A stretch of 41,928 nucleotides of DNA, taken from Sphingomonas sp. (GTDB lineage: Bacteria; Pseudomonadota; Alphaproteobacteria; Sphingomonadales; Sphingomonadaceae). The stretch covers positions 626-42,553 of the forward strand of contig NZ_JACDDV010000012.1 of NCBI RefSeq assembly GCF_013816785.1. The letters are read 5' to 3'. The notes under the pieces are model-generated. The model searched no databases, had not been told where the DNA came from, and saw nothing but the letters and a program-made list of their open reading frames with translations. The translations under genes and the position numbers were made by a program. Numbering within the stretch: position 1 is the stretch's first letter; each line of letters opens with the position of its first letter. Positions 1 through 41,928 of the stretch are shown one piece after another.

Positions 1-960
1 GCTGCCGCCGGAGCCGATCACGAACACGCTGTTGGTCGCCCCGCTGACCGTTCGCTGGTCGCGAGATTCCAGGCCGAGGCCGCCGGTGAAAAGATACTCA
101 AACTCCCCGACCGGTGCTGAAGCCTTCACCCGCTCCGTGGTGGCGAGCGCATCGCCACCCCCGCCGCGCGCATCGTCGAGCGGCTCGGTCACCGCCGCCT
201 CGGGCCAGAATAGCAGGCGCGGCCGCTCGCCGCCGGGCTTGATCGACAGCGCCATCAAGCGGCGTTCGGCCTCTTCGGCGAATCCCGGCCGCCACTTGTC
301 CCCCTGTCCGATGTTCGGCTGGATGATTCGGATCGCCCTTGGGTTGGTCGCTGGAGGCAGCGGTGCGAACGGGACGAGCGCGAAAGCAAGCAGTGCGGCG
401 CCGATACCCATCGCGGGCCGTGCTTCCCGCCGGAATGCCAGCCACATGAGCCCGCCGGCCAGCACGACCAGTGCGGAAAGCGAGTAGGTCCCAGTCCACT
501 GACTCGCCGAGAGCCACGGCGTATCGGCCAGGCTCACCCCGACCGGGTTCCAGGCGAAGCCGGTGAACATCGTCGCGCGCAGCCATTCGGTAATCGCCCA
601 GCTTCCGGCCAGCGCCAGCACCAGCGCCAGTCTCCGCTCTTTGCCAAATCGCCACGCGAGGCCGGCGGCAAGCATCGGATAGACGGCCAGATAAAGCGAC
701 AGCAGCAGCACCGCGACCCAGCCGAGCCACGCCGGCATCGCCGCCTGAAAGGTGAAGGCGGTCGCGATCCAGTTCAATCCGACGCAAAACTGCCCGACCC
801 CGAATCCCCAGCCGATGAGCAGTGCACGACGAAGACTCGGTGCGCGCGAAATCTCCTCGCAAAGAATGGCCAGGGCAATCGGCATTAATGGCCACAAGCC
901 CGTCGGCTCGAATGCGAAGGCGGAGGCTGCGCCGACCAGCAGCGCGATCAGAAAATGCAT
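1..960 (-). CDS. lnt: Apolipoprotein N-acyltransferase, C-terminus beyond window
   Basis: Lnt adds the third acyl chain to the N-terminal cysteine of lipoproteins in the inner membrane. The frame stays open for 320 codons from the ATG at 960 to the window edge, so the 3' part is missing. The N-terminus is a run of hydrophobic segments (MHFLIALLVGAASAFAF, then VAVLLLSLYLAVYPMLAAG). The nitrilase-like domain begins later, with the W-P-E motif whose Glu (about residue 254) matches the catalytic Glu267 of E. coli Lnt. The last readable residues (ATNSVFVIGSGG) fit the segment preceding the catalytic Lys, which lies outside. The gene starts 10 nt after the stop of the upstream sugar-dehydrogenase gene. 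It closes the usual alphaproteobacterial miaB-phoH-ybeY-corC-lnt order. Confidence 0.9.
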   Translation of the reverse strand, partial: MHFLIALLVGAASAFAFEPTGLWPLMPIALAILCEEISRAPSLRRALLIGWGFGVGQFCVGLNWIATAFTFQAAMPAWLGWVAVLLLSLYLAVYPMLAAGLAWRFGKERRLALVLALAGSWAITEWLRATMFTGFAWNPVGVSLADTPWLSASQWTGTYSLSALVVLAGGLMWLAFRREARPAMGIGAALLAFALVPFAPLPPATNPRAIRIIQPNIGQGDKWRPGFAEEAERRLMALSIKPGGERPRLLFWPEAAVTEPLDDARGGGGDALATTERVKASAPVGEFEYLFTGGLGLESRDQRTVSGATNSVFVIGSGGS

Positions 961-970
961 GCGGCGACCG

Positions 971-2296
971 CTAGCGGCTGGCGACCTTCTGGGGAAGCGG
1001 TTGCGGCGATGCGTTGGTCACCCGCCACACCTTGCCGCCGACATCGTCCGCCACCAGCAAACTCCCGTCCTTGGCAATGGCCACGCTGACCGGGCGGCCG
1101 TAGGCGACATCGCCGACGCGAAAGCCGGTCAGGATATTAACCGGCTTGCCCGATGGCTGCGCGCCCGCGAAGGGGACGAAGATCACTCGGTAGCCGCTGG
1201 CGGGCTTGCGGTTCCATGAGCCGTGCTGGCCGACAAACGCGCCCTGCGCATATTGCGGGCCGAGCCGCGCGCCATCGCTGAATGTCAGGCCAAGCGAGGC
1301 AGTATGTGGCCCGAGCGCATAGTCGGGCTTGATCGCCTTGGCGACCAGCGCCGGGTTGGGCGGTGGCCGGCTGTCGACATGCTGGCCGTAATAACTGAAC
1401 GGCCAACCGTAGAAGCCGCCGTCCTTCACCGAGGTCATATAATCGGGGACGAGGTCGTTGCCGATCTCGTCGCGCTCATTGACCGCCGTCCACAATTGCC
1501 CGCTCCATGGGTTCCAGTCGATCCCGACGGGATTGCGCAGACCGCCGGCGAAGATGCGATAGTCGCCGGTTCTGGCGTCGATCATCCAGACCGCGGCGCG
1601 GCCCTTTTCCATCGCTAGCCCGTTTTCGCCGATATTGCTGTTCGACCCGACCCCGACGAACAAATATTTGCCATCGGGTGAGGCGACCATCGATTTGGTC
1701 CAATGATGGTTGTAGCCGGACGGCAGCGCGGTGACGTTGCGGGGGCGAACGTCAATCTTCGTTTGGCCCGGCTGAAACGGGTAGGCGATGACCCCGTCGG
1801 CATTGGCGAGGTAGAGCTCGCCATTGGACAGCGCCATGCCGAACGGCGAATAAAGCCCGGTCAGCAGCGGCATTTTGGTCTCCGCGATGCCATCGCCATC
1901 GCCGTCGCGCAGCAGGCTGATCCGGTTGGCGCTACCCACGCCCGACCCGGCCTTCTTCATCAACAGGCCCTGGATCTTTCCCTTGATTGCGCCGCCGGTC
2001 TTGTCGGTGCCCGGGCCGTCGGTTTCGGTCACCAGCACATCGCCGTTGGGCAGCACCAGGAACGATCGCGGATGGACCAGGCCGCCCGCAAACTCATTGA
2101 CCTTCAGCCCCGTAGCCGCGGTCGGCATCATGCCCGCCGGCCAGCCCTTGGCGTCGGCGACATTGACCGTCGGGAACAGGCTTTTCTGCGGCGCGACCAG
2201 CGGCGGGTTGGGACCATAGGCGAGGTCGGGCGAACGGGTCGAAGCCTGCGAGCAGGCGCCGAGGAGGAGGATCAGGGTGAGGGCGGTCGAGCGCAT
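971..2296 (-). CDS. PQQ-type glucose/sorbosone dehydrogenase-like lipoprotein
   Basis: This 441-aa protein resembles soluble PQQ-dependent sugar (glucose/sorbosone) dehydrogenases, which form a six-bladed propeller. It starts with a lipoprotein signal peptide with lipobox LLGAC (Cys15), so it is probably anchored to a membrane and faces the periplasm. Family-like segments include LPNGDVLVTETDG, GLRNPVGIDWNPWSG, NERDEIGND and GQHGSWNRKPASGYRV. The substrate cannot be read from the sequence, and a non-catalytic propeller lipoprotein is possible. It lies between corC and lnt on the same strand, 64 nt after the corC stop and 10 nt before lnt. It therefore interrupts what is usually a direct corC-lnt junction. 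Confidence 0.8.
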   Translation of the reverse strand: MRSTALTLILLLGACSQASTRSPDLAYGPNPPLVAPQKSLFPTVNVADAKGWPAGMMPTAATGLKVNEFAGGLVHPRSFLVLPNGDVLVTETDGPGTDKTGGAIKGKIQGLLMKKAGSGVGSANRISLLRDGDGDGIAETKMPLLTGLYSPFGMALSNGELYLANADGVIAYPFQPGQTKIDVRPRNVTALPSGYNHHWTKSMVASPDGKYLFVGVGSNSNIGENGLAMEKGRAAVWMIDARTGDYRIFAGGLRNPVGIDWNPWSGQLWTAVNERDEIGNDLVPDYMTSVKDGGFYGWPFSYYGQHVDSRPPPNPALVAKAIKPDYALGPHTASLGLTFSDGARLGPQYAQGAFVGQHGSWNRKPASGYRVIFVPFAGAQPSGKPVNILTGFRVGDVAYGRPVSVAIAKDGSLLVADDVGGKVWRVTNASPQPLPQKVASR

Positions 2297-2360
2297 CGGA
2301 CGGTCCTTCGGTCAACGGGCATCAAGCCGTGACAACGGCGGCGCACGGCAAAGGATGCGT

Positions 2361-3248
2361 TCAGCCTTCGGCGGGGTGGCGCGACGCAGCCTCCGGCGCT
2401 TGCAGCCGCAGCTTGATCATCCGCCTCGCGTCGGCCTCGACTGAAATGATCCGCCAGCCCGACGGATGCTCGACGCTCTCCCCCGGCTGGAGGATGCGAC
2501 CAGCGAGGAGGAACGTCAGTCCGCCGAGCGTGTCGACTTCGTCGTCCTCGGCGATCAGCCTGGCATCAACATCGCGCGCGATGTCGTCTAGCTCGGCACG
2601 GGCGTCGGCCTCCCACAGACCATCTTCGAGCAACTGGAGCGTGCCCAGTGCCTCCTCGTCATGCTCGTCCTCAATCTCGCCGACGATTTCCTCGACGACA
2701 TCCTCGATCGTCACCAGCCCTTCGGTCCCGCCGAATTCATCGACGACGATTGCCAGGTGGACGCGGCCCTGCCGCATCCGCGCAAGCAGGTCGAGCACGC
2801 CCATCGATTCAGGGACGTAGAGCGGGATGCGGAGCAGGCCCTCGATCGAGCGAGGGCGGCTCGCATCGAACTGCGCCTTGAACACGTCCTTGATGTGAAT
2901 CATGCCGATCACTTCGTCGAGCCCGTCTCCGGTGACCGGCAGACGGCTGTGCTCGGCGTCGGCGAAGGCCTCGATCAGCCCTTCGAACGAAATCGTCTTG
3001 GGCACCGAGACGATGTCGCCGCGGGTCACCGCCACCTCGCCGACGGTGCGGTCGCCGAAGTGCAGCAGGTTGCGCAGCATCTGCCGCTCGAGCGGGCTCA
3101 GGTCGCCGCGCTTGGGGGCGGCGGCGTCGGCCTCGTCGATGGCGTCCTCGATTTGGTCTCGCAGCGTCGCGTCATCCTCGCCGAAGATCAGCGCGCGCAT
3201 TCCGCGCCACAGCCGCGAACCGCCTTCGTCGTCGTGCCGCGTCGCCAT
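2361..3248 (-). CDS. corC: CorC/HlyC-family CBS-pair protein
   Basis: This 295-aa protein has an N-terminal linker, two CBS domains (about residues 68-130 and 135-195) and a C-terminal CorC/HlyC transporter-associated domain (about 205-285). The family hallmark DEFGGTEGLVTIEDVVEEI is at residues 170-188. It has no membrane segments, so it is the short cytosolic CorC type rather than the CNNM-type membrane transporter. CorC has been linked to magnesium/cobalt resistance, and 'hemolysin' is a legacy name. Its ATG overlaps the ybeY stop by one base (TGATG), which suggests translational coupling. Confidence 0.9.
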   Translation of the reverse strand: MATRHDDEGGSRLWRGMRALIFGEDDATLRDQIEDAIDEADAAAPKRGDLSPLERQMLRNLLHFGDRTVGEVAVTRGDIVSVPKTISFEGLIEAFADAEHSRLPVTGDGLDEVIGMIHIKDVFKAQFDASRPRSIEGLLRIPLYVPESMGVLDLLARMRQGRVHLAIVVDEFGGTEGLVTIEDVVEEIVGEIEDEHDEEALGTLQLLEDGLWEADARAELDDIARDVDARLIAEDDEVDTLGGLTFLLAGRILQPGESVEHPSGWRIISVEADARRMIKLRLQAPEAASRHPAEG

Positions 3249-3766
3249 CAGCCCCCATGCCTTTCCAAAGCACCCCCATAGGGATCGGCAATGCCCAGCC
3301 GGGCGAGCGCGCGCACCTCGCGCGCTTCCATATCGATTGCGCTGGCCTCATCCCCATGGTCGTAACCGAGCAGATGGAGCGTGCCGTGAATCATCAGATG
3401 CGCCGCATGCTGCGTCAGCGGAATTGCCTTGTCGGCCGCTTCGGCCGCGCACACGCCATGGGCCAGGATGATGTCGCCCAGCATCAGTTCCGGCCCATCG
3501 CCGGCCGATGACGTCAGGTCGTCCGCTTCGGCCATTGGAAATGACAGGACGTTGGTTGGCCGGTCCTTGCCGCGCCACTGGGCGTTGAGCAGCCGCACTT
3601 CCTCATCGCCGCCCAACCGTAGGCCGATTTCAACGGCGCGCGGCCCGGCCCCAAGTTGCGGAAAAGCGCTTTCGGCTATGGCGGCGTTGGCGGCAGACCG
3701 GGACAGGTCGGGCCAACCGGCGCTACTGTCCCATTCCGGATCGGCGTCGATCAGGATGTCGATCAT
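3248..3766 (-). CDS. ybeY: Endoribonuclease YbeY (16S rRNA maturation)
   Basis: YbeY is a single-strand-specific zinc endoribonuclease needed for 16S rRNA 3'-end maturation and ribosome quality control. The signature HGTLHLLGYDH is present, with zinc-binding His at residues 127, 131 and 137. The 172-aa length is normal. Two starts are possible: GTG at 3769, whose GTGA overlaps the phoH stop by 4 nt, or ATG at 3766, overlapping by 1 nt. The ATG gives the typical N-terminus MIDILID and is preferred. It lies directly between phoH and corC, with overlaps at both ends. Confidence 0.94.
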   Translation of the reverse strand: MIDILIDADPEWDSSAGWPDLSRSAANAAIAESAFPQLGAGPRAVEIGLRLGGDEEVRLLNAQWRGKDRPTNVLSFPMAEADDLTSSAGDGPELMLGDIILAHGVCAAEAADKAIPLTQHAAHLMIHGTLHLLGYDHGDEASAIDMEAREVRALARLGIADPYGGALERHGG

Positions 3767-4755
3767 CACTGCCCCGGACCCTCATAGGCTTCGACGATCT
3801 TGCCGACCAACGGATGGCGAACGACGTCGGCGGCGGAGAAGCGGATCATCGAGATTTTGGCGATCCCCTCCAACTTGCCGACCGCGTCGTTAAGGCCGGA
3901 TTCGACGCCGCGCGGCAAATCGGTCTGGTTGGGGTCGCCGCAGATCACCATCCGCGCGCGCATGCCAAATCGGGTCAGGAACATCTTCATCTGCGGCGGC
4001 GTGGTGTTCTGCGCTTCGTCGAGGATGATGAAGGCGTCGTTGAGCGTGCGCCCGCGCATGAAGGCGATCGGCGCGATTTCGATCTCACCGCTAGCGATGC
4101 GCCGCTCGACCTGCTCGGTCGGCAGCATGTCGTAAAGCGCGTCGTAGAGTGGGCGGAGATAGGGATCGACCTTCTCCTTCATGTCGCCGGGCAGGAACCC
4201 CAATCGCTCGCCGGCCTCGACCGCCGGCCGCGACAGGATCAACCGGTCGACCTGGCCCGAGATCAGCATCGCCACCGCCTGCGCGACGGCCAGATAGGTC
4301 TTGCCGGTGCCCGCCGGACCCAGCGCGAAGATCATGTCGTCGCGGGCCAGCGATTCCATATAAGCGGTCTGCACAGTCGATCGCGGGACGATCGTCTTCT
4401 TGCGCGTGCGGATCATGACCCGCGACGGCGAAGCGACATCCTCGGCGATGATCCCGTCGAGCGACGGCTGCGATGCCATGCCCAACACCGCTTCGACCGC
4501 GGCGGCATCGACGTCCTGGCCCTGGTCGAGCCGATTATAGAGCCCCATCAGCACGTCTCGCGCGCGCGCCGCCGCATCGGGCTCGCCCTCGACCATGACC
4601 CGGTTGCCGCGCGCGGCGATGTGCACCCCGAGCCGATCCTCGATCATCACCAAATGGCGGTCGTAATCGCCGAACAGCGGGCCAAGCAGATAGGGCTGCT
4701 CGAATTCGAGCTCCAATCGGGCGCGGTCGGCGACCGCGACGTCGCGCTTGGCCAT
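3766..4755 (-). CDS. phoH: PhoH-like ATPase (YbeZ type)
   Basis: PhoH-like P-loop ATPase of 329 aa, of the type that functions with YbeY in RNA metabolism. It has an N-terminal KH-like region (about residues 15-80), Walker A GPAGTGKT at 146-153 and Walker B FIILDEAQN at about 242-250. The frame is open further upstream to 5028, but that extension has low-complexity composition unlike the family. The ATG at 4755 (MAKRDVAVADRARLELEF) gives the family's expected N-terminus. No strong Shine-Dalgarno precedes it. The stop overlaps the ybeY start. The 238-nt gap to miaB holds a possible opposite-strand small gene. Confidence 0.92.
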   Translation of the reverse strand: MAKRDVAVADRARLELEFEQPYLLGPLFGDYDRHLVMIEDRLGVHIAARGNRVMVEGEPDAAARARDVLMGLYNRLDQGQDVDAAAVEAVLGMASQPSLDGIIAEDVASPSRVMIRTRKKTIVPRSTVQTAYMESLARDDMIFALGPAGTGKTYLAVAQAVAMLISGQVDRLILSRPAVEAGERLGFLPGDMKEKVDPYLRPLYDALYDMLPTEQVERRIASGEIEIAPIAFMRGRTLNDAFIILDEAQNTTPPQMKMFLTRFGMRARMVICGDPNQTDLPRGVESGLNDAVGKLEGIAKISMIRFSAADVVRHPLVGKIVEAYEGPGQ

Positions 4756-4808
4756 TATTCGACTGCCCAGCCGCCGAAGCCCGGGAGCGGGGTCAGCGGG
4801 AAAGTCGC

Positions 4809-4837
4809 TTGATCGCGGAGTAGGTGTAGTATATGAA
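4809..4837 (+). promoter_or_regulatory. Candidate sigma-70 promoter for small ORF
   Basis: TTGATC (4809-4814) and TATGAA (4832-4837) are separated by 17 nt, matching -35/-10 geometry on the plus strand. They lie in an AT-rich patch about 30 nt before the GTG of the small ORF at 4864. Read by eye only; promoters are hard to call in high-GC genomes. Confidence 0.3.
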
Positions 4838-4863
4838 TAATGCACCTTTTGTGGAGATGAGTC

Positions 4864-5010
4864 GTGGCAAACGAACAGAAACTGAGCGTTGAGGATTTTT
4901 TTCGCCTTGGGAACGAGGCCGCAGCAAAAACGGCTGCGCTTAGAGACACGGTCGCCGGGCCGGCGAACGATGAAGATGTGATCGAAGGCGAGTTCACGCC
5001 GGTACCTTGA
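4864..5010 (+). CDS. Possible small protein, 48 aa, function unknown
   Basis: An opposite-strand ORF in the phoH-miaB gap. It starts with GTG at 4864, with GGAG at 4853-4856 seven nt upstream, and the frame has a TGA at 4858-4860, so GTG is the only usual start. The product is hydrophilic and acidic, begins [20 protein letters not shown] and ends [11 protein letters not shown]. It reads like a real soluble peptide, unlike the Arg/Ala/Pro-rich antisense ORFs elsewhere in the window. The region is more AT-rich than its neighbours. Its last 17 nt overlap the 3' end of miaB in convergent orientation. I do not recognise a family. Confidence 0.45.
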
Positions 5011-6295
5011 CCTTCGCGGTCGCGCCAAGGCTGTTGGGCAGCGCCTTGGCGACCGTCACGTCTATCATGTCGCCGATTCCGGCTCTCGTTTCGACGAACA
5101 CCGACTGGAACCAGGGCGACTTACCGATCATCTGGCCGGGCAGGCGGCCCTTGCGGTCGATCAGGATTGTTATGTCCTTGCCGACGGTGGCGCGGTTGAA
5201 GGCGAGGCTGTGCTCGGCGAGGCGGGCTTGCAGTCGCTGCAATCGATCGTCCATCACCTCTGGTGCCACCGCTCCTTCCATCGTCGCCGCCGGAGTACCC
5301 GGACGAGCGCTATATTTGAACGAATAAGCCGAAGCGTAACCGACCGCGTCGACGATGGCGAGGGTCGCGGTGAAATCTTCATCGCTTTCGCCCGGGAAGC
5401 CGACGATGAAGTCGCCGGAGATTGCGATATCGGGTCTTGCCGCGCGGACCTTCTCCAACGTTTTCAGATAGGTGTCCGCGCTGTGGCTGCGGTTCATCGC
5501 TTTCAAGATTCGATCCGACCCTGACTGCACCGGGAGGTGGAGATAGGGCATCAGCTTGCCGATCTCGCCGTGCGCGGCGATCAGCGCGTCGCTCATGTCA
5601 GCCGGGTGGCTGGTGGTGTAGCGGATGCGTTCGATCCCATCGATGCGGGCGACGGCCCGGATCAGCTTGTCGAGCCCGCCCTCATAGGCGTTGACGTTCT
5701 GGCCAAGCAGCGTGATCTCGCGCGCTCCGCCGTTGGCCAGCGCCTGCGCCTCGCCGACGATGTCGGCGAACGGCCGGCTGATCTCCGCGCCGCGGGTGTA
5801 GGGCACGACGCAGTAGGTGCAGAATTTGTCGCAGCCTTCCTGAACGGTGAGAAAAGCGCTCGGGCCGCTGCGGCGGCGCGCGGGAAGTGCGTCGAACTTG
5901 CTGATCGCCGGCATGTCGGTGTCGACTGGGCGTTCGCCTCGCGCGGCGGCGGCGAGCATCTCTGGCAGGCGGTGATAAGCTTGCGGACCGACCACCAGAT
6001 CGATCATTTTCGAGCGCGTCTTGGCTTCCGCGCCTTCGGCCTGGGCGACGCAGCCGGCTAGCGCGACCATCGGCCGGCTGCCGTCTTCGCGGCGCAGGCG
6101 CCCGATGTCGGAATAGGCGCGATCGGCGGCCTTCTCGCGAATGTGACAGGTGTTGAGCACCACGAGGTCGGCATCCTCGCCCAAGGCGGGCGCCATGCCT
6201 TGCGCGGATAGGAGTTCGGCCATCCGATCGCCGTCATAGACGTTCATCTGGCAGCCGAAGCTCTTGACGCGGTAAGTCTTGGGAAGATTGGTCAT
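4994..6295 (-). CDS. miaB: tRNA-2-methylthio-N6-dimethylallyladenosine synthase MiaB
   Basis: Radical-SAM methylthiotransferase that converts i6A37 to ms2i6A37 in tRNAs reading UNN codons. The 433-aa protein has the N-terminal methylthiotransferase domain with cluster ligands Cys15 (FGCQMN), Cys50 (NTCHIREKA) and Cys82 (GCVAQAEG). The radical-SAM motif is C155-x3-C159-x2-C162 ([10 protein letters not shown]). A C-terminal TRAM domain follows, ending in [18 protein letters not shown]. The ATG at 6295 gives [18 protein letters not shown]. It starts 10 nt after the plsC stop, so it is probably co-transcribed with plsC. Confidence 0.96.
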
Positions 6296-6305
6296 TTCGG
6301 CGGCG

Positions 6306-7070
6306 CTATAGGCCCAAGCCGGCCGAAGTTGAAGCCGCTAGCGCGGCCTCGATCGCCACCTGGGCCGCTCCCGCCAGCGCCTTGCGATTCTCGTTTCGTT
6401 CAAGCGGCTTCAATAGCCGGACGATGACTTCGAACGATCCGCTCCGGCCAAGGATTTTGAGGACATTGTCCTTCCCGGCCTCACCACCGCTCCAGCCGAT
6501 CGCGGCGCGATTGGCGCCATAGTCGATCGCCACCGGCCTGACGCTGGCCCCCTCGAACGGCGGCGCGACCGCGTCGAGCAGGGTCGACCGAAATTTCAGC
6601 AGCGCCTTGCCGTCTCCGGTCGTGCCTTCTGGAAAGACGGTCAGCGGCTGGGCCTGCGACAGTCGATCGGAAATGCGCCGCACCTGCCCATGGGCATCGC
6701 CGCGTTCGGCCCGCTCGATATATAATGTGTGGTTCTGGTCGGACAGCCAGCCGATCAGCGGCGTGCGCTGAACCTCGGCCTTCGACACGAATGCGGTGCC
6801 GGTCGCGCCGCCGAGGATGAGAATGTCGAGCCAGCTGGTGTGATTGACGACGGCCAGCGTGTGCGCGCCGAGCGGCTTGCCTTCGACTCTCACGCGCGCC
6901 CCAGCGATCCGGGCGGCAGCGGCGAGGAAGCGGCGCGGCCAGCGCGACCGGCCGAGCAGCCATTTCGACAGCAGGTGAGGCGGCAGGCAGGTGACGAACA
7001 GCGCCGCCAGCCCGGCGATGCGGACATAAGCGCGCCAGGTCGATAATGTGGTGCTAGTGGTCCCGACCAA
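6306..7070 (-). CDS. plsC: 1-acyl-sn-glycerol-3-phosphate acyltransferase (PlsC family)
   Basis: Lysophosphatidic acid acyltransferase, which makes phosphatidic acid at the inner membrane. It has the acyltransferase motif I NHTSWLD (NHx4D, about residues 76-82) and motif III FPEGTT (about 146-151), after a hydrophobic N-terminal segment ([17 protein letters not shown]). No ATG is available near the expected start. A longer frame from 7193 would add a Ser/Arg-rich stretch overlapping fur and is rejected. A TTG at 7070 gives 254 aa and overlaps the fur stop by 17 nt; it is the best candidate, but this start is uncertain. miaB follows 10 nt later. Confidence 0.87.
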
Positions 7071-7476
7071 GCGCGACGCCGTAGAGTTCCATTCGATGAT
7101 CGACCAGCCGGTAACCGAGTCGCTCGGCAATCCGGCGCTGCAGCGCTTCCAGCTCGTCGTCGGCGAACTCGATGACCTGGCCGGTCTCCACATCGATCAA
7201 ATGGTCGTGGTGGGTTTCCGACGCGGCCTCATAGCGCGAGCGGCCGTCGCCGAATTCGTGCCGCTCGAGAATGCCGGCCTCTTCGAACAGGCGGACGGTG
7301 CGATAGACAGTGGCGATCGAGATGTTCGGATCGATCGTCGCCGCGCGGGCGTGAAGCGTTTCGACATCGGGATGGTCTTCGCTTTCGCCGAGCACGCGCG
7401 CGATCGTCTTGCGCTGCTCGGTGATGCGCAGGCCCTTGTCCGCGCAGAGCTGCTCGATGTCGATCTGGCGATGCAT
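7054..7476 (-). CDS. fur: Fur/Mur-family metal-responsive repressor
   Basis: Fur-superfamily regulator of 140 aa, with an N-terminal winged helix (RITEQRKTIARVL to SIATVYRTVRLFEEAGIL) and the metal-binding segment HHDHLID (about residues 89-95). The tail RLGYRLVDHRMELYGV is typical of alphaproteobacterial Fur/Mur, which respond to iron or manganese. The C-terminal CxxC pairs of gammaproteobacterial Fur are absent, as is common in this clade. An ORF start at 7530 would lie inside a palindromic repeat, so the ATG at 7476 (MHRQIDIEQLCADKG) is chosen. Fur and Mur cannot be distinguished from sequence alone. Confidence 0.9.
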   Translation of the reverse strand: MHRQIDIEQLCADKGLRITEQRKTIARVLGESEDHPDVETLHARAATIDPNISIATVYRTVRLFEEAGILERHEFGDGRSRYEAASETHHDHLIDVETGQVIEFADDELEALQRRIAERLGYRLVDHRMELYGVALGRDH

Positions 7477-7527
7477 GGAGATGGAGGTAGGGCGCGGCTC
7501 GCCAATCGTCAAAGGGAGAAACGCCGT

Positions 7528-7550
7528 CATCCCGGGCCAAGCCCGGGATG
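7528..7550. repeat. REP-like palindrome between mucR and fur
   Basis: Perfect hairpin CATCCCGGGC / GCCCGGGATG with a 3-nt loop, of the type commonly dispersed in alphaproteobacterial intergenic regions. It lies between the mucR stop and the fur start. There is no T-tract after it, so it is not a classical terminator. Confidence 0.75.
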
Positions 7551-7563
7551 AAGCGTCAACGCA

Positions 7564-7983
7564 TCACTTCTTCGCGGTTTTTCGGCGCTTGGTGCCCAGC
7601 CCGATCGACTTGGCCAGCATCCGGCGCTGTTCGGCATAGTTGGGGGCGACCATCGGATAGTCGGCATTGAGGCCCCACTTCTGGCGATATTGATCCGGAG
7701 TCATCTGATAATGGGTCATCAGATGGCGCTTGAGCATCTTCAGTCGTTTGCCGTCTTCTAGGCAGACAATATAGTCCGGCTTGATCGACGAACGGATCGG
7801 AACCTTGGGTTCTGGCTTGGCTTCGGCGGCCGCGCCCGCACCCGACAGACCCGCAAGGGCGCCGTGTACGTTGGAGATAAGTTGCGGCAAATCGTTCACC
7901 GCGACGCTGTTGTTGCTGACATGAGCCGCGACGATGTCCGCCGTCAGCGTGATCAAGGTGTCGTCGTTCCCTGGATTGTCCAT
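7564..7983 (-). CDS. MucR/Ros-family zinc-finger regulator
   Basis: MucR/Ros-family transcriptional regulator of 139 aa. It has an N-terminal oligomerisation region (LTADIVAAHVSNNSVAVNDL, residues 13-32), a flexible Ala/Lys/Pro linker, and the single prokaryotic zinc finger YIVCLEDGKRLKMLKRHL. Likely ligands are Cys74, Asp77, His87 and His91. The family signature MTPDQYRQKWGL follows, then a basic tail (GTKRRKTAKK). Family members bind AT-rich DNA, act broadly on surface polysaccharide, motility and cell-cycle genes, and repress their own promoters. The 117-nt region upstream is clearly AT-rich. Confidence 0.92.
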   Translation of the reverse strand: MDNPGNDDTLITLTADIVAAHVSNNSVAVNDLPQLISNVHGALAGLSGAGAAAEAKPEPKVPIRSSIKPDYIVCLEDGKRLKMLKRHLMTHYQMTPDQYRQKWGLNADYPMVAPNYAEQRRMLAKSIGLGTKRRKTAKK

Positions 7984-8100
7984 AATCTTTCTTCCCGAGC
8001 ATGAATTAGTAAAGGACAGTCAATCGACTACCGTCCTAATCACATTAATCGTACGTTATTCTCCCGTAAAGAGTAAATCTTTGCCCCTATCAAATCCTCA
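7984..8100 (-). promoter_or_regulatory. AT-rich mucR upstream region
   Basis: Intergenic DNA between the rimI stop and the mucR start is much more AT-rich than the rest of the window and has several T-A steps (for example ATTAATCGTACGTTATT). MucR-family proteins bind such DNA and autorepress, so this is the likely promoter and autoregulatory region. The assignment is inferred from composition and family knowledge; no precise operator is claimed. Confidence 0.4.
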
Positions 8101-8589
8101 TCAATCGGCGAGGACTAGAGTCAGCGCATCGTGACGGTCCCCATTCAACCCACAATAATAGTCGCGGCGACGTCCGCCCAGGACGAAACCAGCCGATCGA
8201 TAGAGGGCCACCGCGGGGTTGCCGTCGCGCACCTCGAGATGAAGCCGGTGGCAGCCGGCCGCGCGCGTGGCCGCGATGAACTGGGTCAGCAGCGCAGCGC
8301 CGACTCCTTGGCGTTGAGCGGCCGGGTCGACCGCGATCAGCAGCAGCTCTGCTTCCTCGGTGATCGACCGCGCCAAAGAAAAGCCGACGCAGGCTCTACC
8401 TTTTTCGGCCAGGATCAATTCGACGCCGGCCATCGGCAGGATGCCGGCGCACTGCGAGCGGGTCCACGCCTCGCCGAATGTGGGCGGAAAAGCGGCGTTC
8501 ATGATCCGCATGACCTGATCGAGGTCATGGCCGGTGCCGGGGCGGAGCCTGACGGCGCCGGCCGCGAATTCGGGCCGCGCTCCGATCAT
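8101..8589 (-). CDS. rimI: GNAT acetyltransferase, RimI-like
   Basis: GNAT-fold N-acetyltransferase of 162 aa. The acetyl-CoA-binding motif A is LLLIAVDPAAQRQGVGAALL, with the Q/R-x-x-G-x-G/A core QRQGVGA at 92-98. The C-terminal strand GFVLGGRRRDYY resembles RimI, which acetylates the N-terminal alanine of ribosomal protein S18. The ATG at 8589 overlaps the tsaB stop in an ATGA arrangement (4 nt), and tsaB-rimI pairing is common, which supports RimI over a generic GNAT. An upstream start at 8640 would run inside tsaB and is rejected. Confidence 0.85.
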   Translation of the reverse strand: MIGARPEFAAGAVRLRPGTGHDLDQVMRIMNAAFPPTFGEAWTRSQCAGILPMAGVELILAEKGRACVGFSLARSITEEAELLLIAVDPAAQRQGVGAALLTQFIAATRAAGCHRLHLEVRDGNPAVALYRSAGFVLGGRRRDYYCGLNGDRHDALTLVLAD

Positions 8590-9203
8590 GCGGCCGCCAT
8601 CGGTCGTGCGTCGGGCGCGCGGGCATAGATCGGCTTGCAATCGAGCATTCTCAGCAATTCGGGAAGCCGCAGCGCGTGGCTGGCGGTAGGCAATAGGTTC
8701 AACGCCTCACCCGACCCGCGCGCATCCACCAACGCGTTGGCACCGCTCCCGACCACCAGTTGGGCGGTGGTCGACGCCGCGGCCGCCTCGGGCGGTAGGT
8801 TGCGCACCGGACCGAACGGAATCAACGAATGGCGTTCAAACGACTGGACGAACAGCTCGCCGTGGCCGCCCGCCACCGCCACTGCGATCGGGCGATCGCC
8901 CGGCGGCGCGCCCGCGGCGATCAGCGCCAGCGAACTCATACCCGCCAGCGGTACGCTCCAGCCGATTGCCAGGCCATGCGCGGCGGAGATCCCGACGCGA
9001 AGCCCGGTGAAGCTGCCGGGGCCGACCCCGGCCAGCACGCGGGTCGGGATATGGCCATCCAGCATTTCGGCAATCATCGGAACGAGCCGCTCGGCATGGC
9101 CGCGGCCGATCACTTCGTCGCGCGCCGCGACGATCGTCCCATCCGGCTCCAGCAGCGCGGCGGTGCAGGCGGCGGTCGATGTGTCGAGCGCGAGGATCAG
9201 CAA
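8586..9203 (-). CDS. tsaB: tRNA t6A37 biosynthesis protein TsaB
   Basis: TsaB (205 aa) is the scaffold partner of TsaD in threonylcarbamoyl transfer to A37 of ANN-decoding tRNAs. It has the ASKHA-fold N-terminus LILALDTSTAACTAAL, the conserved HAERLVPMIAEML segment and GVGPGSFTGLRVGISAAHGLA. The stop overlaps the rimI start by 4 nt. The nfu-type gene lies 144 nt upstream on the same strand, with a small hairpin in between. Confidence 0.95.
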   Translation of the reverse strand: MLILALDTSTAACTAALLEPDGTIVAARDEVIGRGHAERLVPMIAEMLDGHIPTRVLAGVGPGSFTGLRVGISAAHGLAIGWSVPLAGMSSLALIAAGAPPGDRPIAVAVAGGHGELFVQSFERHSLIPFGPVRNLPPEAAAASTTAQLVVGSGANALVDARGSGEALNLLPTASHALRLPELLRMLDCKPIYARAPDARPMAAA

Positions 9204-9294
9204 CGTTCTCCGGACATGCCTTGGTCTATCGAGGCACAGGCGCCGTTCCCCGGCAAGGAAAAAGCGAAAATGTCAGGGCCTGATCGTTTGAGGA

Positions 9295-9313
9295 GGAAGC
9301 GCTTCGCGCTTCC
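9295..9313. repeat. Short hairpin between nfu and tsaB
   Basis: GGAAGCGC and GCGCTTCC form an 8-bp stem with a TTC loop in the 144-nt gap between the nfu-type gene and tsaB. It is not followed by a T-tract on either strand, so it may act in RNA processing or be a short palindrome rather than a terminator. Confidence 0.5.
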
Positions 9314-9347
9314 GCCGATGACGTGAACCAGGCTCTAATTAAATGCT

Positions 9348-9926
9348 CTAGACCGTTTCGATGGTCTCCACCTCGGGGACGTAATGCTTGATCAGCCCCT
9401 CGATCCCGCGTTTCAGCGTCACCGCCGACGACGGGCAACCCGCGCAGGCGCCCTGCATCGTCAGGTAGAGTTTACCATCGCGGTAGCCATGATAGACGAT
9501 ATCGCCGCCGTCCTGCGCGACCGCCGGGCGGACACGGGTTTCCAGCAGATCCTTGATCTGGTCGATGATATCGGCGTCGGCGGGGTCTTCCTCAAAGTCG
9601 GTCGCTCCATCGGAGGCGATCTCGATCCCCGCCGCGCTGCCTTGCCGAAACAGCGGCGCACCCAGGGAAAAATGGTCGAGCAGGACCGAGATGACGTCGG
9701 GCTCAAGCAATTCCCATTCGACCGTCGGCGCGGCCGATACCGAGACGAAATCGCGCCCGAAATAGACGCCATCGACCTGGCCGGTGGCGAACAAGGCTTC
9801 GGCGAGCGGGCTGGCCTCGGCGGCGTCGGCATTGGGAAAGTCGCGCCCGCCGGCCTCCATCACGGTGCGGCCGGGCAGGAATTTGCGGGTCGCCGGGTTT
9901 GGCGTCTTTTCGATCTCGATCAGCAT
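9348..9926 (-). CDS. NifU-like (Nfu) iron-sulfur carrier protein
   Basis: Nfu-type Fe-S scaffold/carrier of 192 aa. The N-terminal Nfu domain starts MLIEIEKTPNPATRKFLPG, and the C-terminal NifU domain holds the cluster-binding CxxC (GACAGCPSS, Cys161 and Cys164) after RPAVAQDGGDIVY. This two-domain layout matches mitochondrial NFU1 and its alphaproteobacterial relatives. Such proteins deliver 4Fe-4S clusters to enzymes such as aconitase and lipoyl synthase. It starts 31 nt after the mmsB stop, so it may be read through from the valine operon. Confidence 0.93.
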   Translation of the reverse strand: MLIEIEKTPNPATRKFLPGRTVMEAGGRDFPNADAAEASPLAEALFATGQVDGVYFGRDFVSVSAAPTVEWELLEPDVISVLLDHFSLGAPLFRQGSAAGIEIASDGATDFEEDPADADIIDQIKDLLETRVRPAVAQDGGDIVYHGYRDGKLYLTMQGACAGCPSSAVTLKRGIEGLIKHYVPEVETIETV

Positions 9927-9957
9927 GGTCGCGATGTGGCCCTCAACCGCTTCGCAA

Positions 9958-10860
9958 TCAAGACTTCTCGGCAGGCGCGATCCAGCTGTCGTCGATCATC
10001 TTGATCAGCGCCGAGAAATCCCGGGCACCGCCGCCGCGGTCGACGAAGCGCTGGTAAAGCTCTTCCGCCTCGCCGCCCATCGGCGTGTAGGCGCCGGCCG
10101 CCTGCGCGGCTTCCATCGCCAATTTGAGGTCCTTGAGCATCAGCGCGGCGGCGAACCCACCCTGGTAATCGCGGTCGGCGGGGGTTTGCGGACCGACGCC
10201 GGGCACCGGGCAGTAGCTCGTCATCGACCAACTCTGCCCGCTCGCCTTGGACGATATGTCGTAGAACGTCTGGAGGTCCAGGCCAAGCTTTCCGGCCAGC
10301 ACGAACGCCTCGCAGGTTGCCGCCATGGTCGCGCCGAGCAGCATATTGTTGCAGATTTTTGCCGCCTGGCCCGCGCCCGGACCGCCGGCGTGAATCACCG
10401 CCTTGCCCATCTTTTCCAGGAACGGCCGGGCTCGTTCAAAGCCGTCGTCCGACCCGCCAATCATGAAGGTCAACGTGCCGCCGTCGGCCGCGGCGATGCC
10501 GCCCGACACAGGCGCGTCGACCATGGTGTAGCCCGCCGCCTGCGCTTCGCCCTCGACCGCCTTGGCGGTGGCGACGTCGATCGTCGAGCAGTCCATCAGG
10601 ATGGCGGATTTGGGCGCGTTGAGCAGCACGTTGGTGCGGAAAACCTCGGCGACATGCTTGCCCGCGGGGAGCATCGTCACGACCGCTTCGGCATCCTTTA
10701 TCGCGGCTTCGGCGCTTTTAGCGACGGTGCAGCCATTGGCCTTGGCCCGGTCGAGCGCATCCTGGCTCAAGTCGAAGGCGACCACCTTATGCCCCGCCTT
10801 GGCGAGGTTCGCGGCCATCCCGCCACCCATGTTGCCTAATCCGATGAATGCGATCCTCAT
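9958..10860 (-). CDS. mmsB: 3-hydroxyisobutyrate dehydrogenase
   Basis: NAD-dependent enzyme oxidising 3-hydroxyisobutyrate to methylmalonate semialdehyde, the penultimate step of valine degradation. The 300-aa protein has the Rossmann motif and family signature FIGLGNMGGGMAANLAKAGH (residues 5-24), the substrate loop DAPVSGG (about 115-121) and the catalytic Lys168 in AGQAAKICNNMLLG. The ATG at 10860 is chosen; a frame open to 10929 would add a non-conserved stretch overlapping the arginase-like gene. It follows that gene by 10 nt in the same operon as the other valine genes. Confidence 0.93.
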   Translation of the reverse strand: MRIAFIGLGNMGGGMAANLAKAGHKVVAFDLSQDALDRAKANGCTVAKSAEAAIKDAEAVVTMLPAGKHVAEVFRTNVLLNAPKSAILMDCSTIDVATAKAVEGEAQAAGYTMVDAPVSGGIAAADGGTLTFMIGGSDDGFERARPFLEKMGKAVIHAGGPGAGQAAKICNNMLLGATMAATCEAFVLAGKLGLDLQTFYDISSKASGQSWSMTSYCPVPGVGPQTPADRDYQGGFAAALMLKDLKLAMEAAQAAGAYTPMGGEAEELYQRFVDRGGGARDFSALIKMIDDSWIAPAEKS

Positions 10861-10870
10861 AGTATCTTCC

Positions 10871-11677
10871 TTATCGCCCCACGACCGCGTCACAGAGCCG
10901 CTCGATGACTTTGCTTCCTTCCTGCGCATCTTGATCGTTCGCAGGGGCGAACTCCGTCACGGTGAAGCCAACTACGTCGCTTTCGCGCGCGATTCTATGC
11001 ACCAGCGAGATGGCGTCTTCGACCGGTAATCCGCCGGGCACGCCGTATGCGAGATACGGAAATTCGGCGGGATCGAGTACGTCGAGATCGAAATGGATGT
11101 GCACCGGGCCCTCAACGCGCATGTCCGGGTCGAGGGTTTTGAGATCGTGCGCACGCTGGAACTGCCATTCGCCTTCATCGCCGATCCGGATGCCGAAGTA
11201 ACGGAATTGTGTTGGACTGACGGGCGAACGTAGCCGGCTGCGAATGGGCCCTGGCGCCTGGCCCATGATCGCACTCACCGGCATTCCGTGAAAGCTCCCG
11301 CTTGGCGAAGTTTCAGGCGTGTTCGTGTCGAGATGGGTGTCGATCCAGATCACATTGAGGCTTGGGTAAAGACCGTTGAGATAGTCGATCACGGCAATAT
11401 CCACGGCGCAATCGCCGCCCGCCGTTAGCACGCGTTTAGGACGGTGGGTGCCCATGATTTCCTGAGCGCTGCAAAACTGGTCGAAGATCGCGCCCCAACG
11501 CTTAACCCCGTAGGCATCGCTGTCGTCGTCGCTCAACTGAACCGATGCGACAGGTCCGAACCGCGCACAGACCTGTTCGACCGCTCGGGCCCCGCGAAGC
11601 AGGTTCTCGTAGCGCGCGGACCCCTGCCATTGGGGATAGGCGAGCACCAAGTCGAACGCTTGAGGGTGCGGCTGCAT
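10871..11677 (-). CDS. Arginase/ureohydrolase-family protein with altered metal site
   Basis: Ureohydrolase-fold protein of 268 aa. It shows the segments WIDTHLDTNTPETSPSGSFH (metal ligands Asp113, His115, Asp117) and HFDLDVLDP (Asp197, Asp199). The first ligand motif reads AGGDC (Cys90) where classical arginases have GGDH, so one Mn-binding His appears to be replaced by Cys. Substrate (arginine, agmatine, another guanidino compound) cannot be assigned. The ATG directly abuts the enoyl-CoA hydratase TAA with no gap, and mmsB follows 10 nt later. It is thus embedded in the valine-degradation operon without an obvious metabolic link. Confidence 0.8.
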   Translation of the reverse strand: MQPHPQAFDLVLAYPQWQGSARYENLLRGARAVEQVCARFGPVASVQLSDDDSDAYGVKRWGAIFDQFCSAQEIMGTHRPKRVLTAGGDCAVDIAVIDYLNGLYPSLNVIWIDTHLDTNTPETSPSGSFHGMPVSAIMGQAPGPIRSRLRSPVSPTQFRYFGIRIGDEGEWQFQRAHDLKTLDPDMRVEGPVHIHFDLDVLDPAEFPYLAYGVPGGLPVEDAISLVHRIARESDVVGFTVTEFAPANDQDAQEGSKVIERLCDAVVGR

Positions 11678-12451
11678 TTACCGTCCGCTCCAATTACCTG
11701 GTCGTTTCTCGACGAACGCAGCCATGCCTTCCTTCTGGTCGGCGGTGCCGAACAGGCCGTGGAACAGCCGCCGCTCGAAATTGATCCCTTGGGCGAGCGG
11801 GAGCTCGAATGCGGCGTTGACCATTTCCTTGGTCGCGATTGCCGCCAGCGGGGCCATACCCGCGATTGCCTCGGCGGTCTTCAGCGCTTCGTCGAGCAGT
11901 TCGGCGGCGGGAACGACCTTCGCCACCAGCCCGGCGCGCTCGGCCTCCTCGGCGCCCATCATCCGGCCGGTCAGGCACATCTCCATCGCCTTGGCCTTGC
12001 CGACTGCCCAGGTCAGCCGCTGCGAGCCGCCCATGCCCGGGGTCACACCCAGCTTGATCTCGGGCTGGCCAAACTTCGCCGTGTCGGCGGCAATGATGAA
12101 GTCGGCCATCATCGCCACTTCGCAGCCGCCGCCCAAGGCGAAGCCCGCGACCGCCGCGATCCATGGCTTGCGGGTGCGCGTGACCTGTTCCCAACCGGCG
12201 AAGAAGTTCGATCCGTACATGTCCGCGAAGTTTTGCGCCTGCATCTCCTTGATGTCGGCTCCTGCGGCGAACGCCTTTTCGGACCCGGTCAGGACAAGGC
12301 AGCGCTGGCCAGCTTCAGCGTCATAGGCCGCGAACGCCGCGATCAATTCCTTGAGCACGGTCGAATTCAGCGCGTTCAGCGCCTGCGGGCGATTGAGCGT
12401 GACGAGGGTCACCGCGCCGCGCTGCTCGACCAACAGGGTTTCGTAGGTCAT
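11678..12451 (-). CDS. Enoyl-CoA hydratase (crotonase family)
   Basis: Crotonase-fold enoyl-CoA hydratase of 257 aa, probably hydrating methacrylyl-CoA to 3-hydroxyisobutyryl-CoA in valine degradation. Both catalytic glutamates are present: Glu111 in GGGCEVAM and Glu131 in FGQPEIKLG. The oxyanion-hole segment AAGADIKEM is also present. Two starts are possible, GTG at 12457 and ATG at 12451. A clear GGGAG (12457-12461) lies 5 nt before the ATG and overlaps the GTG, so ATG is chosen. The stop abuts the arginase-like gene. Confidence 0.92.
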
Positions 12452-12460
12452 TGTCACTCC

Positions 12461-13561
12461 CTAAAAATCGAGCGGCCGCCACTGCTCCTCGACTGGCAGC
12501 GGCTCAAAGAAGGCGTCGACGTCGCGCTCGCCGATCGCCTCGGGCCGGGTCGGGTGCCAGTTGGGCGCACCGTCCTTATCGATCAGCAATGCGCGTACGC
12601 CTTCGCGAAAATCGGGATGGCGGATCATGCGGACCATGATTCCATATTCCATCCGCATCTCGTCGACGAAATGGAGTTGATAGGGGCTTTCGACCAGCAT
12701 CTTGAGGCTGACCTTGCACGCCATCGGCGATTTTTTGGCGATCGACGCCGCTTCCTTGGCGCACCATTCGTCCCCCTCCGCCACGCCGACATTGAGCGCC
12801 TCGAGAATTTCCTCGAGCCTGTCGCTGGCGAAGTAGCGGTCGATCTTGTTCAAATTGCCGGTGATCCGCGCCTCAGGGACCTGCTCTTCCGAAAGCTCGT
12901 CGAGGATCGCCTCGACCCGGAACGGCTGGGCGATGATCCGTTCCTTGGCTTCCTCCAGCCGGTCGGACGCGAGATAATGCGTCGCCAGCCTGAGCTTAAG
13001 ACATTCTGCGCCATCGAGCCGCGCCCCGGTCAGTGCCAGGAATTGCGCCAGGCGCCCGCGCAGCCGCGACAGGTAGCGGCCACCGCCGACATCTGGGAAA
13101 ATGCCGATCGTCGTCTCGGGCATCGCCAGCACCGTGCGCTCGGTCGCGACGCGGTAGCGGCACGGGCAAGCGATGCCGACCCCGCCGCCCATCGTCACCC
13201 CGTCCATGAAGGCGACGCCGGGCTTGGGGTAGGTATATTCGAGGTGATTGAGGCGATATTCGTCGAAGAAGAAGGCGCGCGCGGCGGCTTCATGACCCTC
13301 GACGCTGTTGGCAATGTCAACCACATCGCCCCCAGCGCAGAATCCGCGATTTAATTTGGGATCGCCGTCCGGCTTGGCGGCATGATCGATCAGGATGATC
13401 CGCACTTCGGGATCATCACGCCATTCGATCAGCGCCGACGCCATGTCGCGCACCATTTGCCGGTTGAGGCTGTGCAGCGCCTTGGGCCGATTGAGCCGCA
13501 GCCGCCCGGCCGAGCCCTGCTTGATCGCCAGCACGTCGGAAGAAATGGTCGCCATGTCCAT
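12461..13561 (-). CDS. 3-hydroxyisobutyryl-CoA hydrolase
   Basis: Crotonase-family thioesterase releasing 3-hydroxyisobutyrate from its CoA ester, which keeps toxic methacrylyl-CoA low during valine breakdown. The HIBCH signature MPETTIGIFPDVGGGRYL is present, with catalytic Glu149 and Asp157 in the normal spacing. RGFCAGGDVVDI and DGVTMGGGVGIA form the oxyanion and substrate loops. The product is 366 aa from the ATG at 13561, which overlaps the phaC stop by one base; a GTG at 13564 is the alternative. The gene lies between phaC and the enoyl-CoA hydratase. Confidence 0.93.
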   Translation of the reverse strand: MDMATISSDVLAIKQGSAGRLRLNRPKALHSLNRQMVRDMASALIEWRDDPEVRIILIDHAAKPDGDPKLNRGFCAGGDVVDIANSVEGHEAAARAFFFDEYRLNHLEYTYPKPGVAFMDGVTMGGGVGIACPCRYRVATERTVLAMPETTIGIFPDVGGGRYLSRLRGRLAQFLALTGARLDGAECLKLRLATHYLASDRLEEAKERIIAQPFRVEAILDELSEEQVPEARITGNLNKIDRYFASDRLEEILEALNVGVAEGDEWCAKEAASIAKKSPMACKVSLKMLVESPYQLHFVDEMRMEYGIMVRMIRHPDFREGVRALLIDKDGAPNWHPTRPEAIGERDVDAFFEPLPVEEQWRPLDF

Positions 13562-15243
13562 CACGCCATCGTCGCGTAGCGGCCGGGGGCGGGCTCAATC
13601 CCGTCGGCGATGGTTCGCGCCGCGACCTGCTTGCCGCCGCCCTTGGCAGTGAGCCATTGCGTCCAGTGCGGCCACCAGCTGCCCTCGTATCGGGTCGCGC
13701 TTGATAGCCAGTCGACCGCCGCCCCGGGCTGGTCGGCGTTGGTCCAATAGCCGTGCTTGTTGGCGGCCGGCGGGTTGATCACCCCGGCGTTGTGCCCCGA
13801 CCCGCCCAAGATGAAGTCGGCGCCGATGTCGCGAGCGCCGCGATAGACCGCTTCCCACGCCGATACATGATCGTCCTTCAAGGCGATGACCAGCATCGGG
13901 GCCGTTATGTCGGCGAGATCGATCGCGGTCCCGCGCACCTCGAACCCCGCCGGATCGCGCAAGCGATTGTTGAGCAGCAGGTCGCGGTTGTAGCTTTTGA
14001 GGAACGCCGTTGGGATCCGCGCGCCATCCTCGAACCAATAAAGCAGGTCGGAGTGGGGCGCCGGTTTGTCGAGCAGGTAATGCTGGACCACCGACGACCA
14101 GATCAAATCGTTGGCGCGCATCGCCGCGAAGAGCCGCTGCAGCTCGACGCTGTCGATATAACCCTGCCCCTCGAGATGATCCTCGAGTGCGGCCAGATGC
14201 CCTTCGTGGACGAACGCCGACCAGTCGCGCATGTCGGCGAAATCGACCAGACTCCCGATCAGCGTCGCCGAATGCGCTTCCTTTCCACGCCCCTTCGCCG
14301 CCAGCCACGCGAGCGCGATCGCGACCAATGTCCCGCCAAGGCAGAAGGCGAACAGGTCGGGCGCGACGCCGGTCCGCTCCCGAGCCACCTCGATCGCGCG
14401 AACCACCCCGTCGAGCACATAATCCTCGACGCCCTTGGCCTTGAGTTCGGGCCCAGGGTTGACCCAGCTGACGACGAACACGGTGCGGCCTTCGTCGACC
14501 AGCCATTTGACCAGGCTTTGGCGCGGCACCAGGTCGATCATATAGTAGCGGTTCACCAGCGGTGGGACGTAGAGCAAGGGCTCGGTCGCGACCTTCTCGG
14601 TGGCCGGCGTATATTGGATCAGCTGGAAGAGTTCGTTTTCGAATACCACCTCGCCCGGCGTCGCGGCGATGGTCTTGCCCTTTTCGAACGCGTCGGGATC
14701 GGTCCGCCGCTGGACGATGCCCTTGCCGCTCGACACATCCTCGAGGAAATGGGCGAATCCCTGGACCAGATTGGCACCGCCCGTCTCCTTGATCCGCTTG
14801 ACCACGTCGGGATTGGTCGCGGCATGGTTGCTTGGGCTGACGGCATTGAGATATTGGTCGAGCAGGAAGCGCACCATCGCTTGGCCATTGCCCTCGTCGC
14901 CGCCGAGCGAGACGACCTCGCGCAATTGCTGCGAAGCGAGGAGATAGGCATCGCGTAGCGATCGATAATAAGCATCGTCCTGCCACTCGGGCGCTGAGAA
15001 ACGCCGGTCGCGCGGCTTTTCGCCGGCCTGGTTGGCGAGCGCGCCGATCCAGAAATCGCCCCATTGCTTAGCCGCCTCGACCTGCACCCGCATCAGGTCG
15101 GCCGGCCGCATCGCCAGCCCCATCGCGAACTCGTTGGTTGCCCGGGCGATAGCGAACGGATCGAACGGCATGGTCGCCTTGACCTCGCCTTTCATCATCT
15201 TCTCTGCCGCCTCGGTCAGGCGGCGGGTCAAGTCGCCAATCAC
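13561..15243 (-). CDS. phaC: Poly(3-hydroxyalkanoate) synthase, class I-like
   Basis: PHA synthase of 560 aa polymerising (R)-3-hydroxyacyl-CoA into storage polyester granules. It has the PhaC N-terminal domain and an alpha/beta-hydrolase catalytic domain. The likely triad is Cys301 in FAFCLGGTL, Asp458 in LKDDHVSAW and His484 in GSGHNAGVINPP. The box reads A-F-C-L-G-G rather than the usual G-x-C-x-G-G. The start is GTG at 15243, whose GTGA overlaps the acyl-CoA dehydrogenase stop by 4 nt. The stop overlaps the next gene. Its place inside the valine operon suggests that catabolic acyl-CoAs may feed polymer synthesis; that is inference. Confidence 0.93.
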   Translation of the reverse strand: MIGDLTRRLTEAAEKMMKGEVKATMPFDPFAIARATNEFAMGLAMRPADLMRVQVEAAKQWGDFWIGALANQAGEKPRDRRFSAPEWQDDAYYRSLRDAYLLASQQLREVVSLGGDEGNGQAMVRFLLDQYLNAVSPSNHAATNPDVVKRIKETGGANLVQGFAHFLEDVSSGKGIVQRRTDPDAFEKGKTIAATPGEVVFENELFQLIQYTPATEKVATEPLLYVPPLVNRYYMIDLVPRQSLVKWLVDEGRTVFVVSWVNPGPELKAKGVEDYVLDGVVRAIEVARERTGVAPDLFAFCLGGTLVAIALAWLAAKGRGKEAHSATLIGSLVDFADMRDWSAFVHEGHLAALEDHLEGQGYIDSVELQRLFAAMRANDLIWSSVVQHYLLDKPAPHSDLLYWFEDGARIPTAFLKSYNRDLLLNNRLRDPAGFEVRGTAIDLADITAPMLVIALKDDHVSAWEAVYRGARDIGADFILGGSGHNAGVINPPAANKHGYWTNADQPGAAVDWLSSATRYEGSWWPHWTQWLTAKGGGKQVAARTIADGIEPAPGRYATMA

Positions 15244-16388
15244 TGCCGCGTCAGCTCCCGCCCGACGATCATTCTCATCACCTGGTTGGTGCCCTCGAGG
15301 ATCGAATGGACGCGGAGGTCGCGCCAGAATCGCTCGATCGGATAATCCTGCAAATAGCCGTAGCCGCCGTGCAGCTGTAGCGCCCGGTCGACCACCGAGC
15401 TTCCAGTGTCAGTCGCCAGCCGCTTGGCCATCGCCGCAAATTTGGTCTTGTCGGGGTCGTTGGCGGTGACCTTGGCCGCCGCGACGTAGAGCAGCATTCG
15501 CGCTGCCTGAAGCTCGGTCTCCATGTCCGCGAGCATGAACTGGGTGTTCTGGAAATCGGCGATCGCCTTGCCGAACTGCTTGCGCTCCTTGGTATAGTTG
15601 ACGGCCTCGTCGAGGCAGCGCTGCGCCCCGCCCAATGAGCAGGCGCCGATGTTGAGCCGCCCGCCGTCAAGGCCCATCATGGCAATGCGAAAACCCTCGC
15701 CTTCGCCGCCGACGCGGTTGGCGACCGGCACCCGGACCTCATCGAAATTGACCTGCGCCGTCGGCTGCGAATGCCAACCGAGCTTCTTCTCCTGCGCGCC
15801 GAAGCTGACGCCTGGCATATCTTTTTCGATCACCAGCGCGCTGATGCCCTTGGGCCCGTCCTCACCGGTGCGGACCATGGTGACGTATACCTCATTCTCG
15901 CCGGCGCCTGAAATGAACGCCTTCGAGCCCGAGACGACATAGTCGTCGCCGTCCTTAACCGCCTTGGTCTTGAGCGCCGCCGCGTCGGAGCCGGACGACG
16001 GTTCGGTCAGGCAATAGCTGCCGATCCGCTCCATGCTGATCATGGAGGGCAAGTACTTCGCCTTGACCTCGACCGATCCGAAGCGGTCGATCATCCAGCT
16101 CGCCATATTGTGGATCGAGATGAAAGCGCTGGTCGACGGGCAGCCGTAGGCCATAGCCTCCATGATCAGCGCTGCTTCCAATCGCCCGAGCCCGATCCCG
16201 CCGCTCTCCTCCGACACATAGATCGACCCGAAGCCCAGCTCGGCCGCGGCGCGGATCGTATCGCGCGGGAAGATATGCTTCTCGTCCCACTCGGCCGCGA
16301 GCGGGGTGATCGCGTCGGCGGTGAATTTCTGCGCCATCTCCTGGATCTGGCGCTGGTCGTCGGTGAGGTCGAACTGGGTCGCCATCAT
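15240..16388 (-). CDS. Acyl-CoA dehydrogenase, likely isobutyryl-CoA dehydrogenase
   Basis: FAD-dependent acyl-CoA dehydrogenase of 382 aa, probably oxidising isobutyryl-CoA to methacrylyl-CoA in valine degradation. Key segments are YCLTEPSSGSDAAALKT (FAD/substrate binding), ERKQFGKAIADFQ, QLHGGYGYL and the catalytic Glu365 in SILEGTNQV. The pathway role comes from its neighbours. It begins ATGATG, overlapping the stop of the SDR gene. Its codons for QFDLTDDQRQIQEMAQKF and the next few residues lie in a 72-bp segment repeated exactly 888 bp upstream. The present start therefore appears to have been rebuilt after an insertion. Confidence 0.93.
   Translation of the reverse strand: MMATQFDLTDDQRQIQEMAQKFTADAITPLAAEWDEKHIFPRDTIRAAAELGFGSIYVSEESGGIGLGRLEAALIMEAMAYGCPSTSAFISIHNMASWMIDRFGSVEVKAKYLPSMISMERIGSYCLTEPSSGSDAAALKTKAVKDGDDYVVSGSKAFISGAGENEVYVTMVRTGEDGPKGISALVIEKDMPGVSFGAQEKKLGWHSQPTAQVNFDEVRVPVANRVGGEGEGFRIAMMGLDGGRLNIGACSLGGAQRCLDEAVNYTKERKQFGKAIADFQNTQFMLADMETELQAARMLLYVAAAKVTANDPDKTKFAAMAKRLATDTGSSVVDRALQLHGGYGYLQDYPIERFWRDLRVHSILEGTNQVMRMIVGRELTRQ
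16306..16377. repeat. 72-bp direct repeat, copy 1 (in acyl-CoA dehydrogenase)
   Basis: Identical over 72 bp to 17194-17265 and in the same orientation. It encodes residues from QFDLTDDQ through TADAIT of the full-length acyl-CoA dehydrogenase. Together the two copies bracket the SDR gene. Confidence 0.95.
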
Positions 16389-17125
16389 ATTACCTTGGAT
16401 AAAAGTTCAGGAAACGCGCTGAAGGCATCGTCCTGAGGCTCGTAGCCCAACCGGCGCCTGGTGTCGTCTAAGGCAAGGCGCTTCAAGCGGTTATTGGAGA
16501 TTCCGTTGGCGACCAAGAAACCCTCCACGGGAGCCTCCAACGCCCGCTGAAAGAGCTGAATCGCGTCGCGCGGGCTTAGCCAAGCCGTCAGGTCCCGAAG
16601 GGTCAGGAGGTTCGGCGACTCATAAGGCTCGAACGCCCCGATTCGAAGCGCCACGACAGACATCGTCCCCAAAGACGCGTAATAAGCGCCTAACGCCTCG
16701 CCGAACGCTTTGGTCGCGCCATAAAGGTTCGCCGGCTTTGGCAGCACGTCTGACCTTAATTGAAGGTCAAGCGGATAGCCCTCTATAACTTGCGCGCTGG
16801 ATGCGAACACGAGGCGCCGGATATTAAATTTAGACGCTTGCTCGTATATTCTTTGCGTCGCCAAGATGTTCGCCGGCAGCAATTCATCGAAAGAGGCCGA
16901 GGCATGGGGAATGGCCGCGAGGTGAATAATGGCATCAACGTCCAAAAAAGCGGCGTTCGGCAATTCTTGTCGCACAATGTCGATCGAAATGAATTCGTCT
17001 TGGCTTCCCAAATCAATGTCGCATTCCGCGCGATCGATCAGTACGAGCCGGAATTTTTCGCGAAAGGCATTGGACAACACTCGACCAATTCGGCCCATCG
17101 CACCCGTTATCATCACTCGTTTCAT
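16385..17125 (-). CDS. NAD(P)-dependent SDR, uronate dehydrogenase/epimerase-like
   Basis: Extended SDR-type oxidoreductase of 246 aa. It has the dinucleotide motif TGAMGRIG (7-14), IIHLAAIPH, Ser109/Ser110 in VFASSAQ and the YxxxK pair Tyr135/Lys139. The pattern of NILATQRIYE, LVFASS, LYGATKAFGEAL, LRIGAFEP and LTAWLSPRDAIQL resembles uronate dehydrogenases. UDP-sugar epimerase relatives are the alternative. Its base composition is visibly more AT-rich than its neighbours, which suggests transfer. It sits between exact 72-bp copies of the acyl-CoA dehydrogenase 5' end. Its start is 4 nt after the stop of the truncated copy, and its stop overlaps the rebuilt start. Confidence 0.8.
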   Translation of the reverse strand: MKRVMITGAMGRIGRVLSNAFREKFRLVLIDRAECDIDLGSQDEFISIDIVRQELPNAAFLDVDAIIHLAAIPHASASFDELLPANILATQRIYEQASKFNIRRLVFASSAQVIEGYPLDLQLRSDVLPKPANLYGATKAFGEALGAYYASLGTMSVVALRIGAFEPYESPNLLTLRDLTAWLSPRDAIQLFQRALEAPVEGFLVANGISNNRLKRLALDDTRRRLGYEPQDDAFSAFPELLSKVI

Positions 17126-17129
17126 GATC

Positions 17130-17270
17130 TTAGCGAGCGCTCATGGCGAATGCGGTCTTTAGGCTGATCGATGACAACTGTCCGGCGAACGGAGTGATCG
17201 CGTCGGCGGTGAATTTCTGCGCCATCTCCTGGATCTGGCGCTGGTCGTCGGTGAGGTCGAACTGGCTCAT
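17130..17270 (-). pseudogene. Truncated 5' copy of the acyl-CoA dehydrogenase gene
   Basis: A 46-codon ORF starting at the ATG at 17270. The first 27 or so residues (MSQFDLTDDQRQIQEMAQKF, then TADAITP) match the N-terminus of the dehydrogenase at 15240-16388. It then diverges (FAGQLSSISLKTAF) and ends in TAA only 4 nt before the SDR start codon. This is best read as the original 5' end of the dehydrogenase gene, cut off by insertion of the SDR gene. It may still be translated as a leader peptide coupled to the SDR gene. Confidence 0.8.
17194..17265. repeat. 72-bp direct repeat, copy 2 (in truncated leader copy)
   Basis: Exact 72-bp match to 16306-16377, same orientation, 888 bp apart. It marks the distal border of the inserted SDR segment. 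Beyond the repeat on the 3' coding side only weak similarity to the full-length gene remains. Confidence 0.95.
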
Positions 17271-17314
17271 GGACGCGGCCCCTAGCATTGGCGAGGGGCC
17301 GCTTTCCAGTGGCG

Positions 17315-17818
17315 TCACGCGCAGCGCGTGTAGCGGTAGCTGCCTTCATCGTCGGCACGGACGAGCGTCTTATTGCTATTGGTTAGCTTGAGGCTCTCGC
17401 TCTTGGCCCAAGTCTGGCCCTCGCCCGCAAAGGCGAAGTTGGCGGTGAAATTCTCGGGCGCATTTAAAGTCACCTTGCCGAGCGTCGCGGTCGATTCGTA
17501 GAAGCGGATCTTGTCGTTGCTGACGCTGATCAGCCCTTTGGCGTCACCCTTGGTGGTCGTGCAGTCCACCGCTACCAATCCCCAACGACCTTGGAAAGCG
17601 GCGGGGATCGCTATCGCGGCCGGCTCGGTTGTGGCGCTGTTTTCGGTCGCGTTGTCCATTGCGTCATTCGCGGGCGTCTCATCGGGTGGCAGGGTCTCGA
17701 TACTGTTCATCGTGCGATTGGTGTCGTCGATCGCGATGTTGTTGGGATCGGCCTGGCTGCAGGCCACGAGCGCAAAGGCGGTAAGGGCCGCGGGGAGGAG
17801 GGAACTAACGGGCTTCAT
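17315..17818 (-). CDS. Hypothetical lipoprotein
   Basis: A 167-aa protein with a lipoprotein signal peptide (AALTAFALVAC, lipobox LVAC at Cys20). A Thr/Asn/Asp/Glu-rich linker follows (about residues 22-70), then a small globular domain beginning IPAAFQGRWGLVAVDCTTT and ending GSYRYTRCA. The two cysteines in the domain (VDC and TRC) may form a disulfide. The FQGRWG...DC start resembles small periplasmic lipocalin-like or stress lipoproteins, but no function is assigned. It lies in the middle of the valine cluster on the same strand, about 45 nt before the truncated dehydrogenase copy. Confidence 0.8.
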   Translation of the reverse strand: MKPVSSLLPAALTAFALVACSQADPNNIAIDDTNRTMNSIETLPPDETPANDAMDNATENSATTEPAAIAIPAAFQGRWGLVAVDCTTTKGDAKGLISVSNDKIRFYESTATLGKVTLNAPENFTANFAFAGEGQTWAKSESLKLTNSNKTLVRADDEGSYRYTRCA

Positions 17819-17952
17819 CCTCCTCTAACGCCCGCGCCGCCAATTCGATGCGCTGCCGACCGGGGTCGCGGCGCCGCGGACCTCCGTGCATGGACCCAGT
17901 TGCTTGCCGGTAGAATAAACGGCCGCGCGGATGAGTGGAATCGCCTTCTGCA

Positions 17953-18336
17953 TCACTCCTTTGGCGGCCCGACCAGGTCCCAGCGATTGCCGTACAGATC
18001 GCGAAACACCGCCACTTTGCCGTAAGGCTCGTTGCGCGGTTCCTCCTCGAAGTGGATGCCTGCCAACGTCAGGCGCTCGAGCGCCGCGTCGAACTTCCTG
18101 ACCTCGAGGAAGAAGCCGACCCGCCCGCCATGCTGATTTCCTACTGCTGCCAGCTCCTCGGGCTTCCTTGCCTTGGCCAGCAGCAGGCCGCGCCCGCCGT
18201 CATCCTCGATCACCACCCAGCGCTTGCCGGCGCCCTGGTCATCGTCACGGGCATGGCGAAACCCGAGCGCTCGCGTGTACCAGTCGATTGCCTCGTCATA
18301 GTCTCGAACGAGCAATGCGGTCAGCGCGAGCTTCAA
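17953..18336 (-). CDS. VOC (glyoxalase/bleomycin-resistance) family protein
   Basis: Single vicinal-oxygen-chelate domain of 127 aa. It starts LKLALTALLVRDYDEAIDWYTRALGF and ends with VAVFRDLYGNRWDLVGP, both classic positions of the VOC fold. A substrate cannot be assigned. There is no ATG: TTG at 18336 is used, preceded by GGGGTGA and lying 3 nt after the mmsA stop, so it is very likely co-translated with mmsA. A valine-pathway role is possible only by context. Confidence 0.83.
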   Translation of the reverse strand: MKLALTALLVRDYDEAIDWYTRALGFRHARDDDQGAGKRWVVIEDDGGRGLLLAKARKPEELAAVGNQHGGRVGFFLEVRKFDAALERLTLAGIHFEEEPRNEPYGKVAVFRDLYGNRWDLVGPPKE

Positions 18337-18339
18337 GTG

Positions 18340-19842
18340 TCACCCCATCGTCGGAATATGAAACGCTTCCTTGTGATCGCCGGCTGCCGTGCCGACGGGC
18401 CAGCGCTGGGTGATCGTCTTGACCTTGGTCCAGAACTTGACCCCTTCCATGCCGTGCTGGTTGGTGTCGCCGAAGCCTGAGCGCTTCCATCCGCCGAAGG
18501 TGTGATAGGCGACCGGCACAGGGATAGGCACGTTGATCCCGACCATCCCGACATTGACGCGCGCCGCGAATTCGCGGGCGGCGTGGCCGTTGCGAGTGAA
18601 GATGGCGACGCCGTTTCCGTAGGGATGCTCCGACGGCAGGCGCACGGCCTCCTCGAAGCTGTCGGCGCGGACCATTTGCAGCACCGGACCAAAGATTTCC
18701 TCCTGGTAGCTGCGGAAGTGCGGCTTGACATGGTCGAACAGGGTCGGGCCGACGAAGAAGCCCTTCTCATGCCCCTGCAGCGTAAAGCCGCGCCCGTCGA
18801 CGACCAGCTCGCCGCCCTCGTCGGCGCACAGCTGAATGTAATTTTCGACCTTCTGCTTGTGCGCAGCGTTGACCACCGGGCCGTAATGCGCCTCGGGGTC
18901 GGTCGAGATTCCGACCCGCAACTTCTCGATGGCCGGGACCAGCTTCTCGCGCAAGGCGGCGGCGGTATCGTCGCCCACCGGCACCACTACCGGCAGCGCC
19001 ATGCAGCGTTCGCCGGCTGATCCGAACGCCGCGCCGGCAAGGTCGACCACCACCTGGTCGAGGTCGGCATCGGGCATGACGATGCCGTGGTTCTTGGCCC
19101 CGCCGAACGCCTGAACCCGTTTCCCGTTGGCCGTCCCGCGCGAGTAGATATATTGCGCAATGTCGGACGATCCGACGAAGCTGACCGCCTTGATGTCGTC
19201 ATGGTCGAGGATCGCGTCGACCATTTCTTTGTCGCCATGCACTACGCTCAAAATGCCGTCGGGCAGCCCGGCCTCGCTTATCAGCTCGGCCAGCCGCACG
19301 GGAACCGAGGGGTCGCGCTCGCTGGGCTTCAGGATGAACGCGTTGCCGCAGGCGATGGCGACGCCGAACATCCACATCGGGATCATCGCCGGGAAGTTGA
19401 ATGGGGTGATGCCCGCGCAGATGCCGAGCGGCTGACGCATCGAGTAAACGTCGATGCCGGGACCCGCTCCCTGGGTATATTCGCCCTTCAGCGCGTGCGG
19501 GATGCCGCAGCAGAATTCGATCACCTCGAGCCCGCGCTGGATGTCGCCCTTGGCGTCGGCGATAACCTTACCGTGCTCGCTGGCGAGCAGCTCGGCGAGC
19601 TCGTCCATGTGCGCTTCGATCAGTGCCTTGAAGTTGAACATGACGCGCGCCCGCCGCTGCGGATTGGTCGCGGCCCAAGCGGGCTGCGCGGCCTTGGCGG
19701 CGTCGATCGCGAGGTCGAGCGTCGTGGCGGTGCCAAGGCCGACGGTCGCCTGCACTTCGCCCTGGCTCGGGTTCCACACGTCGCCGCTGCGCGTAGCGTC
19801 GGATAGTGCGCTGCCGTTGATGAAATGCTCGATGCTGCGCAT
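18340..19842 (-). CDS. mmsA: Methylmalonate-semialdehyde dehydrogenase (CoA-acylating)
   Basis: Converts methylmalonate semialdehyde and CoA to propionyl-CoA, CO2 and NADH, the final step of valine degradation. The 500-aa ALDH-fold protein has ITPFNFPAMIPMWM, catalytic Cys280 in FGSAGERCMALP, and GGAKNH (Asn251) in place of the usual catalytic Glu. That Asn is characteristic of CoA-acylating MMSDH. The ATG at 19842 has GAGG six or seven nt upstream. A frame open to 20301 would run antisense through the M28 gene and is rejected. The gene is divergent from the M28 peptidase. Confidence 0.95.
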   Translation of the reverse strand: MRSIEHFINGSALSDATRSGDVWNPSQGEVQATVGLGTATTLDLAIDAAKAAQPAWAATNPQRRARVMFNFKALIEAHMDELAELLASEHGKVIADAKGDIQRGLEVIEFCCGIPHALKGEYTQGAGPGIDVYSMRQPLGICAGITPFNFPAMIPMWMFGVAIACGNAFILKPSERDPSVPVRLAELISEAGLPDGILSVVHGDKEMVDAILDHDDIKAVSFVGSSDIAQYIYSRGTANGKRVQAFGGAKNHGIVMPDADLDQVVVDLAGAAFGSAGERCMALPVVVPVGDDTAAALREKLVPAIEKLRVGISTDPEAHYGPVVNAAHKQKVENYIQLCADEGGELVVDGRGFTLQGHEKGFFVGPTLFDHVKPHFRSYQEEIFGPVLQMVRADSFEEAVRLPSEHPYGNGVAIFTRNGHAAREFAARVNVGMVGINVPIPVPVAYHTFGGWKRSGFGDTNQHGMEGVKFWTKVKTITQRWPVGTAAGDHKEAFHIPTMG

Positions 19843-19923
19843 GGGATACCTCGTGATTTTGATTTGGCCACGCCCTAGCCAAGCGCGCTTCCGAATGCCA
19901 GCGTGCGCCGACGAGGAGAATAT
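19843..19923. promoter_or_regulatory. Divergent promoter region, mmsA / M28 peptidase
   Basis: An 81-nt spacer between divergent start codons. It must carry the mmsA-side promoter(s) and the peptidase promoter unless these lie inside the genes. It contains the Shine-Dalgarno sequences of both genes (GAGG on the minus strand, GAGGAG on the plus strand). I could not pick out a clear -35/-10 pair. Confidence 0.5.
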
Positions 19924-21345
19924 ATGACGCGTTCGATGTTGCTTGCCGCCCTGCTCATCACCACCGGGGCCGCCGTTGCCGCGCCTCGACCGGGCGGGCC
20001 CGATGCGAGGTTGGCGGCGATCGCCAAAGGCGTCGATTCGCAGCGGATGAAGGCGACCGTCGAGAATCTGGTCGGCTTCGGCACTCGCCACACCCTGTCG
20101 TCGCAAACCGATTCGAAGCGCGGGATCGGCGCGGCGCTCAACTGGGCCGATGCTGAGTTCAGGAACCTCGGACTGCCAACCGTTCGGCCGAGCGACGTCG
20201 TCACCGGCAAGCGCGTGCCCAACCCCACCAAAATCACCGACATCCTCGCCATCCAGCGCGGGACCGAGCGGCCCAACGACGTGGTCATCATCTCCGGCCA
20301 TATCGACAGCCGGGTGACCGACGTGATGAACTCAGCCGCCGACGCGCCCGGCGCCAACGACGACGGGTCGGGGACGGCGGCGGTGCTGGAGGCGGCGCGG
20401 GTGCTGTCGAAGCACAAGTTTCCCGGCACCATCGTCTACGCCGCGCTGATGGGGGAGGAGCAGGGGCTCTTGGGCGGCAAGGTGCTCGCCGACTATGCCA
20501 AGGCGCAGGGCTGGAACGTCGTCGCCAATCTCAACAACGACATCATCGGCAACAGCTGCGGCTCTGACGGGGAGTGCGATGCCAAGACCGTGCGCGTTTT
20601 CTCCGAAGGCCCGCGCTGGCAGGGGCGTGAGGAACTGGCCGCGCAAATCCGCAGCCTCGGTGGGGAGAATGACAGCCCGTCGCGCAACATCTCGCGCTTC
20701 CTCGATAGCCTCGCCGAGCGCATCCCGGCGATCGGCCTCGATGTCCGGCAAATTTGGCGCAACGACCGCTTCGGCCGTGGCGGCGACCATACCGAGTTGC
20801 TCAACGCCGGCTATCCCGCGGTCCGCCTGTCGGTCGCGGTCGAGAATTACGACCAGCAACATCAGGATGTCCGCGTCGAAAAGGGCAAGCGCTACGGTGA
20901 CACCGTCGCGGCCATGGATTTTCCCTATCTGGCCAAGGTTACCAAACTCAACGTCGCCGCGCTCGCCGCCCTCGCCAGCGCCCCGCCGCCGCCCGAACCG
21001 ACGGTCGAGGGGGCGGTGAGCACCGACACGGAAGTTAGCTGGCTTCCGGGCATAGAGCGCGATTTCTACGTGCGCTGGCGTCGAACGGATACAAATCAAT
21101 GGCAGGCACAGCTGAAAGTACAGTTTTACGATGGCCGTGATCAGGGTCCGCCCAATAGCTGTTTCAAATCTACCCAGTACCCGGCGGGCGAATGCCACGT
21201 CGTCCTGCCCCACATCCGCGTCGACGACTGGGTGTTTGGAGTCTCTTCGGTCAGCAAGGACGGCTTCGAAAGCCCGGTCGCCTCGGCGGTGCCGGGCGGG
21301 GCGTTCAAGCCCTGGGTCGAGCCGGCCAAAAGCCCCTCCCCTTGA
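19924..21345 (+). CDS. M28-family zinc aminopeptidase, exported
   Basis: Secreted di-zinc peptidase of 473 aa. A cleavable signal peptide (MLLAALLITTGAAVAA) precedes the M28 catalytic domain. Probable zinc ligands and catalytic residues are His126 (ISGHID), Asp146 (GANDDGSG), Glu178/Glu179 (MGEEQG), Asp206 (NNDIIGN) and His289 (GGDHTE). A C-terminal domain of about 120 residues follows. The start at 19924 has GAGGAGA just upstream. The last residues (SPSP) and the TGA stop lie inside the left hairpin of the DUF559 repeat element, so the natural C-terminus may have been altered by that element. Confidence 0.92.
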   Translation: MTRSMLLAALLITTGAAVAAPRPGGPDARLAAIAKGVDSQRMKATVENLVGFGTRHTLSSQTDSKRGIGAALNWADAEFRNLGLPTVRPSDVVTGKRVPNPTKITDILAIQRGTERPNDVVIISGHIDSRVTDVMNSAADAPGANDDGSGTAAVLEAARVLSKHKFPGTIVYAALMGEEQGLLGGKVLADYAKAQGWNVVANLNNDIIGNSCGSDGECDAKTVRVFSEGPRWQGREELAAQIRSLGGENDSPSRNISRFLDSLAERIPAIGLDVRQIWRNDRFGRGGDHTELLNAGYPAVRLSVAVENYDQQHQDVRVEKGKRYGDTVAAMDFPYLAKVTKLNVAALAALASAPPPPEPTVEGAVSTDTEVSWLPGIERDFYVRWRRTDTNQWQAQLKVQFYDGRDQGPPNSCFKSTQYPAGECHVVLPHIRVDDWVFGVSSVSKDGFESPVASAVPGGAFKPWVEPAKSPSP

Positions 21346-21368
21346 TGGGGAGGGGTTGGGGTGGGGTG
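21333..21368 (+). repeat. Left hairpin arm of DUF559 element
   Basis: A perfect 9-bp stem (CCCCTCCCC at 21333-21341, GGGGAGGGG at 21347-21355) with loop TTGAT, followed by TTGGGGTGGGGTG. It agrees with the reverse complement of the right arm at 30 of 36 positions; the differences are shifts within C/G runs. Confidence 0.9.
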
Positions 21369-21391
21369 ATGCTGGACGTAAAGCAATACGC

Positions 21392-21774
21392 TTGAAGCAT
21401 CATCCATCACCCGGCGCCGTCACACGCGCCAGACACTTGCGCCGCGACATGACCGATTCGGAACGCGCCCTCTGGCGCTTGCTCCGCGAAGCTTTTCCCA
21501 AGGAGCATTTCCGCCACCAAGTGTCGATCCGTCATTTTATCGCAGACTTGCCAGCCATCGCGCGAAGTTGGTGATCGAGGTTGATGGCGGGGAGCATAAT
21601 GACGAAGTCGATGTGGCGCGGACGGCGGTTATCGAGCAAAAAGGATATTGCGTGATCAGGTTCTGGAATCACGATGTGCTTGGCAACACGGACGGAGTCT
21701 GGACAGTGATCGATGCTGCGCTGCACGGGCGTCACCCCCACCCAACCCTCCCCCATCAAGGGGGAGGGCTTTAG
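21392..21774 (+). pseudogene. DUF559 endonuclease-like gene, frameshifted
   Basis: DUF559 proteins are small and related to Vsr/restriction-endonuclease folds. The first frame, from TTG at 21392 or ATG at 21449, reads ARHLRRDMTDSERALWRLLR, then FRHQVSIRHFIADL, and stops at 21574. The second frame resumes with KLVIEVDGGEHNDE (the acidic catalytic-type core), VIRFWNHDVLGN and DGVWTVIDAAL, and ends in TAG at 21774. Restoring one T at about 21548-21549 would join them as FIADFASHRAKLVIEVDGG, so a one-base deletion or a sequencing error explains the break. The C-terminus HPHPTLPHQGGGL is encoded by the element's right arm. Confidence 0.8.
21733..21768 (-). repeat. Right hairpin arm of DUF559 element
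   Basis: CACCCCCACCCAA, then a perfect 9-bp stem (CCCTCCCCC at 21746-21754, GGGGGAGGG at 21760-21768) with loop ATCAA. It is inverted relative to the left arm. Its last bases lie 8 nt before the rnr ATG and look like a strong Shine-Dalgarno sequence. Confidence 0.9.
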
Positions 21775-21775
21775 C

Positions 21776-24043
21776 ATGCCCCGCAAACCTCCTCCCAGCC
21801 TGCCCACTCCCAAACAGATCCTCGATTTCATCGCGCAGTCGGGCCAGCCGGCCGGCAAGCGCGAGATTGCGCGCGCGTTCGGGCTGTCGGGGCATGAGAA
21901 GATTTTGCTCAAATCGCTGCTCAAGGACATGGCCGACGAGGGGCTGATCGATAGCGCCCCCGGCCGCGCGTTCCACAAGGCGGGCGGGGTACCGCGCGTG
22001 ACGGTGTTGCGCGTCATCTCGGTCGACGATGGCCAAGTGTGGGCGACGCCCGAAAGCTGGCACGCCGACACGCCCGCGCCGCGGCTGCGCGTGATTGAGA
22101 AAGGGCGGCGCTCGGCGCTAGCGCTCAACGACCGCATCCTCGCGCGGACCGAGGAGGCTGGGAAGGGACATGTCGCCCATGTCATGAAGACGCTCGCGCG
22201 CTCGGCCGAGTTGGTGCTGGGCGTGGTGCGCAAGGAGGGCGACCGCCACTTCCTGACCCCGGTCGACAAGCGCGAGCGGCGCGAGCTGACGATTTCGGAC
22301 TTGAAGGATGCACAGCCCGGCGACCTCGTGCTGGCGGAGCCGTCGGGCCGACCGCCGCGCACCACGGCCCGGGTCGACGCCATCCTCGGCGATCCGTTCG
22401 CGCCGCGCAGCTTCTCGATGATCGCGATCCATAAGCACGGCCTCAGCGACGAATTTCGCGACGAGGCAATCGAGGAGGCTGGGAGGGTGGCGAAGCTGCC
22501 ACTCGGCGACCGCGAAGACCTGACGCACCTCCCGATTGTCGCCATCGACCCCGAGGACGCGCGGGATCATGACGACGCTATCGGGGCGGCGGCGCGCGAG
22601 GATGGCGGTGGCTGGGACGCGATCGTCGCGATCGCCGACGTCAGCTTCTACGTCCGCCCCGGCTCGGCGCTTGACAAGGAAGCGCGCGCGCGCGGCAACA
22701 GCGTCTATTTTCCCGACCGCGTGGTGCCGATGCTCCCCCACGAACTGTCGTCGGACATCTGTTCGCTGAAGCAGGGCGAGGTCCGCGCCGCGATTGCCTG
22801 CCACTTGCATGTCGGCAAGGACGGTGCGCTTAAAAGCTGGCGATTCTCACGTGCCAAGATTTGTGTGACCGCAAACATTGCATATGAGGATGCGCAGGCG
22901 GCGATCGACAATTTGGATGAGGAAAGCTTCGAAGTGGCCTCATCGCCCTGCTCGATGCCGGCAGTGGACGGACCGGTCTCGCGCGACCTCGTCGACAAGG
23001 CGCTCAAACCCCTTTGGGCTTGCTGGAAGGCGTTGCTCGCCGCGCGCAACAAGCGCGATCCGCTCGAACTCGACCTGCCCGAGCGACGAGTGGTGCTCGA
23101 CGAGAAGGGGCGGATCATGTCGGTCGCGCCGCGCGAGCGGCTCGACGCGCACCGGCTGGTGGAGGATTTTATGATCGCCGCCAACGTCGCCACGGCCAGG
23201 GCGCTCGAAAAGAAAAAGGCGCCGGTGATGTATCGCATCCACGAGGCGCCGGGCCGCGAGAAACTGGTCGCGCTGAAGGACTATCTCGCGACCTTCGGGG
23301 TCGAATTCGCGCTCGGCCAAGTGATCAAGCCGGCGACCTTCAACCATATTCTGGATCGCGTCGGCGAGCATGACGCACGGCCCGAGATCATGGAACAGGT
23401 GCTGCGGACGCAGATGCAGGCGCGCTACGGGCCCGAACCGCTCGGCCATTTCGGGCTGGCGCTGGCGAGCTATGCTCATTTCACCTCGCCGATCCGGCGC
23501 TACGCCGACTTGCTGGTCCATCGCGCGCTGGTTGGGTCCCATGGCTTGGGCGAGGGCGGCTTGCCCAAGGAGGATGCCGATAATTTCGCGGCGGTAGGCG
23601 AGCAGATTTCGATGCTCGAACGCCGCGCGATGGAGGCCGAGCGCGAGACCATCGACCGTTACGTCGCCGCCTTCCTCGCCGACCGCGTTGGGCAGATTCT
23701 CAAATGCCGGATCAGCGGCGTGCAGCCGTTCGGCTTCTTCGCCACAGTCGAAGGGCTGGGCGGAGACGGCCTCGTCCCGGCGGCGATCCTCGGCAACGAA
23801 TATTTCCGCTATGACGAGGCGGCAAAAGCGCTGGTCGGCGAGCAAAGCGGCGAGACGTTCAAGCAGGGTCAGAAGATCGAATTGAAACTGGTCGAGGCCA
23901 ATCCGGCATCGGGTGCGCTTCGGTTCGAACTGCCCGAGGGCAAGTTCGCCGCGCCGCCGCGCGATCGCCGCGACCGCACCGTCTCGCGCGGCCCCCGCCG
24001 CGGCCGTCCCGCGAATATTCGGCATCAGGGCCGCAAGCGTTAA
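21776..24043 (+). CDS. rnr: Ribonuclease R
   Basis: Processive 3'-5' exoribonuclease of the RNB family (755 aa) that degrades structured RNA. It has an N-terminal winged helix (about 10-65), cold-shock domains, the RNB catalytic centre AIDPEDARDHDDAIG (Asp258, Asp264, Asp266, Asp267) and a C-terminal S1 domain (GQILKCRISGVQPFGFF). A basic tail rich in Arg follows. The ATG at 21776 (MPRKPPPSLPTPKQILDF) is chosen. A frame open to 21713 would translate the repeat arm. The GGAGGG eight nt upstream belongs to the right arm of the DUF559 element. Confidence 0.95.
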   Translation: MPRKPPPSLPTPKQILDFIAQSGQPAGKREIARAFGLSGHEKILLKSLLKDMADEGLIDSAPGRAFHKAGGVPRVTVLRVISVDDGQVWATPESWHADTPAPRLRVIEKGRRSALALNDRILARTEEAGKGHVAHVMKTLARSAELVLGVVRKEGDRHFLTPVDKRERRELTISDLKDAQPGDLVLAEPSGRPPRTTARVDAILGDPFAPRSFSMIAIHKHGLSDEFRDEAIEEAGRVAKLPLGDREDLTHLPIVAIDPEDARDHDDAIGAAAREDGGGWDAIVAIADVSFYVRPGSALDKEARARGNSVYFPDRVVPMLPHELSSDICSLKQGEVRAAIACHLHVGKDGALKSWRFSRAKICVTANIAYEDAQAAIDNLDEESFEVASSPCSMPAVDGPVSRDLVDKALKPLWACWKALLAARNKRDPLELDLPERRVVLDEKGRIMSVAPRERLDAHRLVEDFMIAANVATARALEKKKAPVMYRIHEAPGREKLVALKDYLATFGVEFALGQVIKPATFNHILDRVGEHDARPEIMEQVLRTQMQARYGPEPLGHFGLALASYAHFTSPIRRYADLLVHRALVGSHGLGEGGLPKEDADNFAAVGEQISMLERRAMEAERETIDRYVAAFLADRVGQILKCRISGVQPFGFFATVEGLGGDGLVPAAILGNEYFRYDEAAKALVGEQSGETFKQGQKIELKLVEANPASGALRFELPEGKFAAPPRDRRDRTVSRGPRRGRPANIRHQGRKR

Positions 24044-24077
24044 GGGAACTTCCCCGCGCCCCACACCTTCAAACGCC

Positions 24078-24683
24078 ATGACCAAGCCCCGCATCGCCTT
24101 CCTCTGCGGCTCGCTCCGCAAGGACAGTTTTCACCGCCGCCTCGGTCAGGCGATCTTCGCCGCGACCGACCGGATCGAATGCGTTCCGGTCGAGCTTGGC
24201 GACCTGCCGCTTTACAACCAGGATCTCGACGGCAAGCAAGCGCTCGAAGCCTGGGCCCGCTTTCGCGATGCGGTCCGACCGACGGACGGCGTGCTTTTCG
24301 GCAGCCCCGAATATAACCGCTCGATGACCGGTGCGCTTAAGAACGCGCTTGATGTCGGCTCTCGGCCCTATGGCCGGAGCGTGTTCGCCAAGAAGCCCGC
24401 GGCCGTTTTCTCCGCTTCGAGCGGCATGACTGGCGGGTTCGGCTCCAACCATGCGCTGCGCCAGAGCTGTGTGTTCCTCGACATGCCGGTGATGCAGCAG
24501 CCGGAGGCCTATTGGGGCCTCATCAACGACGACAAAATCGGCCTCGATGGGACGGTTCATGACGAGACGGTGGCCAAGCTGGTCAAGGCCTTCGCGAACG
24601 CCTTCGCCGACTGGGTCGATCTGATCGGCCACGGTCGCGCCAAAATTGCTCCCGATCCGACCCAGCAGGCACAGGCGAGCTAA
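24078..24683 (+). CDS. NADPH-dependent FMN reductase-family protein
   Basis: Flavodoxin-fold NAD(P)H:flavin/quinone oxidoreductase of 201 aa. The FMN phosphate-binding loop is CGSLRKDSFHRRL near the N-terminus, and the family signature is VLFGSPEYNRSMTGALKNAL (about residues 73-92). The substrate is unknown; relatives reduce FMN, chromate, quinones or azo dyes. It follows rnr by 34 nt, so it may be co-transcribed. Its stop overlaps the convergent kynureninase stop by 4 nt. Confidence 0.9.
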   Translation: MTKPRIAFLCGSLRKDSFHRRLGQAIFAATDRIECVPVELGDLPLYNQDLDGKQALEAWARFRDAVRPTDGVLFGSPEYNRSMTGALKNALDVGSRPYGRSVFAKKPAAVFSASSGMTGGFGSNHALRQSCVFLDMPVMQQPEAYWGLINDDKIGLDGTVHDETVAKLVKAFANAFADWVDLIGHGRAKIAPDPTQQAQAS

Positions 24684-25903
24684 GTTACTCGCGCGCGGGC
24701 CTTGAACCGCGGGACGTCCCACAGCTTTCGATCGAGCACCTCGCTCAGCGCGTCGGCGGCGCGCCACGCGTCGTCGAAGCCGTTGTAAAGCGGCGCGAAG
24801 CCGAAGCGGATCAGGTCGGGTGCGCGAAAGTCGCCGATCACGCCGCGCTCGATCAACGCTTGCATTACGGCATAGGCGTCGGCGTGGGCGAACACGACAT
24901 GACTGCCGCGCTTCGCCGCATCGCGCGGGCTGGCAAGCGCAAGGGCGGGGCAGCGCCCCTCGACACAACCAATGAAATAGTCGGTCAGCGCGCGTGCCTT
25001 GGCCTCGATCGCCGCCATCTTCACGCCGGCAAAGCTGTCGAGCCCGGCGTCGAGCGCGGTCATAGCCAGGATCGAGGGGGTTCCGGTCTGGAAGCGGGCA
25101 ATGCCGGGGCGCGGCGCATAGGCCCGGTCGAACGCGAACGGGTCGGCATGGCCCATCCAGCCCGACAGCGGGTTGTCGAGCTGATCCTGCAGCGCGCGGG
25201 CGATGAACAGCCAGGCCGGCGCACCGGGTCCGCCGTTCAGATATTTATATCCGCACCCGACCGCCATGTCGGCGGCCGATCCGGCCAGGTCGATCTCGAT
25301 CGCCCCGGCGCTGTGCGACAGGTCCCATAACGTCAGCGCCCCCGCCCGATGCGCGGCCGCGGTGCGCGCAGCCAAGTCGTGGCGACGGCCGCTGCGATAA
25401 TCGACCTGGGTGAGCGTCAGCACCGCCACTTGGTCGTCGAGTGCCTGGTCGATGGTGTCGGCCGGTACGGTGCGCAGTGTTACGCCAGGCAGCATTCGTG
25501 CCAGGCCCTGTGCGATATAGAGGTCGGCCGGGAAGTTGCCTTGGTCGGACAGGATCACCGTTCGCCCCGGCCGCGCCGCGAGCGCCGCCGCGAGCAGCTT
25601 GAACAAATTGACCGAGGTCGAATCCGCGATGAGCATCTCGTCCGCGCCGGCTCCGACGATTGGCGCCAGCTTGGCCGCGATCCGGCTCGGCGCGTCGATC
25701 CAGTGATGCTTGTTCCAGCTGACGATGAGGTCGTCGCCCCACTCGCGCTCGACGACGCCAGCAATGCGTCCGGCTGTCGAGAGCGGCAGCGCGCCAAGTG
25801 AATTGCCGTCGAGATAGATTTTACCCTCGGGTAATCGGAATCGCTGGCGCGTTTCCCTCAGCGGATCGGCGGCGTCGAGCGCGCGGGCTTCGTCGAGGGT
25901 CAC
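24680..25903 (-). CDS. kynU: Kynureninase
   Basis: PLP-dependent hydrolase cleaving kynurenine to anthranilate and alanine (or 3-hydroxykynurenine to 3-hydroxyanthranilate). The 407-aa protein shows [25 protein letters not shown] and the PLP lysine Lys220 in [18 protein letters not shown]. The family segment [18 protein letters not shown] follows. The start is GTG at 25903, whose GTGA overlaps the dcd stop by 4 nt; the longer frame to 26119 runs inside dcd and is rejected. No other kynurenine-pathway gene is in the window. Confidence 0.93.
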
Positions 25904-26454
25904 AACTTCGGCAAAGTCACGCCGCGCTGGCCCATATATTTGCCGGCGCGGTCCTTGTAGCTCGTCTCGCAGCGCTCGTTGCCCTTGAGGAACAGGAACT
26001 GGCAGGCGCCTTCGTTGGCGTAGATTTTGGCCGGTAACGGCGTGGTGTTGGAAAATTCGAGGGTGACGTGCCCCTCCCAGCCGGGCTCCAAGGGTGTCAC
26101 GTTGACGATAATCCCGCATCGCGCATAGGTCGATTTGCCCAGGCAGATCACAAGCACATCCTCGGGCACCCGGAAATATTCGACCGTCCGGGCCAGCGCG
26201 AAGCTGTTGGGCGGGATGATGCAGACGTCGGTCTTCCTGTCGACGAAGCTGTTGGCGGCGAAGTTTTTCGGGTCGACCACCGCCGAATCGACGTTGGTGA
26301 AAATCTTAAAATCGTCGGCGACGCGGGCGTCGTAGCCATAGGACGACAGGCCATAGCTGATGCACCCGTCGCGCCGCTGCGCCTCGACGAACGGCTCGAT
26401 CATCTGGCGGTTGGTGGCCTGTTCGCGAATCCAGCGATCGGATAAAATGCTCAT
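25900..26454 (-). CDS. dcd: dCTP deaminase
   Basis: Deaminates dCTP to dUTP, supplying dTMP synthesis. The 184-aa trimeric-enzyme sequence includes the conserved [20 protein letters not shown] (Ser108 and Arg112) and [10 protein letters not shown], with the probable catalytic Glu133. The C-terminal [19 protein letters not shown] is typical of Dcd. Translational coupling to kynU through the GTGA overlap is visible. Confidence 0.95.
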
Positions 26455-26543
26455 GGGGTGTTGCTAGCGGGGGAAGGACGGGGTGAGCAATCGGCGCGAT
26501 GGGGTGGGACGGCACATTATTGGATTGAGGCCAGGTCCCAAGC

Positions 26544-27032
26544 TCAACGTTTGCCGATTTCATCGAGAAGCCGGTCGATCCGTTGGAGGAGGTCCGCTCG
26601 CGCCGCGGGATAATCGGCGTTCATCGATCCAAGATCCGACCAATCGCGACTCTTGCCCAACGCAGCAACCGCAGGCGCCTTGTCAAACAGAATGACGATG
26701 TCCACCGCAGCCGCGTCCCTAATCGCGAACTGGCGAAGCGGATCGGCGGCGGAATTGATTCCGTCCGCCTTCAGTGCCGCGGCCAGGGCTGGGGAAACAT
26801 GCGCTTCGGGCGTCAGGCCGCGCGATTCGACGGTCAGGGGCATATGGCGCTCTGCCGCGCGGCGGCGAAGCCATTCACGCGCAACCGCGCTCTTCACCGA
26901 ACCAAATTGACAGACAAACAGAAGGCGCGCCGGCGCGGCGTGGCTTCGACCGGTCGCGCAAGACACGGCGAACGCGCCCGCTCCCACCAGGAACAAGCGG
27001 CGCGAAAGGGGTATCCGCATGATCGCGTCCAT
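26544..27032 (-). CDS. Exported LMW-phosphatase/ArsC-like protein with altered P-loop
   Basis: A 162-aa protein with a twin-arginine-like signal (SRRLFLVGAGAFAVSCATG) and a possible lipobox Cys, so probably periplasmic. The mature part starts ARLLFVCQFGSVKSAVAREW, which aligns with the Cx5R loop of low-molecular-weight protein tyrosine phosphatases and thioredoxin-type arsenate reductases (VCTGNSCRS). Here Lys stands where the catalytic Arg is expected. SRGLTPEAHVSPALAAALKADG and VDIVILFDK fit the same fold. Two starts are possible, ATG at 27032 and ATG at 27020; the second gives the neater signal peptide. Function is unknown. It is divergent from dnaB. Confidence 0.65.
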   Translation of the reverse strand: MDAIMRIPLSRRLFLVGAGAFAVSCATGRSHAAPARLLFVCQFGSVKSAVAREWLRRRAAERHMPLTVESRGLTPEAHVSPALAAALKADGINSAADPLRQFAIRDAAAVDIVILFDKAPAVAALGKSRDWSDLGSMNADYPAARADLLQRIDRLLDEIGKR

Positions 27033-27105
27033 CGATTCTGACCTATCAGTCTTCGAATCGGTTTACCAGCTGTCGGCTGTGCCAAACCAGATACCAAACT
27101 CGCGC

Positions 27106-27127
27106 TTGTCCACCGGCTTTTTCCACA
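27106..27127 (+). promoter_or_regulatory. Candidate DnaA-box pair upstream of dnaB
   Basis: TTTTCCACA (27119-27127) differs from the DnaA consensus TTATNCACA at one position, and TTGTCCACC (27106-27114) differs at two. They lie 67-88 nt before the dnaB start, where DnaA control would make sense. Weak, by-eye call. Confidence 0.3.
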
Positions 27128-27193
27128 GGTCGGTCCACGAAAATCGTAGCGTGCCCGCTTCATCGTTTCGCGCGATGGGCGTAGGATGCGCGC

Positions 27194-28708
27194 ATGGCCG
27201 AGATTATCCGCATCACCGAATCCGCCGAGCCGCCCGCGAGCGCAGCGCTGCCCCAGAATATCGAAGCGGAGGCGGCGCTGCTCGGCGCGTTGATGATCGA
27301 CAACCGGCTGGTCGAGGACGTTCAGCTGCGCCTCAAGCCGCACCATTTCTTCGAGCCGTTGCATGGGCGGATCTACGAAGGCATCCTTCGGATGACCGAC
27401 AAGAATATGGTCGCCAATCCTGTCACGCTGCGGCCGATTTTCGACGCCGACGAGGCGATGAAGGAGGTCGGCGGACCGTCCTATCTCGCCCAGCTGACCG
27501 GTTCGGGCGCGGCGATCATCGGCGCGCGCGACTTCGCCGCGCAGATTTACGACCTGGCCTTGCTCCGTGCCCTGATCGGGGTCGGCCGCGACCTGGTCGA
27601 AAGCGCATTGGACACGTCAGAGGAGGTCGCCCCGCTCGCCCAGATCGAGCGTGCCGAGAGCGAACTTTACCGTGTGGCCGAAGAAGGGGGCAGCGAAAGC
27701 AAGGTCAAGAGCTTCGGCGAAGCCAGCCAACTGGCAATCAAACAGGCCGAGAAGGCGCTCAACAGCGGCGGGCATTTGTCGGGCGTCACCACCGGGCTCG
27801 ACGGGATCAATGCCAAGATCGGCGGCCTCCACAAGAGCGACCTCACCATCCTCGCCGGGCGCCCGGGCATGGGTAAGACCGCGCTTGCGACCAACATGGC
27901 GTTCGCCTGCGCCCAGCGGTTCATTCGCGAGCAGGAGGAGGGGGTCGACCCGGCCAAGGGCGCGGGCGCCGCGGTCGCCTTTTTCAGCCTCGAAATGTCG
28001 GCCGATCAGCTGGCGACGCGTATCCTCGCCGAGCAATCGGGCATCAGCTCGGAAAACCTCCGCATGGGCAAGATCAGCCAGCAGGAATTTCGCAGCCTCG
28101 CCCGCGCCGCCGGCGAGCTGTCGACGCTGCCCTTGTACATCGACGATACCCCCGGCTTGACCATCGCCTCGCTCCGCGCCCGCGCGCGGCGGCTCAAGCG
28201 GCAGAAGGGGATCGGCATGGTGGTGGTCGATTATCTCCAGCTGCTCCAGGGAACCGGCAAAAGCAGCAACGACAACCGCGTTCAGGAAATTTCCGAGATC
28301 AGCCGCGGTTTGAAGCAACTCGCCAAGGAACTCGACGTGCCAGTGCTGGCGCTGTCGCAATTGAGCCGTGCAGTCGAGCAGCGCGAAGACAAGAAACCGA
28401 TGCTGTCGGACCTGCGCGAATCGGGCTCGATTGAGCAGGACGCCGACATCGTGCTGTTCGTCTATCGTGAGGATTATTATGTCGCCGCGAAGGAGCCCAA
28501 GTTTCCTAAAGAGGACTCCGACGCCAAAGTTCGTCAAGACTACGAAGATTGGCGACGAGAAATGGACAGCGTCTATGGCATGGCCGAACTGATCGTCGCC
28601 AAGCAGCGCCACGGCGCCACCGGCAAGGTCAAGATGCGCTTCGACAGCCGCGTGACTAAGTTCAGCGACCCGGTGGACGAGGGGTATATCCCGGAGATGC
28701 GGGGGTAA
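27194..28708 (+). CDS. dnaB: Replicative DNA helicase DnaB
   Basis: Hexameric 5'-3' helicase of 504 aa that unwinds DNA at the fork. The N-terminal DnaB domain (PQNIEAEAALLGALMIDNR) is followed by a linker and the RecA-like domain with Walker A GRPGMGKT (222-229), Walker B MVVVDYLQLLQG, and ALSQLSRAVEQREDKKPML with SDLRESGSIEQDADIVLF. No intein interrupts it. A divergent promoter region of 161 nt separates it from the exported phosphatase-like gene. Palindromic repeats lie downstream. Confidence 0.97.
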   Translation: MAEIIRITESAEPPASAALPQNIEAEAALLGALMIDNRLVEDVQLRLKPHHFFEPLHGRIYEGILRMTDKNMVANPVTLRPIFDADEAMKEVGGPSYLAQLTGSGAAIIGARDFAAQIYDLALLRALIGVGRDLVESALDTSEEVAPLAQIERAESELYRVAEEGGSESKVKSFGEASQLAIKQAEKALNSGGHLSGVTTGLDGINAKIGGLHKSDLTILAGRPGMGKTALATNMAFACAQRFIREQEEGVDPAKGAGAAVAFFSLEMSADQLATRILAEQSGISSENLRMGKISQQEFRSLARAAGELSTLPLYIDDTPGLTIASLRARARRLKRQKGIGMVVVDYLQLLQGTGKSSNDNRVQEISEISRGLKQLAKELDVPVLALSQLSRAVEQREDKKPMLSDLRESGSIEQDADIVLFVYREDYYVAAKEPKFPKEDSDAKVRQDYEDWRREMDSVYGMAELIVAKQRHGATGKVKMRFDSRVTKFSDPVDEGYIPEMRG

Positions 28709-28809
28709 GCCAAAGCCGCCGAGCGTAACGAACGCGCAGCGAAGCGAGCGAGCGTTACTCGAAGAGACGGCGAAGGCCGGCCGACGACCGGCAAGGCCGT
28801 GTCGATCGA

Positions 28810-28832
28810 CGTCACGGATTTACTCCGTGACG
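28810..28832. repeat. Palindromic repeat downstream of dnaB
   Basis: CGTCACGGA and TCCGTGACG form a perfect 9-bp stem with a 5-nt loop in the 226-nt gap between convergent dnaB and the astD-like gene. It may help end transcription from either side, but no T-tract is present. Confidence 0.7.
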
Positions 28833-28873
28833 GCCCGCGCATTCCCGCTTCGATCATATCGCGCTAGCTTAGG

Positions 28874-28891
28874 TTCCCGCTTTCGCGGGAA
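28874..28891. repeat. REP-like palindrome between dnaB and astD-like gene
   Basis: TTCCCGC and GCGGGAA form a 7-bp stem with loop TTTC, of a type common as dispersed palindromes in sphingomonads. A half copy (ATTCCCGCTT, 28840-28849) lies just upstream, so the spacer holds a small cluster of degenerate palindromes. Confidence 0.65.
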
Positions 28892-28934
28892 TGAAGAGCG
28901 TGAGAACGTCCACTTTTTCATCCTTAGCGGCCCC

Positions 28935-30365
28935 TCAATCCTTCCCCGGCACATAAGCCTCCCGCAACCCCTCGGTGATCCCGCCGCGCGTCACCTCCGC
29001 CTCAACGCTGGTCACCGGGTAGGCACAGTAATCGGCGGCGTAGTAGGCGCTGGGGCGGTGGTTGCCGCTCATGCCGACTCCGCCGAACGGGGCGGCCGAG
29101 GGGGCGCCGTTAGTGGGCCGGTTCCAGTTGATCACGCCCGAACGAATGTTGGCCCAGAAGCGGTCGTAGAGCGCCGGATCCTTGGACAATAGGCTGGCCG
29201 CCAAGCCGAAACGCGTGTTGTTGGCCTCGTCGATCGCCGCGTCGAAATCCTTGACCCGGATCAGTTGCAGCACCGGCCCGAACAATTCCTCGTCGAGGCG
29301 GTTCTTGGCGTCGGTCATGTCGATCAGCGCCGGGGTCAGGTAGGGCCGCTCTTCATGCGGGCGGTCCAGTCGGCGGATAGGCTTTCCACCTTTCATCATC
29401 AGGCCGAGGAAGCGGTCTTGGAGGATGTCGGCGGTGATAAGGTCGATGACCGGGCCCATGAACGGTTGGGGATCGGCATGGGGATGGTCGACGATGATCC
29501 GGTCGATCAGCTTGACGATTTCGTCGATCAGGGGCTGGTGCGCGCCATCCTCGACGATCAGGCGGCGCGCCGCGGTGCAGCGCTGCCCCGCCGACAGGTA
29601 AGCCGACTGGACGATGATCGCCGCCGCGGCGGGCAGGTCGGCGACATCCCACGCGACGATCGGGCTGTTGCCGCCAAGCTCGAGCGCGAGGATTTTCTGC
29701 GGCGTCTCGGCGAACTGCCGGGCGAGTGAGGCACCGGCACCTACCGACCCAGTGAACAGAAGCCCGTCGATCCCGGGTTCGGCGGCGAGCGCTTTGCCCT
29801 CGGTGATGCCGCCGATGAGCAGGCGGATCACGCCCTTGGGCACGCCCGCTTCGTGGAAGCAATCGACCAGGAAAGCGCCGGTCGCGGGAGTCTTTTCGGA
29901 CGGTTTGAACACCACCGCATTGCCGGCGACCAGCGCCGGGACGATGTGGCCGTTGGGAAGGTGGGCCGGGAAATTATAGGGGCCGAGCACCGCCAGCACG
30001 CCGTGCGGTTTGTGCCGGACCGCGACCTTGTTGCCCATCGCCGCCTCCAGCTTGCGCGTCGGCGTTCGCTCGGAATAGGCGTTGATCGAAATGTCGACCT
30101 TGGCGATGGCCGAGGCGACTTCGGTCTTCGCTTCCCAATAGGGTTTGCCGGTTTCGCGCGCGATCAGGTCGGCGAACTCGGGCTCCCTCGCCCGCACGAC
30201 GTTGGCGAAGCGGCGCAGCGCTTCCATCCGGTAGGTGACCGAATGGGCCGCCCACTCGGGCCAGGCGGCGCGCGCCGCAGCAACTTCGGACGCCGCATCG
30301 CCGACCGGGCCTGACCAGAGTTCCACGCCGGTTGCCGGCTCGGTCGAAACGATCAACTCGTTCAT
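28935..30365 (-). CDS. astD: Succinylglutamate-semialdehyde dehydrogenase-like ALDH
   Basis: NAD-dependent aldehyde dehydrogenase of 476 aa. Catalytic residues are Glu229 in LALELGGNSP and Cys263 in SAGQRCTAARRL. GVLAVLGPYNFPAHLPNGHI, FTGSVGAG and WNRPTNGAPSAAPFGG are characteristic of AstD, which oxidises N-succinylglutamate semialdehyde in arginine catabolism. None of the other ast genes is in the window, so the physiological role is less certain than the family. It starts 45 nt after the selO stop on the same strand. Confidence 0.85.
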   Translation of the reverse strand: MNELIVSTEPATGVELWSGPVGDAASEVAAARAAWPEWAAHSVTYRMEALRRFANVVRAREPEFADLIARETGKPYWEAKTEVASAIAKVDISINAYSERTPTRKLEAAMGNKVAVRHKPHGVLAVLGPYNFPAHLPNGHIVPALVAGNAVVFKPSEKTPATGAFLVDCFHEAGVPKGVIRLLIGGITEGKALAAEPGIDGLLFTGSVGAGASLARQFAETPQKILALELGGNSPIVAWDVADLPAAAAIIVQSAYLSAGQRCTAARRLIVEDGAHQPLIDEIVKLIDRIIVDHPHADPQPFMGPVIDLITADILQDRFLGLMMKGGKPIRRLDRPHEERPYLTPALIDMTDAKNRLDEELFGPVLQLIRVKDFDAAIDEANNTRFGLAASLLSKDPALYDRFWANIRSGVINWNRPTNGAPSAAPFGGVGMSGNHRPSAYYAADYCAYPVTSVEAEVTRGGITEGLREAYVPGKD

Positions 30366-30410
30366 CTACACTCCCCGCCCGGCGGGCGTTCCCACGGCGC
30401 TGCGCACGGG

Positions 30411-31778
30411 TCAAGCATCGGATGTCATGGCGTCGGCCATTCGTCGGATCGCGGCGATCTTGGCTTCGAATGGCGCCCAGTCGTCATGGTCGGCAATCGC
30501 CGTCCAGATCGCCTCTACCTCGTCGATCAGCATCGAACAGGGCGCCGGGTCGGACCAATAGGGGGGGGGCGGTGGCCGCCCCCGCTCGGCGAACAGAATG
30601 AAAAGATCCTCGAAGGACGGGTCTGAATATTGCTCGGCCCGTGGCAGGCGCCCGCCGCGCCAGTCGAAGAACAAGCGGTCGAGCCCGACCTTGCGCGATC
30701 GCAGCGCCTTGAGAACGGCCGGGAGCAAACCCGGCTCGGCCTCGACGCCGAGCCGCCGCGCGAACCGCTCGCCCAGCGCCGCCTCAAACCGCGCGGGCCA
30801 TTGCGCCAGCACGTCCGACAATGCGGGAGCGTCCGCCACCAGCGCCAGGCAGCCGGCCAGTTGCGCCATGTTCCACTGGATCGCCTCGGGCTGGCGGCCG
30901 AAGGAGTAGAGGCCATATTCGTCGAAATAAGCGGCGGTGAAGCCCTCGTCCCAGTCGGGCGCAAACCGCCATGGGCCATAGTCGAAGCTCTCGCCGGTAA
31001 TGGCGATATTGTCGCTGTTGAGCACGCCATGGACGAACCCTGCGGCGATGTACGACGCGGCGAGGGTCGCGGTCGCGGTGCAGACCAGGTCGAACAGGCG
31101 GAGCGGATCGTCGCCCGGCTCCTCATATAATTGACCAAGGCAGTAAGCAGTCAGCCGCTTCAACTCCTCTGTATCATTGAAAAACGCCAGCCGTTGAAAC
31201 GTGCCGATGCGGATATGGCCGTGACTGAGCCGGGTCAGCACCGCCGAACGGGTCGGGGAGGGCTCATCGCCGCGGAGGAGTGCCTCGCCGGTCTCGAATA
31301 GCGCGAAGCTCTTCGACGTGTTAACCCCCAACGCCTCGAGCATCTCGGTCGCTAAAACCTCTCGCACCCCGCCTTTGAGGGTAAGGCGGCCATCACCTCG
31401 CCGGCTCCACGGCGTCTGCCCGCTGCCCTTGGTGCCGAGGTCGAGCAGGCGGCCGCTTCGCCCGTGCAGCGTATCGGAAACCTCACGCAGCTGGGCGAAC
31501 AGGAAGCCGCGCCCGTCGCCGAGATCGGGGTTGTAGTGACGGAACTGATGGCCGTGATAGCGCAGCGCAAGCGCCTGCGGCAGATTGTCGGGCAGCGGTT
31601 CGAACCGGGCGAAGTGCGCCTCCCAATCCAGGTGGGTCAGACCAATCCGCTCGGCCCATCGGCGATTGAGAAATCGCGGGATCGCTTGCGGGAACCGGGC
31701 CGGCGCCACCACGTCGTAAAACGCATCGCCAAGGCCCAGAATCGCGGGGTCGGCACGATAAGGTTGCGGCGCGGCCAT
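30411..31778 (-). CDS. selO: Protein adenylyltransferase SelO (YdiU/UPF0061)
   Basis: SelO pseudokinases transfer AMP from ATP to protein hydroxyl groups. The 455-aa sequence shows YHGHQFRHYNPDLGDGRG, LLDLGTKGSGQTPWSRRGDG, the ATP/metal segment FVHGVLNSDNIAI (Asp256, Asn257) and DYGPWRF (Asp266). It is at the short end of the family, and no C-terminal selenocysteine/cysteine-type motif is seen. A run of nine G on the plus strand at about 30561-30569 encodes part of a Pro-rich loop, and the frame is intact across it. It is divergent from the alpha/beta hydrolase. Confidence 0.93.
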   Translation of the reverse strand: MAAPQPYRADPAILGLGDAFYDVVAPARFPQAIPRFLNRRWAERIGLTHLDWEAHFARFEPLPDNLPQALALRYHGHQFRHYNPDLGDGRGFLFAQLREVSDTLHGRSGRLLDLGTKGSGQTPWSRRGDGRLTLKGGVREVLATEMLEALGVNTSKSFALFETGEALLRGDEPSPTRSAVLTRLSHGHIRIGTFQRLAFFNDTEELKRLTAYCLGQLYEEPGDDPLRLFDLVCTATATLAASYIAAGFVHGVLNSDNIAITGESFDYGPWRFAPDWDEGFTAAYFDEYGLYSFGRQPEAIQWNMAQLAGCLALVADAPALSDVLAQWPARFEAALGERFARRLGVEAEPGLLPAVLKALRSRKVGLDRLFFDWRGGRLPRAEQYSDPSFEDLFILFAERGRPPPPPYWSDPAPCSMLIDEVEAIWTAIADHDDWAPFEAKIAAIRRMADAMTSDA

Positions 31779-31819
31779 CGGCCCGCGATAGGGGAGGTGA
31801 CCTATGGGGGAAAGCGCCG

Positions 31820-32689
31820 ATGGCGAAATGGACCGACCGCAGCTTCAACAGCGCCGATGGGCTGCGGCTCCATTATCGCGACTATGACGGACCGCACGAA
31901 CGTCCGCCGATCCTCTGCCTGCCCGGTCTCACCCGAAATTCCCGCGATTTCGAGCCGGTCGCCGATCGCTTTGCCGGCGAATGGCGAATTCTGTCGCTCG
32001 ACTTTCGCGGGCGCGGATTGAGTGAGCATGATCCCGACCCCACCCGCTACATGCCGATCGTCTACGCCGCCGACGTCATGAAGATGCTCGACCAGCTAGG
32101 CATCGCCGATGCGGTATTCCTCGGAACGTCGCTGGGGGGACTCGTGACCATGATCGTTGCCCGGTCGGATAATGAGCGGATCGCCGGCGCCCTGCTCAAT
32201 GACATCGGGCCGGAGCTCGATCCGGCCGGCGTTGCCTGGATCGGATCCTACGTCGGACAGGAAGTCATCTATGCCGACTGGGCCGAAGCCGCGGCCCGAC
32301 TGGCGGCCCGCAGCGCCGCGAAGTTCCCGCGCTGGGCTGCGGCGGACTGGGAACGCTTCACCCGCCGCGTCGCGCGCGAGCGGCCGGATGGCTCGGTAGG
32401 TTTCGACTATGACATGGCGATCGCCGACAATTTTCGCGTGGCGGCCGAGGCTCCGCCGGTCGACATGTGGTCCTATTACCGGTCGCTCGATGGGCGGCCG
32501 GTGACCGTGCTTCGGGGCGCACTGAGCGATCTGCTCGATCCGGGCGTAGCGGAGCGGATGGCGCGCGAGGTTTCCGATGCCGAGCTGGTCACCGTCCCCG
32601 ACGTGGGCCATACTCCCAGTCTGGACGAGCCCGAATCGATCGCGGCCATCGAGCGGCTGCTGGACCGGGTGCTCGCACGGCAGGACTAG
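31820..32689 (+). CDS. Alpha/beta hydrolase
   Basis: Alpha/beta-hydrolase fold of 289 aa without a signal peptide. The nucleophile elbow is GTSLGG (Ser104), the oxyanion-side motif is LPGLTRNSRDF, and the catalytic His is in VPDVGHTPSLDEPES near the C-terminus. The substrate is not predictable; esterase, lactonase or haloperoxidase-like relatives are all possible. The gap to the divergent selO is 41 nt, and its stop overlaps the convergent sco stop by 4 nt. Confidence 0.88.
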   Translation: MAKWTDRSFNSADGLRLHYRDYDGPHERPPILCLPGLTRNSRDFEPVADRFAGEWRILSLDFRGRGLSEHDPDPTRYMPIVYAADVMKMLDQLGIADAVFLGTSLGGLVTMIVARSDNERIAGALLNDIGPELDPAGVAWIGSYVGQEVIYADWAEAAARLAARSAAKFPRWAAADWERFTRRVARERPDGSVGFDYDMAIADNFRVAAEAPPVDMWSYYRSLDGRPVTVLRGALSDLLDPGVAERMAREVSDAELVTVPDVGHTPSLDEPESIAAIERLLDRVLARQD

Positions 32690-33276
32690 CCAGCAACCCG
32701 CCGCAATTTGGCAAGCGCGGCGACATCGTCTTCATCGGGCGCGATGGTCGAGACGAATTTGCCGTCGCGGTCCATCACGAACACCGCGGCGGTATGATTG
32801 ACGCCATATTCCCCGCCGGGCTCCGGTACCTTTTGCGAAAAGACACCGAATAGTTGCTTGACCTTTTCGACCTGCGCCTCGCTGCCAGTCAGGGCGATGA
32901 CTTTGTTATCGAAAAGCTCGGCGAAGCGGGCGAGGTCGGCCGGTCGATCGCGCGCGGGATCGACGCTGACGAAGACGATTGCCAGGTCATCGTTGCCCAA
33001 CTGGCGGCGCAACTTGATCAAGCGCGCCAGCGTGGTGGGGCAAACATCGGGACAATGGATGAAGCCGAAGAAGATCGCCGCCGGCTTGCCGGTCAGCCGG
33101 CTGCTGGCGAACGGTTGCCCGTCGCTGTTGACCAGGGTGAACGGTCCGCCGATTGGGCCAAGCTGGGCCTGTTCGGCCTGGCGCATTGGTTGGGCGGGCC
33201 GCAAGACCAGGAACAAGGCCCCCGCCGCAGCGAATGCGACTAGCAGCCACAGTGCCACCCTTGTCTTGCCCAGCAT
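32686..33276 (-). CDS. SCO1/SenC-family copper chaperone
   Basis: Membrane-anchored thioredoxin-fold protein of 196 aa involved in CuA assembly of cytochrome c oxidase. One N-terminal membrane segment (VALWLLVAFAAAGALFLVL) places the domain in the periplasm. Copper ligands are Cys75 and Cys79 in HCPDVCP and His161 in GVNHTAAVFV. Its start overlaps the stop of the PCu(A)C gene by one base (TAATG), so the two copper-delivery proteins are translationally coupled. Confidence 0.94.
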   Translation of the reverse strand: MLGKTRVALWLLVAFAAAGALFLVLRPAQPMRQAEQAQLGPIGGPFTLVNSDGQPFASSRLTGKPAAIFFGFIHCPDVCPTTLARLIKLRRQLGNDDLAIVFVSVDPARDRPADLARFAELFDNKVIALTGSEAQVEKVKQLFGVFSQKVPEPGGEYGVNHTAAVFVMDRDGKFVSTIAPDEDDVAALAKLRRVAG

Positions 33277-33710
33277 TAGCGAGCGCCCGCGACGGCGACC
33301 TTGCCGGATGCGGTCTGATGTCCGCTCCTTTCGAACGTGAAATCGACAAAGAAACGGTCGCCCGGCGAGAGCGGCACGGTCAGCCCGGTCATCATCAAAT
33401 GCGTCCCGCCAGGCGCCAGCACCGCTTTTCCATGCGCTGGAATGTCGAGCGACTTGACCATTTCCATCGACACGATGCCGTTCGTGGTGGTCGAGCGATG
33501 GAGCATCGCGGAAGGCGCTACCGAGGCTTTTGCCGCGAGCAGGCGATCGCCGTCGTCTCCCTTATTGGCGATCGTCATGTAGACGGCGCCGGTCGTCTGG
33601 CCCGGGGCGACAGCGCGCGCCCATACCTCGGTCACCATGACCTCCGGGGCAGCGGGCGAGCCGCATCCCGTTATCATCAGCAACGGCAGGAGATTGGCGA
33701 GGTAGCGCAT
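33276..33710 (-). CDS. Periplasmic copper chaperone PCu(A)C
   Basis: Copper-binding protein of 144 aa that passes Cu(I) to Sco or the CuA centre. It has a lipoprotein-type signal (LLPLLMITGC, Cys16). The family motif Hx10Mx21HxM is complete: His71, Met82, His104, Met106. It forms a two-gene operon with sco. The frame is open to 33746, but the ATG at 33710 gives the proper signal peptide. Two 14-bp direct repeats lie 58-93 nt upstream of the start. Confidence 0.93.
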   Translation of the reverse strand: MRYLANLLPLLMITGCGSPAAPEVMVTEVWARAVAPGQTTGAVYMTIANKGDDGDRLLAAKASVAPSAMLHRSTTTNGIVSMEMVKSLDIPAHGKAVLAPGGTHLMMTGLTVPLSPGDRFFVDFTFERSGHQTASGKVAVAGAR

Positions 33711-33767
33711 GGCCGAGCCAGTAATTGTGTCGACTGAGGAGCGCAATGCCCACGCTCAAGGGCGCGG

Positions 33768-33803
33768 CGAATTGGCTAACCTATTTTTACGAATTGGCTA
33801 ACC
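33768..33803. repeat. Tandem 14-bp direct repeats, 22-bp spacing
   Basis: CGAATTGGCTAACC occurs exactly at 33768-33781 and 33790-33803, offset by 22 bp (about two helical turns). They lie between the PCu(A)C gene and the 3' side of tRNA-Cys. They could be an operator for the copper genes or debris of a duplication; no integrase is nearby. Confidence 0.7.
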
Positions 33804-33844
33804 AGTTCAAAAACTCGCGCAATTCCGCCATTTCCAAAATGAAT

Positions 33845-33918
33845 TGGAGGCCCGACCGGGAATCGAACCCGGGTGCAAGGATTTGCAGTCCTCTGCGTCA
33901 CCACTCCGCCATCGGGCC
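33845..33918 (-). tRNA. tRNA-Cys (GCA)
   Basis: Cloverleaf read on the minus strand. The acceptor arm is GGCCCGA / TCGGGCC with discriminator U, as expected for tRNA-Cys. The anticodon stem-loop GGACTGCAAATCC has anticodon GCA, and the T-arm is CCGGGTTCGATTCCCGG. The CCA end is encoded (33845-33847). Confidence 0.96.
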
Positions 33919-34260
33919 TTTTGGCTGATTTCCGCTGGTTTTTCGCGACGCGGCGGTGGAGTTTCCACTTTGCGTCCCGGTCAGTTTCCACCTTCCTGCT
34001 TTGTTCCGCCCGGAACCCGGGAGCCCATGGCGGCGACAGCGCTTCGTGCCCTTACCCGCTGGCCGACATATTTCAAGGCCATTTGGAAGGTGCGCTGGGT
34101 TTTGGGTCGGCCTGCCGCTTGTCAACCGGGGTGCGCGGACGCAACCATTCGACGAACGGCAACGGGGTTCGCTTGGCGGACGCGGTGCCACAGGATATGG
34201 GTCGCTTGAACCGCAGCTGTATTAGTGTCATATGACAGCTTGCCGATGACGAGGGAATCG
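33919..34260. other. 342-nt intergenic region, no gene recognised
   Basis: This region separates the tRNA-Cys 5' end (minus) from the Pcm-like gene (plus). It holds the tRNA promoter side, a repeated AGTTTCCAC (33960-33968 and 33983-33991, 23 bp apart), and a palindrome just before the Pcm-like gene. ORFs across it are short and show no recognisable product. Confidence 0.6.
34226..34237. promoter_or_regulatory. Perfect palindrome upstream of Pcm-like gene
   Basis: TGTCATATGACA is a perfect 12-bp palindrome 24 nt before the start at 34261. It is nested in a wider AGCTGT...ACAGCT inverted repeat (34215-34240). Position and symmetry suggest an operator; the regulator is unknown. Confidence 0.35.
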
Positions 34261-34893
34261 ATGACCGACTACAGCCTTGCCCGCCGGGCGATGGTCGACA
34301 GCCAGCTTCGCCCCCAAGGGGTGACCGATCGCCGCGTCCTGGCGGCGATGGGCACGATCGAGCGCGAGCGGTTCGTGCCTGAGGCGGCGCGCGCGCTGGC
34401 CTATTTCGACCGGCCGTTGCGGATCGGCGGCGGTCGCGCGATGATGCCGCCGGCGGCGCTTGGCTTACTGCTCAGCGAAATTGCGCCGATCGCCGGCGAA
34501 AAGGCGTTGGTGGTCGGGTCGGCCATCGGCTATTCGGCCGCGCTGCTGAAGGCGCTTGGGCTCGATGTCGTCGCGCTCGAGCGGGACGCGGCGCTGGCTG
34601 CAATGGCGGTCGAAGCCGGTGTGCCGACGGATATCGGCGCGCTTGTCGAGGGCTTCGGCAGCAAGGCGCCCTACGATCTCATCCTGCTCGATGGCGCGGT
34701 CGAGCAAATTCCGCCGGCGCTGATTGAGCAGCTTGCGCCCGGTGGCAGGCTTGCCGGCGCCATCGCCGATCGCGGCGTCACTCGACTGGTCATCGGCCAT
34801 GCCGCGCGCGGCGCGCTTGGGCTGAGGACGCTGGCCGACGCCGACGTTGCCTTTCTGCCGGGCTTCGAGCGGCCGCGCGTCTTCACCTTCTGA
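34261..34893 (+). CDS. Pcm-like methyltransferase-fold protein, probably not a true PIMT
   Basis: A 210-aa protein of the protein-L-isoaspartate methyltransferase family. The N-terminus DYSLARRAMVDSQLRPQGVT and RVLAAMGTIERERFVPEAAR are typical. The usual G-x-T-I-S-x-P substrate motif reads GGRAMMPPA, and SAM motif I reads VVGSAIGYSAALL. Isoaspartyl repair activity is therefore doubtful. The later motif YDLILLDGAVEQIPPALIEQL is well kept. The ATG at 34261 follows GAGGGAATCG. It lies just before tolC, an arrangement common in alphaproteobacteria, so an envelope-related role is possible. Confidence 0.8.
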   Translation: MTDYSLARRAMVDSQLRPQGVTDRRVLAAMGTIERERFVPEAARALAYFDRPLRIGGGRAMMPPAALGLLLSEIAPIAGEKALVVGSAIGYSAALLKALGLDVVALERDAALAAMAVEAGVPTDIGALVEGFGSKAPYDLILLDGAVEQIPPALIEQLAPGGRLAGAIADRGVTRLVIGHAARGALGLRTLADADVAFLPGFERPRVFTF

Positions 34894-34914
34894 TTGCATC
34901 GGAGAAATATCCCC

Positions 34915-36369
34915 GTGACGCGTTACTTCGCCATTGCCACGCTGATCGCCGCGCTCGCGGCCGGCACCGCCTCCGCCGACACGCTGCGAGAGGCGCTGGC
35001 CTCGACCTATCGCGCCAACCCGACGCTGACCGGCCAGCGCGAGGCGCTCAAGTCGACCGATGCCGGAGTCGCCATCGCCCGCGCCGCCGGCCGGCCGACG
35101 GTGGCTGCTACTATCGGAGTGAGCCGCGACATCACCCAGGCGGGGACACTGCGGCGGACCAGCAACGGCCCGTTTCTCAACGGTGGGCTCGACCTCTCTT
35201 ATCCGCTGTTTCAGGGCGGCAGCGTCCGCAATGGCATAAGGGCGGCAAAGACCCGGACCGAGGCCGGCCGAGCCACGCTCCGCGCGGTCGAGGGCGACAT
35301 CTTCACCGAAGCGGTCGCCGCCTATATGGACGTGATCCGCGACTGGGCGATCGTCGAACTGAACCAGAACCAAGTGCGCGTGCTATCGACCAATTTGGAG
35401 GCGACCCGCGACCGGTTTCAGATCGGCGACCTGACGCGAACCGATGTCGCCCAGTCCGAAGCCCGTCAGTCGCTCGGCCGCTCGACGCTTGCCACCGCGC
35501 AAGGCCGGTTGACCTCAAGCGAGGAGAATTACCGGCGGGTGATCGGGCAGGCACCCGGCGCGCTCGCTCCGCCACCGCCGCTCCCTCCGTTGCCGACCAG
35601 CCCCGATCAAGCGGCGCAAATCGCGCTCGCCAACAATCCGGACCTGATCGCAGTCACCCGCCAAGCCGAGGCCGCCGGGTTCGACGTCCGCTCGGCGCGC
35701 GCCAGCAGGCTCCCGACCGTGTCGGCGCTCGGCTCCGCCGATTACGTCCGGACCTTCGGTGGGTCGGCCGGTTTCAACCCCAATACAGGCGAATCAAGCA
35801 CGCTGACCGGCACCGCGACCTCGATCGGCGTCCAGGGCCGCGTTCCACTCTACCAGGGCGGGCTTCCCGCCGCGCGCATCCGGCAGGCGCAGGCGATCGA
35901 AGGGCAAACCCTTGAGCAGCGCGTCGCCACCGAACGGGCCGTCGTCGCCAACACCCGCGCCGCCTTCGCCACCTATCAGGCGGCGACCAACGCTATTGCC
36001 TCGAATCAGGTCGCGGTCAGCGCGAATGAGCTGGCTCTGGAAGGCGCCCGTGCCGAAAATGGCGTCGGCACCCGCACCATCCTCGACGTGCTGAACGCCG
36101 AGCAGGAGTTGCTCAACAGCCAGGTCGCGCTGGTTACCGCGCGCCGCGATCAATATGTTGCCGGTTTTCAGCTCTTGAACGCCATGGGCCAGGCCGAGGC
36201 CGACGACCTCGGGCTTGATGGCGGACCGCTTTACGATCCGCTCGGCAATTACCGCCGCGTCGCGGGCGACTGGAACGACTGGTCGGGTGATCGGCATCAC
36301 GATCCGGTGGCGACCAGCACGGTGACTCCGGCCGAGCAACCGCAGGGCGTGACACCGGCTCCGCGATAA
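34915..36369 (+). CDS. tolC: TolC-family outer-membrane efflux protein
   Basis: Outer-membrane channel of tripartite efflux and type I secretion systems (484 aa). A signal peptide (YFAIATLIAALAAGTASA) precedes two repeated outer-membrane-efflux halves. These show DTLREALASTYRANPTLTGQ, NGGLDLSYPLFQGG, then VQGRVPLYQGG and LDVLNAEQELLNSQVALV. The start is GTG at 34915, with GGAG (34901-34904) 10 nt upstream. It follows the Pcm-like gene by 21 nt and precedes the PopZ-family gene by 15 nt, so the three probably form one transcript. Confidence 0.94.
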   Translation: MTRYFAIATLIAALAAGTASADTLREALASTYRANPTLTGQREALKSTDAGVAIARAAGRPTVAATIGVSRDITQAGTLRRTSNGPFLNGGLDLSYPLFQGGSVRNGIRAAKTRTEAGRATLRAVEGDIFTEAVAAYMDVIRDWAIVELNQNQVRVLSTNLEATRDRFQIGDLTRTDVAQSEARQSLGRSTLATAQGRLTSSEENYRRVIGQAPGALAPPPPLPPLPTSPDQAAQIALANNPDLIAVTRQAEAAGFDVRSARASRLPTVSALGSADYVRTFGGSAGFNPNTGESSTLTGTATSIGVQGRVPLYQGGLPAARIRQAQAIEGQTLEQRVATERAVVANTRAAFATYQAATNAIASNQVAVSANELALEGARAENGVGTRTILDVLNAEQELLNSQVALVTARRDQYVAGFQLLNAMGQAEADDLGLDGGPLYDPLGNYRRVAGDWNDWSGDRHHDPVATSTVTPAEQPQGVTPAPR

Positions 36370-36384
36370 GCGATAGGGTTGGCC

Positions 36385-36795
36385 ATGGCAGCCGCCCGCG
36401 AACCGTCGATGGAAGACATATTGGCGTCGATCAAGCGCGTGATCGCCGAGGAAAAGGAGATTCGCGCCGCGGCGCCACCTCCCTCGCCAGTGTCTGAAGA
36501 CGACGACATCCTCGAACTCGATGAGACGATGGCAGCCGAACCGCTGGCGCCGCCGGTCGATCTTGGCCCGCCGCTGGTCGCGGACGCGCTCGCCGACAGC
36601 AGTCGCTTGCGGATCGAGGAGCTGGTCAGCGTCGCCGCGGCCGCGCCGCCGCCGCCGACGGTCAACCCCCTGGAGGAATTGGTGCGCGAGATGCTCCGCC
36701 CGATCCTCAAACAATGGCTCGATGACCATTTGCCGGGCATTGTCGACGAGCATGTGAAGCGCGAGATCACGCGCATCACCGGTCGGCCCGTCTAG
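36385..36795 (+). CDS. PopZ/DUF2497-family protein
   Basis: A 136-aa protein with the short conserved N-terminal helix EPSMEDILASIKRVIAEE, a Pro/Ala/Asp-rich disordered middle (about 30-90) and the conserved C-terminal helices LEELVREMLRPILKQWLDDH and LPGIVDEHVKREI. This matches PopZ, the polar organising protein of alphaproteobacteria that anchors chromosome and cell-cycle proteins at the pole. The ATG at 36385 is used; a TTG six nt earlier is less likely. It is placed between tolC and the S9 peptidase. Confidence 0.9.
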   Translation: MAAAREPSMEDILASIKRVIAEEKEIRAAAPPPSPVSEDDDILELDETMAAEPLAPPVDLGPPLVADALADSSRLRIEELVSVAAAAPPPPTVNPLEELVREMLRPILKQWLDDHLPGIVDEHVKREITRITGRPV

Positions 36796-36834
36796 GGCTG
36801 GCGAAGGAGCGAGGGCGCTGCTAGCCCTTGCGTC

Positions 36835-38895
36835 ATGATCGCACGCACCTTGCTCGCCGCGGCCGTTGCCGCCTCCGCCCTGATCGCCGCCGCCCCCGTG
36901 CTGGCGCGGCCGATGACCGTCACCGACATGCACATGATGCACCGCGTGGGCGCCCCCAGCGTTTCACCCGACGGCCGTTATGCGGTCTTCACTTTGTCGA
37001 CCACCGACATGGCGAAGAACAAGCGCAACAATCCCATCCAATTGCTCGATCTGAGGAGAGCCGGCGCCACACCGCAGCCGGTGGCTGCGCTGACGGGCGG
37101 CCATGACGCGGTGTTCGGTGCCGACGGCGCGATCTGGTACCTCGCCCCGGTCAAGGACCAGGATCAGCTGTTTCGCATGGCGATCGGCGGGAAGCCGGTC
37201 CAGATTTCATCGCTCAAGGGCGACATTTCGGGCTTCACGGTCAGCCGCGACGGCAGCCGGCTGCTGATCTGGGCCGACCGCGATACGCGTTGTCCCGATT
37301 TCGCCTGCTCCGGGCTTCCGCCCAAGCCCGCGACCGGAACGGGCCGCACCTACGACCAATTGTTCGTGCGCCATTGGGACACCTGGGCCGAGCCGGGCGT
37401 CAAGGGTCGCCTGTTCGCCTTTCCGATCGCCAATGGGCGGGTCACCGGCGCCGGGGTTCCGGTCAGCGGCGCGCTGGTCGGCGACACGCCGTCGAAGCCG
37501 TTCGGCGGGGCTGAGGAGATTGCCCTCTCCCCCGACGGCCGCACCGCCTTTTTCGCGCTGCGTGAGACCGGGCGGATCGAGGCGACCTCGACCAACCTCG
37601 ATATTTTCGCGGCGCCCACCGACGGATCGGCTCGGCCGGTCAATTTGACCGACGCCAACGATGGCACCGACACGCTGCCGACCGTCTCGCCCGATGGCCG
37701 CACGCTAGCCTATGTCTCGATGGCCCGCGCTGGTTATGAAAGCGATCGCCAGGTGATCATGCTGCGCGATCTAGCCTCGGGCCAGACCCGTGCCTTGACC
37801 GCTGCATGGGACCGCTCGGCCGGCTCGCTTGCCTGGAGCCCTGACGGCCGCAGCCTGCTGATCACTGCCGAGGATGTCATGGAGCTGCCGATCTTTCGGG
37901 TCGACGTCGCCACCGGCCGCATTAAACGCGTGACCGGCAACGGCCACGCCGGCAATGTCGTCGCCACCGCCGACGGCGGCGCGATCTTTACCCAGAACAG
38001 TATCATTGCGCCCGACGATCTGTTCCGCGTCGACGCCCGCGGCCGCGTCACTCGCCTGACCGACGTCAATCGCGCCCTCATCTCCCAGCTCGACCCGGTT
38101 ACGTTCGAAAAATTCGCATTCAAGGGCGCCCGCGGCGACCAGGTGTGGGGCATGAAGTTGAAGCCCGCCGGTGCCCGCAACCAGCCGAAAATGCCGATCG
38201 CCTTCGTCGTCCACGGCGGGCCGCAAGGGAGCTTCGGCAACGCCTGGTCCTACCGCTGGAACTCGCGCCTTATCTCTTCGCCGGGCTATGCCGTGGTCAG
38301 CGTCGATTTCCACGGCTCGACCGGCTACGGCCAGGCATTCACCGACGCGATCCGGGGCGACTGGGGCGGCAAGCCGCTGGAGGATTTGAAGCGCGGCCTG
38401 GCTTTCGCCGCCGCCGCCGACCCCTCGCTCGACGCCGACCGCGCCTGCGCATTGGGCGCCAGCTACGGCGGCTATATGATGAACTGGATCGAAAGCCAGT
38501 GGCCCGACCGCTTCCGCTGCCTGGTCCAGCATGACGGCGTGTTCGACGCCCGCGCCATGGCCTACGAGACCGAGGAACTATGGTTCGACGAGTGGGAGCA
38601 TGGCGGCAAGGCCTATTACGAGGATCCGGCCGCGTTCGAGCGCTGGAACCCGGTCAACCATGTCGCCAAGTGGAAGACGCCGATGCTGGTCATCACCAGC
38701 GAAAAGGATTTCCGCATCCCCTATACGCAGGGACTGGCGTCGTTCACCGCCCTGCAGCGCCGCGGCATTCCCTCGAAACTGCTGGTCTTCCCCGACGAGA
38801 ACCACTGGGTCCTCAAGCCGAAGAATTCGATTCAGTGGTATGGCGAGGTGTTCGGCTGGTTGAATCGTTACATCGGCGACGGCGCCGCTCGCTAG
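36835..38895 (+). CDS. S9-family prolyl-oligopeptidase-type peptidase, exported
   Basis: Secreted serine peptidase of 686 aa related to dipeptidyl/acylaminoacyl peptidases. A signal peptide (ARTLLAAAVAASALIAAAPV, then LA-RP) precedes a beta-propeller with WD40-like SPDGR repeats (about 40-400) and the alpha/beta-hydrolase domain. The catalytic triad is Ser543 in GASYGGYMM, Asp625 in TSEKDFRIPY and His657 in DENHWVL. The oxyanion segment FVVHGGPQGSFG is present. It is preceded by a 39-nt gap after the PopZ-like gene and followed by a REP-like palindrome. Confidence 0.94.
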   Translation: MIARTLLAAAVAASALIAAAPVLARPMTVTDMHMMHRVGAPSVSPDGRYAVFTLSTTDMAKNKRNNPIQLLDLRRAGATPQPVAALTGGHDAVFGADGAIWYLAPVKDQDQLFRMAIGGKPVQISSLKGDISGFTVSRDGSRLLIWADRDTRCPDFACSGLPPKPATGTGRTYDQLFVRHWDTWAEPGVKGRLFAFPIANGRVTGAGVPVSGALVGDTPSKPFGGAEEIALSPDGRTAFFALRETGRIEATSTNLDIFAAPTDGSARPVNLTDANDGTDTLPTVSPDGRTLAYVSMARAGYESDRQVIMLRDLASGQTRALTAAWDRSAGSLAWSPDGRSLLITAEDVMELPIFRVDVATGRIKRVTGNGHAGNVVATADGGAIFTQNSIIAPDDLFRVDARGRVTRLTDVNRALISQLDPVTFEKFAFKGARGDQVWGMKLKPAGARNQPKMPIAFVVHGGPQGSFGNAWSYRWNSRLISSPGYAVVSVDFHGSTGYGQAFTDAIRGDWGGKPLEDLKRGLAFAAAADPSLDADRACALGASYGGYMMNWIESQWPDRFRCLVQHDGVFDARAMAYETEELWFDEWEHGGKAYYEDPAAFERWNPVNHVAKWKTPMLVITSEKDFRIPYTQGLASFTALQRRGIPSKLLVFPDENHWVLKPKNSIQWYGEVFGWLNRYIGDGAAR

Positions 38896-38902
38896 ATTCC
38901 TT

Positions 38903-38977
38903 GTCATTGCGAGGAGAGTTGCGACGAAGCGAACCAGTCGGCGCTAAGCTGGAATGCTTCGTTTCGCCCGCAATGAC
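38903..38977. repeat. REP-like imperfect palindrome before valS
   Basis: Inverted ends GTCATTGCG (38903-38911) and CGCAATGAC (38969-38977), with internal CGAAGC / GCTTCG pairs, form a long imperfect stem. The GTCATTGCGAG...GAAGC motif is a widespread dispersed bacterial repeat. It fills most of the gap between the S9 peptidase and valS. Confidence 0.8.
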
Positions 38978-39021
38978 GACAGGCGGTTGAGTATGACTCA
39001 GCGCCCCGCTAACCGCGCTCC

Positions 39022-41901
39022 ATGACCGAATTGGCCAAAACTTTCGAACCCGGCGTCATTGAGGCGCGCTGGTATGCCCATTGGGAGGCCAGCGGCCAGT
39101 TCCGGCCCGAGCGACTCGACGCCACCCCCTTCACCATCGTCATGCCGCCGCCCAACGTCACCGGCAGCTTGCACATCGGCCATGCGCTCGATGTCACACT
39201 GCAGGACATTTTGACCCGCCATGCTCGGCTGCAAGGGAAGGATGCGCTGTGGGTGGTCGGCACTGACCATGCCGGAATCGCCACGCAGATGGTCGTCGAA
39301 CGAAATCTCGACAGCCAGGGCATCAAGCGCGCCGAGATCGGCCGCGAGGCGTTCCTCGAGCATGTCTGGGAATGGAAGGCGCAGTCCGGCGGCCAAATCA
39401 CCCAGCAGCTCCGCCGCCTCGGCGCCAGTTGCGACTGGGCCAACGAGCGCTTCACCATGGACGAGGGCTTTTCGAAAGCCGTCACCCATGTCTTCGTCGA
39501 GCTGCACAAACGCGGGTTGCTCTATCGCGACAAACGGCTCGTCAATTGGGACCCCAAATTCCAGACCGCGATCAGCGACCTCGAAGTCGAGCAGCGCGAG
39601 GTCAACGGCAAGTTCTGGCACTTCCGCTATCCATTGGAAGACGGCAGCGGCTTCATCGCAATCGCGACGACGCGGCCCGAAACGATCCTCGGCGACGGAG
39701 CGGTCGCGGTGCATCCCGACGATCCCAAATATGCGCACCTCGTCGGCAAGCGCTGCCTGTTGCCGATCGTCGATCGACTGATCCCGATCATTACCGACGC
39801 GCATGTCAGGATGGATTTCGGGTCGGGCGCGGTAAAGATTACCGCGGCGCACGACTGGAACGATTATGAGGTCGCGCTGCGCCATCCCGCGGCGAACATC
39901 CCGTTCATCAACCTGCTCAACGCCGACGCGACGATGAGCGACAATTGCCCACCGGAGTATCGCGGCCTCGACCGCTACCAAGCGCGTGAAAAGGTCGTCG
40001 CCGATTTCACCGTGCGCGGGCTGCTCGACAAGGTCGAGGACCATGTCCACATGGTGCCGTTCGGCGACCGTTCGGGGGTGGTGATCGAGCCATGGCTGAC
40101 CGACCAATGGTATGTCGATGCTAAGACGCTGGCCCAGCCGGCGATCGAGGCGGTCAAGTCCGGCGCGATCAAGATCGTTCCCGAAACCTGGGCCAAGACC
40201 TGGTTCAACTGGCTCGAGAACATCCAGCCGTGGTGCGTCTCGCGCCAACTGTGGTGGGGGCATCGGATTCCGGCGTGGTACGGTCCGAAAGACAGGGGGA
40301 TCGGTATTCCCGCACCGGGAGAGAGTTGGGCCAATGCATCGACGGCGTTTGATGAGACCTTCGTCGCCGAAACCGAACAAGATGCCAAACAGGCGGCCGC
40401 ATCATATTATTCTGAGCAAGTCGGTGAACGGGAAATCGTGGTTTGCGCTGACCGTGGAGAGGCGCTTTGGAAAGTGCTTTCAAAAGAAATCGACGTCGAG
40501 CGTCAGCGCCCCATCTGGCGCGACAACGACGTGCTCGACACTTGGTTCTCGTCTGCCCTCTGGCCCTTCGCCACCCTCGGCTGGCCCGAGCAGACCGAAG
40601 ACCTCAAGCGCCACTACCCCAATGACGTGCTCATCTCGGGCTTCGACATCCTGTTCTTCTGGGATGCGCGGATGGCGATGCAAGGGATCGAGTTCATGAA
40701 GGAGGTGCCGTGGAAGACGCTCTATCTCCACGGCCTGGTCCGCGACGCGGCGGGCCAGAAAATGTCCAAGTCGAAGGGCAACACGGTCGATCCGCTCGGC
40801 CTGATCGATCGCTTCGGCGCCGATGCGCTGCGCTTCACCATGGCGGCGATGGAAAGCCAGGGCCGCGACATCAAGCTCGATGAGAAACGCGTCGAAGGCT
40901 ACCGCAACTTCGCCACCAAACTGTGGAACGCCGCGCGCTTTCTTCAGGGCAACGGCGTGGGCGCTTCAACGTCAATCAAGGCGCCCGACGCCACGCTTCC
41001 AGTCAACCGCTGGATTATTGGCGAGGTGGTCGACACCTTGGCCAAGCTCGACAAGGCTTTCGCCGAGCTACGCTTCGACGACATGGCCGACGCCATCTAC
41101 CATTTCACCTGGGGCAGTTTCTGCGACTGGTATGTCGAGTTCATTAAGGGTGTTGTGTCCCCCTTCCCGCAAGCGGGAGGGGAAGAGCCGCGCAGCGGCG
41201 AAGGGGTGGGGGCGTCGGAAGGCGCAACTTCCCCCACCCCCAACCCCTCCCGCGAGCGGGAGGGGAGTGAAGAGACCAAGGCCGTCGCCGCCTGGGCGTT
41301 CGACCAGATCCTCGTCATGCTCCACCCGCTGATGCCGTTCATCACCGAAGAGCTGTGGCACTCGATGGGTGAGCGGCCCTACGACCTGATCGTCGCTAAG
41401 TGGCCGGAGCCCGAGGCGCAGCGTGACCTGCCAGCGACGGCCGCCATCGACGGCCTGATCGCGATCGTCACCGAGGTCCGGGCGGTACGCGCCGAGCTCA
41501 ATATCCCGTGGACCGCGATTCTGGTTCCACACGTTATTGGCGGCGACGCGGCGATGACTGACCGACTGACGAGCAATGCCGCGACGCTGTCACGCATGGC
41601 CAAGCTTGGCGCACCAGTGGCGGCGGCCTCGGTCCCCGCCGGATCGGCACAGATTGGGGTCAGCGGCACCACCATCGCGTTTCCGCTCGAAGGCGCAATC
41701 GACCTCGACACCGAGAAGGCCCGCCTCGCCAAGGCCATCGCCGCTGCGGAGAAAGACCGCGACGGCCTCGCCGCGCGGCTCGCCAACTCGGCGTTTGCCG
41801 AGCGCGCTAAGCCTGAGGCTGTCGCCAAGGCGCGCGAGGACCACGACTCCCGCGCCTCCGAGGCCGAGCGGTTGGCGGCGGCGCTGGCGCGATTGGGCTA
41901 A
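39022..41901 (+). CDS. valS: Valyl-tRNA synthetase with repeat-derived insertion
   Basis: Charges tRNA-Val (959 aa). The class I motif [14 protein letters not shown] has HIGH at 51-54, and KMSKS is at 580-584. The editing domain ([18 protein letters not shown]), the anticodon-binding domain and a C-terminal coiled coil are present. Two unusual inserts are visible. Residues about 420-490 ([16 protein letters not shown] through [13 protein letters not shown]) form a long connector in more AT-rich DNA. Residues about 713-749 ([16 protein letters not shown] through NPSREREG) are encoded by a GC-rich palindromic repeat read in frame. Both sides of the second insert align with normal ValS ([10 protein letters not shown] and [17 protein letters not shown]). 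Confidence 0.96.
41161..41265. repeat. GC-rich hairpin repeat inserted in frame in valS
   Basis: A compact inverted element. It has a left hairpin (41161-41182, CCCTTCCCGC / GCGGGAGGGG), an internal GCCGC/GCGGC hairpin, an inner inverted repeat GGGGTGGGGG (41203-41212) and CCCCCACCCC (41231-41240), and a right hairpin (41244-41265, CCCCTCCCGC / GCGGGAGGGG, perfect 10-bp stem). Its arm layout, a hairpin followed inward by a G-rich tail with TT/AA between, matches the arms of the DUF559 element at 21333-21768. Confidence 0.85.
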
Positions 41902-41906
41902 CTGTT

Positions 41907-41924
41907 CCCCGGCGGAGGCCGGGG
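41907..41924. repeat. Palindromic repeat downstream of valS (window edge)
   Basis: CCCCGGC / GCCGGGG form a 7-bp stem with a 4-nt loop 5 nt after the valS stop. It resembles a common sphingomonad dispersed palindrome and probably continues beyond the window. A transcription-end role is possible. Confidence 0.6.
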
Positions 41925-41928
41925 CCCA

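Follow-up and report, generated by a model that had tools for sequence, protein, structure and literature searches.

A DUF559 nuclease gene between facing BoxC-type repeat arms in Sphingomonas, a candidate mobile element with gene-less relatives

Introduction

RAYTs occur as one enzyme copy per type, EDxHD homing endonucleases belong to introns or inteins, and BoxC repeats were discovered in the 1990s. In Escherichia coli K-12, BoxC forms five inverted pairs, always combining a type A with a type B repeat (PMC4666352). Formation of a triplex by this motif was demonstrated in vitro; footprinting in vivo did not support stable formation (PMC4666352). As far as the available part of that 2015 survey goes, the surroundings of the E. 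coli sites revealed no mobility activity, and the question of where the motif came from was left unanswered (PMC4666352). On the protein side, a DUF559 gene has been assigned to the EDxHD homing endonucleases (PMC9403480), and VsrA of Caulobacter, a DUF559 protein, has been linked in vivo to the DNA damage response, which was read as mismatch repair (PMC12907096); both statements reflect only the accessible portions of these sources. No paper linking DUF559 to repeats was found in a literature search that covered few subscription papers and no bioRxiv preprints.

The DNA analyzed here, referred to as the window, is a stretch of 41,928 nucleotides from a Sphingomonas genome. On inspection of its letters alone, two facing hairpin arms around a single DUF559 gene had been proposed to form a self-contained repeat-mobilizing unit resembling the relation between RAYT transposases and REP sequences, with the DUF559 protein in the enzyme role (here called the original prediction).

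Results

Facing hairpin arms around one DUF559 gene were borne out, as the two arms are 44 nt long, 84% complementary, and fold as hairpins (Table 1). With a spacing of 356 nt, they are the joint-longest inverted repeat among the 25 window-wide matches listed out of 54, the other equally long pair being only 73% complementary with 25 kb between its halves. Both arms form 10-bp hairpins, with z scores against shuffles of -3.60 (left) and -3.27 (right); 0 of 200 and 2 of 200 shuffles, respectively, folded as well. Translation of the open reading frame (ORF) at 21568-21774, which carries the C-terminal part of DUF559 and has its stop at 21774, agreed with the suggestion that the right arm, read on the plus strand, encodes the C terminus of the protein (HPHPTLPHQGGGL). 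Both DUF559 pieces exceed the profile cut-off, placing the gene in PF04480; in contig numbering, the N-terminal part lies at C45:22047-22178, the window offset being 625.

Table 1. Positions of the features discussed, in window numbering
Feature	Position	Strand	Details
Aminopeptidase-like ORF, upstream neighbor	19903-21345	+	Weak NCBIfam match to LapA, below cut-off
Left arm, L-type end	21329-21372	+	AAAG + hairpin CCCCTCCCC/GGGGAGGGG + mirror purine tract GGGGTGGGG
DUF559 (PF04480), N-terminal part	21422-21553	+	Profile positions 5-49, E 1.2e-7
DUF559, C-terminal part, different frame	21550-21723	+	Profile positions 49-108, E 1.1e-13
Right arm, R-type end	21729-21772	-	AAAG + hairpin CCCTCCCCC/GGGGGAGGG + mirror purine tract GGGTGGGGG
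Ribonuclease R, downstream neighbor	21776-24043	+	E 5e-178
valS (valine--tRNA ligase), host of gene-less element	39022-41901	+	ORF
Gene-less two-armed element, another arm type, within valS	About 41157-41269		In frame

As the two DUF559 pieces lie in different frames, and the ortholog at the same site in a relative (L094; E = 3.3e-35) is unbroken over 127 codons, the window copy is a frameshifted remnant, barring an assembly error. A DUF559 gene is thus present between the arms, as the original prediction had it, but its frameshift had gone unnoticed. The architecture of a self-contained mobilizing unit likewise stands, but because of the frameshift the window copy is not itself a working one, unless the sequence is wrong or its decoding unusual. 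The best explanation of the window, which we think probable, is that it contains a single full-length but degenerate copy of a mobile element that is widespread and measures about 0.42 to 0.45 kb.

The last codons of the upstream ORF fall within the left arm, and the ribonuclease R ORF starts directly after the right arm; its match is just under the equivalog cut-off and over that of the VacB/RNase II family. The proposed comparison of occupied and empty sites was carried out here and in valS. At the window site, the unit was present in one of 20 relatives (L094), several arms were present in another (L095), and no tailed arm was found in the other 18. The enlarged gap in L095 contains two gene-less pairs, one extra arm, and a DUF559 match, while in five of the 18 arm-less relatives (L096, L097, L102, L106, and L112) the spacers are just 21 to 77 bp. 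A different repeat, of the GTCATTGCGAGC..GCAATCC type, was identified in the gap between the peptidase and ribonuclease R genes in L103, L107, L108, L110, and L112 (only partially in the last), and a short repeat of the TTCAGCATGAC type at the same intergenic site in L098 and L113. Elsewhere in the window, an 84-nt direct repeat (16297-16380 and 17185-17268; 96% identical) was found to be the start of an acyl-CoA dehydrogenase-like ORF (named by eye) that is duplicated upstream.

The second, gene-less repeat noted in valS is real and has the same architecture, but its arms differ in sequence and it is no copy of the window unit. These arms also fold less convincingly (z scores of -1.78 and -1.96), and the element adds 36 codons relative to the empty form, KGxxDxET, which was present in 26 of the 30 loci read. 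Differing insertions fill the site in four loci: that of the own genome, L185, L186, and L206. In place of the insert at window positions 41151-41269, L206 carries another palindromic repeat type and L186 a 36-nt insert, and the spot is an insertion-tolerant site in an essential gene. Elements like that in valS are scattered through other genomes of the genus. In the own genome, a second arm family (CCCTCCCGCTCGCGGGAGGGG) is present on contigs C45 (window 41244-41264), C70, C76, and C81, with variants on C44 and C91. By eye, no DUF559 unit with CCCTCCCGCTCGCGGGAGGGG arms was identified there, and the enzyme of this arm family may have been lost from the genome.

Whether arms accompany DUF559 genes in general, a check that the original prediction had called for, was assessed by aligning the left flank of each gene with the reverse complement of its right flank. 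Loci scoring at least 36 (our own cut-off) were counted as armed, and windows elsewhere in the same loci served as controls. In a first look at 33 loci, the median score of real flanks was 66, compared with 30 for flanks swapped between loci and at most 28 for in-locus controls; fair scores of swapped flanks are as expected if the arms of different elements resemble each other. The enrichment was found in each of the three samples scored against this cut-off. Within the taxonomic family of the window's genome, 63 of 68 distinct loci were armed, as were 12 of 28 loci across the phylum, versus the same 5 of 1,067 control windows; of the named loci, 63 of 80 were armed, versus 4 of 961 control windows. 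The family loci comprised the best matches of a family-wide search, to which L094, the own genome, and the armed genes of seven DUF559-rich genomes were added; the phylum loci were the best matches of a phylum-wide search; and the named loci were the best 80 of 571 relatives, picked by protein similarity alone, with overlap possible between the named and unnamed samples. The named loci span alpha-, beta-, and gammaproteobacteria, Rickettsiales, three Chloroflexi bins, one Chlamydiae bin, and one Rokubacteria bin. No arms were detected by the flank test at 5 of the 68 family, 16 of the 28 phylum, and 17 of the 80 named loci. All five DUF559 genes of the own genome are armed, one just reaching the cut-off, and the DUF559 reading frame stops within or past the right arm in 59 of the family's 63 armed elements.

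DUF559 was present in 102 of 119 genomes sampled in the family and in 116 of 329 in the phylum. The latter 329 genomes were searched with a strict pattern that closely follows the BoxC/TM consensus as published. The pattern was identified in 73 genomes and DUF559 (E <= 1e-10) in 86; both were present in 56, DUF559 alone in 30, the pattern alone in 17, and neither in 226. DUF559-bearing genomes held 2,303 of the 2,801 pattern copies, and the reversed pattern, used as a control, gave 5 matches in three genomes. Stratification by the 14 taxonomic families containing both kinds of genome (170 genomes) gave an odds ratio of 38 for co-occurrence (p about 1e-12), although the test is not tree-based. 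Between 54 and 131 triplex motifs occur in each of four genomes (G242, G325, G345, and G481) that lack a strong DUF559 match; G325 and G345 are less than 90% complete.

The arm consists of a GC-rich hairpin followed by an inward purine tract that mirrors the purine strand of the hairpin. To score this, the inner purine tract was compared with the purine strand read backwards, with A allowed opposite A or T. The 63 DUF559 elements provided 104 usable arms, whose mean score under this antiparallel rule was 0.969 (perfect in 88), versus 0.849 when tails were swapped between elements (top of 200 swaps, 0.872). Gene-less arms (n = 63) scored 0.912 versus 0.827 swapped (top swap, 0.848), with 23 perfect, and the window arms obey the rule with their CCCCTCCCC and CCCTCCCCC stems. 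As related elements are not independent, no probability is given for these statistics. A parallel third strand was rejected, its scores of 0.883 (own) and 0.853 (swapped; top swap, 0.872) differing little beside the antiparallel ones. The mirror tract changes along with the hairpin stem, as if evolution had kept a DNA triplex rule. The arms meet the published BoxC/PIT/TM consensus of a hairpin and a third purine strand; judged by sequence, the arm is BoxC or PIT, the motif described as an intrastrand triplex, its triplex not having been shown in cells. In an unsystematic look by eye, the GTAG/CGTC tetranucleotide was not seen in the arms inspected, a purine tract being found there instead.

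To survey arms irrespective of the gene, four 400-kb samples (1.6 Mb in all), selected as containing DUF559, were searched for a hairpin with a purine tail. This identified 117 tailed arms, with none in one 3-mer shuffle per sample. Neighboring arms formed 32 facing gene-less pairs with a gap of up to 150 nt, 6 back-to-back pairs, and 7 same-strand pairs. Gene-less pairs of two facing arms with 20 to 141 nt between them are therefore common, and it is the inverted doublet that is the common form, as membership among REP/RAYT-like systems would require. Four pairs of facing arms were 150 to 600 nt apart, and all four enclosed DUF559; of the 9 DUF559 genes that the samples contain, the strict rule bracketed only 4. 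In the own genome, window-type arms recur as gene-less pairs on C7, C22, C43, C60, and C69 and as a partly degenerate copy on C6. The L end of the unit (CCCCTCCCC) is not quite the same as its R end (CCCTCCCCC), and an L end was paired with an R end in all six gene-less elements in which a strict search recognized both ends (three in the own genome and three in G053), as well as in the window unit and the L094 unit. Exceptions were identified in G053, namely, a DUF559 unit with two R ends and one further gene-less element, missed by the search, that looks R-like at both ends. No target-site duplication stood out in 36 elements (mean match, 2.64 versus 2.28 in shuffled pairings; top null, 2.86).

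Arm sequence was also found to co-vary with the DUF559 protein, as the original prediction had suggested checking. Arm and protein distances were correlated across 63 elements (Mantel rho, 0.37; top of 999 permutations, 0.195) and across 84 within-genome pairs (rho, 0.41; 0 of 999 permutations as high). In 33 of 39 elements, the arm resembled the one carried with the nearest protein of a different genome more closely than it did the mean of the genome that it came from, and in 26 of 39 more closely than it did any arm of that genome. Repeat type thus follows enzyme type among DUF559 elements, as in a REP/RAYT-like system, and does so more weakly when gene-less elements are compared with resident genes. 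Of 32 gene-less elements, 10 matched resident DUF559 genes versus 2.7 expected, a result reached in 124 of 9,999 permutations and only moderate. At three clustering thresholds, 25, 28, and 30 of the 32 matched a resident gene in type, which was reached by 115, 820, and 466 of 4,999 permutations; the 25 matches compare with 15.1 expected. Armed DUF559 copies within eight genomes are 32 to 68% identical, and no near-identical gene-bearing copies were found, unlike the situation for an insertion sequence; there is therefore one copy per type.

Using the DUF559 profile as a query against the PDB, matches were obtained to 3hrl, a DUF559 protein (E = 8e-41), to I-Bth0305I (3r3p; 4e-4), and weakly to Vsr (0.8). 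A structure model (mean pLDDT, 78.5) ranked the PDB relatives in the same order by fold comparison. Eleven columns are invariant in 63 DUF559 sequences, including D52, E63, D65, and H69; the Vsr-like fold with conserved acidic and His residues is what would be expected of an EDxHD homing endonuclease. The Y1 HUH transposase profile (PF01797) had no matches in the own genome. A role as a defense system was rejected, with merely weak partial PADLOC matches for two of four proteins. A plasmid or phage vehicle was likewise rejected, one query protein matching 44 of 72,556 plasmid and 2 of 50,697 phage records, though diverged members could escape such a search.

In E. coli, the DUF559 gene ycjD has a degenerate arm at its 3' end only, and the protein ends with RRSPSP in repeat-like sequence. 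It was rejected as a clean occupied/empty site, as an efflux operon is present there in two ycjD-less strains read. Of 5,426 E. coli genomes, 3,361 contain 80% or more of the ycjD region, which spans 1.5 kb (sapF region; L063, L114, and L115). The BoxC site between pstA and pstB was occupied in 16 of 40 evenly drawn records, with 92 bp missing in 23 and another match in 1. In an alignment of four alleles (L375 and L378 to L380), each junction of the occupied form carries a copy of the 8-bp direct repeat ACACGGTT; the other form has a single copy, which fits insertion or deletion alike. The tusA-zntA BoxC site was too rearranged for an empty site to be read.

Discussion

The association of DUF559 with the arms and its breadth, arm-protein co-variation, the mirror-tract rule, the shared ends, and the occupied and empty sites are observations. 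The reading that we favor, with a probability of roughly 0.7, is that DUF559 acts as the mobility nuclease for a class of element that is RAYT/REP-like yet unrelated to RAYT/REP and that BoxC-type repeats are its nonautonomous derivatives; neither movement nor action of the enzyme has been shown. The RAYT/REP-like relation originally proposed is supported: it passed both of the tests named as able to refute it, those of enrichment near DUF559 genes and of occupied versus empty sites, and has gained a co-variation of arm and protein. DUF559 doing the moving remains an inference.

In the most likely scheme, the nuclease acts in cis on its own unit and in trans on gene-less elements sharing both ends. 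The purine tract can fold over the hairpin to provide a third, antiparallel strand, and DUF559 would recognize the end so folded in single-stranded DNA, for example, in the lagging-strand template, and cut at its border. The element might then be copied or rejoined elsewhere, perhaps via host repair or replication, and gene-less pairs, together with single arms left by pair decay, would make up the BoxC, PIT, or intrastrand triplex motif repeats. That folded ends are recognized and cut by DUF559 is likely, but there are no binding or cutting data; binding and cutting of the arms, the single-stranded substrate, and the direction and chemistry of movement are all inferred. We know of no strand-transfer or joining chemistry for Vsr-type nucleases, which is why strand joining by host repair or replication is considered possible.

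DUF559 could instead be a homing-endonuclease-like selfish gene that cuts DUF559-less alleles and spreads by repair, with the arms being either its target or borders that protect it, and another process giving rise to the gene-less repeats. After a DUF559 protein, the solved structure most closely related to it is indeed I-Bth0305I, and the assignment of one DUF559 gene to the EDxHD homing endonucleases (PMC9403480, as far as accessible) points the same way. We nevertheless consider this unlikely: the window gene lies between two whole ORFs, with no intron setting and no Rfam match in window positions 20800-22300 (inteins being outside that search), window-type arms occur on several contigs, and the gene-less elements have the same paired ends and are more numerous in the samples than gene-bearing ones. 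It is also quite improbable that the repeats are moved by an unidentified host or transposase activity and that DUF559 genes are mere passengers captured between arms. The 17 of 329 genomes with the pattern but no strong DUF559 match would suit such a view, whereas DUF559 being the sole gene found between facing arms (4 of 4) and the co-variation of arm and protein within genomes speak against it. Terminators or regulatory hairpins framing a Vsr-like DNA repair gene can be set aside almost entirely, since, for all that hairpins stand at both gene ends and Caulobacter VsrA is tied to mismatch repair in what is accessible of PMC12907096, the same paired arms occur without a gene, even in frame within valS, the mirror tract co-varies with the stem, which a terminator does not need, and a terminator scan of window positions 21200-21900 found none.

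Preferring the reading of DUF559 as a mobility nuclease, a candidate enzyme family can be named for BoxC-type repeats, and a likely role offered for DUF559. A bolder claim, on which we would put even odds, is that DUF559 founds a new class of bacterial mobility enzymes, being a Vsr-fold nuclease that reads intrastrand-triplex DNA ends and moves its own unit along with many gene-less elements. If true, DUF559 would be the source of the BoxC/PIT/triplex repeats in hundreds of genomes and would add a type of enzyme with no relation to any transposase class that we know. The element appears new in kind, its enzyme type and end structure lying outside the mobile-element classes that we know, while its lifestyle is like a known one.

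That lifestyle is closest to REP/REPIN sequences with their RAYT (TnpA-REP), which likewise comprise small inverted doublets and single arms (PMC3116915, PMC8266576, and PMC3733652), an enzyme gene flanked by its own repeats, and a repeat type that follows the enzyme type, to judge from the accessible parts of these sources. The enzymes differ, DUF559 being a Vsr-like PD-(D/E)XK nuclease and RAYT a Y1 HUH transposase, as do the arms, which in DUF559 elements carry a triplex-capable mirror purine tract and no GTAG tag that could be seen by eye. MITEs and insertion sequences also have inverted ends and gene-bearing and gene-less forms, but DUF559 elements show no target duplication that stands out in our sample, have diverged gene copies, and encode no known transposase family. 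EDxHD or Vsr-like homing endonucleases such as I-Bth0305I (3r3p) are related in sequence and fold and are selfish nucleases, whereas DUF559 units are free-standing, with inverted ends and gene-less relatives. With BoxC/PIT/TM repeats the motif itself is shared: the E. coli consensus is nearly the pattern used here, and the K-12 pairs are inverted, each with two different end types (PMC4666352). The portion of that source available gives no mobility gene or origin for the motif (PMC4666352), whereas here it forms the ends of a DUF559 element.
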